A stretch of DNA of 64,000 nt from Acidobacteriota bacterium (GTDB taxonomy: Bacteria; Acidobacteriota; Terriglobia; Terriglobales; Acidobacteriaceae). The position numbers and the translations under genes are program-made. This document shows positions 1 through 64,000 of the stretch, in pieces (position 1 is the stretch's first letter; each line of letters starts with the position of its first letter). The stretch spans positions 1 through 64,000 of the forward strand of contig JAJYUB010000012.1 of the NCBI GenBank assembly GCA_021792795.1, in the 5' to 3' direction. The notes under the pieces were generated by a model, which was not told where the DNA came from, made no database searches, and saw nothing but the letters and a program-made list of their open reading frames with translations.

Positions 1-879
1 GCATCCAGCAACACCAAAGCTCGTCTGCGCCGGTCCTCCAGAAGATCGGCGCTCCCCTTCAATCTCGGCATAGGTATTTTGCTCCTCAATACCTATTATT
101 GCATTATTTATGCAGAGAACAATAGAGCTTGTATAAGGCTGTGTTCCACCAAGGGCCACAGTGGTCATTTGTGCGTGGCTTGTGAGGTCGAGGCTTGAAA
201 CTGAGGATCTGCCGCTTGCATAATCAATCTGACCACCTGTCCCATTTGCGTTGGCGGCAACTGTCGTGACGACGCGATTTAGGGCATTGCTAATTGCAAG
301 CGATGTAACATTTCCGGCGATTGGCATGCTTGATACAACCGCCATAGAGCTTGGGTTGACTTCATTGACATATGCTGGCCCACCGACCCAAAGATTCCCC
401 GATGCGTCCACGTCAATCGACGTAGGATTCGGTCCTACTGAAGTCGTGCTCTCTACAGCGTAAGAGATCAAGCTTATCCTAGAAATCGTGCCGTCCCCGT
501 AATTGATCACATAAGCAGTGCCAAGGTCAGGGGCTATGGCAGCAGCTACAGGTTGTCTGCCTACTCCCGTTGTCGCCACCACAGTACCGTAAATCAAGTT
601 GATGAAGGTTGCGCTGTTGCTTCCGGTATTTGTTACAAGCGCGTACCCTGTTCCGGTCTGATCTGTATCGATTGTGACATATCCCGAAACGAGCGTTGTC
701 GATTTTGAGCTTCCTCCGTAAGCAACAACGGCTGATGGATTGATGCCAACGCCCAAAGTCTTATTGTTCCATTCCACATAATTTTGCGACCAGGAAGAAA
801 CGATTGGGAATTGTGTTGTAAAACTGGACGTATTACATGTCTGAGGCACTCGTGGAAGTTGGGTACAGTTTTGAATCAT
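1..879 (-). CDS. Beta-propeller (YVTN/NHL-like) protein, partial, runs off left edge
   Basis: Translating the minus strand from ATG at 879 gives 293 codons that stay open to the window edge, so the C-terminus is missing. Residues about 90-215 contain beta-propeller-like strands such as PVAAAIAPDLGTAYVINYGD and PTSIDVDASGNLWVG, the pattern of YVTN or NHL repeat proteins that are usually secreted. The start has a GAGGAGG motif only 2 nt upstream, and the only in-frame codons further upstream run into a TGA about 21 codons back without another ATG, GTG or TTG. No signal peptide is visible, which is unusual for this class, so the 5' end may be truncated or frameshifted. The segment is AT-richer than most of the window. 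Exact function unknown. Confidence 0.65.
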   Translation of the reverse strand, partial: MIQNCTQLPRVPQTCNTSSFTTQFPIVSSWSQNYVEWNNKTLGVGINPSAVVAYGGSSKSTTLVSGYVTIDTDQTGTGYALVTNTGSNSATFINLIYGTVVATTGVGRQPVAAAIAPDLGTAYVINYGDGTISRISLISYAVESTTSVGPNPTSIDVDASGNLWVGGPAYVNEVNPSSMAVVSSMPIAGNVTSLAISNALNRVVTTVAANANGTGGQIDYASGRSSVSSLDLTSHAQMTTVALGGTQPYTSSIVLCINNAIIGIEEQNTYAEIEGERRSSGGPAQTSFGVAGC

Positions 880-1087
880 AGCCTCCTCAGCAGAATCTGT
901 GGGTTTGAAATGGAAGAAGGCAAGCGAGCATCCTGCGAAGTATCACCAGCTAACCGATTTTGTTTCAATTGATTGCATGAATACATCAACAGATTAAGAA
1001 TCAAGTACGTCGGGACTTTCTTCCGGTCACCAGTTCCGCTGTAGAGCCTGCAAAGTTAACCTTCGCCGCAGGCGCGGTGTGAAAAGT

Positions 1088-1116
1088 GGAAATCCCGCCC
1101 CTCTTGCGGGATTTCC
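1088..1116. repeat. Perfect 11-bp inverted repeat (hairpin)
   Basis: GGAAATCCCGC (1088-1098) pairs with GCGGGATTTCC (1106-1116) around a 7-nt loop. Weaker outer pairing (GGTG..AAAAG with CTTTTCCACC) extends it to about 1077-1138. It lies just beyond the stop codon of the minus-strand lipoprotein gene, so it may end that transcript, but there is no clear T-tract on that side. The rest of 880-1143 holds no recognisable gene. Confidence 0.6.
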
Positions 1117-1143
1117 AAGCGCAGCGCCTTTTCCACCGCCTCT

Positions 1144-2103
1144 TCACCCACAAATACTGCTATAGAACCGAATCATAGTGCGTAACACCCCGGCCGCGAC
1201 GCCATAGGCGGATGGATAGGTCGTGTCGTAATGGCCGATCGCAAAGAACCCAGTCCCGCCAGCATAATGCTGCGACCCATCTGAATTCGTATTTACAATC
1301 GCAGTTCCATACATATCTTCAGTCAATGGGCCAGAAGAGGTCGACGGAAAGGGGAAAGTAGCAGTTACTCCATCTCCAGCAATGCTGATTGCATTGGATT
1401 GCGCGACAGATGTTCCTGTACGGTTATAGATCAATAACATAGGGCTTCCATACGCGGTGCTTAATGGGCTGGACGCTTTTACAGTAAGCGATGAGGGCAG
1501 GTTAGTATCCAATGAAAACTGCTGATTTTGATTTACTGTTCCATATGGTCCACATTGGTCGTAGAAGGTACAGGCGATCGGATAAGAACCATAATTCGTT
1601 AACGTGGTGAAGTTGTAGTAATAGTTTGGCTCTGGCAATTCCTTTTGGCTCAAGCCAGCTCCCTTTCCAGTCTGACAACCCTTCGGCAGTGGATATGGGT
1701 TCGTAATATCCCAATTGAATCCGACTTCGTACATTTCAGGAACTTTCAGATTTAGAATATTCACGCTGCCTGAACCCGTATTTCCAGTATTCCCGGCTTG
1801 CAAGTCATAAGGTTGACCGGCTGCGGGCCCGAAGGTCGTGGCGGACCCCTGATAAGATGAAGGACTGGTGAGATCGTATAAAGAACCGCGTATAGGTTGG
1901 TCAGGTATTGGCACTAGGCAATAGGGTGGAACGCTCGAATTTACGTTTACAGTTTCATACAGGGTCGAGATTGTTGTTATGCTAGAGTACCCCGGCCCAC
2001 CAGTAGGCGGGACAAAAAAGCCTCCACATCCAGAAAGTATCAAGGCTGTTGTCGTACCTGCTATACCGATAAAACAAAGTGTAACCAAACGTCGAAGTCG
2101 CAT
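1144..2103 (-). CDS. Secreted lipoprotein of unknown function
   Basis: The protein is 319 aa. The N-terminus is a lipoprotein signal: basic MRLRR, a hydrophobic stretch and a lipobox L-S-G-C with the acylated Cys at residue 26, so it should be anchored in a membrane facing the periplasm or outside. The mature part is rich in Ser, Thr, Gly, Tyr and Asn and looks beta-rich; no known domain was recognised. The ATG has an AGGAGAG ribosome site about 5 nt upstream. It follows the secreted-protein gene at 2130-2855 by 26 nt on the same strand, so the two are probably co-transcribed. GC content is below that of the housekeeping genes to the right. Confidence 0.75.
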   Translation of the reverse strand: MRLRRLVTLCFIGIAGTTTALILSGCGGFFVPPTGGPGYSSITTISTLYETVNVNSSVPPYCLVPIPDQPIRGSLYDLTSPSSYQGSATTFGPAAGQPYDLQAGNTGNTGSGSVNILNLKVPEMYEVGFNWDITNPYPLPKGCQTGKGAGLSQKELPEPNYYYNFTTLTNYGSYPIACTFYDQCGPYGTVNQNQQFSLDTNLPSSLTVKASSPLSTAYGSPMLLIYNRTGTSVAQSNAISIAGDGVTATFPFPSTSSGPLTEDMYGTAIVNTNSDGSQHYAGGTGFFAIGHYDTTYPSAYGVAAGVLRTMIRFYSSICG

Positions 2104-2129
2104 AATCTCTCCTCTGGGTACTTGGCTTC

Positions 2130-2855
2130 CTACTTCTCCGTATTTGCAGCGGATGAAGTGTCCTGAAATGTGATCCCTAACTGCCGGACAATATCAGAGA
2201 GTTCTGCATTTCTCTGCACAAGGGAGGTTGTTGCATAAAAATGTGAAACATTCTGCCAATATTCTTTCGTTACAGGCGACGTTGTTGATATCTCCGACGT
2301 GTTTGCTGTTTGCTGGCCGTGACGATATGAGTTAACGTTTGGCGGGATTCCGCCGCTTCCCATCATCAAGTCAAGAACATAGATAGCTTCAGCTGGAGTT
2401 AGCTGCCAAGCAACTTGTCCTACGGCTTTATTTGTAGGTATGAGATGAGGAGCGAAATGGCTCAAAAAGATGCGGTAATAGTGGACATCCCTATTTGTTG
2501 TCGGTGGAAAATTGCGCATGCCTATGCTGTATCGCCAGGCATCAAACGCACTTGCTATGTTGTTGTCTGAAATTGGCGAGTTTTGTACTGGAACCGCCGC
2601 TGAATGTAAGGAAACCAATTGTTTTATGAGCGGATCATTAGCTGGAATTGCGGAGAATAAAGGAGAGTAGCTGGTTCTTAATAGGGTTTGAATGAGATCT
2701 GATGGATCGGAGTTGCTGGGCGCTTGTTGCGCAAGACTATCGAGCATCCTTATCCGTGTAGTACCAGTATCCTGCGAGACCATTGGAGTAGCGCTCGCAA
2801 TGAGCATGATCGATACAGCTAAACAAAGTCGGGTATAGAGTTTGCATGTAATCAC
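2130..2855 (-). CDS. Secreted hypothetical protein
   Basis: The protein is 241 aa, starting at GTG 2853-2855 with a good AGGAGG site about 7 nt upstream. Residues 1-27 form a signal peptide (hydrophobic CLAVSIMLIASATPMVS). The mature part is mostly helical with no motif I can name. It is the first gene of a probable two-gene unit with the lipoprotein 26 nt downstream, which suggests a shared envelope role. It lies in the AT-richer accessory segment. Confidence 0.6.
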   Translation of the reverse strand: MITCKLYTRLCLAVSIMLIASATPMVSQDTGTTRIRMLDSLAQQAPSNSDPSDLIQTLLRTSYSPLFSAIPANDPLIKQLVSLHSAAVPVQNSPISDNNIASAFDAWRYSIGMRNFPPTTNRDVHYYRIFLSHFAPHLIPTNKAVGQVAWQLTPAEAIYVLDLMMGSGGIPPNVNSYRHGQQTANTSEISTTSPVTKEYWQNVSHFYATTSLVQRNAELSDIVRQLGITFQDTSSAANTEK

Positions 2856-3183
2856 AAGGCAGCCTCCTGGCGAGTACGATTCGCTGGAACGAGGTGGAGA
2901 ATAGTGTTAGGAACAACGGAGGTGACCCAACCAAGGCTTAATTGAATGGGTCGCTGATATGCTATATAAAGAAGCCCGAATTCAAGCATGAGTGCCCCGA
3001 TGAGGAGTAACTAAAGCCAGTGCGGTTGAACGTCGACATGAATATCTATGGGCGGCGCTACAGATAAGGTGAGAAGCGACCGTCGAACACGGCTGGAATA
3101 ATAGCAGGGGAATTAAGGATGTCAAGAACTTTATTGCCGTATCTTCTTAAGTGACTTCAGTAACGGTCTTCAGTATCGAAATA

Positions 3184-3315
3184 GTTAGTACTACAGTTGC
3201 ACTTAATGTTATTTCCTGATTTTCATCACGACCGGCTCGCGTACTGCTCTCGAAAAATCAAGGGTTTACAGCCCTTTCAATCGGGCTATTTTCTATCTGC
3301 AACTGTAGTACTAAC
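3184..3315. repeat. 132-bp element bounded by perfect 18-bp inverted repeats
   Basis: GTTAGTACTACAGTTGCA at 3184-3201 is the exact reverse complement of 3298-3315; the match stops abruptly at both edges. Inside is a small hairpin (AAGGG TTTACAG CCCTT). The size and termini resemble a MITE or a pair of recombinase sites. No target-site duplication is obvious and no matching transposase is seen in the window. Confidence 0.6.
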
Positions 3316-3652
3316 AATCAGCGCCGGCAAAACCTGCCATTGTCGGCCGCGGGGTTTGTCATGCTTACTTTCGTACGTCCGCATGGTAACCGCGGCGCGC
3401 TCGTCCAGCAATCCTGCACGCTGCCACCGGACTCGATGCTCCTCCGCGTTGTCCATTCCACTGGCTGTCAAGCAGACGAAGCCACGGGAGACAAGCACAT
3501 CTCCCGTCGCCTGAGTACGGCGTCGAGTCTTTTCAGCGAGAAACTGCACCCCATCCAGTGCAAAAATCTTGCCGCCCCAGAAAACGCACCAACCATGGTG
3601 CATAAAATATTTCATTGCGCCGAAAGCTGCACCAGTTCTAGTGCAAGCAATA

Positions 3653-3710
3653 TAGTTGCCTTAGCAACCAATTGGGACGAATTGGCCCTTTTTAGTTGCC
3701 TTAGCAACTA
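3653..3710. promoter_or_regulatory. Tandem operator-like palindromes, 40 bp apart
   Basis: TAGTTGC-CTTA-GCAACTA (3693-3710) is a perfect 7-bp-arm palindrome. A second copy with GTTGC-CTTA-GCAAC arms lies at 3653-3670, exactly 40 bp (about four helical turns) away. Between them CCAATT-GGGACG-AATTGG forms a third palindrome. The TTGC-N4-GCAA layout resembles sites of MarR-type dimers; this is inference. On the minus strand a TATATT box adjoins the left copy, pointing toward the unassigned frame that starts at 3615. Confidence 0.4.
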
Positions 3711-4021
3711 TTTTTTTTTGAGAGGACTTCAATCCCCTTGGAAAGCGGTTGAGGCAGAAAGAGAAATCTTGAAAGTGGCCCCGCTTTTTCTCGGACGCAC
3801 GCGGCTGCGCAGCGAGATTTTGAAGATTCCCCTTCCAGAGTTGCCGCGGATCTTCAAGACATCGGACGAAGTCCGCTCGCGCATCCTGAAGTTTGCCCGG
3901 ATGCAGGGAGCGCAGCGCGCCACAGTAGCCATCCTTCTGGCCCGAAGCAAGCGGCAGGTGGTCGCTGTGATATAAAGCCCGCAAGTACCGGATTGTCTTT
4001 CCCAGGCGGCCAAACGCATCC

Positions 4022-4123
4022 ATGCGCGGATTCCGATTTCATTTGCCTATCTTTTTTCTCTCGCTTTTGCTTGCAGCCATTGCGCCGAACGCCCATGCGC
4101 AGCAGGCGGGTGCCCCTCGATAA
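4022..4123 (+). pseudogene. Truncated signal-peptide gene (5' remnant of a paralogue of the 5596 gene)
   Basis: ATG 4022 opens a 33-codon frame that encodes a complete signal peptide (basic start, hydrophobic core, A-N-A-H-A-Q-Q cleavage region) and then hits TAA at 4121. The signal peptide and about 55 bp upstream (GTGATATAAAGC, AGGCGGCCAAAC, ATGCGCGGA) closely match the region before and at the start of the phosphatase gene at 5596. The IS110-family element begins 68 bp downstream. I read this as the 5' stub of a duplicated gene whose body was lost, perhaps with the insertion. Confidence 0.55.
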
Positions 4124-4190
4124 GGTCGAGGGCTTTGTCAAGGCACAGCTCGCCTGTGCGATGCGTGAGCACCGCTTGAATTGCCAGAGA

Positions 4191-4312
4191 GGTTGAGGAC
4201 CAGAGCTCCGGTAGATTCACGCTGCATCACCAAACGGCGGGCAATTACGCCTCACCAACCATCGATACGGCCACCGACTGCTGGCCATGATGCTTCCATG
4301 CGGACATCCAGC
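4191..4312 (-). ncRNA. Candidate bridge/seeker RNA region of the insertion sequence
   Basis: About 120 bp lies between the transposase stop codon (4313) and the distal inverted repeat, against only about 40 bp on the upstream side. In IS1111-type elements the guide RNA that pairs with donor and target is encoded in the long non-coding part downstream of the transposase. No RNA fold was computed, so this rests on position and family knowledge only. Confidence 0.4.
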
Positions 4313-5392
4313 CTACTGCCGGATGCGAGAGCGCCCAATCAATTCATCGGTCTGGCTTGCGCCGACCAGGGGCACCCGCGGGCTGCTCTCGATATGGGCG
4401 ATCTCTGGATAACCGACGTTCTGCCGCAACATCCAGTAGAGTCGCACGGCCAACTTCCTGGCCGCCGCCACCTTGGCCACGCCTTTCGGCTTGCGGTGGC
4501 AACGCGCCTGATACTCTCTGCGAAATCCTTCATCCAGCCGCACCGCCGACTGCGCCGCCTCCACCAACAACTGGCGCAGAAAGCGGTTGCCCTGCTTGCT
4601 GATCGCACCCAGCCGCTGCTTGCCGCCCGAGCTGTGCTCGCGCGGAATCAGCCCCAGATAGCTGGCCACCTGATTGCTGTGCTGGAACCGGCTTACATCG
4701 CCGATGGTCAATATAAAGGCCAGTGCTGTAATCGGTCCTACCCCAGGTTGCGTCATCAACAGCCGCGCCTGAGGATGCTCCTCCGCCGCGCCAGCTACTG
4801 CCCGGTCCAACTCGTCGATCTGCCGATGCAACTCCGCCAGCAGATGCAACAAATCTTCGCGTCGCCGCGCCGTCCAGCCTTGCAGAGGAAGCTTTTCCAA
4901 CTCAGCCCTCCCCCGAACGCTCCACAGGGAACTCTTTTTCTGCAGCCCCTTGTTCAGCGCCAGGTGCCGCAATCCGTTCTTCACCCTGCTGCGGATCTCC
5001 ACCAGCTTGTGGCGGTGGATCAACAACTGCCGCATGTCCCGCTGCTCCGCGCTCGGAGTCCACAAGCGCGGAAACCGGCCCTCCATCAACAACTTCAAAA
5101 TGTGTCCCGCATCGCGCCGGTCCGTCTTCTGCCGACGCACATAGCTGGCACGTATCTGGGCCGCATCTCCTACCAGAACTACATGGCCCAACCGCTCCAC
5201 CAACTCAATGAACCACTGGCTGTTGCCGCAAGCCTCCATCCCAACCAGCGCCGGGGCTTCCAGTTCGCCATAGAACCGCTCCGCTTCGCCGTTTCCGTTC
5301 ACCAGCTTCAGCTCTGCTATCTCGCCGGTCTCCGCATCGAAAACCGCAACTTGCTGCCAACTCGGATGAAAATCACAACCTATAATCTTCAT
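4313..5392 (-). CDS. IS110-family transposase (DEDD recombinase)
   Basis: The protein is 359 aa from ATG 5392, chosen because AAGGAG lies just upstream and the family begins with MKIIGxD; an upstream in-frame start would add 13 residues. The N-terminal RuvC-like DEDD domain shows D7 (GCDFH), E53 (GMEACG) and D91/D94 (KTDRRDA). A coiled-coil linker spans about 165-205. The C-terminal Transposase_20 domain begins at about 212 (TQPGVGPITA) and contains a Ser pair, S254/S255 in REHSSGGKQRLG, the likely nucleophile region. All key residues and full length are present, so it looks intact. It acts with a structured guide RNA in this family. Confidence 0.92.
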   Translation of the reverse strand: MKIIGCDFHPSWQQVAVFDAETGEIAELKLVNGNGEAERFYGELEAPALVGMEACGNSQWFIELVERLGHVVLVGDAAQIRASYVRRQKTDRRDAGHILKLLMEGRFPRLWTPSAEQRDMRQLLIHRHKLVEIRSRVKNGLRHLALNKGLQKKSSLWSVRGRAELEKLPLQGWTARRREDLLHLLAELHRQIDELDRAVAGAAEEHPQARLLMTQPGVGPITALAFILTIGDVSRFQHSNQVASYLGLIPREHSSGGKQRLGAISKQGNRFLRQLLVEAAQSAVRLDEGFRREYQARCHRKPKGVAKVAAARKLAVRLYWMLRQNVGYPEIAHIESSPRVPLVGASQTDELIGRSRIRQ

Positions 5393-5595
5393 AGAAGGCT
5401 TCTCCTTGTTCCCACAGTTCCTGGTCCTCAACCAAAAACCATAGGTCCATCGTAGAAGCCTTCGTCCTTATCCCATCAATTCAAGCCTTCCGTTGGTTTG
5501 AGTGGGGATGGAACAATCCCGCATCCAGCCGCATATTCCTTGTGATATAAAGCGCCCAGCACACGATTGAAGTTTCTTAGGCGGCCAAACCAGCC

Positions 5596-7656
5596 ATGCG
5601 CGGACTTCGGTACTTTTTCCCTGTACTTTTTCTCTCGGTTTTTGTGTCCTTCCTCGCGCCGCAGGCGCACGCCCAACAGCAGGTCACGCTGGGCAACGCG
5701 AGCGCCCCACTGACCGGGCCGTGGAAGTTCCACACCGGCGATTCGCCACAGGCGAAGGGCGCAAGCGCCCCGGCGTGGGCGCAGCCGGGCTTCGACGACT
5801 CCGCCTGGGCAACGATGGATCTGACCCCGCCGCCAGGATCGTTCGATCCAGTGATCGGCAGCAGCGGCTACTTGCTAGGATGGACGGCGCGCGGCTACAA
5901 AGGCCACTCCGGCTATGCCTGGTACCGGCTGACAACCAACGTGCAGGATGGGCGGACCCGGCTCGCGCTCAAGATGCCGGACGACGTCGACGACGCCTAC
6001 CAGATCTATGTGAATGGACAGTATGTCGGCGAGTTTGGCCGGTTCACGGCGCGCGGCGCCGCCGCATATTTTTCCCAGCCGCGGGCTTTTCTGCTGCCGG
6101 AGAATTTCCGCGGCGGCCCGGTGACTTTCGCCATCCGCATGTGGATGGGCGCTTTCACTCCGCTGGTGGATCCGGATGCCGGGGGGCTGCATGGGCCGCC
6201 GGTGCTGGGGCAGGCTTCCGCCATAGGCGGCTTGCTCCAGTTGGACTGGGATGCCGAAGATCGCGGAAACTATATCGCTTTTTTCCAAGTTGCGATTCTA
6301 CTGTTGGCCCTGCTGGTGGCCTTTGGCCTTTTCTGGCTTGACCGTAAGGAACCGGCCTATGTTTGGCTCGGTCTCGCGTGCGCGGCCATGCTGTCCTTGC
6401 AGAGCATGAACCTCGTCGCAAACTACACCACCTGGATGGGCGGAAATACAGTCTTTTTGCTCGAGGATGCGGTCCTGACGCCAGCAACCATCGGTATATG
6501 GGTGCTGTTCTGGGCGTATTGGTTTCGGCTGGGCGGGATGGCCCGGCTGCATCGCATAGTCTGGGGATTGGTGGTGGCACTGGGCATGGCTACAGCCATG
6601 TTGCGGGCACCGCTCTATGGCGGACTGGTGCCCGTCCATGCTATTGTCTGGCTTTCGCCGCTCAACCTTGTTTTGAAGCTGTTGTTGGGCGTTTTGCTCG
6701 TCTGGGTGACGGTCCGTGGCATTCGCAAGGACAGGGCCGAGGGCTGGCTGGCTCTCCCCGCTGTTCTGCTGGTTTTCCTCTCGCGGTATTCGGAAGAACT
6801 ACTGGTGCTGCATGTGCCGACGATTGTCTATCCTTTTGGAGTCGGTATCAGCATCAACGGTATCGCTACCATTCTGTCGCTGGCCATCATCACCGTGCTG
6901 CTGCTGCGGCGGTTTCTGCGCGGTCAGCATGAGCGCGAGCAGTTCAGGATGGAGATGGAGCAGGCGCGACAGGTGCAGCAGATGCTGATTCCGGAGGCGC
7001 TGCCGGTCCTCCCCGGCTTTACGCTCGAAAGCGAATACCGCCCGGCGCAGCAGGTGGGCGGCGATTTCTTCCAGATTATCCCCCACGCAACCGACGGCAG
7101 CGTGCTGGACGGGAGTGTGTTGATTGTGGCCGGCGACGTCGCCGGCCATGGCCTGCAGGCGGGAATGCTGGTGGCGCTGATCGTCGGCGCGATTCGGACC
7201 GCGACTGACACCAGTTTCGACCCGCTTGCAATGCTTCAATCGCTAAACCGCCGGTTGATTGGCCGAGGCCAAGCTCATGCGACCTGCCTCGCTCTGCGCA
7301 TCGAAGCCAATGGCGCAGTCGCGCTGGCGAATGCCGGGCATCTGCCGCCGTATCTGAATGGCAAAGAAATGCCGATGGAAGGCGCGCTGCCGCTGGGCAT
7401 GATCGCCAACGCGGAGTTTTCCGTGATGCACTTCCAACTCGCTCCCGGCGACCGGCTGATGTTGATGTCCGACGGCGTGGCCGAGGCGCAGGACGAGCAG
7501 GGCCAGCTCTTTGGCTTCGATCGCATCAACACGATGCTGCAGCAGCCGATCACGGCAGCGGAAGTTGCCACGGCCGCGCAAGAATTTGGGCAGGAAGACG
7601 ACATTAGCGTGCTGGCGGTGACGCGCACGGCAAGCATGCAATCGGAGGTTGCATGA
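5596..7656 (+). CDS. Membrane-bound PP2C/SpoIIE-type serine phosphatase with periplasmic sensor domain
   Basis: The protein is 686 aa. Residues 1-27 are a signal peptide ending A-H-A-Q. Residues about 40-205 form a beta-rich jelly-roll-like extracytoplasmic domain (W-KF, FDDSAW, YVNG). Residues about 225-435 hold seven or so membrane helices, as in 7TMR-DISM receptors. A helical linker (about 438-465) leads to a cytoplasmic SpoIIE/RsbU phosphatase domain with GGDFF, AGDVAGHG, SDGVAEAQ and QEDDIS metal-binding motifs. Proteins of this build dephosphorylate anti-sigma-factor antagonists in partner-switching stress pathways; no kinase or antagonist gene is nearby. Its promoter block (about 5539-5595) is duplicated at 3966-4021. 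A degenerate CAAGCC-type repeat lies upstream at 5481-5507. Confidence 0.88.
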   Translation: MRGLRYFFPVLFLSVFVSFLAPQAHAQQQVTLGNASAPLTGPWKFHTGDSPQAKGASAPAWAQPGFDDSAWATMDLTPPPGSFDPVIGSSGYLLGWTARGYKGHSGYAWYRLTTNVQDGRTRLALKMPDDVDDAYQIYVNGQYVGEFGRFTARGAAAYFSQPRAFLLPENFRGGPVTFAIRMWMGAFTPLVDPDAGGLHGPPVLGQASAIGGLLQLDWDAEDRGNYIAFFQVAILLLALLVAFGLFWLDRKEPAYVWLGLACAAMLSLQSMNLVANYTTWMGGNTVFLLEDAVLTPATIGIWVLFWAYWFRLGGMARLHRIVWGLVVALGMATAMLRAPLYGGLVPVHAIVWLSPLNLVLKLLLGVLLVWVTVRGIRKDRAEGWLALPAVLLVFLSRYSEELLVLHVPTIVYPFGVGISINGIATILSLAIITVLLLRRFLRGQHEREQFRMEMEQARQVQQMLIPEALPVLPGFTLESEYRPAQQVGGDFFQIIPHATDGSVLDGSVLIVAGDVAGHGLQAGMLVALIVGAIRTATDTSFDPLAMLQSLNRRLIGRGQAHATCLALRIEANGAVALANAGHLPPYLNGKEMPMEGALPLGMIANAEFSVMHFQLAPGDRLMLMSDGVAEAQDEQGQLFGFDRINTMLQQPITAAEVATAAQEFGQEDDISVLAVTRTASMQSEVA

Positions 7657-7739
7657 AGATTCCGCGTGGAGGGGCTGGGGCGCGGCTGACGGCAGCCAAG
7701 CCTGGCCGCGAAGCTTCCGGTCCGGGACTGCCACTGTCC

Positions 7740-8477
7740 CTATGGCGCAGAAGGTCGTTTTGGCTTGCCCAGGCGCATGTTGAAGCCAACGATTGGGCCC
7801 CAGACATTGATTCCAAAATCCTCATACTTTGGCTGAGACAAGTAGGCATTGGAGACGTGCATGTACGTTGCTCCGGCGGCCAGGCTAAACCGGGGATTGA
7901 AGTCATATCGTGCGCCGCTGCCCATCATGTAGGTGAATGTCAGGTCCTGTCCCTGCGCATAGAGCACCCCGTCCGGCCCCTTCGCGTTGATGTCTCCCAC
8001 GCCGCCCCGCATTTCATAATAGGGGACAATTCTCCAGTTACGCGGGATGAAGTTACGCCGAATACCGAAGTCGAAGGCCGCATACCGTGTTTCCGCCCCT
8101 CTCGGAATCGCAGTGTAGGAGCCGCTGAAGGTGAAGTCCGTACTGCCCCTTAGGACCGACGGGCCATGGATGCCATCCACCTGCCAGCGGAGCGAAGCGA
8201 TGTTGGGGACCATGGTGTATTTCAGCGGCCATGTCGTATACGGACTGCCCAGAAAAACGTCGAAAATGAGGGGAATGTTCCAGGGAAGCCAGCCCACTTC
8301 ATAGGAGAGCTCAAGCTTGTTTCTGTAAAAGATGCTTCTGTTGAAATCCGCTTTCAAGTGCCGTGCGGTTTTAGCCGACGACGGGATTTTTGAATGCTGG
8401 CCAAGCGCGGGGCGAGTGAGAGCTGACAAAATTAGCGCAAACGACACCAAGTTATTTCCACGCATCCCAGTGGTCAC
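7740..8477 (-). CDS. Acyloxyacyl hydrolase, lipid A 3-O-deacylase (PagL-like)
   Basis: The protein is 245 aa with an N-terminal signal sequence ending near A-L-G-Q. The rest looks like an outer-membrane beta barrel with alternating aromatic residues. Near the C-terminus HVSNAYLSQPKYED matches the PagL active-site region, where His, Ser (two residues later) and an acidic residue about 12-14 further on act in removing the 3-O acyl chain from lipid A. The Glu is at +12, slightly different from Pseudomonas PagL. It converges with the phosphatase gene and diverges from trpE. Likely role: remodelling of lipopolysaccharide in the outer membrane. Confidence 0.75.
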   Translation of the reverse strand: MTTGMRGNNLVSFALILSALTRPALGQHSKIPSSAKTARHLKADFNRSIFYRNKLELSYEVGWLPWNIPLIFDVFLGSPYTTWPLKYTMVPNIASLRWQVDGIHGPSVLRGSTDFTFSGSYTAIPRGAETRYAAFDFGIRRNFIPRNWRIVPYYEMRGGVGDINAKGPDGVLYAQGQDLTFTYMMGSGARYDFNPRFSLAAGATYMHVSNAYLSQPKYEDFGINVWGPIVGFNMRLGKPKRPSAP

Positions 8478-8644
8478 TCCGGTCAGAGGAAGTCGGTGTT
8501 GGCGTCATCAGCATAATACAGATGCTCTGGGTAGCATGCACGTAGAATCCTCGTCGCGCGGGCGCAATTGGAGGCGGGTTGGCGCGCATCTAAAAAATCC
8601 TGATACGCAACTGGCCCTGAACCGTGTACGATTGGCGTTGATTT

Positions 8645-10141
8645 ATGTCAATTCATTCTGCCATTACACCGACCTTGCCTGAATTTCAGCGTCTGGCGCG
8701 CAGCCATGACCTGGTGCCCATTTGCAAGTCCTGGACCGCCGACCTGGAGACGCCGGTTTCGGCCTTTCTTCGCGTCGCTTACGGGGAGCCGGAAGCGTTT
8801 CTGCTGGAGTCTGTCGAAGGCGGCGAAAACGTTGGAAGATATACGTTTATGGGGATTCGCCCCTACAAAAAGATCCTTGCCCACGGCGACCAGATTACGA
8901 CCTACACGGGCGACAAGACTGAGACCGGCGAAGGAGATGTTTTTGAGCTGCTGCGCGACTCCCTGGCAGGGCATGCTGCGGCCCGGCTGCCAGGCCTGCC
9001 GCCGTTTACTGCCGGAGCGGTGGGATTTTTTTCCTACGACGCGGTCCGCCTGATAGAAAAGCTGCCGGAAACGGCCAAAGATGAGTTGGCCATGCCGGAA
9101 GCCTGCCTGATGTTCTTCGATACGGTGCTGGCATTCGACCACGTGAAGCAGGAGATTTTGTTGATCGCAACCGCCGACCTGCAGCGCCACAAGCCACAAA
9201 CGGCCTATGCGAACGCGGTTCGCAGATTGCATGATCTGGAGCGGCGGCTGGCAAAGCCGTTGCCCAAACATATTCGGCACACAGCAAGCGGCAAACTGCA
9301 GCTAAAGCCCCGCACGCGCAAGCGGGACTTTCTGGCGGGAGTGGAGCGCATCAAGGATTACATTGCGGCGGGAGACATTTTTCAGGCGGTGCTGTCGCAG
9401 CGGTTCGATGTAGAGCCGGGCGTCGATCCGTTTTCCATCTATCGCGCGCTGCGGATTGTGAACCCTTCGCCGTACATGTATTTTCTTCGGATGGGATTGC
9501 GGCGACCGGGGGATACGAGCCTGGCGGGCTCGTCGCCGGAACTGCTGGTGCGGGTGCATGGGCGCACAGTGGAGTATCGTCCGATTGCCGGCACGCGGCC
9601 GCGCGGTGTGGACGAAGTGGACGATCGCCGCATTGAAGCTGAGTTGCGCGCCGATGAAAAGGAAACGGCGGAGCACATTATGCTGGTGGACCTGGGCCGG
9701 AACGATGTGGGCCGGGTGAGCGAATATGGAAGCGTGCATGTGAAGGATTTGATGTTCGTCGAGCGCTACTCCCACGTGATGCATCTGGTGAGCGCGCTGG
9801 AAGGAACGCTGCGGCATGAGCTGTCGGCGGTGGATGCGTTTCGATCTTGTTTTCCCGCAGGCACGTTGACCGGCGCGCCGAAGGTTCGCGCCATGGAGAT
9901 TATTGAAGAACTGGAACCGGCGCGGCGGGGGGTTTACGGCGGCAGCGTTTTCTATGCGGATTTCTCCGGCAATTTCGACTCCTGCATCGCCATCCGCAGC
10001 CTGCTGATGCGCGGACGGCAGGGGCATATTCAGGCGGGAAGCGGCATCGTGGCTGATTCGGTCCCGGAGAAAGAGTTCGAAGAGAGCGTCAACAAAGCCA
10101 AAGCTGTTGTGCGGGCGATCGAGCGGGCACGGACGCAATAA
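8645..10141 (+). CDS. trpE: Anthranilate synthase component I
   Basis: The protein is 498 aa, standard length. It converts chorismate to anthranilate with ammonia supplied by TrpG, the first step of tryptophan synthesis. The N-terminal LLES motif (residues 53-56) is the tryptophan feedback-binding element. The chorismate-binding core shows AGDIFQAVLSQRF, RPIAGTRPRG, HIMLVDLGRNDVGRV and FPAGTLTGAPKVRAMEI. It is followed 71 nt later by trpG, so the pair is probably one transcript. No leader peptide or attenuator was recognised in the 167 bp upstream, and no clear ribosome site precedes ATG 8645. Confidence 0.96.
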   Translation: MSIHSAITPTLPEFQRLARSHDLVPICKSWTADLETPVSAFLRVAYGEPEAFLLESVEGGENVGRYTFMGIRPYKKILAHGDQITTYTGDKTETGEGDVFELLRDSLAGHAAARLPGLPPFTAGAVGFFSYDAVRLIEKLPETAKDELAMPEACLMFFDTVLAFDHVKQEILLIATADLQRHKPQTAYANAVRRLHDLERRLAKPLPKHIRHTASGKLQLKPRTRKRDFLAGVERIKDYIAAGDIFQAVLSQRFDVEPGVDPFSIYRALRIVNPSPYMYFLRMGLRRPGDTSLAGSSPELLVRVHGRTVEYRPIAGTRPRGVDEVDDRRIEAELRADEKETAEHIMLVDLGRNDVGRVSEYGSVHVKDLMFVERYSHVMHLVSALEGTLRHELSAVDAFRSCFPAGTLTGAPKVRAMEIIEELEPARRGVYGGSVFYADFSGNFDSCIAIRSLLMRGRQGHIQAGSGIVADSVPEKEFEESVNKAKAVVRAIERARTQ

Positions 10142-10212
10142 TTGCATCGCAGCCGTTCCGGGGGATTCGCCGCAAGCCTTGATATCCTGAATGCAGACGT
10201 CTCTGCCCGCCT

Positions 10213-10776
10213 ATGATCTTTGTTCTCGACAATTACGATTCGTTTACCTACAACCTGGTGCAGGTGCTGGGCGAGCTGGGCGCAGGAGTGGAAGTGCGGC
10301 GCAACGACCAAGTGACGATCCAGGAGATCGAAGCGTTGGCGCCGGAACGGATTGTGATTTCTCCGGGTCCATGCACGCCGCAGGAGGCGGGCATCAGCAT
10401 TCCTCTGGTGAAACACTTTGCCGGGAAAGTTCCTATCCTGGGAGTGTGTCTGGGGCATCAGGCGATCGGCGCTGCGTTTGGCGGCAGGATCATCCGCGCG
10501 CCGCGATTGATGCACGGCAAAACCAGTTCTGTAGAGCACGATAGCCGCACAATTTTTCGCGGCATCGCGAGCCCGATGATCTGCACGCGGTACCATTCGC
10601 TGATTGTGTCGGAAGACGGCCTGCCGGAGGAGCTGCAAATTTCCGCGCGCTCCGAGGGGTTGATCATGGGTCTGCGCCATCGCAATTTTTCGGTTGAAGG
10701 CGTGCAGTTCCATCCCGAGAGCGTGTTGACGGGCGATGGTGCGCGGCTGATCGCCAACTTTCTGAAGCTGGAGTAG
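10213..10776 (+). CDS. trpG: Anthranilate synthase component II (glutamine amidotransferase)
   Basis: The protein is 187 aa, normal for TrpG/PabA. It is a class I glutamine amidotransferase: nucleophile C79 in GVCLGHQAIG, and the His-Glu pair in VQFHPES near residue 170. It delivers ammonia to TrpE. Because such subunits can also serve PabB in folate synthesis, it may be shared; adjacency to trpE favours TrpG. The next gene starts 4 nt after its stop, so the transcript probably continues. Confidence 0.94.
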   Translation: MIFVLDNYDSFTYNLVQVLGELGAGVEVRRNDQVTIQEIEALAPERIVISPGPCTPQEAGISIPLVKHFAGKVPILGVCLGHQAIGAAFGGRIIRAPRLMHGKTSSVEHDSRTIFRGIASPMICTRYHSLIVSEDGLPEELQISARSEGLIMGLRHRNFSVEGVQFHPESVLTGDGARLIANFLKLE

Positions 10777-10779
10777 AGG

Positions 10780-11913
10780 ATGTTTTTTTTGCGTCCTGGT
10801 TGCGTCGCGGGATGCCTGACGATGCTCGCGGTTGCGTTGGTGGCGGGGAGTGCGGGAGCGCAGCAAACTCCATCGCAGCCGAACACGTCGCCGGCCATCG
10901 CGGCGCAGGCGATCGGGCGCCTGGACCCTTCGGCCACAGCGGAAAAAATTCAAGTCTCGGGCGCGGTCACATTGACCGGAGAGGGCACATCGCTGGGCAA
11001 TGGCAGCTCCGTGACGGCGGGGAACGTGACGCTGCCGATCCACTTGACGCGCGGCGGGCAACTGGACCTGTGCGCGACCACCACCGTGCATCTTTCGCAG
11101 CAATATAACGCAGCCGACGCCAACAGCCCGCTGATGGTGGCGCTGGACCATGGCGCGATTGAGGCGCATTACAAGGTCGGCAAAAATTCCGACGTGGTGC
11201 TGACTCCCGATCTGCGCATTCTGCTATCGGGGCCGGGGCAAGCGGACGTTCGCATCCGGCTCAACGATCATGGAGACACCTGCGTGGCTAACCGCGGCAA
11301 CAACGCGCCCTACGTTACGGTGAGCGAGCAGATGGGCCCGGGCGTGTATCGCGTGCAGCCGAACCAGCGGGTCACATTTGAGCATGGCAGCGTCCGCGAT
11401 GTAGTGGACAATGAGCCGCAGCCGTGCGGCTGTCCAGCGGCGCCTGTGGTTTCAGTCGCGAGCGGCGGCGTGCCTGCCGAACCTGGAAAAGCAGTGGCCA
11501 AGCCGGGCGAAGCGGTGGCTGCGAAGGCTGCGGAGAAGACGGAGAATCCAGCGCATCCGGATGGGCCGAGCTCGACACCGGCGGACACGGCGTTTCCGCT
11601 GGCGGAAAGTGAAGGTCTGGCGCCCCCGCCCGCCGCTCCGAAGACGCCAGTAGTGCCACCGGGAGAAACTCATTCCGAAGTGACGACGACGCTGAGCTAT
11701 ACCGCGCCGCAGCAGACAGTGCCGACGGGAACGCCGTCTGGCATGGCGACGCCGGAAAGCGCGGCCACAGTAGCTACCGCGCCTGCGCCGGGGTTCGGGC
11801 CGTCTGTGAATACAGGGCCAGTGATGATGGCGCAACCGGCCCCGCCAAAGCCGAAGCAAAAGTCAGGATTCTTCCATAAAATCGGAAGATTCTTCGCGAA
11901 GATCTTCGGGTAG
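10780..11913 (+). CDS. Secreted FecR-like domain protein with Pro/Ala-rich linker and basic tail
   Basis: The protein is 377 aa. Residues 1-28 are a signal peptide. Residues about 40-210 have a FecR-like beta-rich pattern (IQVSGAVTLTGEGTSL, GGQLDLCATTTVHLS). A CGC motif is followed by a long Ala/Pro/Glu/Thr-rich low-complexity stretch (about 220-355). The protein ends with a basic amphipathic helix with the pattern FFHKIGRFFAKIFG, which could bind a membrane. It is tightly coupled to trpG (3 nt gap), although no functional link is evident. Function unknown; FecR-like domain is my assignment from the pattern. Confidence 0.7.
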   Translation: MFFLRPGCVAGCLTMLAVALVAGSAGAQQTPSQPNTSPAIAAQAIGRLDPSATAEKIQVSGAVTLTGEGTSLGNGSSVTAGNVTLPIHLTRGGQLDLCATTTVHLSQQYNAADANSPLMVALDHGAIEAHYKVGKNSDVVLTPDLRILLSGPGQADVRIRLNDHGDTCVANRGNNAPYVTVSEQMGPGVYRVQPNQRVTFEHGSVRDVVDNEPQPCGCPAAPVVSVASGGVPAEPGKAVAKPGEAVAAKAAEKTENPAHPDGPSSTPADTAFPLAESEGLAPPPAAPKTPVVPPGETHSEVTTTLSYTAPQQTVPTGTPSGMATPESAATVATAPAPGFGPSVNTGPVMMAQPAPPKPKQKSGFFHKIGRFFAKIFG

Positions 11914-12019
11914 TGGCACGTCTTTGTTCTTCACTGTTACGGCGACGCGGACATCGCTCCATCCCGCTCTAGCTTCGCTCGAAGTCAACCGCCATCCTCA
12001 GCGGTACTCGCGCCTTCCC

Positions 12020-12778
12020 TCATATCCCCGCCCACCACGCATACCCGCCCTCGGGCGCAGCCGACCCCAGACCTTTGTCGAATTTCTTCATGCTGTCCGT
12101 GGCCGTCAGACGCGTGATGTACTTCACGCTCTTGTATCCCAGTTGCCGCGGCACGCGCAGCCGCAGCGGTCCGCCAAACGATACCGGGAGGTCCCCGTCA
12201 TTCATTCCCAGCGTCAGCAACGTCTGCGGATGCGCCGCTTCGCCCATGTCGATGCTGTCCCACCAATCCGGGTAGATCGAGAAATAGGCGATATAGCGCG
12301 CCTGTGGCATCACTCCAACCTCGTGCAGTATGCCTTGCAGCGGCGTGCCAATCCACTCCGCAATATAGGACCAGCCTTCCTCGCACGCCACCTCTGTAAT
12401 CTGGCTGCGTACCGGAAAATGCTTCAGGTCCGCCAAAGAAAATTCCGTTGGCCTCGCCACCATGCCATCCACCGCAAGCTTCCAGTCCGCAAATCCACCC
12501 GCCTGCAGATGCTTGAATGCGTCGCTTTGCGGTGCAACTGCATTGGCGAACGGCGTCTTTGAAATCATGCTGCGGGGAAACTCGCGGGCCGGCGCATGCG
12601 GCGTCAGCAACCGCTGCGCGGCATAATTCAGCGTCTCTCCCGGACCGTAAATTCCACCACCATCCGGCGGAATCAATCCATACCGATGCGCCAGCCGATC
12701 GGCCGCAGCAATTCCCGTCACTCCCGCGGCCGCTGCCAAACCCGCCCGCAAAAACCTTCGCCGAGACATTGGACTCAT
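12020..12778 (-). CDS. Molybdopterin-dependent oxidoreductase (sulfite oxidase/MsrP-like), Tat-exported
   Basis: The protein is 252 aa. The N-terminus carries a twin-arginine signal (SRRRFLRAG then an Ala-rich hydrophobic stretch), so it is exported folded. The core matches the sulfite-oxidase molybdopterin fold: VACEEGW holds the Cys expected to bind Mo, followed by WIGTPLQGIL and a C-terminal LRLRVPRQLGYKSVKYI. Its start overlaps the stop of the upstream cytochrome b gene by 4 nt (ATGA), so the two form an enzyme and membrane-partner pair, similar in logic to MsrP/MsrQ. Substrate unknown. Confidence 0.85.
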   Translation of the reverse strand: MSPMSRRRFLRAGLAAAAGVTGIAAADRLAHRYGLIPPDGGGIYGPGETLNYAAQRLLTPHAPAREFPRSMISKTPFANAVAPQSDAFKHLQAGGFADWKLAVDGMVARPTEFSLADLKHFPVRSQITEVACEEGWSYIAEWIGTPLQGILHEVGVMPQARYIAYFSIYPDWWDSIDMGEAAHPQTLLTLGMNDGDLPVSFGGPLRLRVPRQLGYKSVKYITRLTATDSMKKFDKGLGSAAPEGGYAWWAGI

Positions 12779-13527
12779 GGGCGCTCCTCCTCAACCGCGC
12801 GGCCCGTAATCATCGCCCGCATGCGGCTCTTGAATCCCGCGAGGTACACCATGGCAACATGCACCACAACAAACAGCAGCAGCGCAACAGAAATAAAGAA
12901 ATGCAGTGTTCGCGCCGACTGCCTTCCCCCCAGCGCAATCACCGTCAGCGGAAATGCCCCCGTAAATGCCGGAGACATTGCCAGCCCCGTCCAGATCGCC
13001 AGCGGAAACAGCAGGAAGATCACGATCATATAGGTCGCTCGCTGCACCACGTTATACGAGCGCGCTTCCGCGGCATCCGGCGGTCCGCGACGAAACGTCT
13101 TCGCCATCACGTTGCGAAATGCGCACCACGTTCTCTGGCCTCGCCCTGGTATCAGGTCCCTGCGAAAATGTCCCGTCCAGAATCCTGCGATCCCGTAGAT
13201 CAGTCCCGTCAGTACCGCCAGCCACGACGCCTGAAAATGGAGATAGCGACTCCATCCATTCTGATCCGGCATCACGTAGTTGTAGCCGGTCGGCACGGTG
13301 TCCCTCGATGCCGGAATGTGCAGCGAAAACAGCGGCTGCATGGTCGAATTGCCCACCTCACCCCAATAGAACCTCGGGTGCGAAATCACAATCTCTCCGC
13401 CTGTAATCAGCAGCGCAAAAAACGCCAGCACCGTCAGCCAGTGCGTCACGCGCACCACCGCGCCGTGGCGAGGAGTGCGCGGATTTTGCGGTGTTCCAGC
13501 GGATGACACATGCGGAGAATAGCACAC
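12775..13527 (-). CDS. Membrane cytochrome b subunit (cytochrome b561/thiosulfate reductase type)
   Basis: From GTG 13527 the protein is 250 aa; the frame remains open to a TTG at 13647, so the start is uncertain. Four or five membrane helices are visible, with His residues suited to heme b: VTHWLTV near residue 35, YLHFQASW, and a late helix LHFFISVALLLFVVVHVAM. It overlaps the molybdoenzyme gene by 4 nt. The likely role is passing electrons between the quinone pool and the Tat-exported molybdoenzyme. Confidence 0.82.
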   Translation of the reverse strand: MCYSPHVSSAGTPQNPRTPRHGAVVRVTHWLTVLAFFALLITGGEIVISHPRFYWGEVGNSTMQPLFSLHIPASRDTVPTGYNYVMPDQNGWSRYLHFQASWLAVLTGLIYGIAGFWTGHFRRDLIPGRGQRTWCAFRNVMAKTFRRGPPDAAEARSYNVVQRATYMIVIFLLFPLAIWTGLAMSPAFTGAFPLTVIALGGRQSARTLHFFISVALLLFVVVHVAMVYLAGFKSRMRAMITGRAVEEERP

Positions 13528-13757
13528 CACTCGCGTCCCATCGAAGACTGCCCCTTCCGCGATGCGATCCTGCCAGCCACACCGTGCGCACCATCCGCGC
13601 CACACCGGATTCGCGTGGAAAATTCGTTGACCGCGAATTGCCTGCAATGCTAGCCTTCAAGCTGCGTCGGCCCATCCCTCCCATGCATCTCGCTTTCGCT
13701 CCGCAAAGAGCGGCCCGCACAGGACTGAAACCATGACCGCCGTACCTCAACCCTTAC

Positions 13758-14485
13758 TTGTTACTTGTGCGCCCACAAAGCCATGTCACCGGCCGAAACG
13801 GTCTGCTGGACAAGTATTTCTACTTCGTCATGTCGCTGCTCGTCGCAGCCATTGTCGTATGGGGTTTCAGCCATACTGTCAACGAAAACCTTTTCCATGC
13901 GACTTTGTCGCGACCCTTCCTCCTCTGGATCCACGCGGCCGCATTCTCCAGCTGGGTTGTGTCCTTCATTCTTCAGTCCGCACTGGTCCGCACCCATCAT
14001 GTGCGCATGCACCGCTCCCTGGGCTGGTTCGGCGCAGCGCTCGGCACCGTCATGGTTCCTCTCGGTATTACCACGGCCATCGTCATGGCGCGCTTCGACA
14101 CGGTCCGTCTCCACCAGTCCGGCGCGGACGCCTTTTTGATCGAACCCTTCTTCGACATGCTCGCCTTCGGCGTCTGCTTCGGCCTCGCCGTCCTCTGGCG
14201 CAAAAAGCCGGAGTTCCATCGCCGTCTCATCTTCGTCGCCACCTGCGTGTTGCTCGATGCAGCCTTCGGTCGCATCCTTTATTTGTTTAACAACAACTTT
14301 TTTTCCTCTGCCTGGACGCCGTCATCCTTCTCGGCGTCGCGCGCGATCTTCTAGTCAACCGCCGCATCCACGTGGTGTATCGCGTCGCGCTGCCGATGCT
14401 GATGGTGTCCCAGGCCTTCGTCAATTACACCTGGCGCGACGCTTCCGGGTGGTGGGTCAGGATCGCCCACTCGATCCTGGGATAA
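13758..14485 (+). pseudogene. Multi-helix membrane protein, frameshifted at a T7 run
   Basis: The first frame (TTG 13758 to 14354) encodes six or so membrane helices. After a run of seven T at 14298-14304 it degenerates into Ser-rich sequence and stops. In another frame the sequence from about 14305 continues as plausible membrane protein (LDAVILLGVARDLLVNRR ... HSILG) to TAA 14483-14485. Adding one T would join the two into about 242 residues. This may be a true mutation, a sequencing error or slippage at the homopolymer. The start is also uncertain (GTG 13767 is another option). Family not identified. Confidence 0.6.
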
Positions 14486-14509
14486 AGCGCGCTGCCACGC
14501 CTGCTGTGC

Positions 14510-14543
14510 CCATCCTTCGCAAAAACAAAGACGCGAAGGATGG
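14510..14543. repeat. Hairpin repeat, CCATCCTTCGC arms
   Basis: CCATCCTTCGC (14510-14520) pairs with GCGAAGGATGG (14533-14543), followed by GGC. It is a member of the modular hairpin family found throughout the window. Confidence 0.7.
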
Positions 14544-14588
14544 GGCCTCGGCGTCCATGCGGAGCAAACCGATGGATAGCACAACGAT

Positions 14589-14620
14589 CCCAGGTCTCAA
14601 AATCGAGACCTGGGGCACCC
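14589..14620. repeat. Hairpin repeat, CCCAGGTCTC arms, GCACCC tail
   Basis: CCCAGGTCTC (14589-14598) pairs with GAGACCTGGG (14605-14614) and is followed by GCACCC. It belongs to the same family as the hairpin 45 bp to the left but has different arm sequence. Confidence 0.7.
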
Positions 14621-14687
14621 CGGCGCTTTGTCCATGACTCGTGATGCGTGTCACTGTTCGCCGATAGAGATCTGCTATTTTGAAGCA

Positions 14688-15647
14688 ATGGCAAACGTCA
14701 ACACGGCTGAAAAGCCAAATTCCACGCGACATACTACGGAAGCAGTGCCGGTCTTGTCGGCCATCGACGGAGAAATGACGCGCACGGTGCGCGCGATCGG
14801 GGTGCTTGTCGCCTCTCTGGTGGCTGGCGCCATTGTTGCAGGCGTTTGGAAGGCGAGTGTTGGCGTGCAACCTGGCAGAGCGGCGCTGGTTGGCGGGCTG
14901 TTTCTTACTGAGGTCCTCCTGGCCGGTATCCTGATTCTTCTCGGCAGTCTTGTCGAGGGATTTGGATATGGGCTCTCCCTGGGAACCAACTGGCCCTATA
15001 CGCGAAATATCCTGGTGTTGATGGTGCGCGGGGACCCCGAGGCGGCGCACCGGCTGGTGGCCACCGTGGTGGGCCTTATCGCGCTGGCGCTGGTTTTTCT
15101 CGCGCCCAGTTCCGCGACCATCAATGGTTTGGCACTCGTGATTATCGCCGCACTGTTCGGAATAGGAACCCTCTATGTATTGTCCGGTCGAATGCCGGCC
15201 TTTGTGCATGGCATCCATGGACTCCTGGCCTATGGAGTCTTTCTCAGTTATCTCACCGGACTTGCTTTCCCCGGCGTTGCATTTTGGACTTATCTCAAGT
15301 TCACGGTCGCCCTCCATGCGCTTTTGCTGGCGGTGTTTCTGGGTGGTATGACCACTGGGCAACGGGGCTTCGGTCAGTCCATTGGGGCCTTTTATCGACC
15401 CAGGAGGCTTGCGCATTGGACTGTGGCGGCCCATATCGTTGCCGCCCTGACCGTGGTGGCTACACTGGGATGGCTTATGCCGAATTATCCCGTGGCATTT
15501 TACCTTGCCGTCGCACAGGTCGCCGTGGGATTCCTGCTTTTCCATGCCGTCAATCTCAAGCCGAAGAATCCGGGGACCATCGTGGCGTTTCACCAAACGA
15601 TGGTGCTTCTTATCACTGTGGCCATCGTCATCTCGCTGCCATCATAA
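14688..15647 (+). CDS. Polytopic membrane protein, possibly heme-binding (CtaA/COX15-like)
   Basis: From ATG 14688 the protein is 319 aa (an upstream in-frame start would add 20 residues). About eight hydrophobic helices are evident. Several helices carry His residues in the style of heme A synthase proteins: AAHRLVATVVG, FVHGIHGLL, ALHALLL, AAHIVAAL, LFHAVNLK and FHQTMVLL. I therefore suggest a distant CtaA/COX15-like or other quinone/heme membrane protein, but could not confirm the family. No cytochrome oxidase genes are adjacent. Confidence 0.6.
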   Translation: MANVNTAEKPNSTRHTTEAVPVLSAIDGEMTRTVRAIGVLVASLVAGAIVAGVWKASVGVQPGRAALVGGLFLTEVLLAGILILLGSLVEGFGYGLSLGTNWPYTRNILVLMVRGDPEAAHRLVATVVGLIALALVFLAPSSATINGLALVIIAALFGIGTLYVLSGRMPAFVHGIHGLLAYGVFLSYLTGLAFPGVAFWTYLKFTVALHALLLAVFLGGMTTGQRGFGQSIGAFYRPRRLAHWTVAAHIVAALTVVATLGWLMPNYPVAFYLAVAQVAVGFLLFHAVNLKPKNPGTIVAFHQTMVLLITVAIVISLPS

Positions 15648-15950
15648 GGATGAGCCCATGCCGCAAAACCGGCGGGGGCAAGTCAAGGTTGCGGCGGCTA
15701 GGCTACACTGGAGGGGTAGGCCCTTGCGTTCGGCGGCGGAGTTGCCGCGGACGAAATTCCGACAGATATTGAAGCAGATTGACAGTTGGTGCAATACAAA
15801 TCTCATTGCGTCATCCAAGCGAAGCGAGAAATCCCGGTATCGCCGAAAAGGCAAATGCATAGATTCTTGGCTCCGCTCAGAATGACTCAGGTATTTTCTG
15901 CATTGCCGTCTCTGTAATCCGCCATCGACAATAAAGGAGCATGGTTTCTT
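15648..15950. other. Intergenic region upstream of efp with a degenerate repeat
   Basis: About 300 bp without a recognisable gene. At 15861-15886 there is a copy of the short AGATTCTT...CGCTCAGAATGAC repeat; a second copy lies at 52870-52894. The efp ribosome site (AAAGGAG) is at about 15933-15939. Confidence 0.5.
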
Positions 15951-16511
15951 ATGGCGATTCCCGCCACACAGTTACGTCCCGGCATGATCATCAAGCACAA
16001 TGGTGAACTGCATTCCGTTTTCAAGGTAGAGCATCGCACCCCCGGCAACCTGCGCGCGTTTATCCAGGCCAAGCTGCGCAACCTGCGCACCGGCGCCATG
16101 TACGAGCATCGTTTCCGCTCGCCCGACCCGATTGAGCGGGTGGTGGTGGACGAAGTGGCGATGGAGTTTCTGTATGCCGACGGCGACGACTACTACTTTA
16201 TGAACACGGAAAACTACGAGCAGACGAATTTGAACGGCGAAACGCTGGGCGATGCGGTGGAATACCTGATCCCCAACCTGCCGATCAAAGTGTCTTTCTT
16301 CGATGGCATCCCAGTGGGCATCGACCTGCCGCAGGCGGTCGAGATGACGGTGGTGGAAACGGAGCCGGGGCTGAAGTCCGCGACTGCGTCTTCTGTGACC
16401 AAGCCGGCCAAGCTGGAGACCGGGCTGGTGGTGCAGGTGCCTGCGTTCATCAACGAAGGCGAAAAGATCCGCGTGGATACGGCGGAAGGCGCGTACCTGT
16501 CGCGCGCATAG
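15951..16511 (+). CDS. efp: Elongation factor P
   Basis: The protein is 186 aa, standard length, with the three-domain EF-P pattern ([12 protein letters not shown] at the start, [34 protein letters not shown] at the end). It relieves ribosome stalling at polyproline stretches. In the loop that contacts the P-site tRNA the sequence is RTPGNLRAF. Aligned with E. coli (KPGKGQAF, modified K34), the tip residue is Asn33, not Lys or Arg. So neither the EpmA lysyl-lysine nor the EarP rhamnosyl-arginine modification is possible at that position, unless the nearby R35 is used. Confidence 0.95.
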
Positions 16512-16540
16512 ACGGCTTCCCTCTTTCATGTGAATTCAGA

Positions 16541-16590
16541 ACCCATGTCTCAGCCGCCGCGGGTCACCGCAGAGACAGACATGGGAAACC
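16541..16590. repeat. Hairpin repeat, CCCATGTCTC arms
   Basis: CCCATGTCTC (16541-16550) pairs imperfectly with GAGACAGACATGGG (16571-16584), then AAACCC. A divergent member of the modular hairpin family, placed just after efp. Confidence 0.55.
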
Positions 16591-16649
16591 CGCATTTTTC
16601 GTGGGCGCAACGGAACGAAAATCCGACCTCTGGCGTATAAAGAAGCACG

Positions 16650-17252
16650 GTGGATTTTGTTCGCCGATGGGCGGTGGTTAAGTTGATCAATCCCGATGCA
16701 GCGGTGAAGTGGATTTGGATCGTGTTCGGCAGCTTCTGGCTGCTGGCGGCGTTCACCCAAAAGCGCAGCGTTCGACGGCAAAGCATCGATTCCCGCCTTC
16801 TGCAGATGTCAGTTGTCCTGCTGGCCCTTGCCCCGTTCTATATCGCAGGCCGAAGATTCGGAATCTTGCGTGAGCATTTTCTTCCCAAGACGGCGGATAT
16901 CCAGTACATTGGCCTGCTGCTGATGCTGATCGGGCTCGGCTTTGCTGTCTGGGCGCGTTTTACGCTGGGGCGCAACTGGAGCGGAATGGTCACTGTGAAG
17001 GAGAATCACGTCCTGATTACGCATGGCCCCTATGCATGGGTGCGGCATCCGATTTATACAGGCATTCTGCTGGCGCTGCTGGGCACCGCAATCGTCGGCG
17101 GAATCTTCGCAAGCCTGGTCGCGGTGGCGGTGGCGACACTCGCGCTGTGGTTGAAGCTGCGCACGGAGGAGAAGTTTATGACTGAAACCTTCGGCGAGCA
17201 GTACACGGCCTATCGACAGCGGGTCAAGGCGCTGATTCCTCATGTCATTTGA
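16650..17252 (+). CDS. Isoprenylcysteine carboxyl methyltransferase family membrane protein
   Basis: The protein is 200 aa starting at GTG 16650. It has four to five membrane helices, and the C-terminal half carries the ICMT/PEMT-type S-adenosylmethionine-binding signature: ITHGPYAWVRHPIYTG (about residues 126-141) and the acidic cluster RTEEKFMTETFGEQYTAYR. In bacteria these integral-membrane methyltransferases act on lipids or small thiols; the substrate here is unknown. Acylphosphatase follows on the same strand. Confidence 0.8.
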   Translation: MDFVRRWAVVKLINPDAAVKWIWIVFGSFWLLAAFTQKRSVRRQSIDSRLLQMSVVLLALAPFYIAGRRFGILREHFLPKTADIQYIGLLLMLIGLGFAVWARFTLGRNWSGMVTVKENHVLITHGPYAWVRHPIYTGILLALLGTAIVGGIFASLVAVAVATLALWLKLRTEEKFMTETFGEQYTAYRQRVKALIPHVI

Positions 17253-17330
17253 TTGGCGGCGAAACCGCAGGCGGAATTTATATTCCGTGGGTTGCGCGAT
17301 TCTCTTTCCATCTGCGACACTGCCCTTGCT

Positions 17331-17615
17331 GTGACGGTTTGCCACTATCTCGTAAAAGGTCGCGTGCAGGGGGTGGGCTTTCGCTGGTTTGTGCAGCGCG
17401 AGGCCTTTGAGCTTGGCCTGCGCGGCTGGGTGCGCAATACCGCGGACGGCGATGTGGAAGTGTTGGCGGCGGGCAGCGAAGAGCAGATCCGCAAGCTGCA
17501 CGCAATTTTGGCGCGAGGCTCGCGTGGTTCGCGTGTCGATGGCATTGAGCAGCGCCAGAGACCGGAAGCCGAGGCGGAAAGCCTGCAGGCATTTGAGATT
17601 GAAGGAGCGTGGTGA
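17331..17615 (+). CDS. acyP: Acylphosphatase
   Basis: The protein is 94 aa from GTG 17331, the usual family size; the frame extends upstream but only with unrelated sequence. The signature GRVQGVGFRWFVQREA supplies the phosphate-binding loop and catalytic Arg, and GWVRNTADGDVEV supplies the catalytic Asn. It hydrolyses acyl phosphates such as carbamoyl or 1,3-bisphosphoglyceryl phosphate in the cytoplasm. Confidence 0.9.
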   Translation: MTVCHYLVKGRVQGVGFRWFVQREAFELGLRGWVRNTADGDVEVLAAGSEEQIRKLHAILARGSRGSRVDGIEQRQRPEAEAESLQAFEIEGAW

Positions 17616-17761
17616 GCGCCGGCGGTCCTCCGTCGGGCGCCGACCGCAGGATGACAATTGTTGATCCCACCGTGGCCGCCCAGTCACCCCTGTGGGCACA
17701 AATCGCCCGCCGGGGACCCCGACATGCGGCGAGGAGGGGCACCTGAAGTTTGCAATCCCGC

Positions 17762-17793
17762 TCAAGCCAAAAGACGGCTTGAATGAGGCACCC
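17762..17793. repeat. Hairpin repeat, TCAAGCC arms, GAGGCACCC tail
   Basis: TCAAGCC (17762-17768) pairs with GGCTTGA (17776-17782), followed by ATGAGGCACCC. Upstream, 17690-17745 holds related GC-rich degenerate repeat sequence (GCCCGCCGGGGACCCC). The interval 17616-17858 has no gene. Confidence 0.65.
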
Positions 17794-17858
17794 GGCCTTA
17801 AGAGATGGCGCGATTGGATAGACCCGAAAAGTACAAATCAGAAGGAGAACCGCCGCAA

Positions 17859-18401
17859 ATGTCACGACTGGAAATCGATTGTGAGCCGCTGAAGAAGTTG
17901 ATTCGCACTGTACCGGACTTTCCCAAGCCCGGGATCCTTTTTTACGACATCACCACGCTGCTGAAAGACAAGGGCGGTTTTGCCATGCTGATCGATGCGC
18001 TGGCCGCGCATTATTTTGAGAAGGACATCGACCTGGTGCTGGGCATTGAGGCGCGCGGATTCATCTTCGGTCCGGCGCTGGCGTATCGGCTGAACGCGGG
18101 GTTTGTGCCGGTACGCAAGCCGAAAAAACTGCCGGCAAAAACGGCGCGGGTCACCTACGACCTGGAATACGGCACCGATGCGCTGGAGATCCATCTGGAC
18201 GCAATCGAAAGCGGACAGCGCGTGGCGATCGTCGATGACCTGCTGGCCACCGGCGGCACCATGGAAGCGACGGTGAAGCTGGTGCGCCAACTGGGCGGGG
18301 AAATTGCCGGGCTTGCATTCGCCGTGGAGCTGGATTTTTTAAAAGGGCGCGAGCGCTTTGAAGGGCTTGATGTCTTCAGCCTGCTGCACTACAACGAATA
18401 G
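17859..18401 (+). CDS. apt: Adenine phosphoribosyltransferase
   Basis: The protein is 180 aa from ATG 17859, chosen for the GAAGGAG site at 17841 and family length. It salvages adenine to AMP with PRPP. Motifs: [15 protein letters not shown] at the N-terminus, [15 protein letters not shown], and the PRPP loop [16 protein letters not shown]. Ends with LFHYNE-like LLHYNE. The next gene is era on the same strand, 146 bp downstream. Confidence 0.95.
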
Positions 18402-18547
18402 CAACAAAGGCCCCCGGATAAATGTCGGACATGCGGCGGAGATTGCTATCAGTGCGCTACCCGAATGATTCGTTCGGCGAGGACGTAAACCGAGCGCCAA
18501 AGAGGCCGGTTGCGTTGTCACGCGGCGGTGGGTAGATACTGGAAGCT

Positions 18548-19657
18548 ATGCCTCTTCGTTCTGGATTTGTTTCGATACTGGGCCGGCCGAATGCCGGCAA
18601 GTCCACGCTGGTGAATGCGCTGGTGGGCGAAAAAGTCGCCATTGTGACGCGCAAGCCGCAGACCACGCGGAACCGCATCCACGGGGTGCTGGAAGTGGAC
18701 GCGGTGAAGGGCAAGCATCCGGCGGCGCAGATCGTTTTCGTCGATACGCCGGGCGTGCACAAGCCCGCCAATCTGCTGGACAAGCGCATGTTGCAGGAGG
18801 TCTACGGCGCGCTGGAAACGCGCAACGTGGTGCTGCATGTGGTGGACGTGACGCGGCGGCTGCGCCTGCCAGCAGCCAAAGAAAAAGTGACAGAAATCGA
18901 TCTCGACGCGCCTGCGGAAGAAGAGATCGCTGCGCCTGCGGCGGAAGCACCACGCAGATCGCGGGAGCACTCGCTGGAGAACGAAGACGTTTACATTCTG
19001 GAGATGGTGAAGAAGCTGGAGTGCCCGGTGTTTCTGGTGTTGAACAAGATTGATGCGATCGATACGAAGGAATCGCTGCTGCCGCTGATTGCGCAGTTCA
19101 GCGCGCTGCATAGCTACACCGAGGTGATTCCGGTTTCGGCGCGCGGCGGCGACGGTTTGGAGCGGTTGGTGGAGAAGCTGGTGGAGTACATGCCGGAGGG
19201 GCGGCGGCATTTTCGCAAGGGACAGTTCACGGACCAGCCGGAACGATTTCTGGCGGCGGAAATCATTCGCGAAAAAATCCTGAATTTGACGGGCGAAGAA
19301 GTGCCGTACTCCAGCGCGGTAGTGATTGAGCGATTTGAGGAACGTAAGATGCGCGCGCCGCTGCCGGGCAAACCCAAGCCGAGGCCGCTGACGAAGATCT
19401 CCGCGGCGATATTTTGTGAACGCTCCGGGCAAAAGGCGATCCTTATTGGCAAGGGCGGCTCGATGTTGAAGCAGATTGGCATTGCAGCGCGCAAGGAATT
19501 GGAATCGTTCCTCGGCATGCAGGTGCATCTGGAGCTGTTCGTAAAAATTGCGGACGATTGGCGCGGTTCGAGCGCGTTCCTCGACTCACTCGATTGGCGC
19601 AATCAGTTGGAGGTCCTGGGGAAACACCAGCAGATGAAGGACTCGGCGGACGAATAG
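18548..19657 (+). CDS. era: GTPase Era with an acidic insertion
   Basis: The protein is 369 aa, longer than the usual 300. GTPase motifs are GRPNAGKST (G1), TTRNRI (G2), VDTPGVH (G3), NKID (G4) and SARGGDG (G5). The C-terminal KH RNA-binding domain has GKGGSMLKQIGIAAR. Era binds 16S rRNA during 30S assembly. The extra length is mostly at residues about 108-147, an Ala/Glu-rich stretch (DLDAPAEEEIAAPAAEAP) inserted after the G3 region, where Era proteins normally have only a short loop. Confidence 0.93.
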   Translation: MPLRSGFVSILGRPNAGKSTLVNALVGEKVAIVTRKPQTTRNRIHGVLEVDAVKGKHPAAQIVFVDTPGVHKPANLLDKRMLQEVYGALETRNVVLHVVDVTRRLRLPAAKEKVTEIDLDAPAEEEIAAPAAEAPRRSREHSLENEDVYILEMVKKLECPVFLVLNKIDAIDTKESLLPLIAQFSALHSYTEVIPVSARGGDGLERLVEKLVEYMPEGRRHFRKGQFTDQPERFLAAEIIREKILNLTGEEVPYSSAVVIERFEERKMRAPLPGKPKPRPLTKISAAIFCERSGQKAILIGKGGSMLKQIGIAARKELESFLGMQVHLELFVKIADDWRGSSAFLDSLDWRNQLEVLGKHQQMKDSADE

Positions 19658-19816
19658 AGCAAGGCAAATGCAGAGGCCCTTGGGTCGCCGCAGCGACGAA
19701 AGGATCGCGCGCCCCAATTGAAATGATGCGGAGGGTGGGCTGTCCGGCGAGGAAATCGATCCAACAGGCTGACCGGAAACGCTCGAATATGTTCGGATAG
19801 TAGCTGGGAGTGGCGG

Positions 19817-21700
19817 GTGAGCGAAAAACATCAACAGGAATGGATCGCAGTCTTTATCTTGGCGGTCTGCAGCGCGGTCCTTCAATTACCGATGTACGGA
19901 CAGGGCAACGCTGCCACCGCCGCGCAAGCGGAATCGCCGGAGTTCATCCAACAGGCGCAGACGCTGCGAATTCCGATCAATGTCTTCGGCCGTACCACGA
20001 TTGCGGCGGTCAACGGCCTGAAAGCGTCCGACCTGATTCTGGACGTGGATGGCAAACCGCGCAGCTTTCAACTTTCGCGGCCATGGGACCAAACCGTCAA
20101 CCCGAAAACAGGGCAGCCGGAGGACCGTCCCAACCTGCTGATCATCCTCCCGTTCGATGGGCCGCAGTACCGCAACGATGCGATCGACGACGCGCTCACC
20201 AGCCTGCAGTCGAAGCCGAACCTGGATTGGAACATTTCCATTCTGGACGATGGCGGCGAACAGACCGCGTACACGCGCGACATGGCTACCGCGATTGCGG
20301 AGCTCAAGAGGATTCGAAACGAAAATCCCGCCAATACCGATCTCGAAAGCTGGCGCCGGACCGCCTCGCTTGCCATTGCCAGTATGCGCGTTCTCCCTGG
20401 ACGCCGCGTTGCGATGTCGCTGGGAGACATCTTTCACGAGATGGCTTTCGACGGCGATACGCTGGTCTACGAAAACTTTGAGGCCCACGACGTGGCGTTC
20501 GCCGCTCGCAGCGCTGGCGTTGTGATTTATGCCGCCGACAGTTTTCACGAAATCGGCAGTCTGCGGGGACTGTTCCCGTACTACTACACGCTTGGCTTTG
20601 GCCCATGGATGCTGCTGACTCGGGACGACCATCTGGAGGGCTGGATCTCCAATTTTGCAGACGACACTATCCAAGAGATCCAGAAGGATGGAATGGGCGC
20701 GTACGATCTCGATGTGCATCTAGACCCGAAACAGATGGATGGGCAGGCGCATGCCGTGTCCGTCACGTCGCGGCGTCGAGATGCGATTGTGAACGCTCCC
20801 ACGTTCTACATGGCGCCCAGCCTGGCGCAACTGCAGGAACTGTCCAAAGGCTCGGCAGCGCTGCGGCAGGCGCTGCAATCGCCGTCTTCGGATGCCGGCT
20901 CGCCGCTGCAACTGGGCACGCAAGTGGAATATTTTCCGCATCGCGGCGGCCATACAGGGACCCAAATCATCAGCGCGGGAATCCTCTGGGCCTCGGCCAC
21001 GCCTCCTCCGCCCCACGTGGAAGTGGCGATGCAGATGCAACAAATCGACACTGGACTGATGATGGGAACGATCGTGGGCCGAATGGACTGGTCTTCTGCT
21101 GAGCCGGTTTGGACGATCTCCGCAGACGTAAATCCCGGGGCGTATCGGCTGCGCATCGCGGCTGCGGATCCGACGGGAAAAATTGCGGTGGGAGCGACCA
21201 GGGAACTCACAGTGGCGTCGCCCAGTCCCGGGGAAACGGTTCGGATCAGTTCGCTGGCGATCGGCAAATCGTGCGTCTTTGCTCCACCGTTGCCGCAAGC
21301 CGTCAACCACGCGTCGACGACAAATTACTTGCAGGCCGGCAATTGCACGATCCAACTGGAGCCGAGCCATTCATTTTCTCCGGACGATGTCCTCTGGACG
21401 CTGGCGCGCATTACTCCGGTCGGCAAGCTGGCGCAGCGTCCGTCCAAAGACTGGAAAGGCAGCTTCGTTCTGGTCGACGAAAAAGGTTCGAAGCTGGAGG
21501 AAGTGCCGGTGGCATGGCTCACTGCGAAAGACGGCAGTTTTATCGCGACGGCGGCCATCCAGCTCGGCGATCCGAAACTGAAGCTGACCAATGGGGAATA
21601 CGATGTGTGGTTTACGCTGAAAGGCCCGGGGATCGAGCGCGATTATGCAGAGGATGCGCCATTTTTGGTGTATGGCGCTGGGGATTCTGTGAGCAAGTAG
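19817..21700 (+). CDS. VWFA-related domain protein, secreted (Acidobacteria type)
   Basis: The protein is 627 aa from GTG 19817. Residues 1-30 form a signal peptide. Residues about 45-290 match the VWFA-related proteins abundant in Acidobacteriota: INVFGRTTIAAVNGLKASDLILDVDGKP followed by a von Willebrand A-like fold (LLIILPFDGPQYRNDAIDDAL, VAMSLGDI, VVIYAADSFHE). The rest is beta-rich with no named domain. Role unknown; likely an extracytoplasmic adhesion or scaffold protein. Confidence 0.85.
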   Translation: MSEKHQQEWIAVFILAVCSAVLQLPMYGQGNAATAAQAESPEFIQQAQTLRIPINVFGRTTIAAVNGLKASDLILDVDGKPRSFQLSRPWDQTVNPKTGQPEDRPNLLIILPFDGPQYRNDAIDDALTSLQSKPNLDWNISILDDGGEQTAYTRDMATAIAELKRIRNENPANTDLESWRRTASLAIASMRVLPGRRVAMSLGDIFHEMAFDGDTLVYENFEAHDVAFAARSAGVVIYAADSFHEIGSLRGLFPYYYTLGFGPWMLLTRDDHLEGWISNFADDTIQEIQKDGMGAYDLDVHLDPKQMDGQAHAVSVTSRRRDAIVNAPTFYMAPSLAQLQELSKGSAALRQALQSPSSDAGSPLQLGTQVEYFPHRGGHTGTQIISAGILWASATPPPPHVEVAMQMQQIDTGLMMGTIVGRMDWSSAEPVWTISADVNPGAYRLRIAAADPTGKIAVGATRELTVASPSPGETVRISSLAIGKSCVFAPPLPQAVNHASTTNYLQAGNCTIQLEPSHSFSPDDVLWTLARITPVGKLAQRPSKDWKGSFVLVDEKGSKLEEVPVAWLTAKDGSFIATAAIQLGDPKLKLTNGEYDVWFTLKGPGIERDYAEDAPFLVYGAGDSVSK

Positions 21701-21809
21701 ATTGGTTGGGCGACGCGAGTGTGCAGGATCTGTCGATCCCACCGAGTATGGGCACCCGGTACCTTGGCGTACAATCTTTCGGGAATCAGTCAATGCAGAG
21801 GGAGTGGAT

Positions 21810-21983
21810 ATGAGCGAGAGCTGGATGGTTCTACAGACAGCGGGGCAGCGGATCGACTTGGAGCGGGGATTAGAGCGGAAAGAAGTGAAACGTCCCAAGG
21901 AGCCGACGGCTCTACAGATATTTTTGTCCATTCGTCCTGGAGAATTATCGACGACGGTATACTCCGGTCCTTTCTTGGCGTGA
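21810..21983 (+). CDS. Small hypothetical protein
   Basis: A 57-codon frame from ATG 21810 preceded by AGAGGGAG. It encodes a soluble, charged peptide with no recognised family. It ends 7 nt before the next gene, which supports co-transcription, but it may be spurious. Confidence 0.3.
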   Translation: MSESWMVLQTAGQRIDLERGLERKEVKRPKEPTALQIFLSIRPGELSTTVYSGPFLA

Positions 21984-21990
21984 AAGATTA

Positions 21991-22422
21991 ATGCAGCAAT
22001 CCACCGTTACACTCATCGTCGCTGGGCTTGGCATTGGCGGCACACTCGGAGGCATCACTGTCGGTCACTTCCTGACACAATCGTCTCAACGTAAACAGTG
22101 GATACTTGATCGCCGCAAGGAGGAGTGGAGCGAACTTTTGACGGCACTCGCTGAGTCACTCCGAATGGCGCTCAAGCGTTATCAAGGCAGAGTTTTGAGT
22201 GGTGAAGAAGAATATCGGATCGTCGAAGCGCAGTCGAACTGCTTTAGGGTCATTCGAGACCGCATATTCATCGCTGCGGATGTGAAGAACCTTAATCTTG
22301 AAAACCGATGGAGCGCGGCGGTCATGCATCATTCTGAAAACCTTGATGCGCGGAAATTGGGCGCGGCTTACGATGCTATTCGTAATGAGATCGTGGAAGC
22401 AGCCACAAAGAGATCACGCTAG
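21991..22422 (+). CDS. Small membrane-anchored hypothetical protein
   Basis: The protein is 143 aa. Residues 5-28 form one glycine-rich membrane helix (TLIVAGLGIGGTLGGITVGHF). The remainder is a helical cytoplasmic domain (EEWSELLTALAESLRMALKRY). GC content is lower than in neighbours, so it may be an accessory gene. Function unknown; the build (one helix plus helical tail) recurs in uncharacterised bacterial proteins. Confidence 0.55.
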   Translation: MQQSTVTLIVAGLGIGGTLGGITVGHFLTQSSQRKQWILDRRKEEWSELLTALAESLRMALKRYQGRVLSGEEEYRIVEAQSNCFRVIRDRIFIAADVKNLNLENRWSAAVMHHSENLDARKLGAAYDAIRNEIVEAATKRSR

Positions 22423-22507
22423 ACCCATCGCCTCGTCGTCAATCGAAGAGGGCGGTTGGCCCACGCTGCTTCAGAGCACACAGAAACTACCATCGAGTAG
22501 TTTCCCT

Positions 22508-22545
22508 CCCACCCTTCGCAAAGGGCGCGAAGGATGGGGCACCCG
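22508..22545. repeat. Hairpin repeat, CCTTCGC arms, GGGGCACCC tail
   Basis: CCCACCCTTCGC (22508-22519) pairs with GCGAAGGATGGGG (22527-22539), then CACCC. It is followed at once by a second hairpin with ATGTCTC/GAGACAT arms (22561-22580) and a GGGGCACAC tail. The gap 22423-22650 holds only these repeats. Confidence 0.7.
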
Positions 22546-22560
22546 GCTGCAGGCAATCTC

Positions 22561-22588
22561 ATGTCTCAGAGGCGAGACATGGGGCACA
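22561..22588. repeat. Hairpin repeat, ATGTCTC arms, GGGGCACAC tail
   Basis: ATGTCTC (22561-22567) and GAGACAT (22574-22580) form the stem, then GGGGCACAC. It forms a tandem pair with the preceding hairpin. Confidence 0.6.
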
Positions 22589-22650
22589 CATGTTTCGCCG
22601 ATGGGGATGGGGGAATGTGCGATCCTGACCTGATACGCTAGACGTATCTC

Positions 22651-24153
22651 ATGATGGAAAAGCAAACACTTTCTGAGCCGACAACCGCGCACCGATTGCA
22701 TTGCATCGGGTGTGGGGCGGAGATTGCCGGAGCGGAGGCGGCGGAGGATTTTCGCTGTCGCGAGTGCGGCAACCTGTTTGAAGTGGAGTATCCGGAACTG
22801 CTGGTTCGTGGATCCTCTTCCAGGGAGAAGACTTCTCCCATCCTAGCCGCAAACGACGCGGCTAGGATGGGGCACCCAGATTCCATCCTGGCCCCACTCA
22901 AGCCAACAAAAGGCTTGAATGGGCCACCCTCGCATGGGGTGGAAGGTTGGAAAGAACTTTGGCGGAGGCGTCGGTTGTCGCGAGGGCCGCTGGACCGCAG
23001 TGGGGTGTGGCGGTTTCGCGAGCTGCTGCCGTTTATGGCGGACGAGCGCAACGTGGTGACGCTGGAGGAGGGGAACACGCCGCTCTATCATTTGCCGCGC
23101 TGCGCGGCGAGTCTCGGCGTGGAAGATTTGTTTGCCAAGCACCAGGGGATGAATCCGACCGGCTCCTTTAAAGATACGGGGATGACGGCGGCGCTATCGG
23201 TGGCGCATGAGCGGGGATTCGAATGGGTGGCGTGCGCTTCGACGGGGAACACTTCGGCCTCGATGGCGGCGTATGCGGCACGGGCGGGAATGCGGTCGCT
23301 GGTGCTGATTCCCGAGGGAAAAGTGGCGTGGGGGAAGCTGTCGCAGTCGCTGGATTATGGGGCAGTGACGTGCCAGTTGAAGACGGATTTTGATGGCTGC
23401 GTGTCGGTGCTGGCGGAACTGGTGCGGCGCGCGCCGGTGTACCTGCTGAACTCGGTGAACCCGTACCGGCTGGAGGGGCAGAAAACGGCGGCGATTGAGA
23501 TGGCGGAATCGCTGGACTGGCAGGTGCCGGACCATCTGATTGTGCCGGGCGGAAACCTGGCGAACAGCTCGGCGCTGGGCAAAGGATTTCTGGAACTGCG
23601 GGCGCTGGGTCTGATCGATCGGCTGCCGCGGATCAGCGTGATTCAGGCGGACGGCGCGAACCCGCTATTTCTAAGCTGGACCGAACACAAGGGGAAGAAA
23701 TTTTCTCCCGTGGAGGCGCACACGCGGGCGAGTGCCATACGGATTGGAAATCCGGCCTCGTGGAAGAAGGCGGTTGGGATATTGGAGAGCACGGGCGGCT
23801 GGTGCGAGCAGGCGAGCGAGCAGGAGATTGCGCTGGCCAAGGCGGAAATTGGCGCGGAGGGCATTGGGTGCGAGCCGGCCTCGGCGGTGACGCTGGCGGG
23901 GTTGAAAAAACTGGTTGCGCAGGGACATGTCGGGAAGCAGGAAAGCGTGGTTCTGCTGCTGACCGGGCATACGTTGAAGGACCCGGAATATACGATCGAT
24001 TTTCATCGGGGCAAGTTATTGACCGCGCAGGAAACGGCGGCGATGGGCGCGGACCAGCGGAAGCAGATGGAGGCGCTGGCATCGGCTCCGCAGGTGCTGG
24101 AGCCGACGGCGGAGGCAGTGATGCGGGTGCTGGAGGCGGCGGTGCGGGGATGA
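22651..24153 (+). CDS. thrC: Threonine synthase with an in-frame repeat insertion
   Basis: The protein is 500 aa. The N-terminus is a zinc-ribbon-like segment (C18, C21, C36, C39). The PLP domain begins around residue 130 (TLEEGNTPLYHLP), with the PLP Lys K174 in NPTGSFKDTGM and the phosphate-binding STGNTSASMAAYAARAG. It converts O-phosphohomoserine to threonine. Residues about 62-93 are encoded by two adjacent hairpin repeats of the intergenic family (22838-22877 and 22898-22929), which keep the frame open. The gene overlaps thrB by 4 nt. Confidence 0.94.
   Translation: MMEKQTLSEPTTAHRLHCIGCGAEIAGAEAAEDFRCRECGNLFEVEYPELLVRGSSSREKTSPILAANDAARMGHPDSILAPLKPTKGLNGPPSHGVEGWKELWRRRRLSRGPLDRSGVWRFRELLPFMADERNVVTLEEGNTPLYHLPRCAASLGVEDLFAKHQGMNPTGSFKDTGMTAALSVAHERGFEWVACASTGNTSASMAAYAARAGMRSLVLIPEGKVAWGKLSQSLDYGAVTCQLKTDFDGCVSVLAELVRRAPVYLLNSVNPYRLEGQKTAAIEMAESLDWQVPDHLIVPGGNLANSSALGKGFLELRALGLIDRLPRISVIQADGANPLFLSWTEHKGKKFSPVEAHTRASAIRIGNPASWKKAVGILESTGGWCEQASEQEIALAKAEIGAEGIGCEPASAVTLAGLKKLVAQGHVGKQESVVLLLTGHTLKDPEYTIDFHRGKLLTAQETAAMGADQRKQMEALASAPQVLEPTAEAVMRVLEAAVRG
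22838..22929. repeat. Two hairpin repeats embedded in the thrC coding sequence
   Basis: First unit: CCCATCCTAGCCGC (22838-22851) pairs perfectly over 14 bp with GCGGCTAGGATGGG (22858-22871), then GCACCC. Second unit: TCAAGCC (22898-22904) with GGCTTGA (22912-22918), then ATGGGCCACCC. Both have the arm-plus-tail design of the intergenic copies. Confidence 0.8.
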
Positions 24154-25133
24154 GAAAGACTGCTTCGAGCGTGCATCTGCGATTGCCGGCGACCTCCGCC
24201 AATTTGGGGCCGGCGTTTGATACGGGCGCGCTGGCGCTGAAGATGCATTTGGAGATGGATGCCGAGGCGGCGGACCGGTTCAGCATTGCGGCGGAGGGTC
24301 GCGACACCGAGGCGTGCGGCAAGCTGGAAGGCAACCTGGTGCTGGAGACGTACAAGCGGCTGATGGAAGAGAATGGCCGACCGATCCAGCCGCTGCAGTT
24401 GCGTGTGAAGAATGGAATTCCGCTGGGGATGGGTTGTGGATCTTCGGCGGCGGCGCGGCTGGCGGGCATTGCGCTGGCGGTCGAGTTTGGCGAATTGGGC
24501 TGGCAGGAGCGGGAGATTCTGGACGCCTCGGCATTTTTGGAAGGCCACCCGGACAATGCCACGGCCTGCTGGCTGGGGGGAATGACGGTTTCGGCGATTG
24601 CGCCGCGTGCGGCGTCGGAACACGGCGAGACGCCGGTGAGATATCCGAGCATTGCTGTGGGTCGGTTTGAGATCCCCGAGCACTGGAGCGCGGTGATGGT
24701 GTTGCCGCGGGACCCAGTGCGGACGGAGGAGTCGCGAAAGCTGCTGCCGGACTTTTACAGTCGCGCGGATGTCGTACAGAATTTGCAACATAGCTCACTG
24801 CTGGTGGCGGCCTTCGCTTCCGGCAGGGACGACCTGCTGCGGGCGGCGATGCTGGATTGCCTGCACCAGCCCTACCGGGTGGCGATTTGCCCGCTGCTGG
24901 GGACACTGCTGCCTCTGGCGGGGGCTCCTGGCATCCTGGGAGCGGCGTTGAGCGGGGCAGGGCCAGGAATTCTGCTGGTGGTGGAACGAAATCTGGATCA
25001 GGCTGGCCTCGAAAGGCGGCTAGTGGAGGCGCTTGGGAACCGATCGAGCTGCGAAGTGATCGAATGCGGGTTTGAGAGCGAGGGAGCGGGGGCGACGGTG
25101 CGCCGGGATACTCCCATGAATGCAGGGGCTTAA
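24150..25133 (+). CDS. thrB: Homoserine kinase
   Basis: The protein is 327 aa from ATG 24150, which overlaps the thrC stop (ATGA). It is a GHMP kinase: the N-terminal VHLRLPATSANLGPAFD, the ATP-binding loop NGIPLGMGCGSSAAA, and the C-terminal GAALSGAGPGILLVV are all present. It phosphorylates homoserine to make the substrate of ThrC, so the two enzymes act in sequence and are translationally coupled. A strong terminator-like hairpin lies 120 bp downstream. Confidence 0.95.
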   Translation: MRKTASSVHLRLPATSANLGPAFDTGALALKMHLEMDAEAADRFSIAAEGRDTEACGKLEGNLVLETYKRLMEENGRPIQPLQLRVKNGIPLGMGCGSSAAARLAGIALAVEFGELGWQEREILDASAFLEGHPDNATACWLGGMTVSAIAPRAASEHGETPVRYPSIAVGRFEIPEHWSAVMVLPRDPVRTEESRKLLPDFYSRADVVQNLQHSSLLVAAFASGRDDLLRAAMLDCLHQPYRVAICPLLGTLLPLAGAPGILGAALSGAGPGILLVVERNLDQAGLERRLVEALGNRSSCEVIECGFESEGAGATVRRDTPMNAGA

Positions 25134-25506
25134 CCCATAAAGGGAAGCCCGTGACGGTAACTCAAATAATGTTACTCAAGTTTTGTTTACAATACACTTC
25201 GCCGCCGCTAACCTCTTTTTCAAGGGGCAGTTCTGGGGGAGGGCTGCTCTCGCGCCCGTTGATCTTTCACAAGATCCGGGCGCTTTTCTTTTGTCCAAAT
25301 ATTCATGTTCCGGAGCGCCCGCGCAGTGGGAAGTGCGGGCCTTTCCTTTGTTGGAGGAATCTGGTCCAAGCCTGCGACCAAACCGGTTCCTGGCGCATCT
25401 TGTATTCTGGAGAAGTAGAGGCGCAGATCGCGCTGCCAGAGCGGAAGTTAACAACGCGGCCCGAATGCGGCAATGTCGGTTTTGGCAATCTCCAAGGAGG
25501 AAGTGA
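25134..25506. other. Intergenic region thrB-trxA with hairpins
   Basis: 373 bp without a protein gene. It holds a TACAAT box at 25188-25193, a strong hairpin with T-tract at 25252-25292, a second hairpin GCCCGC (25317-25322)/GCGGGC (25335-25340) followed by CTTTCCTTT, and the trxA ribosome site. A short transcript from the TACAAT box to 25292 is possible. Confidence 0.45.
25252..25292 (+). terminator. Rho-independent terminator
   Basis: GCGCCCG (25252-25258) pairs with CGGGCGC (25277-25283), with inner GATCTT/AAGATC pairing, and is followed by TTTTCTTTT. It should end the thrC-thrB transcript or a short RNA that starts near 25200. Confidence 0.75.
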
Positions 25507-25839
25507 ATGGCAGGTCAGGCAGTACTGGAAGTGATGGATGCGACGTTTGAGAAAGAAGTCTTGCAGTCGGTTGAGCCGGTCCTAGTGGATTTTTGGGCAG
25601 CGTGGTGCGGGCCTTGCAGGGCGCTGGCGCCTGTTGTGGACGAAGTTGCGACCCAATATCTGGGCAAGTTGAAGGTGATGAAGATGGATGTGGACAGCAA
25701 TTCCGCCACGCCCATGCGATATGGGATACGAGGCATTCCGGCCCTGCTGTTGTTTAAAGGCGGCAAAGTGGCCGAGCAGATTGTAGGATACGTGCCCAAA
25801 GAGACGATCGACAAGGCGATCCGGAAGCTGGTGGTGTAG
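25507..25839 (+). CDS. trxA: Thioredoxin
   Basis: The protein is 110 aa with the full thioredoxin pattern: VLVDFWAAWCGPCRALAP holds the redox-active WCGPC, and GIRGIPALLLFKGG contains the cis-Pro loop. It reduces protein disulfides in the cytoplasm. An ideal AAGGAGG site lies 6 nt before ATG 25507, which suggests strong translation. A terminator follows at 25866. Confidence 0.96.
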   Translation: MAGQAVLEVMDATFEKEVLQSVEPVLVDFWAAWCGPCRALAPVVDEVATQYLGKLKVMKMDVDSNSATPMRYGIRGIPALLLFKGGKVAEQIVGYVPKETIDKAIRKLVV

Positions 25840-25865
25840 AGGATTTTTCTGAAGTGGAAATGAAG

Positions 25866-25895
25866 AAGCCCGGTCTTGGCGACGGGCTTTTCTTT
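25866..25895. terminator. Bidirectional terminator between trxA and lon
   Basis: AAGCCCG (25866-25872) pairs with CGGGCTT (25883-25889), followed by TTTCTTT on the plus strand. The reverse strand reads GGGCTTCTTC after the stem. It separates the convergent trxA and lon genes. Confidence 0.75.
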
Positions 25896-25918
25896 GTCTG
25901 AATGCAATGAGGGTGGCT

Positions 25919-28348
25919 CTATTGCGGGGCGATGTTTTCCATCGGGGTTGGGGTGGGAACGCTGGCCAGCAGTCCATGCTCGCCAAGAGCGGGGGCGTCT
26001 GGGGCAATTTCCGGCAGCGGGCCTTCGAGAGCGATCTTCAAGACTTCATCCATTTGATCCACAAAGTGCATCTTCATGCTTGATTTTAAATTGTCCGGGA
26101 CCTCGGCGAGATCGTTCTTGTTTTCTCCGGGAAGAATCACTTCAAAGACGCCGGCTCGATGGGCTGCGAGCAGTTTTTCTTTCAGGCCGCCGATGGGAAG
26201 GACCTTGCCTCGCAGCGTAATTTCGCCGGTCATGGCGATGTCCCGACGGACAGGGATGCGGGTCAATGCGCTGGCGAGGGCGGTGGCGAGGGTAATGCCG
26301 GCGGAGGGACCGTCCTTGGGAATGGCGCCTTCCGGGACGTGGACGTGGATGTCGAGGCTGCGGTAGAAGTCGCGACCGAGGCCGAGGTGATGGGCGCGGC
26401 TGCGGATGTAGGAGAGGGCCGCCTGGGCCGACTCCTGCATGACCTCGCCAAGCTGGCCGGTGAGGGTCAGCTTGCCTTTGCCGTCGAGCACCTGGACTTC
26501 CGTGGAGAGGATGGAGCCGCCGACTTCTGTCCACGCGAGGCCAGTGACCAGGCCAATTTCGCTTTGTTCGTGGACCTGCGAGTGGCGGACCTTGGGCAGG
26601 CCGAGAAATTCCTGCAAATTGGCGGCGGTGATTTCTTCCTTGTGCTTGGGGCCGTTCTTCACGATGCGGCGCGCGACCTTGCGGCAGACGTTGCCGATTT
26701 CGCGTTCAAGATTGCGGACGCCGGCTTCGCGGGTGTAGGAGCGGATGATTTCCTGCAGCGCTTCCTGGGTGAAGACGAGATTCTTCTCGTCGATGCCGGT
26801 CTGCTCCCGCTGTTTGCGAAGCAGATATTGCTTGGCGATTTCGACCTTTTCGTCCTCAGTGTAGCCATGCAGCCGCAGAATTTCCATGCGGTCCTGCAGT
26901 GCCGCGGGGATGGTGTGCAGGACGTTGGCGGTGGCGACGAACAAGACCTGCGACAGATCGTATTCCACGTCGAGATAGTGGTCCTGGAAGGTGCCGTTTT
27001 GCTCGGGGTCGAGCACTTCAAGCAAAGCGGAGGCGGGATCGCCGCGGAAATCGGAGGCCATCTTGTCGATTTCATCCAGCATGAAGACGGGATTTTTTGT
27101 GCCGGCCTTCTTCATGGATTGCAGGATTTGGCCGGGCATGGCGCCGATATACGTGCGGCGATGGCCTCGGATTTCAGCCTCATCGCGCACGCCGCCGAGC
27201 GACATGCGAACGAATTTGCGTCCCGTGGCTTTGGCAATCGACATTCCCAGCGAGGTTTTGCCGACGCCCGGAGGTCCGACGAAGCAGAGGATGGAGCCTT
27301 TGGGATTTTTCACCAACTGGCGGACGGCGAGGAACTCGAGAATGCGTTCCTTGATTTTCTCCAGGCCGTAGTGGTCGGTGTTGAGAATTTTTTCAGCGTG
27401 ATCGATGGAGCGAATCTCTTTGGATTTTTTCTTCCACGGAACGGCCAGCATCCAGTCCAGATAATTTCTGGAGACGGTGGATTCGGCGGACATGGGAGGC
27501 ATGGCTTCAAGCTTCTTCAGCTCCAGCGTCGCTTTTTCGAAGACATCTTTCGGCATTCCGGCCATTTCAATCTTCTTCTTCAGCTCGTCGAACTCGCTTT
27601 TCTCGCCGCGGCCCAGTTCCTTTTGGATGGCCTTGATTTTTTCGTTGAGGTAATACTCTTTCTGGGCACGCTCCATCTGCCGCTTAACGCGGGACTGGAC
27701 GTTGCGGTCCATGCTCAACTTTTCGATTTCAATTTCCAGAATGCCGACCAGGTGATGGAGCCGCTCGACAGGATCGAAGATGTCGAGCAGCATCTGTTTT
27801 TCTTCAATAGGCAACTGCAGATTGGCCGAGATGGTGTCGGCGAGTTTGCCGGGCTCTTCCATGCGAACGGCGGCGGCGACCGTTTCCAGGTTGAGCGCTT
27901 GTTGCAGCTTGACATACTGCTCAAACAAGCCGGAGACCCGCTGCATGACCTGTTCGACGACCTTGGTCATTTCGGTTTCGACGGTGCTGACGCGGAGAGT
28001 GGCGACAAAAAAGCCATCGGTGTCGACGATCTCGGTGGCCTTGGCGCGTTCAATGCCTTCGACGAGCACCTTGATGTTGCCGTCGGGCATTTTGACGCTT
28101 TGCACGATGTTGCCGATGGTGCCGGTGGTGAAGATGTCCTTCTGCGTGGGCTCATCCTGGCCGGCATCATGCTGGGTCGCCAGAAAGATTTTGCGATCGC
28201 CGGTGAGCGCTTCTTCCAGGGCGCGCACGCTGGATTCGCGGCCTACGACGAACGGAGTCATCATGTAGGGAAAGATGACCATGTCGCGGATCGGCATCAT
28301 AGGGAGCTTGCGCAGCTCGGAAGTTTCGCGGGATTCTTTCACAGGCAC
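25919..28348 (-). CDS. lon: ATP-dependent Lon protease
   Basis: The protein is 809 aa, typical of LonA. The N-terminal substrate-binding domain starts with [16 protein letters not shown]. The AAA+ module has Walker [12 protein letters not shown] (about residue 357) and Walker B MLDEIDK. The C-terminal protease domain has the catalytic Ser in [10 protein letters not shown] (about 679) and the Lys in [12 protein letters not shown]. It degrades misfolded and regulatory proteins in the cytoplasm. The start is GTG 28348 or a second GTG two codons later that has a better placed AGAGG. Confidence 0.97.
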
Positions 28349-28483
28349 CTCTGGGGTTGAGTCTCTGTACCTATTCTAATGGGTCGCGCTTTTCGCCGCG
28401 AACCGATTCTGCGGAAGCGCGACAGGTTGCAATGTATCGACCTTGATGCGATGAAATAGGATTCACATTCTGCCGATGCGGTG

Positions 28484-28885
28484 TCACGCGACCGCCTGCG
28501 TGCAGTGAGAGCAGCGATGGGCTGCCGCTGGAATTTCGCTGAGACATTCCGGACAGGTCTTAATGGCCGGAGGCGCGGGAGGTACCGGTTTAAATTTGGC
28601 AAGTATTTTGCCGACCGGGAGGACCACCCCGAAATAGATGACGGTGGCAACAATCAGAAACGAGATGAGCGCGTTGAGAAAGTTGCCGTAGGTGATGGCG
28701 CCGCCGTGGACGTGGGCCACCAGGGTGGAGAAATTCGGCTGACCGACGGTGGCCGAGATCAACGGGTTAATGATGTCTTTCACCAAGGAATTGACGATGC
28801 CGGTGAAGGCGGCGCCAATGACGACGGCAACGGCCAGATCGACAACGTTGCCGCGCAGAACAAAATCGCGAAAGCCTTTGAGCAT
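28484..28885 (-). CDS. mscL: Large-conductance mechanosensitive channel with C-terminal zinc ribbon
   Basis: The protein is 133 aa. The channel part is typical MscL: FRDFVLRGNVVDLAVAVVIGAAF in TM1 and FLIVATVIYFGVVLP in TM2. It releases solutes on hypoosmotic shock. Instead of the usual charged C-terminal helix it ends with CPECLSEIPAAAHRCSHC, two CxxC pairs that look like a zinc ribbon. A GGGAG site precedes ATG 28885. It lies upstream of lon on the same strand. Confidence 0.92.
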   Translation of the reverse strand: MLKGFRDFVLRGNVVDLAVAVVIGAAFTGIVNSLVKDIINPLISATVGQPNFSTLVAHVHGGAITYGNFLNALISFLIVATVIYFGVVLPVGKILAKFKPVPPAPPAIKTCPECLSEIPAAAHRCSHCTQAVA

Positions 28886-29132
28886 GACGAATCTCCCTCG
28901 TTCGAAATGGATACAACCGACTGCGGCGGGTTCTCATCGATATGCGTCGCGCAGCGGAGTTGCCAGCATCCTACCATTGCGCGAGCGAAATGAGCGAAAA
29001 GAATGATGCGAAGGCATTGATGAGTTCGATGTCAGTGGAAACTCTTGGAGGATTCTCGTGCTCTGCGATATTCTCCAGAGGTTCCGCGGCGATGTACCGC
29101 GGCATGGACAGAAGTTGTGCGAATGAGGAAGC

Positions 29133-29825
29133 ATGAATAAGGTGTGGCCCACAGCGGATGCCGCCGTCGAGGACATTCCCGACGGCGCGACCATCATGTT
29201 CGGCGGATTCGGGCTGTGCGGCATTCCGGAGAACCTGATCGACGCGCTGGTCCGCAAGGGCGTGCGACATCTGCATACCATCAGCAACAATATGGGCGTC
29301 GATGGCTTCGGCATGGGACGCATGCTGGAAGCCGACATGATCGATTCTCACACTGGCAGCTACGTGGGCGAGAACAAGCTGCTGGAGGAGCGCGTGCTGG
29401 CTGGCAAGCTGGACCTGAGGCTGATTCCGCAGGGCACGCTGGCGGAGCGGATTCGAGCGGGTGGCGCGGGCATCCCGGCGTTTTATACACCGGCAGGCGT
29501 GGGCACGGTGGTGGCGGAGGGCAAGGAGTCCCGCGAGTTCGACGGGAAAATGTATCTACTGGAGCGCGGGCTGCGGGCAGACTTTGCGCTGATCAAAGCG
29601 TGGAAGGGCGATCGGATGGGAAACCTGATCTATCGCAAGACGGCGCGGAATTTCAATCCGATGATGGCGGCGGCGGGACGCATTACGATTGCGGAAGTGG
29701 AACAGTTGGTCGAGCCGGGGGAGATAGAGCCGGACCAGGTGATGACGCCGGGAATTTATGTGCAGCGAATGATTCTGGGCGAGCACGAGAAGCGGATCGA
29801 GCGGCGGACGGTGCGAACGGCATGA
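29133..29825 (+). CDS. scoA: 3-oxoacid CoA-transferase subunit A
   Basis: The protein is 230 aa, matching the alpha subunit of succinyl-CoA:3-oxoacid CoA-transferase: IMFGGFGLCGIPENLIDAL and FNPMMAAAGRITIAEVE. With subunit B it moves CoA between succinyl-CoA and acetoacetate or related acids. Subunit B (scoB) starts about 470 bp downstream; a small membrane gene lies between them on the other strand, so the two subunits are not tightly coupled as usual. Confidence 0.93.
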   Translation: MNKVWPTADAAVEDIPDGATIMFGGFGLCGIPENLIDALVRKGVRHLHTISNNMGVDGFGMGRMLEADMIDSHTGSYVGENKLLEERVLAGKLDLRLIPQGTLAERIRAGGAGIPAFYTPAGVGTVVAEGKESREFDGKMYLLERGLRADFALIKAWKGDRMGNLIYRKTARNFNPMMAAAGRITIAEVEQLVEPGEIEPDQVMTPGIYVQRMILGEHEKRIERRTVRTA

Positions 29826-29890
29826 TACATATGTTTCCAGCCGGGTCTTTGACCGAGCGATACCGCATCCGCGATTTTAGGGCCGCAGAA

Positions 29891-29942
29891 TCCCGGGTCT
29901 GTCGCAGCGGCGACCCGCAGCGGACGAGACCTGGGACACCCG
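29891..29942. repeat. Imperfect hairpin repeat after scoA
   Basis: CCCGGGTCTGTCGC and GCGGACGAGACCTGGGACACCC form an imperfect stem with an inner GCGGCGACCCGC. The GGGACACCC tail marks it as a divergent member of the modular family. Confidence 0.5.
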
Positions 29943-29970
29943 CGTTTCCCAGCGCGATGATCTGCTTGCT

Positions 29971-30258
29971 TTATTTGACGATGAGAGGATACAGCGCGAG
30001 GAAGAGAATCATGGTCAAGATCAGGACATCCATGTAGAGGCTGATGAGGACTGCGCCGTGGTACCAGCTCCAACGGATGCGAATGCAGCGGAAAGTTTCA
30101 ATCATGCCTGCGGTAGCTCCAATGATGGGCAGAAGCATGGCGGGATTGGCTTGATCGAAGGGAAACTTCGCCAGTGGAAATGAGATGACGAGGCTGAGGA
30201 GAGCCAGCAGGTTGCCGCGCAACAACGATGGAGCCCGCAGATTGAAGAAAGAAGTCAT
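29971..30258 (-). CDS. Small membrane protein antisense between scoA and scoB
   Basis: The protein is 95 aa from ATG 30256-30258. Three hydrophobic segments are visible: [33 protein letters not shown] and [17 protein letters not shown]. The codon pattern and clean membrane topology support a real gene, although no family was recognised. It lies wholly between the two CoA-transferase subunit genes on the opposite strand. Confidence 0.6.
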
Positions 30259-30292
30259 GCGAAGTCGAGGGTATTTGCAGCAGGAAAAAAGA

Positions 30293-31033
30293 ATGGGCCC
30301 ACCCATGAACACTCTATCGAATTCCAACGCCGGCGGGGAACTGAAGGGGGACAAGGCCGCGCCCGCAGGCCAGCGCGCGCAGTTGGCAGCGAGGATTGCC
30401 AAACGCGTGGCGCAGGAATTGCGCGACGGATTTTATGTGAATCTTGGCATCGGCATGCCGACGCTGGTGGCGAACCATGTTCCCGCGGGAATGGAAGTGG
30501 TGTTGCAGTCGGAGAATGGAATGCTGGGCGTGGGGCCGTATCCGCTGGCGGGGCAGGAGGACCCAGACCTGATCAACGCGGGCAAGGAGACGGTGAGCGA
30601 GCTGCCGGGGACGGCATATTTTTCCAGCGCGGACTCGTTCGCGATGATTCGCGGCGGCCACGTTGACCTGAGCGTGCTGGGCGCGATGGAAGTGGATGAG
30701 AAAGGCAACCTGGCGAACTGGATGATTCCAGGAAAGATGGTGAAAGGTATGGGCGGGGCCATGGACCTGGTGGCCAGCGCACGCCGCGTGATTGTCGCCA
30801 TGGAACATACGACGCGCGATGGACGGCCAAAAATTCTAACGCGCTGCACGCTGCCGCTGACGGGTGTGGGCGTGGTGGACACGATTGTGACCGAGCTGGC
30901 GTATATTCGCGTGACACCGGAGGGGCTGCTGCTGGAAGAAATTGCTCCTGGAATTACGGTGGGAGAAGTGCAGGCGGCGACCGAGCCGAAATTGATCGTC
31001 AGCGGGAATGTGAAGTTGATGTTCGCAGATTAA
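30293..31033 (+). CDS. scoB: 3-oxoacid CoA-transferase subunit B
   Basis: The protein is 246 aa from ATG 30293, chosen for AGGA 8 nt upstream; ATG 30305 is the other option. The catalytic Glu lies in [14 protein letters not shown], and the rest matches beta subunits ([32 protein letters not shown]). It pairs with ScoA for ketone-body or 3-oxoadipate-type CoA transfer. It converges with mtnA; an ACGCCGC/GCGGCGT hairpin at 31044-31067 overlaps the mtnA stop. Confidence 0.93.
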
Positions 31034-31053
31034 TGACCGATGAACGCCGCGAC

Positions 31054-32124
31054 TTACGAAGCGGCGTGGGCGTGCGCGATTTGTTCGACGCCGAGGCGCA
31101 ATGCATCTTCGTAGGGCGGTTGCAGGACGCCTAATTCGGTGATGATGGCGGTGACGTATTTTGCCGGCGTGACATCGAAGGCGGGGTTGGAAATCTCCGC
31201 GTTGGAAGGGGTGATCTGCTTGCCGTTGAAGTGGGTGACTTCTTTGGCGGCGCGTTCTTCAATGGGAATCCGATCGCCTGTCGGTGTGGCCATGTCGATG
31301 GTGGACCAGGGAGCGGCCACGTAAAACGGAATGCCGTGTTCCTTGGCGAGGACGGCTACGCCGTAGGTGCCAATTTTGTTGGCGACGTCTCCGTTGGCGG
31401 CGATCCGATCCGCGCCGACAATGACGGCCTTAATTTTTCCGGCGCGCATCTGGCTGGCAGCCATGTTGTCGCAGAGGACCGTTGTGGGGATGTTGTCATG
31501 CAGCAGCTCCCACGCGGTGAGCCGGGCGCCTTGCAGGAATGGCCGGGTTTCATCGGCGTAGACATGCAGTTTGTGGCCGCGTTCGACGGCGGCGCGAATG
31601 ACGCCGAGGGCGGTGCCGTAGCCGCAGGTCGCGAGCGCGCCAGCATTGCAGTGGGTCAGCACGCCACCGGTGCGGGGCATCAATACCGCGCCGAAGGCAC
31701 CCATGGCGCGGCAGGCGGCGATGTCTTCGTCGTACATGCGGCGGGCTTCGGCCACGGCGGCCTGCTGAATTTGCGGGATGGTCGCGCCGGGTTCCTGCGA
31801 CATGGCGCGGACGAGTTGGCGGACGCGCTCAATTCCCCAGAATAAGTTGACGGCGGTGGGGCGGGTGGCGGCGAGGGTGTCGCAAATGATTTTCAGATCT
31901 TCGTCGAGTTGGGGGATATCGGCTGCCCGGCTGCGCAGCAGGCCGAGTGCGACGCCCATGGCGGCGCTGACACCGATGGCGGGCGCGCCGCGCACGATCA
32001 TGGCGCGGATGACTTCCGCAACAGCACGGTAGTCTTCTGCGAGCACGTAGGTTTCTTCCAGCGGCAGCTTGGTCTGGTCGAGGAAACGCACGCCGGCATC
32101 AGTCCATTCAAGTGTGGGGATCAT
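31054..32124 (-). CDS. mtnA: S-methyl-5-thioribose-1-phosphate isomerase
   Basis: The protein is 356 aa. It converts methylthioribose 1-phosphate to methylthioribulose 1-phosphate in methionine salvage. Family motifs: [18 protein letters not shown], the catalytic Cys in [18 protein letters not shown], and the catalytic Asp in [19 protein letters not shown]. No other methionine-salvage gene is in the window. Confidence 0.95.
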
Positions 32125-32252
32125 AGAGCTTCTATTTTACCGTCGATTCGCGAGAGAATTTTGGGCGACTTTGGAGCGACTGTAGCGCGAACGTCTTTCT
32201 GTCCTACCCTTCGCAAAGGGCGGCGAAGGATTGACCCGTGAAGCCGATGGTT

Positions 32253-32531
32253 TCAGGAAAAGTCGAGTTCCAATTGGTCGATGTAGCACCAGCCCCAGTT
32301 TTCTCCGGGCTCGAAGGAGCGCATGATGGGGTGTTTAGTCGCATGAAAATGTTTGGTGGCGTGCTTGTTCTTGGATGAGTCGCAGCAGCCGACGTGGCCG
32401 CACTCCAGACAGAGGCGAAGATGGACCCAATCGTCGCCGATCTTCAGGCACTCCTCACAACCTTCAGGCGTGCGCGGCGTGACGGGACGGACTTGATCGA
32501 GGTGAGTGCATTGGTCCATCGTTTGCGCCAT
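32253..32531 (-). CDS. UBP-type zinc finger protein
   Basis: The protein is 92 aa and consists almost entirely of a ZnF-UBP domain: CTHL, CEECLKIGDDWVHLRLCLECGHVGCCD, KHATKHFHATKHPIMRSFEPGENWGWCYID. Eukaryotic relatives bind the C-terminus of ubiquitin; the bacterial role is unknown. It may be co-transcribed with pyrE, which ends 54 bp upstream. The upstream gap 32125-32252 includes a degenerate CCTTCGC/GCGAAGG repeat at about 32203-32236. Confidence 0.88.
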   Translation of the reverse strand: MAQTMDQCTHLDQVRPVTPRTPEGCEECLKIGDDWVHLRLCLECGHVGCCDSSKNKHATKHFHATKHPIMRSFEPGENWGWCYIDQLELDFS

Positions 32532-32585
32532 GGCGTTTTCCTCCGGTGTAAAGATGGATGCTGCGACGCATGCGGCGACGCGGAA

Positions 32586-33188
32586 TTATTTTGCGGCAAC
32601 ATGGGCGGCGCGGACATCGTTGGCGGTAAACAAAGATAGAAACGGCGCGCCATGGGCAGCGGCTTCGACTGCGGCGCGGCCATTCATCTCCTGCCGATCG
32701 ACCAGGCAAAGCACGCCGACCACTTGAAATTTAGCATCGCGGGCGGCCTCTATGGCCTGGATAGTTGAGGCGCCGGTGGTGCAAACGTCGTCGACGATGA
32801 CGACGCACGCGCCGGGCTGGTTGAAGCCTTCAATGCGGCGGCCGGTGCCGTGGGTCTTTTCCGACTTGCGGACGAGAAAGCCGTGGATGAGGGGAGCTTC
32901 CGGATGCTGCAGATGGTCCCAGGCGCTGGCGGATGCGATGTTGGAGACGAGCGGGTCCGCGCCCATGGTGAGACCGCCGACGGCTTGCGGATGCAGTTTG
33001 TGTTGTCGAATCAAATAGTAGAGGGCGAGGCCGGCGAGGCGACCGCCTTCCGCATGCAGCGTGGTAGTGCGGCAGTCGATGTAGTAGTCGCTATGCGCGC
33101 CGGAAGAGAGGGTGAACTCTCCCAGGCGAAAGGACAGGGTGGCAATCAGATGGAGCAGCGGGGTGCGCGGATCGGATGACGTCGGCAT
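32586..33188 (-). CDS. pyrE: Orotate phosphoribosyltransferase
   Basis: The protein is 200 aa. It forms OMP from orotate and PRPP in pyrimidine synthesis. Motifs: FTLSSGAHSDYYIDCR, VGGLTMGADPLVSNIA, FLVRKSEKTHGTGRRIEG (catalytic Lys region), and the PRPP loop VVIVDDVCTTGAST. Confidence 0.95.
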   Translation of the reverse strand: MPTSSDPRTPLLHLIATLSFRLGEFTLSSGAHSDYYIDCRTTTLHAEGGRLAGLALYYLIRQHKLHPQAVGGLTMGADPLVSNIASASAWDHLQHPEAPLIHGFLVRKSEKTHGTGRRIEGFNQPGACVVIVDDVCTTGASTIQAIEAARDAKFQVVGVLCLVDRQEMNGRAAVEAAAHGAPFLSLFTANDVRAAHVAAK

Positions 33189-33271
33189 AGGTCTCTAGTG
33201 ATTGTAAGCAATCGAGACGATTTCCGAAGGCCCCACGCATTTTCGGCGTTCCTGTAAGGTGAATCTCGTTT

Positions 33272-33305
33272 CATCCCACCCTAGCTACGCTAGGATGGGG
33301 CACCC
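33272..33305. repeat. Hairpin repeat, CCTAGC arms, GGGGCACCC tail
   Basis: CATCCCACCCTAGC (33272-33285), TAC loop, then GCTAGGATGGGGCACCC (33289-33305). It lies between pyrE and the transporter gene and shares its arm word with the first unit in thrC. Confidence 0.75.
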
Positions 33306-33333
33306 ATGACATTACACGAATCGTGAAATCGAT

Positions 33334-34662
33334 CTAATCGATGCCGAGCTTGCGCTGCATCTGTTCCAGGCTGAGATTTTTGGTCTCTGGATAGATGAAG
33401 AGCACGACGAAGAATTGCAGGGCCATCATGGCCGCGAAAAAATAAAATGGAAGCGCGGCGTGGCTGACGGCGAGCACGGGGAAGATGCCGGAGATGATGG
33501 CGTTCGAAATCCAGTTGGCGGAGGTGCCCAGGCTTTGTCCTTTGGCGCGAACGCGGGTGGGGAAGACTTCCGCCAGATATACCCAGATGACCGCGCCCTG
33601 CGAGATGGCGAAGGCGACGATGTAGAAGACCAGCAGCGGCAGCAGATAGCGTTGGTGGCCGGGGACCTGGAAGATGACCGCGACCAGCAGAAGGCAGACG
33701 GCCATGCCGACGGAGCCGATGAGCAGAAGGGTCTTGCGGCCCAGCTTGTCGATGACGGAGATGGCGGCGAGGGTTGCGAACAAGTTACCCAGGCCGACAT
33801 AGACCGCTTGCTTGCCGGCGGAGAGGCTGTTGAAGCCGGCGGCGGCGAAGATATCGTTCATGTAATAGAGGATGGCGTTGATGCCGGTGAGCTGGTTGAA
33901 GATGGCGATGCTGACGGCGAGAAAAATTGGCAGGCGATATTTTCGGGTGAGCAGGGGCTCGTCCTTTGCCTGGCGTTCGAGGTGAACCGAGGCGACGATG
34001 TCCTGCAATTCCGCTTCGAGGTCTGGTGTGTTCGCACGGAAGAGCGCTTCGCGCGCCTCTTCAATGCGGGCCTGCATGACCAGCCAGCGCGGACTGCGGC
34101 CAATGGTGAGCAGCATGACGAGAAACAGCGCCGCGGGAACGGCCGCCACTCCTAGCTGCCAGCGCCATTGCTGCATGCCGAGATGGAATGTCTCGATGTA
34201 AAAATTCGACATGTAGGCGAGAAGGACGCCGAGGACGATGTTGATCTGAAATGTTCCGACGAGGCGGCCGCGCCATTGTGCGGGAGCGATCTCCGCAATG
34301 TACATGGGGCCGAGCACGGAGCTGCCCCCGATGCCGAGGCCGCCGATGACGCGAAAGAAAAGCAGGGCGTACCAGTTCCACGCAAGCGCGCAGCCGATGG
34401 CGGAGACTACGTACGCGATGGCGAGAATGCGTAGGGTGTCGCGGCGGCCGATGCGCTGGCCGGGAATGCCCGACAGCATGGCGCCGATGACAGTGCCGAT
34501 CAACGCGCTGGAGACGGTGAAGCCGAGCTGGCCACTGCTGAGCGCGTAGACTTGCGTCAGCATGTGGGTGGTGCCGGCGATGACGGCAGTGTCGAAACCG
34601 AAGAGCAGGCCGCCCAGGGCGCCGACTAATGTTCCGCGGACAAGATAAGAGTTCAGGGTCAT
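33334..34662 (-). CDS. MFS sugar porter family transporter
   Basis: From ATG 34662 the protein is 442 aa with 12 membrane helices; an upstream start would add 22 residues. Sugar-porter signatures are present: GALGGLLFGFDTAVIAG, GQRIGRRDTLR, RSPRWLVMQARIEEAREAL, QLTGINAILYYMNDIF, and the C-terminal PETKNLSLEQM. It probably imports a sugar with protons. No sugar-utilisation gene is adjacent, so the substrate is open. Confidence 0.92.
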   Translation of the reverse strand: MTLNSYLVRGTLVGALGGLLFGFDTAVIAGTTHMLTQVYALSSGQLGFTVSSALIGTVIGAMLSGIPGQRIGRRDTLRILAIAYVVSAIGCALAWNWYALLFFRVIGGLGIGGSSVLGPMYIAEIAPAQWRGRLVGTFQINIVLGVLLAYMSNFYIETFHLGMQQWRWQLGVAAVPAALFLVMLLTIGRSPRWLVMQARIEEAREALFRANTPDLEAELQDIVASVHLERQAKDEPLLTRKYRLPIFLAVSIAIFNQLTGINAILYYMNDIFAAAGFNSLSAGKQAVYVGLGNLFATLAAISVIDKLGRKTLLLIGSVGMAVCLLLVAVIFQVPGHQRYLLPLLVFYIVAFAISQGAVIWVYLAEVFPTRVRAKGQSLGTSANWISNAIISGIFPVLAVSHAALPFYFFAAMMALQFFVVLFIYPETKNLSLEQMQRKLGID

Positions 34663-34865
34663 CGATGGCGCGGCTCGAAACGAGTGCTTCCGACAAAGTG
34701 GATTCCGTTCGCTTTCGAAACCATACACGATGAGGCTGTGAGAGTCACGTGGGCCACGGGAGGAAGCTTCCTAGTCTGCTTGGTGCTGTGGATTGGCTCT
34801 TGGTGGATCGTGTGTCTATGGAGATATCTCGACACAGATCGCGAGGAGGTGAGACCATTCTAATC

Positions 34866-35615
34866 ATGCCAAAATTCAAGTGGCTGAAAGACACTCTGGA
34901 TTGGATCATTCGGCTCCAAGGCGCTTACGCAATTCTGGCGACGCTCCTAGCTGGCGGCGTCGGTACGGGGATAAGGGCAGTGCTACGTTACTACACCCAC
35001 CTCCCTGCACTTTGGATAACTCCGATATGGTTGCTTTCGGTTGCCTTGATATTATCCCTGTTACTTCTCGTTGCAAGCAGGCGATGGATGGACCTAGCGC
35101 GTCCAAATTTTATCTTCGACCTGGACAATATCATTTGGGTATACGACAGCGCGAAAGACATGACAGTCTTTTTTATAGCAGCCAGGATTGTGAGTATTGG
35201 GCTCCCGTCAATTACTCAAAATTGGTCTGCTATTTATAGCGCCGGAGAAAGTTCGGAACCGATGAAAGGATTTTATCTTGTTGGGCCATATGTTTTGACG
35301 CTGGGCAACGAGCAGATCACGATCGATAACGACGATCTCTTAAATGTGAAAACGGCGGAGACCGTAATCGAAAAAGGGCGAGCGGTATACGGTAGGTTGC
35401 TCTTCACTATTCCTGGAAACCGTGATGCGCAAATCAGGTCCCTTCATCATCGAATCGAGGTGCGCTTCTGCGATTATTTAGCGAATTCTTATTCTGCATC
35501 TTACATTCCAAGTTCCCGTCCCCTTCCGTCCCTTACTCGTCATGCGCACGAGAAAACGCAATTTATCGAGCCACAGCAGGCCAATTCCCAGTCATCTCCT
35601 CAATTATCCGAGTAG
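34866..35615 (+). CDS. Two-helix membrane protein of unknown function
   Basis: The protein is 249 aa from ATG 34866 (an upstream in-frame start would add 39 residues). Two helices lie at about 17-40 and 53-72, followed by a soluble domain of about 175 residues with no family I recognise. The gene has clearly lower GC than its neighbours, which points to horizontal gain. Confidence 0.55.
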   Translation: MPKFKWLKDTLDWIIRLQGAYAILATLLAGGVGTGIRAVLRYYTHLPALWITPIWLLSVALILSLLLLVASRRWMDLARPNFIFDLDNIIWVYDSAKDMTVFFIAARIVSIGLPSITQNWSAIYSAGESSEPMKGFYLVGPYVLTLGNEQITIDNDDLLNVKTAETVIEKGRAVYGRLLFTIPGNRDAQIRSLHHRIEVRFCDYLANSYSASYIPSSRPLPSLTRHAHEKTQFIEPQQANSQSSPQLSE

Positions 35616-35675
35616 GTTCTGAAAGCGAATCTTTCGAATTGGATGCCGCCAGCTATCGGTCGTATTACTGATGGA

Positions 35676-37688
35676 TCAAGGGGCGGCGTCTTTGGGGGCG
35701 TCGAAGAGGAAATCTTTGCTGCGGAGGTCGCGGATGGTGTCGCGGAGTTTGGCAGCCTTTTCGAATTCAAATCGCTGCGCGGCTTCGCGCATGGAGGTTT
35801 CGAGCCTGGCGATGTAGACGTCGAGGTCTTCTTCGGCGTGGAAGCTTTCCGGCATGGCTTCGACTTCTTCGGTGACGTCGGAATATTCCGCCTTCAGAAT
35901 GCCGGCGAGGGTCATATCGACGGGGCGAAGGATGGAGGTGGGGGTGATGCCGTGCTCCTGGTTATAGGCGGTCTGGATAGCGCGGCGACGATCGGTTTCT
36001 CCGATGGCCTGCTTCATAGAGTCGGTCATTTTATCGGCGTAGAGAATGGCGCGGCCGTGGATGTGGCGCGCGGCGCGGCCGATGGTCTGGATGAGCGAGC
36101 CGGAGGAACGCAGAAAGCCTTCTTTGTCGGCGTCGAGAATGGCGACGAGCGAAACCTCTGGCAGATCGAGTCCTTCGCGCAGCAGGTTGATGCCGATGAG
36201 TACATCGTATTCGCCCTTGCGAAGGTCGCGCAGCAGGCGGACGCGCTCCAGCGTTTCAATTTCCGAGTGCATGTAGCGGCAGCGCACGCCGACTTCTGTG
36301 TAGTAGCTGGCCAGATCTTCCGCCATGCGCTTGGTGAGCGTGGTGACCAGGACGCGCTCGCCGTTTTTCGCGCGCTCGCGGATTTCGGCGAGAAGGTCAT
36401 CGATCTGGCCGCGTACTGGGCGAACTTCCACCTGCGGATCGACAAGACCGGTGGGGCGAATAATTTGTTCGACGACAACGCCGCCGGATTGGGTCAGCTC
36501 ATACGGGCCGGGCGTGGCGGAAACGTAGGTCACCTGATGGGTGCGGCTTTGAAATTCTTCAAACTTGAGCGGGCGATTGTCCATGGCGGAGGGTAGGCGA
36601 TAGCCATACTCGACCAGGTTTTGCTTGCGGGAGCGATCGCCATGCCACATGCCGTGGAGTTGCGGAACGGTGACGTGCGATTCGTCGATGAAGAGTAAAT
36701 GGTCCTGCGGAAAATAATCGAGCAGGGTCGGTGGCGGCTCGCCGGGAAGGCGGCCGGAAAAATGGCGCGAATAATTCTCGATGCCATGGCAGTAGCCCAT
36801 GGACTTGATCATTTCCAGGTCGAAGCGGGTACGCTGGTGAATGCGCTGCGCCTCGACCATGCGGCCCTGATTTTCAATTTCTTTTTCCCAAACGGCCAGT
36901 TCAGCGAGGATGCCCTCGATGGCGGTCTTCTTGCGCTCCGGCTGCACCACGTAGTGGCTTTTGGGATAGATGGGCAGGCGAGAATATTTCTGCTTGACGG
37001 TGCCGAAGAGCGGATCGATCTGCGAGAGAGCTTCAATCTCGTCGCCGAATAACTCGATGCGATAGGCGCTCTCGTCATAGGTGGGGAAGACTTCAATGAC
37101 GTCGCCGCGCACGCGAAATGTGCCGCGGCGGAAATCGACATCGTTGCGTTCGTAGAGAATTTCGACGAGGCGGCGGGTGATGTCCTCGCGGCGAATTTTC
37201 TGGCCGCGTTCGAGCAACATCAACATGCCGTAGTAGGCCTCGGGCGAGCCAAGGCCGTAGATGCAGCTTACCGAGGAGACGATGATGACATCGCGGCGTT
37301 CAAACAGGCTGCGAGTGGCGGACAAGCGAAGCTGGTCGAGCTGCTCATTGATGGTGGCTTCCTTCTCAATGTAGAGATCGGCGGCTGGGATGTAGGCTTC
37401 CGGCTGGTAGTAGTCGTAATAGGAGACGAAATACTCGACGGCGTTGTTAGGGAAGAATTGCTTGAACTCGTGATAAAGCTGCGCCGCCAGAGTTTTATTG
37501 TGGGCCAGGATGAGCGCGGGGCGGTTGAGTTGCTCGATGACTTTGGCGACGGTGAAGGTTTTGCCAGAGCCGGTGACGCCGAGCAGTACCTGATGTTTTT
37601 CGCCGCCGACAATGCCGCGGACCAGCTCATCAATGGCGCGGGCCTGGTCGCCACGCGGCTGGTAGTCACTGACAAGCTGAAAGTCCAT
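35676..37688 (-). CDS. uvrB: Excinuclease ABC subunit B
   Basis: The protein is 670 aa, standard length. It is the damage-verification helicase of nucleotide excision repair. Seen: Walker [14 protein letters not shown] (about residues 38-50), the beta-hairpin region [16 protein letters not shown]-like [10 protein letters not shown], motif [11 protein letters not shown], and the C-terminal UVR domain ([15 protein letters not shown]) that contacts UvrC. Confidence 0.97.
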
Positions 37689-37741
37689 ACTCCCCTATTT
37701 TAGAGGACAGATGGACGAAGGGTTTTCGCAGCGGCGGCGGA

Positions 37742-39319
37742 TCAATGGATTGCGTACATCGCCATCACATCTTTCTGCAGTGCCATGCGGCTGGAGAGCC
37801 GGGTATAGAACATGTGTCCGCCGGGATATTCGCGGACGGCGACACGGGTGGGATCGCCCATGAGCGGCATTTGGTCGACGGCCAGGATGGAGCCCATGAA
37901 GGGGCACGACAGATCGTTCCAGCCGTGAGCGATGAGCACGCGAAGCTTGGGATCGGCGGCGACGGCCTGCCGCAGTTGGGTGACGGAACCAGCGCGCAGA
38001 ACGTCGTCACGATGCCACATTTCGCCCACCTGATAGGACAGAGCGTTGTACTGCGCGTCCGTTTTCCAGCCCACGGTGTTGGTGACGAAGTTGACCATCG
38101 CTTCCGTCGTAGGCGCGATGATGGCGGCCAGGATGGGATCGTTCGCCTTCTGTTCCGGCGCATAGGGAAAGGGATCGAACGAAGTGACGTTGGAGTCGTA
38201 GATGGAACCGATCTTGCCTTGTTCGCGCCATGCCTCGCGCAGGTAGGCGCCGGTTTCCAGGCGGCCGCCGGAATTCTTGACGAACTGCGGATCGAGCCCG
38301 GTCAGCTCGGTGACGTGCTGGATCATGGCCTGCGTGGCCGCGGGATTGGAGCGGCCTGCAATCAACGCGGTGGCGTAAGGGCCTTCGGTGTAGGCAATTA
38401 CATCTTTCATGGCGTCGGGCGTCAGTTTGTTTTCGCGTTCCAGGCGGGCTGCGGTGATGGGAGGCAGCGTCACCATCCAGGGAATGGGAGAAAGGTTGTC
38501 ATGCGCTTCCAGCGTCGGATTCAGATAGGGCGAGACCAACACCACGCCGTTCATTCCGACGCCAAGCTGCGACTGCAGATAATACGTGATGCGGGGGCCG
38601 CGGAAGCCGCCATAACTTTCTCCGACCAGATATTTTCGCGAGGTCATGCGGTCATTTTTGACCAGCCAGTCGTAGATCACGCGGGACAGATAGTGGATGT
38701 CAGGCTCGGTGGAGTAGAAGTCTTTTTTTGCCTGGGCGTCCGGCACGAGAGAACGGCTATAGCCAGTGCCGATGGGATCGATGAAGACGAGGTCGGTGAA
38801 GCCGAGCCAGGTCCCGGGATTGTCGGTGAGCGTGGGAGGTTCGGAGGGGCTTTCATCGCTATTGGCGAAATTGAGATGCTTGGGGCCGATGGCGCCGAAG
38901 TTGAGATAGACAGACGATGCGCCGGGACCGCCGTTGAGCGCGAAGGTGACAGGGCGATCCGGCTGATCGACGGTGTAGGCGGTGTAGACGACGTCGCCGG
39001 TGATTTTTCCATCCGCATCGCGCACGGGAAATTTGCCGACGGTGACGGTGTAGTGAAGGGTCTTGCCGTCGAGCTGAATGCTCTGGGTGACGTGGGCGTC
39101 CGCAGGCAGCGGCGGCAGAGCCTGCTTGTCGGCGGCGGCCTTGTCGGTTGCAGCTTTATCGGCAGGCGGCGGGGTTTTATTCTTGTCGGTCTGGGACGCG
39201 TCGGCGGTGGCCTTATCGTCCTGCGCGGTGGCGGTGAGATACGGAGAAATCGTAAACAAAATTGCGAGGCATGCAAATGCTGCGCGCTTGCGGACGGTGG
39301 GCATACAAGTCAGTTCCAT
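37742..39319 (-). CDS. Secreted serine carboxypeptidase-like protein (peptidase S10)
   Basis: The protein is 525 aa. The signal peptide (about 1-32) is followed by a Lys/Asp/Ala/Pro-rich stretch (33-68). The alpha/beta-hydrolase S10 core has an oxyanion region NGGPGASSVYLNFG, the nucleophile Ser in LVGESYGGFRGP, and the catalytic His in YPGGHMFY near the C-terminus. It should cleave C-terminal residues from peptides outside the cytoplasm. Ends 53 bp before uvrB on the same strand. Confidence 0.88.
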   Translation of the reverse strand: MELTCMPTVRKRAAFACLAILFTISPYLTATAQDDKATADASQTDKNKTPPPADKAATDKAAADKQALPPLPADAHVTQSIQLDGKTLHYTVTVGKFPVRDADGKITGDVVYTAYTVDQPDRPVTFALNGGPGASSVYLNFGAIGPKHLNFANSDESPSEPPTLTDNPGTWLGFTDLVFIDPIGTGYSRSLVPDAQAKKDFYSTEPDIHYLSRVIYDWLVKNDRMTSRKYLVGESYGGFRGPRITYYLQSQLGVGMNGVVLVSPYLNPTLEAHDNLSPIPWMVTLPPITAARLERENKLTPDAMKDVIAYTEGPYATALIAGRSNPAATQAMIQHVTELTGLDPQFVKNSGGRLETGAYLREAWREQGKIGSIYDSNVTSFDPFPYAPEQKANDPILAAIIAPTTEAMVNFVTNTVGWKTDAQYNALSYQVGEMWHRDDVLRAGSVTQLRQAVAADPKLRVLIAHGWNDLSCPFMGSILAVDQMPLMGDPTRVAVREYPGGHMFYTRLSSRMALQKDVMAMYAIH

Positions 39320-39354
39320 GTGGATATCATAATCTGCGCCTGCGAAGACGGGTG

Positions 39355-42300
39355 TTATGTGTGGCCGGAGGTTGCCGGCGTGGCGGCGGCGATGAGCCGC
39401 ACCGTGACAATTTGATGCGGATGAACGGTGAACTGGAATCCGTGCGGTCCAGACAGCGATAGCTGCGATCGATCTCTTTCAACAGCGTCGGTCCGCCAGG
39501 CCTGTTGCAGCGGCAATAACGGCGTTTCAATACTGACGGTGCGCGTGGCCCCGCCTATATCGAGGAAGCGAAGGATGGTGCCGCGGCCGTCTTCGGCGGG
39601 CTTCCACGCGGTCAAGACAAGGCTTGGATCGTTGACGTGGAGGAAGCTGGCCTGCCTGCCGTCGAGCGGGCCGGGTGTGTTGAGGGCCTTGTCCTGGGAC
39701 GTGATTTCGTCTTTTTCAAGCGGTGTCATTTCCTCCCATCCGAGGCGGCTGAGTTGGGTCTCATCGGTGGCGGGCGCGCTGGCGATGACATAGCGGAAGC
39801 GGAAATGGCCGCCCTGGCCGGCACGATAATTCGTGTCCCAGTAATTGTTCATGACGTAGGAGAAGATGGTTCCGGGGCGCGAGCCGAAGATGCTGGGCCA
39901 TTGACCGCGATTGATATCGCCGAGCGTGACCAGGGACGCATCGAGCGGCATGACGGTGGCGGACAGGCCGTTTTGTTGGGCGGAAACCCAGTTCTGCACA
40001 GAAAACCATTCATGACCGGCGCCGGGGTACATGTCCTTGGACGGATCGACCACTCCAGTTTGAATTTCATATTGAAACTGCGGATGGTCCATGGCAAACG
40101 GGAAGGCAAAGTAGACGCCTTCCTTGGTGTCGACTTCTTTCTTGGTCAGGTCTTCGATGAATTCAATTTTTTTCTGATGGTCGAAGAGTCGAACCTCCGT
40201 CGAGATTTCTGGAGTGTTGGTGTCGGCGCTATGCAGGCGAGCGACCGAGCCGTACGGCGTGCGCGTGACCGAGATGAGACGGCCATTTTGCGCGGCATGA
40301 ACGTCGAGGTCCGGTTTCGGATAGACGTGGCTGTACTGCAGCAGGGTGTTCGGCGCTTTATCGCCGCCGGTGACGTAGAGATATTGGCCGAAGCGGTAGG
40401 GGCTTTGCTGGTTGACGAGTTCGCGCTGTAGTTGCTTGTCGTAAATACTCTGCACAGCGCCGGTGGCGGGATCCAGGGTGACACGGTAATACGGGCTGTC
40501 GAGAGTGGTGGTCTGCGTGGTGGCGGCGGGTTCAAGCGTCTTTTTGGAGTCGCGCAAGTGGTAGACCTTGTAGCCGACGGCAGGAATGTCCTGGGCAACG
40601 AAGCGGACGTGATGGAAATTCTTGTTGCCGTCGAGAACTTCGACAGGAACGACCTGGTCCGTGGAGGTGTCGACAATCTCCCGATTGTTGTTCAGGTCGA
40701 GGGAGACAATTCCATTGCGGGTCCAGTTGAGCGTGTTGAAGACGATGATGCTGCCGGTGCCGGTGGAGATGGAATTGGCGATGGAAGCCATGCTGTTGCG
40801 GGCGATGAAGTCGGCCAGGGCAGCGGCCTTGACGGGGTAGAGATCTTTCAACGCGAGCTGGTCGACAGCTTCTTTGCTGGTTGGATCGGAGATGCTGTTG
40901 TAGGAATCCCAGGTGTGCTCGTCGGCCAGAATCATGTTGGTCCACATGCGACGCAGACCCGATGTGTCGGCTGCGTAGTTTGGATTGACCAGTGATGTGA
41001 GGGTGGCAAGTTCTTCGGCGGAGGGGCCACGCGCTTCATTCTGGCGCTCCAGCGCAGCAGAACAGGCGTCGGCGGCGATGCCATCTTCCCAATAGGGGCC
41101 ACCGTCTCCACTGATGGTGGGAATGTCGTTGCCAAACTGTTGCGCGATGTTCTTGAGCGCCTCGTGAAATCCAGAGTACTGGATGTGGGGATAAGCGTAG
41201 ACGCCGTTCCATTGCTGCGCCAGCTCGGCCTGCTGCGGGAACAGGTCTGTGTTTTCCACCTGAGTGCCGAAGAGAATGGCGGCGTCGGCGTGATAGCCGG
41301 GGTGCTGATACATCTGCAGGAACAGCGACAGCGTGTCGTGTCCTGTGGAGAGCGAGGGAGGAAGGCCGAACATAAATTGCATTTGCATGTAGTGGCGGGA
41401 ATACCAGAGGAGAACTTTCTGGCCGTCGGGGCCTTGCCACCAGAAGGGCGAATCTTCATTGAGGCGGCCCTGCAGCAGCACCGGCGCACGATAGTTATTG
41501 CTGCCGGAGAACAGCTCGTGGATGCCCGCTGAGGCGAGGATGGAAGCGTAGGACCAACTGAACGAGGGAACGTCGGTGATGTTGGCGTAGTTGAAGGGCG
41601 TGCCGTGCTGGCGGCTGAAGTCGGCGCTGGCGTAGAGCGAGCGGACCAGCGTTTCCGCGGTGGGAAAGCCGGTGAGCAGGTTGGCATATTGCGCGGGCAG
41701 GTAGAGTTGCTGCTTCTCAATGGCGGCGATGGCGCGCTGCTGCTCGGCAGACGTACGCGTCTGGAAGTACTGCTGCAGCGGCCAGTATCCATCGAGGCTG
41801 AAGCGGAAATCGGGATGTTGCGCGATGAGCCGCATCGCTTCATCGATGACGCGGCTGTGAATGGCGGCCACTTTTCCCTGGTAATCGGAGTAGCCGACAT
41901 CGAGATGGATGTGGGGAACGAGGAAGAGCGTCCACTTCTTTTGTGGGTCGATGAAGGCTTTGTCGTGCTGCGCGTGGCCGTCGTTGTTCCATGAGACTTC
42001 AGCGACAGTATGCGCGGGAAATTCTGGAACAGAGAAGGAAAGTTTCTCCTCGCCGAAGTCCTGTGCCCCTTGAAGCGCCTGATGGTAGTGTTTGCCGGCG
42101 AGGATGAGGTCAACGGGAGCGCCAGCCTGTACGGGTCGCGGATCGCGCAGAATCACATCGACGGATTCTTCCAACTGACCGGACCGCTGCTGATAGAAAA
42201 TGGTCGGAAGGATCTGAGCGGTGGCGTGGTTGGCGGCTGACGATTGCGAGTTGCGGTCAAGCTCAATGGCGTCGTAGGTAAAGCTTGCATCCGCAGGCAG

Positions 42301-42900
42301 GGCTGCATGGGGGAGGGACGCGGGAACTTTCTCGACCGCCTGCAGGGTAATGGCGTTCGCGCCGCGATGCAGATACGCGCCGGGGAAATCGAACTCGACG
42401 TCGGCGCGGGAATACGCGGCGTAGAACGCGCTGCCCTGGTCGCCGTTTTCAGTGTCGAGCTTGGGCTGTAGATAGAAGGTCCCGGATTTGCCGTTGATGA
42501 CGACGCGGAGCGCGGGCACGCTGGAGCTTTCGATGAGCAGGGCGACGTGGAACCGATAGGACGGCGCGGGCGTGTTGGCCAGCGAAAAGCGGATGGTCCA
42601 TGGGGCGGCCTGCGGCGACACGGTTAGGGCGGCGGACTGGGACGCGGTCGTTTCAGCGGGAGTCGGAGCGGGCCCGACGCGCTGGGTGGCATACCAATCC
42701 TTGGAGGCGGTGCTGGTTCCAACGATGAAGTTGACGGGCTGTTGCGGAGTGCCTCCGGCGAGGTCGACTGAGGAGCGATTGAATTCTCCAATGGTAAACA
42801 CGGCCTTGGGCGATGCGGTCTGCGCGTGGGATGGAATGGCGAAAAAGAGCGGCAGAATGCAAAGGATGCGTGCGAGGGGCCATGCTGTTTTCAATTTCAT
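39355..42900 (-). CDS. Glycoside hydrolase family 38 alpha-mannosidase-like protein, secreted
   Basis: From ATG 42900 the protein is 1181 aa, with GGAG 6 nt upstream; a TTG at 42912 is possible. A signal peptide precedes a beta-rich N-terminal carbohydrate-binding-like region (about 30-320). The GH38 catalytic domain starts near residue 335 with PHIHLDVGYSDYQGKV, where His and Asp bind zinc, and FSLDGYWPLQQYF. A helical middle domain and a large beta-rich C-terminal domain follow. It should release alpha-mannosyl residues; exact substrate unknown. No sugar regulator is nearby. Confidence 0.85.
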   Translation of the reverse strand: MKLKTAWPLARILCILPLFFAIPSHAQTASPKAVFTIGEFNRSSVDLAGGTPQQPVNFIVGTSTASKDWYATQRVGPAPTPAETTASQSAALTVSPQAAPWTIRFSLANTPAPSYRFHVALLIESSSVPALRVVINGKSGTFYLQPKLDTENGDQGSAFYAAYSRADVEFDFPGAYLHRGANAITLQAVEKVPASLPHAALPADASFTYDAIELDRNSQSSAANHATAQILPTIFYQQRSGQLEESVDVILRDPRPVQAGAPVDLILAGKHYHQALQGAQDFGEEKLSFSVPEFPAHTVAEVSWNNDGHAQHDKAFIDPQKKWTLFLVPHIHLDVGYSDYQGKVAAIHSRVIDEAMRLIAQHPDFRFSLDGYWPLQQYFQTRTSAEQQRAIAAIEKQQLYLPAQYANLLTGFPTAETLVRSLYASADFSRQHGTPFNYANITDVPSFSWSYASILASAGIHELFSGSNNYRAPVLLQGRLNEDSPFWWQGPDGQKVLLWYSRHYMQMQFMFGLPPSLSTGHDTLSLFLQMYQHPGYHADAAILFGTQVENTDLFPQQAELAQQWNGVYAYPHIQYSGFHEALKNIAQQFGNDIPTISGDGGPYWEDGIAADACSAALERQNEARGPSAEELATLTSLVNPNYAADTSGLRRMWTNMILADEHTWDSYNSISDPTSKEAVDQLALKDLYPVKAAALADFIARNSMASIANSISTGTGSIIVFNTLNWTRNGIVSLDLNNNREIVDTSTDQVVPVEVLDGNKNFHHVRFVAQDIPAVGYKVYHLRDSKKTLEPAATTQTTTLDSPYYRVTLDPATGAVQSIYDKQLQRELVNQQSPYRFGQYLYVTGGDKAPNTLLQYSHVYPKPDLDVHAAQNGRLISVTRTPYGSVARLHSADTNTPEISTEVRLFDHQKKIEFIEDLTKKEVDTKEGVYFAFPFAMDHPQFQYEIQTGVVDPSKDMYPGAGHEWFSVQNWVSAQQNGLSATVMPLDASLVTLGDINRGQWPSIFGSRPGTIFSYVMNNYWDTNYRAGQGGHFRFRYVIASAPATDETQLSRLGWEEMTPLEKDEITSQDKALNTPGPLDGRQASFLHVNDPSLVLTAWKPAEDGRGTILRFLDIGGATRTVSIETPLLPLQQAWRTDAVERDRSQLSLSGPHGFQFTVHPHQIVTVRLIAAATPATSGHT

Positions 42901-43176
42901 CGTCGACTCCAAAGGTTCAATTGCCGTTGCACATGCGCGTGCCCGGCAATGACGGAGGAGCTTGCCTGCGAGGTCACGGAAGGGTTGTTGATCCGGGTGG
43001 GCGGAACGCCAGGGAACGGAGCGCCCGGGTCCGCGCCGAACTAAATTTCACAAACGATAGCAAAACCAGAATTATTGTAATAGACAGAGAAGAAGCGGGT
43101 CCCTCGACTGCGGTCGTCGCGGCGACCTTCGCTCGGGATGACACCTCTTTTTATCGGCAGCAATTCTGCGTTTGTT
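42901..43176. other. Intergenic region between the mannosidase and nuoN
   Basis: 276 bp without a gene. At about 43097-43141 there is a GTCCCTCG...GCTCGGGATGAC inverted repeat of the short dispersed type. No clear terminator for the nuo operon was found. Confidence 0.4.
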
Positions 43177-44700
43177 CTAAAAACCTGTGGTCCGGATGGC
43201 GGCGTCAATCCAATGGAGCAGCAGGTGGGGAGCGCATCCGAACAGGACCACACCGGCGGCCAGCAGCACGACGACGGCCTGGCTGAGAATCGGCGTCCCG
43301 ATTGTCGTCGCATCGGCGGATGCATTGGCAACTTCTTCGGAAGGATTGGCGACGTAGATGCGCTTGAGCACCTGCAGATAGTAGTAAAGGGAGACGGCGC
43401 TCATCGCAATGGCGAGGACGACGAGCCAGAGCAGGCCGGGGCCGGAACCGAGCACGGAGACGAAGAGATAGAACTTGCCGAAGAAACCGGCGAGCGGCGG
43501 AATGCCGGCAAGCGACAGCAGGAAGATAAACATGCAGCCGGAGAGAACGGGAGCGCGGCGACTGAGTCCGTCGAAGTCGGAAAGTCGATCGCCACCGGTC
43601 CGGTGTTCTACGATTGCGACTACGCCAAAGGCCCCCAGCGTTGCCAGCGCATAGGTAATCACGTAATAGAGAAGCGCGCCTAGACTTTGCTGGGTGTGGG
43701 ACGCGATGGCGAGCAGCATGTAGCCGGCGTGGGCGATGGCGGAGTAGGCGAGCAGGCGTCGGACGCTGCGCTGGACGATGGCGACCAGGTTTCCCAGCAC
43801 CATAGAGAGCGCGGCCACGACGGCGAGCACAGGCACCCAGCCCGTTGTGAAGCGCATCCAGGCGGCGCTGCCTTCCGCGCCGGCAAAGCCGACTGCCATG
43901 ATCTGAAAGAAGATGAAAAAACTGGCGACCTTGGAGGCGGAGGCGATGAACCCGGCGCTGGGCGCGGGCGCGCCCTGGTACACGTCCGGCGCCCAGAAGT
44001 GGAACGGAAACGCGGCGACCTTAAAGCCAAAGCCAATCACCGTGGTGACAATGGCGATGAGCAAAAGCGGATTCAGCGGCGAACCGGTCGCGCCAGAGGC
44101 ATGGATTGCGTCGGCAATACGCGGCAGGCTGGTCGAATTCGACAGGCCATAGAGCAGGCTGAAGCCAAACAGCAGAAAGGCGGCGGACATTCCGCCGAAG
44201 AGGAAATATTTAAGCGCGGCTTCCGAGGAGTGCGGGCGATGCTTGTCGAAGGCGGTGAGGATGTAGAGGGACAGGCTCAGCAATTCCAGTGAAATAAAAA
44301 TGACCAGCAGATCCTGGGAACTGGCAAGAAACATGCTGCCGACGGTGGCGACCAAGATGAGCAGAACGAATTCGCCGATGTGTTCTGTGAAACGGGAATT
44401 TGTGGCCATCAACAGCGTGGCGATGGCGAGCACAAGCAACGCAACCTGGACAAGATGGGTGAGCGGGTTGGCGAGCAGCGTTCCGTCGAGAACATTTACC
44501 TGCGCGGGAGCGAGAACCAGGCGCACGATGGCGAGCACGCAGCCAAGCGACCCCAAGAGGGCGGCGACGGTGAAACGCGTGTGCGTGGGTCGCATCCGCA
44601 GCAATAGAAGATCGACGGCCAGCGCGATCAGCGCGGCTGCGACCACGATGACTTGCGGCAGGGCAAGCTGCCAAAGTTGCGCGTAATTGACGGTGCTCAT
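43177..44700 (-). CDS. nuoN: NADH-quinone oxidoreductase-type subunit N
   Basis: The protein is 507 aa with about 14 membrane helices. It is one of the antiporter-like proton channels of complex I. Key charged residues are present: Glu in FISLELLSLSLY, the TM7 Lys in GFGFKVAAFPFHFWAPD, the TM8 Lys in SASKVASFF and the TM12 Lys in LPPLAGFFGKFYLF. It overlaps the upstream nuoM by 4 nt and is the last gene of the operon. Confidence 0.94.
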   Translation of the reverse strand: MSTVNYAQLWQLALPQVIVVAAALIALAVDLLLLRMRPTHTRFTVAALLGSLGCVLAIVRLVLAPAQVNVLDGTLLANPLTHLVQVALLVLAIATLLMATNSRFTEHIGEFVLLILVATVGSMFLASSQDLLVIFISLELLSLSLYILTAFDKHRPHSSEAALKYFLFGGMSAAFLLFGFSLLYGLSNSTSLPRIADAIHASGATGSPLNPLLLIAIVTTVIGFGFKVAAFPFHFWAPDVYQGAPAPSAGFIASASKVASFFIFFQIMAVGFAGAEGSAAWMRFTTGWVPVLAVVAALSMVLGNLVAIVQRSVRRLLAYSAIAHAGYMLLAIASHTQQSLGALLYYVITYALATLGAFGVVAIVEHRTGGDRLSDFDGLSRRAPVLSGCMFIFLLSLAGIPPLAGFFGKFYLFVSVLGSGPGLLWLVVLAIAMSAVSLYYYLQVLKRIYVANPSEEVANASADATTIGTPILSQAVVVLLAAGVVLFGCAPHLLLHWIDAAIRTTGF

Positions 44701-46208
44701 CGCCAGCCCCCTTGGCGCAGGCCGTTGAACAGCGGCGAATTCAGCGCGGGGACAATGATGTTCAAGAGCACTTGCGGATACAGGCCGACAATGACGCTGG
44801 CGACGATCAAGACGATGGCGCCGAGCCGTTCGGGAAGCGTGATGGGCGGCAGAGGCGCGTGGGGCGCAGCGGAGGCGCGATCGGCTTCCGCAAAGAATGC
44901 TTTCTGCATGGCGCGCCAGATATAGGCAACGCCGACAACGAGGCCCAGACCGACCAGGACGGTGAGGATTGGGAAAGCGTGCCAGACGCCGATGACGATC
45001 ATCAGTTCCGCAACAAAGCCGCTGAATCCGGGCAGGCCCATGCTGGCCATTCCAGCGACGACAAAGGTGGCGGCGGCGAAGGGAATGGCTTTGTTGAGGT
45101 CCATAGGGCCGAGAAGAGCCAGCTCGCGAGTGTGGGTGCGGTCATACACCATGCGTCCGACGACGGCGAACATCAGGCCCGCGAGAATTCCATGGGAGAA
45201 CATCTGCACCACCGCGCCGGAAAGGCCGATCTGGTTCAGCGTCATAAGGCCGAGAAGGATGAAGCCCATGTGGCTGACGCTGGAATAGCCGATGACGAAT
45301 TTGAAATCTTTTTGCACCAGGGCGACCATGGCGCCGTAGACGATGCCGATGACGGCGAGCACGGCGAAGACTTCGCGCCAGGAGCCGAGGCCGAGCACGT
45401 GAAAGCCCCATGGAGCGAGGCCGAGCGGGAACAAGGTCATCGCGACGCGCAGACATCCGTAGGCACCCAGCTTCATGACGACGCCGGCGAGCAGCATGGA
45501 AGCTGCGGTGGGCGCGGCAACGTGGCCGGTCGGGGCCCAAGTGTGGAAGGGCCAGAGGCCGGCAAGGATGGCGAAGCCGACGAAGACCAGCGGGAATGCC
45601 CACATCTGAAAATGCGCGGAGAAGGGAAAGCCGGCGAGGTCGCCGAGGGCCATGGTTTTCGCGCCGGCGACGACGTAGGCGGCGATCAGCCCGACCAGCA
45701 CCATGGCGCTGCCGATGAAGGAGTAGAGCACCAGCTTCATGGCCCCATATTCGCGGCGCGTGGAACCCCAGATGGCGATCAAGAAATATTTGGGGATAAT
45801 GACGATCTCGTAGAAGACGAAGAGCAGCAGCAGATCGTAGCTGAGAAAGACGCCATAGACCGAGCCGATGAGCAGCAGGTAAAACGCGAAGAATTCGTTG
45901 GCGCGATGTTCGATGTTCCAGGAAAACAGAATGCCGGTAACGGCAATGATTCCGGTGAGCAACAGCAAGACCAGGCTGATGCCATCGGCGGCTAGGTGAT
46001 AGCGAATGCCGAGCGAGGGAATCCAAGACACGTCGGTGACGGTGAGCATTTCTCCGGTGCGATGCTGCAGGAAGAACACGAGCGTGATGGCAAACGTGAC
46101 CAGCGCCGCGAGCAGCGCAAGGACGCGCGCCGCCGCGGCGTTGCTTTTCGGCAGCAGCAGGAGCAGAAGCGCCCCGAGAAACGAAATGTAGATTGTCCAA
46201 GCCAACAT
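44697..46208 (-). CDS. nuoM: NADH-quinone oxidoreductase-type subunit M, second copy, TM7 lysine missing
   Basis: The protein is 503 aa with about 14 helices and the NuoM pattern. The TM5 Glu is present (FVFYEIVIIPKYF), as are the TM8 Lys (AGVVMKLGAYG) and the TM12 Glu (GFVAELMIVIG). The TM7 position normally FAVKxP reads FAILAGLWPFHTWAP, so the central pumping Lys (K234 in E. coli) is Leu. A different NuoM is encoded directly upstream (46365-47921), 156 bp away across a hairpin repeat. It overlaps nuoN by 4 nt. Confidence 0.93.
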   Translation of the reverse strand: MLAWTIYISFLGALLLLLLPKSNAAAARVLALLAALVTFAITLVFFLQHRTGEMLTVTDVSWIPSLGIRYHLAADGISLVLLLLTGIIAVTGILFSWNIEHRANEFFAFYLLLIGSVYGVFLSYDLLLLFVFYEIVIIPKYFLIAIWGSTRREYGAMKLVLYSFIGSAMVLVGLIAAYVVAGAKTMALGDLAGFPFSAHFQMWAFPLVFVGFAILAGLWPFHTWAPTGHVAAPTAASMLLAGVVMKLGAYGCLRVAMTLFPLGLAPWGFHVLGLGSWREVFAVLAVIGIVYGAMVALVQKDFKFVIGYSSVSHMGFILLGLMTLNQIGLSGAVVQMFSHGILAGLMFAVVGRMVYDRTHTRELALLGPMDLNKAIPFAAATFVVAGMASMGLPGFSGFVAELMIVIGVWHAFPILTVLVGLGLVVGVAYIWRAMQKAFFAEADRASAAPHAPLPPITLPERLGAIVLIVASVIVGLYPQVLLNIIVPALNSPLFNGLRQGGWR

Positions 46209-46274
46209 CGTTAAAATGCCAGATCCATCGTGTAACTAGAACATCATCATTGATACTGTAATGCGGGCTTCGTT

Positions 46275-46337
46275 CTATCCCACCCTAGCTTCCCACCGAG
46301 CTACGCTCGGATCGTGGGAACCTAGGATAGGGCACCC
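46275..46337. repeat. Nested hairpin repeat between the two nuoM genes
   Basis: Outer arms CTATCC (46275-46280) with GGATAG (46325-46330), then CCTAG with CTAGG; inner arms TTCCCA (46290-46295) with TGGGAA (46315-46320) and CCGAGC with GCTCGG. The GGGCACCC tail ends at 46337. It looks like one hairpin inserted into the loop of another. Transcription of the operon must cross it. Confidence 0.75.
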
Positions 46338-46364
46338 AGACATTACGCTAACAGCGAAATTGCT

Positions 46365-47921
46365 CTAAAACTTGAGTTGCTGCACCATCTGCATCACCGT
46401 ACTGTTCACAAATCCGAGGACCAACTGGGGATAGAGGCCCAGCACAAACATCAATGCAATCGCGGGCGCCAGCGACAGACGCTCAACGGTTGTCAGGTCG
46501 GGCAGCGTGGCCCATGTCTCGTTGAGCGGGCCGGAGAACACGCGCTGCAAAATTCCAAGAATAAAGATGGCCGTCGCCAGCAGGCCGAGCAAAGAGATCG
46601 ACGTGGCCCACGATACCAGCGGGAACGATCCTTTAAAGATCAGAAATTCTCCGACAAAGCCGTTCAGGCCGGGCAGGCCGAGGGAGGAAAAAAGGGCAAT
46701 GCCCATCAGTCCGGTAAAGACCGGAACAACTTTGCGCAGGCCACCAAAATCGTTCAGGCCGCGCAGGCCGCCGGTTCGTTTTTCCAGCATGGCGACGAAC
46801 CAGAAGAGCGTGGCGGCGGTGAGCGCGTGGTTGAAGATTTGCAGCATCACGCCGTTCATGGCCGCATATTTTTCCGTGGTCAGCGCGGCGTCGCCTCCGG
46901 TGAATTTGACCACGGAAAAGATGGCCAGCAGGCAGTAGCCGAGGTGGTTGATGGAGGAGTAGGCAAAGATTCGCTTCAGGTCTTTTTGCGCCAGTGCCGC
47001 ATAGGCGGAAAGGACAATGGTGGCGACCGCGAGCCATAACAGCGGCGTCAGTACCTGCTGCATTTCCGCGCCGAAGATGGGCAGCAGAATGCGCAGGAAG
47101 CCGTAGAGTCCCATCTTCGACATGGCGCCGGTCAACACGATGGTTGTGCCGGTGGGCGCTTCGGCATAGGCGGAAGGCAGCCAGGTGTGAAATGGGACCA
47201 GCGGGACTTTGACCGCGAAGCCGAGAAAAGCTCCGGCAAACAGGATCAGCGCTACGTGGTGCGGCGTGAAGCGGTGCCAGTCAAGTTTCGCGATGACGGC
47301 CGGCATCAGTTGACCCTGCTGCGCCAGTTGTGCCAGGTCGATGAAGTCGAATTTACCGGTCGCCAGAAAGATGGCGAGGAAGGAGAGCAGCAGCGCGATG
47401 CTGCCGACCATGGTGTAGACCAGGAATTGCGTGGCGGCGGCGGTGCTGCGCGATCCTCCCCAGAGCTTGATGAGGAAGAAGGCGGGAATCAGGCTGAGCT
47501 CCCAAAAGATGAACCAGTGGAAGAAATTGAGCGCGGTGAAGGTGCCGAACAGGCAGGCCTGCAGCAGCAACATGAGCGAGAAATAGAGTCCCGCGCGTTC
47601 CTGAATCTGCGACGACGCCAGGATTCCGATGGGGACGACGATGGAAGTCAAGAGCAGCATCAACAGGCCGAGGCCGTCGATGCCCACGTGATACTCGACG
47701 CCGAGAGCGGCGATCCACGGGACTTGTTGTTGAAATTGGAGCGCGCCGGAAGCGGGGGCGAAATGGCCCCAAAGACTCAGCGTCAGTGCGAGGGCCAGGA
47801 AACTGAAGATGAGCGCCAGCCAGCGCGCAACATGTTTGTTGCTGCCGCCGAAGGAAAGCACGAAGAGAGCGCCGACGACGGGCACGAGAGTGAGGACGGT
47901 GAGCCACGGGAAGGCGTTCAT
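46365..47921 (-). CDS. nuoM: NADH-quinone oxidoreductase-type subunit M, first copy
   Basis: The protein is 518 aa. All charged residues thought to carry protons are present: TM5 Glu in IFWELSLIPAFF, TM7 Lys in GFAVKVPLVPFHTWLP, TM8 Lys in GAMSKMGLYG and TM12 Glu in GFVGEFLIFKG. It overlaps nuoL by 4 nt and precedes a second, divergent NuoM. Gene order L-M-M-N means the membrane arm should have four antiporter-like subunits and not three. Confidence 0.93.
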   Translation of the reverse strand: MNAFPWLTVLTLVPVVGALFVLSFGGSNKHVARWLALIFSFLALALTLSLWGHFAPASGALQFQQQVPWIAALGVEYHVGIDGLGLLMLLLTSIVVPIGILASSQIQERAGLYFSLMLLLQACLFGTFTALNFFHWFIFWELSLIPAFFLIKLWGGSRSTAAATQFLVYTMVGSIALLLSFLAIFLATGKFDFIDLAQLAQQGQLMPAVIAKLDWHRFTPHHVALILFAGAFLGFAVKVPLVPFHTWLPSAYAEAPTGTTIVLTGAMSKMGLYGFLRILLPIFGAEMQQVLTPLLWLAVATIVLSAYAALAQKDLKRIFAYSSINHLGYCLLAIFSVVKFTGGDAALTTEKYAAMNGVMLQIFNHALTAATLFWFVAMLEKRTGGLRGLNDFGGLRKVVPVFTGLMGIALFSSLGLPGLNGFVGEFLIFKGSFPLVSWATSISLLGLLATAIFILGILQRVFSGPLNETWATLPDLTTVERLSLAPAIALMFVLGLYPQLVLGFVNSTVMQMVQQLKF

Positions 47922-50008
47922 CGCGTCGCTCCCCAGAGCAGAAAGACGGCCAGCGCAACCAGCGCGACGCCGATCATCCGCAGATAACTTTGCACGCGGC
48001 CGCCTTGCAGCAGCGCTAGAACCTGGCCGCTGCGCGACACGGTTTCGCAGCCCTCGTCGAAGCCCGCGTTCACCACTTTTGTGTCAACCAGATTGTCGAG
48101 CCACGCGAAAGCGAGCACGGTATAGGAGACAGTTTGCACCGCGCCGTTCCAGACCCAGCGATCGAGCCAGTCGCAGATGCGGGACCATGCGGCATTGAGG
48201 CGAAGCAGGGTCGCGCGGTAGAGCGCGTCTACATAAAACGCATGGCCAAGGATGGAGAACGCGTGGGGCTGAAGTCGCCCGAAGGAATCCGGAGCCTCGG
48301 CGCTGGCGATGGGTTTGCGGCCATAGAACCACCAGCCGAGCGCGAGGCCGAGAAGGACGATGAGGGAAGAGGACAGCATGACCGGCAGCAAGCCGGGTTC
48401 TGAGAATGCCGCGAGATGCAGGGCGACTCCCCGGTCCTGCAGAAACGATTGGAACCATGGCCAAGCGGGCGTGCCGACAAATCCCAGCAGCATGGCAAAG
48501 GCCGCGAGAATGGTCAGCGGAATCGTCATGATCGCGGGGCTCTCGTGGGGCGTCGCTGTGGCGTGGGACGAGGCGTGCGCGGAGGCAGCGGTCGATGCGT
48601 CCAGACGCGACGCGCCGGCAAACACGTAATAGACCTGCCGCGTCATGTAAAAGGCGGTCAGCAGCGCGCCGAACGCGCCCAGATAATAGGGCGTCCTGGA
48701 GACACTCCACGTGCTCGCAGCGTGCAGGATCGCATCCTTGCTCCAGAAGCCGGAGAAAAACAGCGGAAATCCGCAGAGCGCCAGCATGCCGACGGCGTAG
48801 GCCAAAAACGTAATGGGCATGAATTTCCGCAGGCCGCCCATTTTGCGAATGTCCTGTTCGCCATTGCAGCCATGAATGACGGACCCTGCGCCGAGGAACA
48901 GCAACGACTTGAAGAAGGCGTGGGTGATGAGATGGAACATTCCCACGGCCACGCCGCCGACGCCCAGGCCCATCATCATGTAGCCAAGCTGCGAGATGGT
49001 GGAGTAGGCGAGGATGCGCTTGATATCGTACTGTGCGATCGCGATGAGCGCGGCGAAGACGGCGGTGATCGCGCCGACCCAGGTGACAACAATCAGGGCC
49101 GTGGTGGGGGTGAGCCCGAGACCGGGTCCGGCATGAGCACTCATCAGCGGATACACTCGCGCGATGAGGAAGACGCCGGCGGCGACCATGGTGGCGGCGT
49201 GAATCAAGGCGCTGACCGGGGTTGGGCCTTCCATCGCGTCGGGCAGCCAGACGTGCAACGGGACCTGACCGGATTTTCCAGCGGCGCCGCAGAAGATGAG
49301 CAACGCGATGCCAGTGGAGGCGGCCATCCCCACAGCGGTTACGTGGACAACCAGCACGGCAAGCGCAGCGTGTTCGAGGCATCCAGCGCCGTTATCGTAG
49401 AACAGCAGCGTGCCGGATTGGGCATACAACCAGGCCATGCCAAGAAAGAATCCAAGGTCGCCAATGCGGGTGACGATGAAGGCCTTTTTCGCCGCGGCCG
49501 CCGCTTCCGGCTTGTGGTACCAGAAGCCGATCAGCAGGTAGGAGGTGAGGCCGACCAGTTCCCAACACATAAAGAGCAGCAGCAGGCTGTTGGAGAGGAC
49601 GACGCCGAGCATGGCCCCGGCAAACAGCGCGAGGAAGCAGAAGAAGCGGGTGAAGTTTTCGTCGTGCTCCATGTAGCCGACGCTGTAGATAAAGATCAGC
49701 AGGCCGACAAAGGTGACCATCACCAGCATGACGGCGGTGAGCGGATCGAGCATCCAGCCGAGCTTCAACCATTGGTTGCCAAACTGAAACCAGCGAAAAT
49801 CGACGACCTGGCGAGTTGCCAGTCCCCGATTGCCGAGCGAGAGAACATGCGCGAAGGCAACGACGGACAGCAGGAAGGAGACGGACATGGAGCCGATGGC
49901 GAGCGAAGCGGCGAGGACGCGATTGCGGCGGCGCGCCAAGGCGCCGATCCCGGCTGCCACAGTCGGCAATGCGGGCACCAGCCACAAGTTTTGAACAATC
50001 CAGGTCAT
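47918..50008 (-). CDS. nuoL: NADH-quinone oxidoreductase-type subunit L
   Basis: The protein is 696 aa, the distal antiporter-like subunit of complex I, with about 16 helices and a C-terminal lateral helix. Functional residues: Glu in FMCWELVGLTSYL, Lys in GKSGQVPLHVWLPDAMEGPTPVS, His in ALIHAATMV and Lys in FFSGFWSKDAIL. A His/Ala/Ser-rich loop lies around 495-515. It overlaps the following nuoM by 4 nt and lies 105 bp after nuoK. Confidence 0.95.
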   Translation of the reverse strand: MTWIVQNLWLVPALPTVAAGIGALARRRNRVLAASLAIGSMSVSFLLSVVAFAHVLSLGNRGLATRQVVDFRWFQFGNQWLKLGWMLDPLTAVMLVMVTFVGLLIFIYSVGYMEHDENFTRFFCFLALFAGAMLGVVLSNSLLLLFMCWELVGLTSYLLIGFWYHKPEAAAAAKKAFIVTRIGDLGFFLGMAWLYAQSGTLLFYDNGAGCLEHAALAVLVVHVTAVGMAASTGIALLIFCGAAGKSGQVPLHVWLPDAMEGPTPVSALIHAATMVAAGVFLIARVYPLMSAHAGPGLGLTPTTALIVVTWVGAITAVFAALIAIAQYDIKRILAYSTISQLGYMMMGLGVGGVAVGMFHLITHAFFKSLLFLGAGSVIHGCNGEQDIRKMGGLRKFMPITFLAYAVGMLALCGFPLFFSGFWSKDAILHAASTWSVSRTPYYLGAFGALLTAFYMTRQVYYVFAGASRLDASTAASAHASSHATATPHESPAIMTIPLTILAAFAMLLGFVGTPAWPWFQSFLQDRGVALHLAAFSEPGLLPVMLSSSLIVLLGLALGWWFYGRKPIASAEAPDSFGRLQPHAFSILGHAFYVDALYRATLLRLNAAWSRICDWLDRWVWNGAVQTVSYTVLAFAWLDNLVDTKVVNAGFDEGCETVSRSGQVLALLQGGRVQSYLRMIGVALVALAVFLLWGATR

Positions 50009-50113
50009 CGGGTCTCAAAGGTCGAACAGCAGTTGAAAGTCTGCGATGGGTTTCGCAGTGAAAGTTTCGCGGTCAAAGTTCCAGTACACAGCAATATGTC
50101 GTCGGTTTCTTTC

Positions 50114-50425
50114 TCAGCCTTTCATCGAGTTCATCCGGTCGAGTTCAGTGGTTTTCGAATGGCGATAGACGGCCAGAACGATGCCCAGGCCGACGGCGGC
50201 CTCCGCCGCGGCAATGCCGATGGAAAAAATGGCAAACATGACGCCGGTGAGCGCTTGCGCGTTTGGTCCATAGCGCCAGAAGGCGATGAAGTTGAGGTTG
50301 GCGGCGTTGAGCATCAGCTCAATGCCGATGAGAACGAGAATGGCGCTGCGGCGCGTGAGCGCGCCTGCCAGGCCGATCGAAAAAATAAGGGCAGAGACGA
50401 GCAGATAACCGGTCAGCGAACTCAT
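50114..50425 (-). CDS. nuoK: NADH-quinone oxidoreductase-type subunit K
   Basis: The protein is 103 aa from ATG 50425, overlapping the nuoJ stop (ATGA). Three helices with the two conserved membrane Glu residues, in IGIELMLNAANLN and AAAEAAVGLG. It forms part of the E-channel next to NuoJ. Confidence 0.94.
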   Translation of the reverse strand: MSSLTGYLLVSALIFSIGLAGALTRRSAILVLIGIELMLNAANLNFIAFWRYGPNAQALTGVMFAIFSIGIAAAEAAVGLGIVLAVYRHSKTTELDRMNSMKG

Positions 50426-50922
50426 GCCGTCCCCCGTTTTTCCTGCATTGCAACGACGACAGCGCCGATCAATGCGGCGGTCAACAGCAGGCCCATGATT
50501 TCCAACGGCAATACAAATCTGTGCATCAGAGCGTCGCCGATGGGCCGGACGGCGGCCTCGGCTTGCGGCGGCAGGGGCCTCGAAGAAGTGGAGCTGGAGA
50601 CAATCGCCCAACCGAGAACGGCAAACACCAGCGCGGCGATCAGGCTACCAGCCAACCAGAAGGAGGAAAAGATCGACTCGGTGGTTTGCGCGGGTTTTTG
50701 CGTCATCATAATGACGAAGACGGCCAGGATGGCGACCGCGCCGACGTAAACGAGGATCTGCGTGAGGCCGACGAATTGCGCGCCCAGTTGCAGATAGAGG
50801 GCCGCCAGTCCGGCAAAGCCCAGGGTGAGGGCCAGGACGCAATGGACCAGATTGCGCATGGCCATCGTGGCCACGGTCCCGGCGATGGTGATGGCGGCAA
50901 GAATGAGGAAGGTCGCTGTCAT
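50422..50922 (-). CDS. nuoJ: NADH-quinone oxidoreductase-type subunit J
   Basis: The protein is 166 aa with five helices. The conserved TM3 segment QILVYVGAVAILAVFVIMM, whose helix contains a pi-bulge in known structures, is present. It precedes nuoK with a 4-nt overlap and follows nuoH by 113 bp. Confidence 0.93.
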   Translation of the reverse strand: MTATFLILAAITIAGTVATMAMRNLVHCVLALTLGFAGLAALYLQLGAQFVGLTQILVYVGAVAILAVFVIMMTQKPAQTTESIFSSFWLAGSLIAALVFAVLGWAIVSSSTSSRPLPPQAEAAVRPIGDALMHRFVLPLEIMGLLLTAALIGAVVVAMQEKRGTA

Positions 50923-51035
50923 GTCAGGTTCGACGAGTTCTCCAATGTAGTTCCAACTCTTTCAGTGACCGAAGATCAGACTGTCACAGTTGCCATACGA
51001 TCGGCAGTGACAGCCATCACGAAATTATTCTGCGA

Positions 51036-52223
51036 CTAGTCTGCAAACCGATAGGTCCTGGCGGCAAACTTCTTGCCCTGCTTCAGGCCGCGACTGAGCA
51101 GGAAGGCTGGAACGATCAGCAGCGCCGCGCAAACTAGCCAGCGTATCACGCCGCCTGGCATGAAATGCCAGACGCCGGCGGCGAACACGTTGATCAGCGT
51201 CATGGGCAGCATAAATTGCCACGCAAAATTCATAAGCTGGTCCATGCGCAGGCGCGGAAGCGTGCCGCGAATCCAGATGAAGATCGCAATCATGAGCAAT
51301 AATTTTGCGAAGAACCAGAGATACGACGGAATCCATGTCAGAAACGAAAAGGGCGCGGCCCATCCGCCGAGAAACAAGGTGATGGCGAGGCCGCTGGTGG
51401 CAAACATGCCGAGATATTCGCCGAGAAAGAACAGGGCAAATTTAAAGCCGGAATATTCAATGTAATAGCCCGCGATGATTTCCGATTCGCCTTCCGGCAG
51501 ATCGAAGGGGGACCGGTTGGATTCGGCGGTGGCGGCAATCATGAACAGGTTGAAGCCGGCGAACCCCCACGGTGTCAGGACGAACCAGTGCGGCCAGATG
51601 CCGGAGTAGCCGGTCTGCATGTTGACAATGGCGACGGTGGAAAGCGAGCCGGCCGCCATGATGACGACGATGGAGGCGAGGACCAGCGGGACTTCATAGC
51701 TGATCATCTGGGCGATGGCGCGCATGGCCCCGAGCAGCGAATATTTATTGCGGCTGGACCATCCTGCCATGAAGACGGCGAGTTCCACCAGCGTGCCGAC
51801 GGCGAAAAAGAACAGGACGCCGGCATTTAGGTCAACGAGCGCCATGTTGCGGCCGACGGGCAATACGGCATAGGCCAGAAATGCGGCGATGACCAGCAGC
51901 ACAGGCGCCATAAAATGCACCAACTGGTCGGCAGTGCGGGGAACCAGGTCTTCTTTGGTGAGCGATTTCACGCCATCGGCGATGGGCTGAAAAAAACCGG
52001 CAGGGCCGACGCGGTTAGGGCCGTAGCGGTTCTGGATCCGCCCCAGACCTTTGCGCTCCAGAACGGTGGTAATCGCGAACAAGAGCGCAAACACCAGGAC
52101 GATGGCGACGACGGAAAGGATGACATCGGCGATGGACTGGAATTTGATAGGAAGATAACCGACGACGCGATGCTGCAGGGTGACAAAAATCTGGTCGGCT
52201 TGCTGGATGGGGGGTGGGGTCAT
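51036..52223 (-). CDS. nuoH: NADH-quinone oxidoreductase-type subunit H
   Basis: The protein is 395 aa from ATG 52223, which overlaps the nuoI stop; the frame extends upstream but with unrelated residues. It lines the quinone tunnel with eight helices. Conserved loops: LERKGLGRIQNRYGPNRVGP, ESNRSPFDLPEGESEIIAGYYIEYSG and RGTLPRLRMDQLMNFAW. Here nuoI precedes nuoH, the reverse of the usual H-I order. Confidence 0.95.
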   Translation of the reverse strand: MTPPPIQQADQIFVTLQHRVVGYLPIKFQSIADVILSVVAIVLVFALLFAITTVLERKGLGRIQNRYGPNRVGPAGFFQPIADGVKSLTKEDLVPRTADQLVHFMAPVLLVIAAFLAYAVLPVGRNMALVDLNAGVLFFFAVGTLVELAVFMAGWSSRNKYSLLGAMRAIAQMISYEVPLVLASIVVIMAAGSLSTVAIVNMQTGYSGIWPHWFVLTPWGFAGFNLFMIAATAESNRSPFDLPEGESEIIAGYYIEYSGFKFALFFLGEYLGMFATSGLAITLFLGGWAAPFSFLTWIPSYLWFFAKLLLMIAIFIWIRGTLPRLRMDQLMNFAWQFMLPMTLINVFAAGVWHFMPGGVIRWLVCAALLIVPAFLLSRGLKQGKKFAARTYRFAD

Positions 52224-52831
52224 TTCTCGCTCCCAGCAGGAACAGGTGGAGGGGTCGCCGGAGCGGCGGCGGGCTTGGCTTCGGCGGCAGCCTTGGCTTT
52301 GGCAGCCGTTTTGGCCCGGTCGGCGGCCAATTGCGCATCCACGGCGGCGGCTTCCGTGGGGTGAATCTTGTGGTAATGTTCGTTCGACTTGGCGAGATGT
52401 TTCTTGTCCCACAGCAGACCGCTGAAGCGGTTGCCGGTACTCAGTTCAAAGTCGGTGTCCATTTTGATGGCATCGAAGGGGCAGACCTCGACGCAGATCT
52501 GGCAGCTCATGCAGACGGAGATGTCGATGTTGAAAACGGTGGGGTAAAACTGGGGCTTGCCGACGGCGTCCGGCTTCTTGTCGGTACTTTTTTCAATGAA
52601 GATGCATTTGGGCGGGCATTCCTTTTCGCAGATGAAGCAGGAGACGCAGCGCAGCCCTTGTTGCCAGTCTTCGCCGTCGTAGACGAGGAAGGGAAAATTG
52701 CGATACGCCTCAATCTGCGGCAACCGCTCTTCCGGATACTGGACGGTGGTCAGTCGATTTTTGCTGACATAGCTGCCCAGGAAATTCCGGGCGGTTTCCG
52801 CCAGACCCTTCAGGATGCCTTCACCGAACAC
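52220..52831 (-). CDS. nuoI: NADH-quinone oxidoreductase-type subunit I (2x[4Fe-4S])
   Basis: From GTG 52831 (GAGG 8 nt upstream) the protein is 203 aa. The frame opens further to TTG 52900, but those codons are made of a dispersed repeat (ATTCTGAGCGTAGCGAAGAA) and are probably not native. Two ferredoxin-type clusters are bound by CVSCFICEKECPPKC and CMSCQICVEVCP. The C-terminus has a tail of about 45 residues rich in Ala, Lys and Pro, not found in standard NuoI. It passes electrons toward NuoB. Confidence 0.92.
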   Translation of the reverse strand: MFGEGILKGLAETARNFLGSYVSKNRLTTVQYPEERLPQIEAYRNFPFLVYDGEDWQQGLRCVSCFICEKECPPKCIFIEKSTDKKPDAVGKPQFYPTVFNIDISVCMSCQICVEVCPFDAIKMDTDFELSTGNRFSGLLWDKKHLAKSNEHYHKIHPTEAAAVDAQLAADRAKTAAKAKAAAEAKPAAAPATPPPVPAGSEK

Positions 52832-52869
52832 AGTTTCAACCTCGACTTCAAAGTTCCAAACAATGCCTA

Positions 52870-53031
52870 GATTCTTCGCTACGCTCAGAATGACGAGCAA
52901 TTACTTTTTTGCTTCGTTTCGGTCGGAATGACAATTCAATTCAACCCCACTCAAGCCATACAGCGGCTTCCACCCCAGCGAGCAAAAATCGCTCGCCGGG
53001 GACCCCGGCTTGAATGGGCCACCCGGCCCGC
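52870..53031. repeat. Repeat cluster between nuoD and nuoI
   Basis: 52870-52894 is a copy of the short ATTCTTCGCTACGCTCAGAA repeat. 52947-53031 is a branched member of the modular family: outer TCAAGCC (52951) with GGCTTGA (53007), an inner CCCCAGCGAGC/GCTCGCCGGGG hairpin, and a GGGCCACCC tail. It sits inside the nuo operon. Confidence 0.7.
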
Positions 53032-53044
53032 ATCTGGCCGACGT

Positions 53045-54202
53045 TCATCGGTCCACTTCGCCCATCACAATGTCAATGCTCCCTAAAATCACTACAACAT
53101 CGGCAACGTTGCGGCCGATGCACAACTCCTCCAGCACGGTCAGGTTCATCATGCAGGAGGAACGCACGCGATACCGATACGGGTTCGGCGTTCCATCGCT
53201 GATGAGATAAAAGCCCAACTCCCCCTTGGGCGCCTCAATGCGCCCATAGGCTTCACCGGGTTTCGGCTTGAATCCGCGAATCTTTGTTTTTGGATCGACG
53301 ATCGGGCCGTCGGGGATGTCTTTCAATGCCTGGTTGAGAATGTTGAGCGACTCGCGCATTTCCAGCAGACGGACCATGTAGCGGTCGTAGGTGTCGCCAT
53401 GCTCGCCCAGCGGAATTTTGAAAGCGAACCGATCGTAGATGCCGTATTTGTCCACTTTGCGCAGGTCGTAATTGACGCCGGAAGCGCGCAGAATGGGGCC
53501 AGTGACGCCGGCATTGACGGCAAATTCCTTCGATAACACGCCCACGCCCTGGGTGCGGGCCATCAGTATCTCATTGGTGGCCAGCAGCCGTTCAAACTCA
53601 TCCAGAAAACGCGGCAGGGTGGCGGCAAATTGCTTCGCGTGGTCCAGCCATCCCGCGGGAAGATCGACGCGGCAGCCGCCGAAACGCATGTAGTTGCACA
53701 TCATGCGCGCGCCGGTAAGCGACTCGAACAGGTCGAGGATGGTTTCCCGCTCGCGAAAGGCGTACATCAGCGGCGTTCCGCTGGCGCCCATGTCCTGGGT
53801 CAAAAATCCGATGAGGGCCGCATGGTTCTGGAAGCGGGTCAGCTCCGCGGTAATGATGCGGATGTACTCGGCGCGTTCGGGAACTTGAATTCCAGCGAGC
53901 TTTTCGACCGCAAGCGCGTAGGCCCAATTGTTGGTGAGGGAGCAGAAATAGTCCAGCCGGTCGGTGTAGGGCATGGAGCCGAGGTAAGTTTCATTCTCGG
54001 CAATTTTTTCGTGGTTGCGATGGAGATACCCGAATACCGGCTTCAGCTTGACGATGCGTTCGCCATCCAGAACCACATCCATGCGGAAAACGCCGTGCGT
54101 GGAGGGATGCTGCGGCCCCATCGAGACTTCCAGAAACTGGCCTTCGCCGTCATCGGTGGGCGATTTTGAAAGGATGCGGACGGGCTCGGTCGCGGCGATC
54201 AT
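53045..54202 (-). CDS. nuoD: NADH-quinone oxidoreductase-type subunit D
   Basis: The protein is 385 aa, the 49-kDa quinone-site subunit: [13 protein letters not shown] holds the conserved quinone-site His, then [12 protein letters not shown] and [13 protein letters not shown]. It ends [10 protein letters not shown], the standard C-terminus. It overlaps nuoC by 4 nt. It is followed by nuoI and nuoH, not by nuoE, nuoF and nuoG. Confidence 0.96.
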
Positions 54203-54831
54203 TGCGCCCCCATGACGGTGCGGTGTTGGCGGGCGCGTTCCAGGACCTGGTCATGCGCCGTGGGCTCGTATTCGTAATCGTCGGGCTCGACGTAGTCCTT
54301 GCGCATGGGGTGATCCTGGAAACCATCCCACATAAGGATGCGGCGCAGATCGGGATGCCCGTCAAAGATGACGCCGTAGAGATCGAAGATTTCACGCTCC
54401 TGAAAGTCCGCGCTGCGCCAGACGTGGGTGAGAGACGGCAGATGGACCCCCTCGGCGCGATCTTCGGTGCGCATGCGGAGAATGACGGGGCCGTGTTTCT
54501 TCTCCATGGAGTAGAGGTGGTAGACGACCTCAAGATGGCCGATGGTCTGTGTCTTCCTGATCTCCTCGACCTCTTGTTCCGCGCCGTCCACAAGTTTTTT
54601 CGCTTTGACTTTTTCTGAAATTTCTTTACCCGGCCAGTCGATGCCAGTGACGTTGGAGCAGTAATCGAAGCGGAGGTGTTCGGCATCGCGCAAGAAGGTG
54701 GCGATGGCGACCGCATGTGCCGGATCGATCCGCAGAGAGTGCTGGCCCGACGGGCTGGGGTTGCCGACGATTTCCAGCACGCAGCCGGGGACGTTCGCTT
54801 CCATTTCGGATTTAATGTTTTCCAGCGTCAT
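54199..54831 (-). CDS. nuoC: NADH-quinone oxidoreductase-type subunit C
   Basis: The protein is 210 aa, the 30-kDa subunit. Signature: [20 protein letters not shown], then [28 protein letters not shown] and HPMRKDY. It has a charged insertion ([21 protein letters not shown]) at about 70-92. Its start overlaps nuoB by 20 nt and its end overlaps nuoD. Confidence 0.95.
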
Positions 54832-55453
54832 CCGTCCCTGCCAAAGAAATATTCACTAAAGGAGCGTCCCATACCTCGGGATTTTGCGGCGGTTCCAAAT
54901 CGTGCGCGCCAAACCGCGGCACGATAAATTCGCTGGGCGCTTCGGCCTGCAAATGGCGGGGCCGGTCGGCTCCGGTGAGAGATTGCTTGTCGATTAACTT
55001 TTGCAACGTCATCAACGCGTCAATCAAGGCTTCCGGGCGTGGCGGGCAACCGGGAATATAGACGTCGACAGGGATGTAGCGATCAATCCCTTTCAGCACG
55101 TTGTAGCCCTGTTTGAAGGGACCTCCTGAGATGGCGCAGGCCCCCATGGAGATGACGTACTTCGGTTCCGCCATCTGGTTATAAAGGCGAACCACCTGGG
55201 GGGCCATTTTTTTGGTGACGGTGCCGGCGACAATCATCAGGTCCGCCTGTCGCGGGGAGGGACGAAACACCTCCGCGCCGAACCGCGCCATGTCGTAGCG
55301 GGCCATGCTGGCGGCGATCATTTCAATGGCGCAGCAAGCGAGGCCGAAATTCAGCGGCCAGAGGGAGTTTTTGCGGCCCCAGTTGTACAGTTCCTGCAGG
55401 GTGGTCGCAACGATCCCTTGCTTTCTCAACTCTGTTTTCAGATGTTCATCCAT
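54812..55453 (-). CDS. nuoB: NADH-quinone oxidoreductase-type subunit B
   Basis: The protein is 213 aa and carries cluster N2, the last Fe-S centre before quinone. Ligands: tandem Cys in [10 protein letters not shown], Cys in [12 protein letters not shown] and Cys in [12 protein letters not shown]. It is preceded by nuoA with a 76-bp gap. The C-terminal 50 residues are an extension of low similarity to standard NuoB. Confidence 0.96.
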
Positions 55454-55529
55454 CAGAGAAAACCTTCAAGTGTTGCGGTTGGTTCGAACCTGAGAATCCC
55501 GGGTGCAGCCTTCGTCGCCGGCCTGGAGC

Positions 55530-55901
55530 TTAACTCCAGACCAGCACTTGTTTCTGATACGCCCAGACCAGACCTTCGACCAGCAAAAGCAAGAAAACCA
55601 GCATGGCCATTCCCGCTGCGAATGTCAGGCCGGCAAAGGCCACGGCAAAGGGCAGAAGAAAGACCGCTTCGATATCGAAAACCAGAAAAATGATTGCGTA
55701 CAGGTAGTAGCCGGGATGGAACTGGATCCAGGCATCGCCCGCCGATTCCAGGCCGCACTCGTAAATTGCATTCTTGCTGGGGCCGGGCTTCCGCGGAGAA
55801 AATTTCCATGCCCAAATCCACGCGAGGGCAAGCGGCGCAATGGCAAAACCGACGCCTGCGGCCAGCAGAACAAGAACAGGAAAATAGGGGCTGTTTGTCA
55901 T
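55530..55901 (-). CDS. nuoA: NADH-quinone oxidoreductase-type subunit A
   Basis: The protein is 123 aa from ATG 55901 (12 more residues if an upstream start is used). Three helices and the conserved loop YECGLESAGDAWIQFHPGYYLYAIIFLVFDIEA, matching ND3. It is the first gene of the 12-gene nuo operon and is transcribed away from nifJ. Confidence 0.95.
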   Translation of the reverse strand: MTNSPYFPVLVLLAAGVGFAIAPLALAWIWAWKFSPRKPGPSKNAIYECGLESAGDAWIQFHPGYYLYAIIFLVFDIEAVFLLPFAVAFAGLTFAAGMAMLVFLLLLVEGLVWAYQKQVLVWS

Positions 55902-56031
55902 CTTGTCTGAACTCTCTACCGTATCAGATTCACGCACGCGTGCGAACCGCTAAGAAAAAAAATACACTTCAATTGTAACGATGCGTTGTGATGGAGCGCA
56001 CATCTGGGGACCCTTTCATTGTAGGAAGATT
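55902..56031. promoter_or_regulatory. Divergent promoter region nuoA/nifJ with a 12-bp palindrome
   Basis: The 130-bp gap must hold both promoters. CGCACGCGTGCG at 55933-55944 is a perfect palindrome and a candidate operator. An AT-rich stretch (AAAAAAAATACACTT, 55955-55969) follows. Shared control of complex I and pyruvate:ferredoxin oxidoreductase is inferred from the arrangement. Confidence 0.45.
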
Positions 56032-59735
<3,704 letters not shown>

Positions 59736-59739
<4 letters not shown>

Positions 59740-60746
59740 TGGACCTGACTACCGATTATCTCGGCCTGAAGCTGAAAAATCCGCTGCTGGTTTCTTCCTC
59801 GCCGCTGACCGAATCCGTGGAGAACATTCTGCGTCTGGAAGAAGCCGGGGCTGCCGCAGTGGTACTGCCTTCGATTTTTGAGGAGCAGCTTTCTCTGGAA
59901 GGAAACTCGCTCGACCGCGACATCACGCGGGGGACGGAATCCTTTGCCGAATCGCTCAGTTATTTCCCGGCGTATGAGGATTATCGCCAGGGCCAGGATG
60001 CGTACCTCGGCCTGCTGCACCACGCCAAAATCCGGGCCGGAATTCCTGTAATCGCGAGCCTGAACGGGGCCACGGCGGGCGGCTGGGTGCGTTTTGCCAA
60101 AGAGATTGAGCAGGCGGGCGCGGACGCGCTGGAGCTGAATACCTACTCGCTGGTGACGGACCCCGCGGTAGCCAGCGGCCCGGTCGAACAGGGGCTTGTG
60201 GATCTGGTGCGCCAAGTCAAGCAAAATACCAAGTTGCCGATTGCGGTAAAGCTTTCTCCGCACTATACGAGTCTTGCGAACCTGGCCCGGCAACTCGACG
60301 AAGCCGGGGCGGACGCGCTGGTCCTTTTCAATCGTTTCTATCAGCCGGATTTCGATCTCGATCAGATGGACGTGGTCCCACGGCTTGCATTGAGCCGGCC
60401 GGAAGAATTGCTGCTTCGGCTGCATTGGGTGGCGATTCTGTACGGCAATGTGCGGGCAAGTCTGGCCGTGACCGGGGGAGTCCACAGCGCGCACGATGTT
60501 TTGAAAGCGATCATGGCTGGAGCGCAGGTCGCGATGACGGTTTCAGAACTGTTGGCGCGGGGCGTCGATCGACTGGCAATTATGCGGGCCGAACTGATGC
60601 GCTGGATTGAAGAACACGAATACGAATCGATCGACCAGATGCGCGGCAGTTTGAGCCGCCGCTCGGTGCCCGATCCATCTCCTTTTGAACGCGGCAACTA
60701 CATCAAGACCCTGAGCAGCTACACGCTTCGCGCGACGGTTGAGTAA
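59736..60746 (+). CDS. Dihydroorotate dehydrogenase-like flavoprotein
   Basis: The protein is 336 aa, an FMN TIM barrel of the DHODH/PreA class: LKNPLLVSSSPLTESVENI, PVIASLNGATAGGW, ADALELNTYSLVTDP, LPIAVKLSPHYTSL, VTGGVHSAHDVLKAIMAGAQVAMTVSELL. In true class 1 enzymes the catalytic loop reads NLSCPN; here it is NTYSLV, with Ser in the base position but no Pro-Asn. So orotate synthesis is doubtful. It is translationally coupled to nifJ, which suggests an accessory role tied to pyruvate or ferredoxin metabolism. Confidence 0.85.
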
Positions 60747-61028
60747 GGGCCGTGAGATCGGCGGCGAAGACGACAAAAATCCATGAAGGTGTCGCTGTGT
60801 ATCGCTGAGATACGACCGCCTGGAAAACCGCAACGGAAAGCCGATCTGGGTGGCCCTGGACTACAATAAAAATGAGGCGAACGGTGGAGAAATTCCGTGG
60901 AGATGACCGAGACCTGCTGGGTTTGCGGGAATGCCAGATCGAGAGGCTCGCCATGAGAATTCGGCGAGAATTTCCATGGATGTACCGATGAAACATATCC
61001 CCAAACATGGAAGGAAAGCAATCAACCA
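60747..61028. other. Intergenic region upstream of korA
   Basis: 282 bp. A 39-codon frame (60872-60991, plus) encodes a basic peptide but lacks a ribosome site, so it is not called as a gene. The AGGAAAG site of korA is at about 61009-61018. No repeat of the modular family is present. Confidence 0.4.
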
Positions 61029-62882
61029 ATGACCACTCCTGAACTTGTGGTGCAGGACCAGCCAACGTCGAGTCCTGCCAGTGGCATCCAGCAAGTCGTC
61101 AATGATTTTTCCATTCAGATTGCGACCGTGAACGGTTCGGGCTCGCAATCGGCCAATAGTGTCCTGCTGCGCAGCATTTTCCGCATGGGCGTGCCTGTCG
61201 GGGGCAAGAACCTGTTCCCTTCCAACATCGCCGGGCTGCCTACGTGGTACACCATTCGGGTCAGCAAGAATGGCTGGGTGGCGCGGAAAACGGACATCGA
61301 CGTGCTGATCGCCATGAACGCGGAGACTGCCCAGCAGGACGTGCTTTCGCTGGGCGCCGGCGGGGCCGTCATCTACGATCAGTCGCTCAAGCTGGACCAT
61401 TCGCGCGCGGACCTGACCTATTACCCGGTCCCTTTCGACCAGTTGGCTGCATCCACGGGCGCGGAAGCCAAGATCCGCAAGCTGGTCAAGAACATGGTGT
61501 ATGTGGGGGTGGCGGCGCAACTGCTTTCGATCGACATGGAGTGGGTGGAGAAGACGGTCCGCAAACAGTTTGCCAAAAAGGTGAAGGCAGCCGAGTTGAA
61601 CCTGAGCGCGGTCCGCGCCGGGTTCGATTACGCCGCCAGTTCGCTGACCAAGCAGGACCCGTATGTGGTGGAGCCGATGAGCGCCACGCAAGGCAAGATC
61701 ATCATCGACGGCAACGAGTCTGCCGCCATGGGCGCCATGTTCGCCGGGGTCACGGTGGTGACCTGGTATCCCATCACGCCGTCGTCTTCCGTGGTGGAGG
61801 ACCTGATCGAGTACATGAAGGAATATCGCATTGAGCCGGACGGCAAGGCGAGTTTTGCGATTGTGCAGGCGGAAGACGAACTGGCCGCCATTGGCATGGT
61901 GCTGGGCGCCGGATGGGCGGGCGCGCGTTCGATGACGGCAACCTCCGGTCCTGGGATTTCGTTGATGGCGGAATTTGCGGGACTCGGATATTACGCGGAA
62001 ATTCCCGGCGTGATTTTCGACGTGCAGCGCACCGGCCCTTCGACGGGGTTGCCAACGCGCACGTCGCAAGGGGACCTGACGTTTATCGCCGGACTTTCGC
62101 ATGGCGACACGAAACACGTCATGCTGATTCCAGGGTCGGTGAAGGAGTGCTTCGAGTTTGCGACCGAGGCGTTCAATCTGGCGGAACAATTGCAGACGCC
62201 GATTTTTGTTCTGTCGGACCTCGATTTGGGAATGAACAACTGGATGTCGGAGCCGTTTGAATATCCAGAAAAACCGATCGACCGCGGCAAAGTCCTCGAT
62301 GCCCAGCAGTTGAAGGAACTCAGCGGATTCGCACGTTACAAGGACGTGGACGGAGATGCGATTCCGTATCGCACTTTGCCTGGGACCGACCATCCAGACG
62401 CCGCCTACTTTACGCGCGGCACCGGCCACAATGAAAAGGCGCAGTACACGGAGCGCCCGGACGACTACGAGAACAACATGCAGCGGCTGGCGCGAAAGTT
62501 CGAGACCGCGAAAACGCTGGTGCCGAAGCCAATCGTCGAAGGGAAGGGCCGGCAGAAGGTTGGCATCATCGCATTTGGCAGCAGCCACTGGGCGGTGATC
62601 GAGGGCCGCGATCAACTGGAGCGCGAATCCAAGCTGGGGACCGATTATCTTCGTATTCGCGCCTATCCGTTTACGCAGGAGATCCACGATTTTGTCGCCC
62701 AGCATGAACGGGTCTACGTGGTGGAGCAGAACCGCGATTCGCAGATGTTGAACCTGTTGAAAGTCGACCTTGACCCGGCGCAGGTTGTGAAACTGCGTTC
62801 CGTCCTACACTTCAACGGACTTCCCATCGACGCACGCTCGATCACCACCGTCATTGCCGCACAAGAAGGAGCAGTCAAGTAA
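61029..62882 (+). CDS. korA: 2-oxoacid:ferredoxin oxidoreductase subunit alpha (gamma-alpha fusion)
   Basis: The protein is 617 aa. Residues about 25-205 are the gamma domain (NGSGSQSANSVLLRSIFRMGVPV). The alpha domain starts at about 218 (GKIIIDGNESAAMGAMFAGV) with YPITPSSSVVEDLIEYM and TATSGPGISLMAEFAG. It pairs with KorB, 2 nt downstream. The fusion and lack of own ferredoxin domain match two-subunit 2-oxoglutarate:ferredoxin oxidoreductases; branched-chain or pyruvate substrates cannot be excluded. Confidence 0.92.
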   Translation: MTTPELVVQDQPTSSPASGIQQVVNDFSIQIATVNGSGSQSANSVLLRSIFRMGVPVGGKNLFPSNIAGLPTWYTIRVSKNGWVARKTDIDVLIAMNAETAQQDVLSLGAGGAVIYDQSLKLDHSRADLTYYPVPFDQLAASTGAEAKIRKLVKNMVYVGVAAQLLSIDMEWVEKTVRKQFAKKVKAAELNLSAVRAGFDYAASSLTKQDPYVVEPMSATQGKIIIDGNESAAMGAMFAGVTVVTWYPITPSSSVVEDLIEYMKEYRIEPDGKASFAIVQAEDELAAIGMVLGAGWAGARSMTATSGPGISLMAEFAGLGYYAEIPGVIFDVQRTGPSTGLPTRTSQGDLTFIAGLSHGDTKHVMLIPGSVKECFEFATEAFNLAEQLQTPIFVLSDLDLGMNNWMSEPFEYPEKPIDRGKVLDAQQLKELSGFARYKDVDGDAIPYRTLPGTDHPDAAYFTRGTGHNEKAQYTERPDDYENNMQRLARKFETAKTLVPKPIVEGKGRQKVGIIAFGSSHWAVIEGRDQLERESKLGTDYLRIRAYPFTQEIHDFVAQHERVYVVEQNRDSQMLNLLKVDLDPAQVVKLRSVLHFNGLPIDARSITTVIAAQEGAVK

Positions 62883-62884
62883 CC

Positions 62885-63937
62885 ATGTCGACCACGCCCG
62901 TCACTCCCCAGCCCCCCCAGCCCAAGACGAACCGCATTGGACTCCAGATCCTGGATTATCGTGGAGGCAAGACCACGCTCTGCGCCGGTTGCGGCCACAA
63001 CGCCATCTCCGAGCGCATTACGGAAGCCTTTTACGAGATGGGCGTCCAGCCCGAGCGCGTGATGAAGATGAGCGGCATCGGCTGCTCCTCGAAGTCGCCC
63101 GCGTACTTCATGTCTCGTTCGTTCAGCTTCAACTCCGTGCATGGACGCATGCCGTCGGTTGCGACCGGCGCTTTGCTGGCCAATAAGACCATGCGCTCGA
63201 TCGGCATCAGCGGCGATGGCGATACCGCATCGATTGGAATGGGGCAGTTTGTCCACTTGATGCGTCGCAACCTACCGATGATTTACATCATTGAAGACAA
63301 TGGCGTGTACGGGCTGACCAAGGGCCAGTTCTCCGCGACCGCCGACATCGGATCGAAGCTGAAGTCGGGCGTCATCAACGATCTGCCCGCGATCGACACC
63401 TGCGCGCTGGCGATCCAGATGGGAGCGACCTTTGTCGGAAGATCTTTTTCCGGCGACAAGAAGCAGCTTTCCGCCATGTTGAAGGCCGCCATTGCGCACA
63501 AGGGAACGGTGATGCTGGATGTGATTTCGCCCTGCGTCACGTTCAACGATCATGAAGGTTCCACCAAGAGCTACAAGTTTATGCAGGGACATGAGGAGCC
63601 GGTCGCCGAGGTTGGATTTGTATCTAACTTCGAGGACATTGCCGTCGAGTACGACCACGACACGACGGTGGACGTTCAGTTGCACGACGGATCGCACCTG
63701 CGCCTGCGCAAGCTTCATGAGGATTACGACCCCACCGATAAGGCGCGCGCCATGAACTTGTTGATGGAAGCGCACGCAAACGAGGAGGTCCTGACCGGCG
63801 TGTTCTACGTGAATACGCAAAAGCCGGACTTCACCGAGATGCTGAACATGGTGGATGAGCCGTTGGCCACGCTGTCGCCGGAGCGCGTCCGCCCCAGCCG
63901 CGAAGTGCTGGCGGAGATCATGGCGGAACACGGGTAG
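62885..63937 (+). CDS. korB: 2-oxoacid:ferredoxin oxidoreductase subunit beta
   Basis: The protein is 350 aa, the TPP and [4Fe-4S] binding subunit. Cluster Cys residues are in CAGCGHNAISERI and GIGCSSKSPAYF; the TPP motif is GISGDGDTASIGMGQFVHL then IEDNGVYGLTKGQFSAT. A Cys further on (ISPCVTFNDHEGS) completes the cluster ligands. With KorA it oxidises 2-oxoglutarate or a related acid to the acyl-CoA and reduces ferredoxin. The last 63 bp of the window hold no gene. Confidence 0.94.
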   Translation: MSTTPVTPQPPQPKTNRIGLQILDYRGGKTTLCAGCGHNAISERITEAFYEMGVQPERVMKMSGIGCSSKSPAYFMSRSFSFNSVHGRMPSVATGALLANKTMRSIGISGDGDTASIGMGQFVHLMRRNLPMIYIIEDNGVYGLTKGQFSATADIGSKLKSGVINDLPAIDTCALAIQMGATFVGRSFSGDKKQLSAMLKAAIAHKGTVMLDVISPCVTFNDHEGSTKSYKFMQGHEEPVAEVGFVSNFEDIAVEYDHDTTVDVQLHDGSHLRLRKLHEDYDPTDKARAMNLLMEAHANEEVLTGVFYVNTQKPDFTEMLNMVDEPLATLSPERVRPSREVLAEIMAEHG

Positions 63938-64000
63938 AGCATTTCAGCCGCTTCCGTAGTTTTCGATGTTTACCGCGCCGCCATTTCTCGATGAGAGGGC

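Follow-up and report, generated by a model that had tools for sequence, protein, structure and literature searches.

Two-NuoM complexes, reportedly treated by Chadwick et al. in ISME J in 2018, are known as 2M complex I. Passages of PMC9040806 treat a NuoL lateral helix lengthened by 26 aa as the hallmark of 2M complexes with their fourth antiporter subunit, and count the extra subunits of these complexes as extra pumps, with 5 to 6 protons moved in all; a complex with duplicated nuoM is also described, in an excerpt of PMC11636273, in Acidobacterium capsulatum.

In antiporter-like subunits a lysine in TM7 is termed absolutely conserved (PMC7419157, excerpt), and in current pumping models for complex I, as far as outlined in portions of PMC9271201, PMC9802314 and PMC11496545, the pair formed by this lysine and a glutamate in TM5 is the switch. 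Mutation of the lysine in E. coli NuoM (M_K234) is reported as a loss of function in a section of PMC3046159. In Paracoccus denitrificans Nqo13, according to parts of PMC9802314, E141, K232 and the terminal glutamate E405 are essential for catalysis, which is also abolished by phenylalanine in place of the uptake His246, and NuoM mutants of this organism lose rate but not H+ stoichiometry; these four residues are equated here with E. coli E144, K234, E407 and H248 by a constant numbering offset. As the Glu-Lys pair is reportedly essential, a plain loss of the lysine is hard to accept without a substitute. A literature search returned no title or abstract opening reporting a NuoM without the TM7 lysine, and a first report is not claimed.

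The nuo operon and its second NuoM

The window, i.e., the whole stretch of 64,000 nucleotides of acidobacterial DNA that was analysed, carries on its minus strand, between positions 43177 and 55937, a nuo operon with the gene order nuoA-B-C-D-I-H-J-K-L-M1-M2-N (Table 1). Genes nuoE, nuoF and nuoG were not found between 30 and 64 kb of the window, and the sole NuoF match of the genome lies on contig C14, close to a second set of antiporter-like genes. The divergent neighbour, coding for a pyruvate:ferredoxin oxidoreductase, is not a general feature of such loci, being present in 9 of the 27 whose sequence upstream of nuoA exceeds 400 bases.

Judged by its genes alone, the operon resembles 2M complex I in two respects. 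Two nuoM genes lie between nuoL and nuoN (K-L-M1-M2-N), and the lateral-helix (HL) segment of NuoL is lengthened, with 110 aa, where the E. coli segment has 79 and those of 57 single-NuoM rows have 73-82; amongst NuoL proteins from two-NuoM loci it also measures 110 aa in 56 of 65 rows and 109-118 aa in the others.

Table 1. Features of the nuo operon and of NuoM2 in the window
Feature	Position	Strand	Evidence
pyruvate:ferredoxin oxidoreductase, divergent neighbour, context only	55981..59739	+	TIGR02176 1780.7 bits, cut-off 911.35
nuoA	55530..55937	-	
nuoB	54812..55453	-	
nuoC	54199..54831	-	
nuoD	53045..54202	-	
nuoI	52220..52900	-	
nuoH, ORF; true start perhaps further in	51036..52412	-	
nuoJ	50422..50922	-	
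nuoK, start inferred from translation	50114..50425	-	
nuoL, 696 aa, TM7 Lys245 present	47918..50008	-	ORF, profile, alignment
HL (lateral-helix) segment of NuoL, 110 aa, bounded by two alignment anchors	47993..48322	-	
nuoM1, 518 aa, TM7 Lys238 present	46365..47921	-	ORF, profile, alignment
nuoM2, second NuoM, Leu-type, 503 aa	44697..46208	-	ORF, TIGR01972 profile, alignment, AF2 model
Glu134 codon, TM5 Glu, E. coli E144, kept	45807..45809	-	alignment
Lys140 codon AAA, TM5, E. coli Met150 site, Glu134+6	45789..45791	-	Lys in 112/112 NuoM2 rows
Leu215 codon CTT, E. coli Lys234 (TM7) site	45564..45566	-	Leu in 112/112 NuoM2 rows
Gly217 codon, E. coli Pro236 site, in TM7 break	45558..45560	-	Gly in 112/112 NuoM2 rows
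Lys246 codon, TM8 Lys, E. coli K265, kept	45471..45473	-	alignment
Glu401 codon, TM12 Glu, E. coli E407, kept	45006..45008	-	alignment
nuoN, 507 aa, TM7 Lys227 present	43177..44700	-	ORF, profile, alignment

By its score against the NCBIfam profile for NuoM (TIGR01972, 429.8 bits with a cut-off of 263.8) and by a glutamate instead of a lysine in TM12 (Glu401), the protein encoded by nuoM2 is a NuoM, but it lacks the TM7 lysine expected of an antiporter-like subunit. Since the whole clade of Leu-type proteins described below lacks it, this residue is unfit to define NuoM, and membership is based on profile and tree. In the alignment of the PDB set to E. coli NuoM, the NuoM2 segment FAILAGLWPFHTW stands opposite FAVKMPVVPLHGW, and a MAFFT alignment with E. 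coli NuoM likewise places Leu215 at Lys234; the agreement of the two speaks against a misalignment, and the presence of leucine in every ortholog read against a sequencing or frame error. The sequence-only reading of the window had reported this leucine, together with intact TM7 lysines in the first NuoM, NuoL and NuoN and a retained TM5 glutamate, TM8 lysine and TM12 glutamate in the second NuoM, all of which is borne out: Lys238, Lys245 and Lys227 occupy the same site in the three other subunits, and Glu134, Lys246 and Glu401 remain in NuoM2. Nor does TM7 of NuoM2 hold another lysine that could serve as an alternative. The axial histidine pair is kept as well (His313 = H322, His339 = H348). 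What had been missed is an invariant lysine in TM5, Lys140 (in the motif IIPKYFL), where E. coli has Met150.

Distribution of the leucine

At E <= 1e-100, NuoM2 was detected in 13 of 396 Acidobacteriota genomes including that of the window, all from one family, and the rows of this family (12 loci besides the window's own) have leucine in 13 of 13 cases. Two peptide patterns, FYEI[VA]I[IV]P and KYFLIAIW, served to scan the collection genome_contigs; the latter already contains Lys140. Amongst the best 80 of 465 relatives obtained, leucine at the Lys234 site, glycine for Pro236 and lysine for Met150 are found in all 80, which also all keep E144, K265, E407, H322 and H348; in the accompanying NuoM1 rows Lys234 is present in 74 of 74 cases. 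By their titles, all but two of these best 80 of 465 loci belong to Acidobacteriota and Verrucomicrobiota, one of the two exceptions being from Rhodanobacteraceae, and the closest named relatives of the window's NuoM2 amongst them are acidobacterial MAGs, several of them Acidobacteriaceae or Granulicella. The combination of Leu234, Lys150 and Gly236 is equally present in all 36 NuoM2 rows retrieved without any peptide pattern. Altogether, leucine occupies the site in all 112 acidobacterial and verrucomicrobial NuoM2 rows, and lysine in 94 of 94 NuoM1 rows and 34 of 34 acidobacterial rows of the canonical type. Scans of viral_contigs gave no relative.

The leucine is also found where there is a single NuoM. 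A Phocaeicola NuoM matched by tblastn and encoded in an L-M-N operon has leucine at the Lys234 site, as do the NuoM proteins of Prevotella nigrescens and Bacteroides finegoldii, the Bacteroidota sample consisting of three plasmid-labelled Bacteroidales records and one Bacteroidales-like sequence. With the Phocaeicola protein as query (E <= 1e-60), 84 of 387 genomes matched in the phylum of the Verrucomicrobiia MAG G448, a count that covers these 84 matching genomes and is no census of the phylum, because the query is itself of the Leu type and favours this type. Sixty regions fetched from them comprised 53 with a single Leu-type NuoM adjoining NuoL and NuoN (one of these regions stops short of nuoN), five with a Lys-type NuoM, one two-NuoM operon and one Bacteroidales-like NuoM. 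In total, leucine was read in 58 of 58 single-NuoM rows of the Verrucomicrobiota type and 4 of 4 rows of the Bacteroidales type.

At the single-NuoM Leu-type loci, the TM7 lysines of NuoL (K229, 53 of 53) and NuoN (K217, 55 of 55) are in place. When 15 such loci were refetched as stretches of about 20 kb, nuoE, nuoF and nuoG preceded nuoH in 11 but not in four; nuoA was not detected in the 11 stretches with these three genes. Some operons of the NADH-dehydrogenase type therefore have two TM7 lysines per three antiporter subunits, and the single Leu-type NuoM proteins of operons with nuoE, nuoF and nuoG should work without the TM7 lysine.

Phylogeny of the Leu-type clade

In a careful tree of 60 rows, from which the nine trait columns had been removed and for which groups were thinned and the outgroups, two MrpD-like rows and two loci with long branches (L185, L199) left out, NuoM2 and the Verrucomicrobiota and Bacteroidales types lie on one side of a branch with a support of 100/99.8, with one change between lysine and leucine. 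In a quick tree of 96 rows with NuoN as outgroup, the Leu clade falls inside NuoM (SH-aLRT 93) and two MrpD-like rows outside the NuoM rows. With this position inside NuoM the lysine was most likely lost, and lost once, the derived state of the leucine depending on the placement of the NuoN outgroup.

The leucine, for which the sequence-only reading had proposed a check as a clade marker, is thus fixed in NuoM2 and belongs to one supported clade. This clade reaches further than that reading had assumed: one of its subclades supplies the second NuoM of both acidobacterial and verrucomicrobial 2M complexes, and the leucine, common to single-NuoM complexes, is older than the four-antiporter complex of these phyla. 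It marks one clade of NuoM and not the possession of four antiporters. As a marker of the fourth subunit it was rejected, given its occurrence in single-NuoM complexes of many Verrucomicrobiota and three Bacteroidales, and since it is the single NuoM of three-antiporter complexes that has the leucine there, the view of NuoM as a mere spacer added in fourth place cannot apply to it.

Candidate substitutes for the TM7 lysine

A trait table was compiled from 313 NuoM-type rows, with rows of up to 430 aa and near-duplicates dropped and the window and its own locus both counted. Site 234 holds leucine in 175 of them (window included), lysine in 131 and asparagine in seven MrpD-like rows. Amongst the 175 Leu rows, 113 have Lys150, 60 have His259 and two have neither, while neither residue occurs in any of the 131 Lys234 rows. 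Lys150, which is Lys140 in TM5 of the window's NuoM2, is present in 113 of 113 NuoM2 rows when the window is included. Amongst the other Leu rows, 60 of 62 have a histidine on TM8 at the site of NuoL His254, to which column 259 corresponds in the alignment (57 of 58 rows of the Verrucomicrobiota type, 3 of 4 of the Bacteroidales type). As to the two rows with neither residue, L156 has a histidine four residues further on TM8, and L199, having also lost Lys265 and His348, looks degenerate.

Because the leucine arose once, the 175 Leu rows are not independent cases, and the pattern is one of three subclades with three differing sets of residues at sites 143, 150, 236 and 259. In the single Leu-type NuoM proteins site 150 is mostly threonine or methionine and site 236 serine or alanine, and the Verrucomicrobiota type has His143 and Lys264 in addition; as the Bacteroidales NuoM has Met150, a new lysine is not required wherever the leucine occurs. 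Lys150 and His259 might simply characterise their lineages and have no link to the leucine. If so, the leucine and Lys140 might both be accidents of lineage that became fixed by drift, in enzymes to which the TM7 lysine is less essential and whose driving force may be low. The single origin of the leucine and the differences between the subclades would fit this account, but with Lys150 invariant in the NuoM2 rows and His259 missing from one row in each of its two subclades the residue sets are nearly fixed, and loss of the lysine is reported to stop both model enzymes (passages of PMC3046159 and PMC9802314), so that we regard drift as quite improbable.

What we consider the most likely reading, with a probability of roughly 0.55, is that NuoM2 still functions as an antiporter module, albeit a rerouted one. 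The TM7 lysine would have given way to leucine once, in an old NuoM clade that predates the four-antiporter (2M) complex found in these phyla, and the Leu-type proteins would have remained working antiporter modules with a rerouted basic partner of the TM5 glutamate: in NuoM2 this partner may have moved to Lys140 in TM5, six residues past Glu134, and in most single NuoM proteins of Verrucomicrobiota and Bacteroidales to the TM8 histidine at the place of NuoL His254. The leucine, its clade, the residues that occur with it, the intact axis and the longer HL can be read from the sequences; that one or the other of these residues does the job of the TM7 lysine, and that NuoM2 pumps, we infer. Lys140, which follows a proline at +5 from Glu134, need not face the old lysine site, and aligning profiles of the two NuoM halves, by which it was to be placed through pseudosymmetry, gave no significant match. 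The wider proposition, that the TM7 lysine has been dispensed with in the entire clade, across three phyla, and the base of the Glu-Lys pair shifted to another helix as a TM5 lysine or a TM8 histidine, is put forward tentatively.

The TM8 histidine also bears on the ion that is moved. According to an excerpt of PMC7419157, MrpA has this histidine as an addition at the TM8 bulge, whereas in NuoL it presumably replaces the TM8 lysine, and histidine and lysine together on TM8 are the MrpA arrangement. A module that moves another cation, or a Mrp-like cation/proton antiporter with Lys140 or His259 in its site, is nevertheless very hard to credit, as the same excerpt places the Na+ site of Mrp elsewhere and NuoM2 itself lacks the histidine.

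Conservation, models and the question of a spacer

The residues E144, K265, H322, H348, E407, H241, W243 and H248 are each present in 112 of 112 NuoM2 rows. As NuoM2 keeps the residues of the uptake channel, the TM8 lysine, the axial histidine pair and the TM12 glutamate, protons and a charge relay along the membrane arm could still pass. H248 is no clean mark of function, its site being tyrosine in 94 of 94 NuoM1 rows and 58 of 58 rows of the Verrucomicrobiota type. In paired loci, NuoM2 is nearer to its counterpart in the window than NuoM1 is to its own in 86 of 93 cases (mean identity 73.4% vs 67.8%; pairs were dropped if NuoM1 was at least 98% identical to the window or fewer than 300 positions were aligned, and genomes under two locus ids were left unmerged), and NuoM2 is thus more constrained than NuoM1. 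AF2 models with a mean pLDDT of 92.1 for NuoM2 and 92.5 for NuoM1 were obtained; that of NuoM2 matches the best chains of the NuoM/NdhD/ND4 family with VIA Z values of 52-54 and has a break in TM7 after residue 216 and one in TM5 at 136, and Lys140 belongs to the part of TM5 that follows its break.

The sequence-only reading had left the choice between a changed proton path and a spacer that no longer pumps. The new lysine or histidine and the conservation favour the former, and the latter stays the main rival: NuoM2 would pass charge via Glu134, Lys246 and Glu401 while moving no proton, and the proton yield of a 2M complex would not exceed that of an ordinary complex I, in which three antiporter subunits have the TM7 lysine. 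Such a relay would agree with the lysine count, since at two-NuoM loci the TM7 lysine is kept in NuoL (65 of 65), NuoN (101 of 102, with one gap) and NuoM1 (94 of 94) but in none of 112 NuoM2 rows. It would also agree with the two-MrpD-like type of complex I, again with four antiporter-like subunits, in which MrpD2 has asparagine at the site in 17 of 17 rows and MrpD1, NuoM and NuoN of 10 complete loci all keep the lysine. On the other side, all uptake and axis residues tested are invariant, and the strong conservation speaks against a decaying spacer, although a structural function or a relay would explain it just as readily as pumping. Moreover, the idea that every complex has three TM7 lysines had to be discarded, because three-antiporter complexes with the same leucine have two; the P. 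denitrificans mutants, in the account given in parts of PMC9802314, keep their H+ stoichiometry, contrary to one module dropping out by itself; and Lys140 would be left unexplained. On balance, a pure relay or spacer seems somewhat unlikely.

The bearing on the stoichiometry of four-antiporter complexes which the sequence-only reading had seen in the leucine is real, but it is not confined to such complexes, as single-NuoM complexes have the leucine, too. If the TM7 lysine marks a pumping unit, neither four-antiporter type adds a proton. The count of these lysines gives no support to the simple argument of one more proton per two electrons for 2M complexes. A natural clade without the lysine but with candidate substitutes amounts to a set of ready-made double mutants for testing if that residue is indispensable to the switch; it also bears on the number of protons that a four-antiporter complex can move. 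Should the rerouted module be confirmed, the ion-pair switch would be defined by charge and place and not by the TM7 residue.

Comparison with known complexes

Compared to E. coli NuoM, Nqo13 and ND4 (PDB 3rko, 8qby, 8e9g), NuoM2 has the same fold (VIA Z 53.6-54.2) and shares the TM5 glutamate, TM8 lysine, TM12 glutamate and axial histidine pair, but differs by leucine for the TM7 Lys234, lysine for Met150 and glycine for Pro236. The single NuoM of Verrucomicrobiota and Bacteroidales belongs to the same clade and has the same leucine; it differs in being the only NuoM of a three-antiporter complex and in having His259 on TM8 instead of the Lys150 of NuoM2. The 'green' complex I of rhizobia (so named in a passage of PMC9040806), which is the type with two MrpD-like subunits, resembles the NuoM2 type in having four antiporter-like subunits, one of them without the TM7 lysine, this being MrpD2 with asparagine in the former and NuoM2 with leucine in the latter. 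Finally, whereas the extra subunits of 2M complexes are extra pumps in print, the second NuoM lacks the TM7 lysine in every member examined here, and if the proposed reading is true the extra proton credited to these complexes needs a new argument.

Residues that distinguish the NuoM copies

With respect to sites other than the TM7 lysine, the two NuoM copies differ: at the TM6 lysine site (E. coli K173) the lysine has mostly gone from NuoM1 and its orthologs, being replaced by glutamine in 92 of 94 rows, and the His248 site is occupied by tyrosine in all 94, whereas NuoM2 retains both residues (112/112 rows).

In the single NuoMs of the Verrucomicrobiota type, leucine replaces the TM7 lysine alongside His143, which adjoins the TM5 glutamate, and the consecutive Lys264-Lys265 on TM8, the latter features being found in 57 of 58 rows. 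One divergent Leu-type NuoM (L199) has glutamine for the TM8 lysine and glycine for one axial histidine, and is possibly a decaying copy.

Two-NuoM loci and their surroundings

Among the 27 two-NuoM loci whose sequence extends over 400 bases beyond nuoA on its upstream side, 9 have a homologue of the pyruvate:ferredoxin oxidoreductase gene that adjoins nuoA in the window, and at the same place. The NuoM2 gene of genome G011 contains a single in-frame TGA, so that either the assembly is at fault here or the gene is broken. A two-NuoM operon of the Acidobacteriaceae-like kind (NuoM2 identity 79%) also occurs in L062, a record titled as a Rhodanobacteraceae MAG, and is perhaps mis-binned.

Coordinates of the features discussed
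Feature	Location	Strand	Remark
NuoM1	46365-47921	-	window
Pyruvate:ferredoxin oxidoreductase gene	55981-59739	+	window; divergent from nuoA
NuoM2 of G011	L023:1501-3012	-	in-frame TGA
Divergent Leu-type NuoM	L199:3980-5623	-	
Verrucomicrobiota-type single NuoM	L204:3977-6025		example

Comparison with the two-MrpD complex

In complex I with two MrpD-like subunits, the TM7 lysine is kept by NuoM, NuoN and MrpD1 (ten complete loci: L133, L186, L192, L226, L233, L240 and L267-L270), and MrpD2 carries asparagine at this site in 17 of 17 rows (the same ten loci together with the partial loci L173, L176-L179, L182 and L183).
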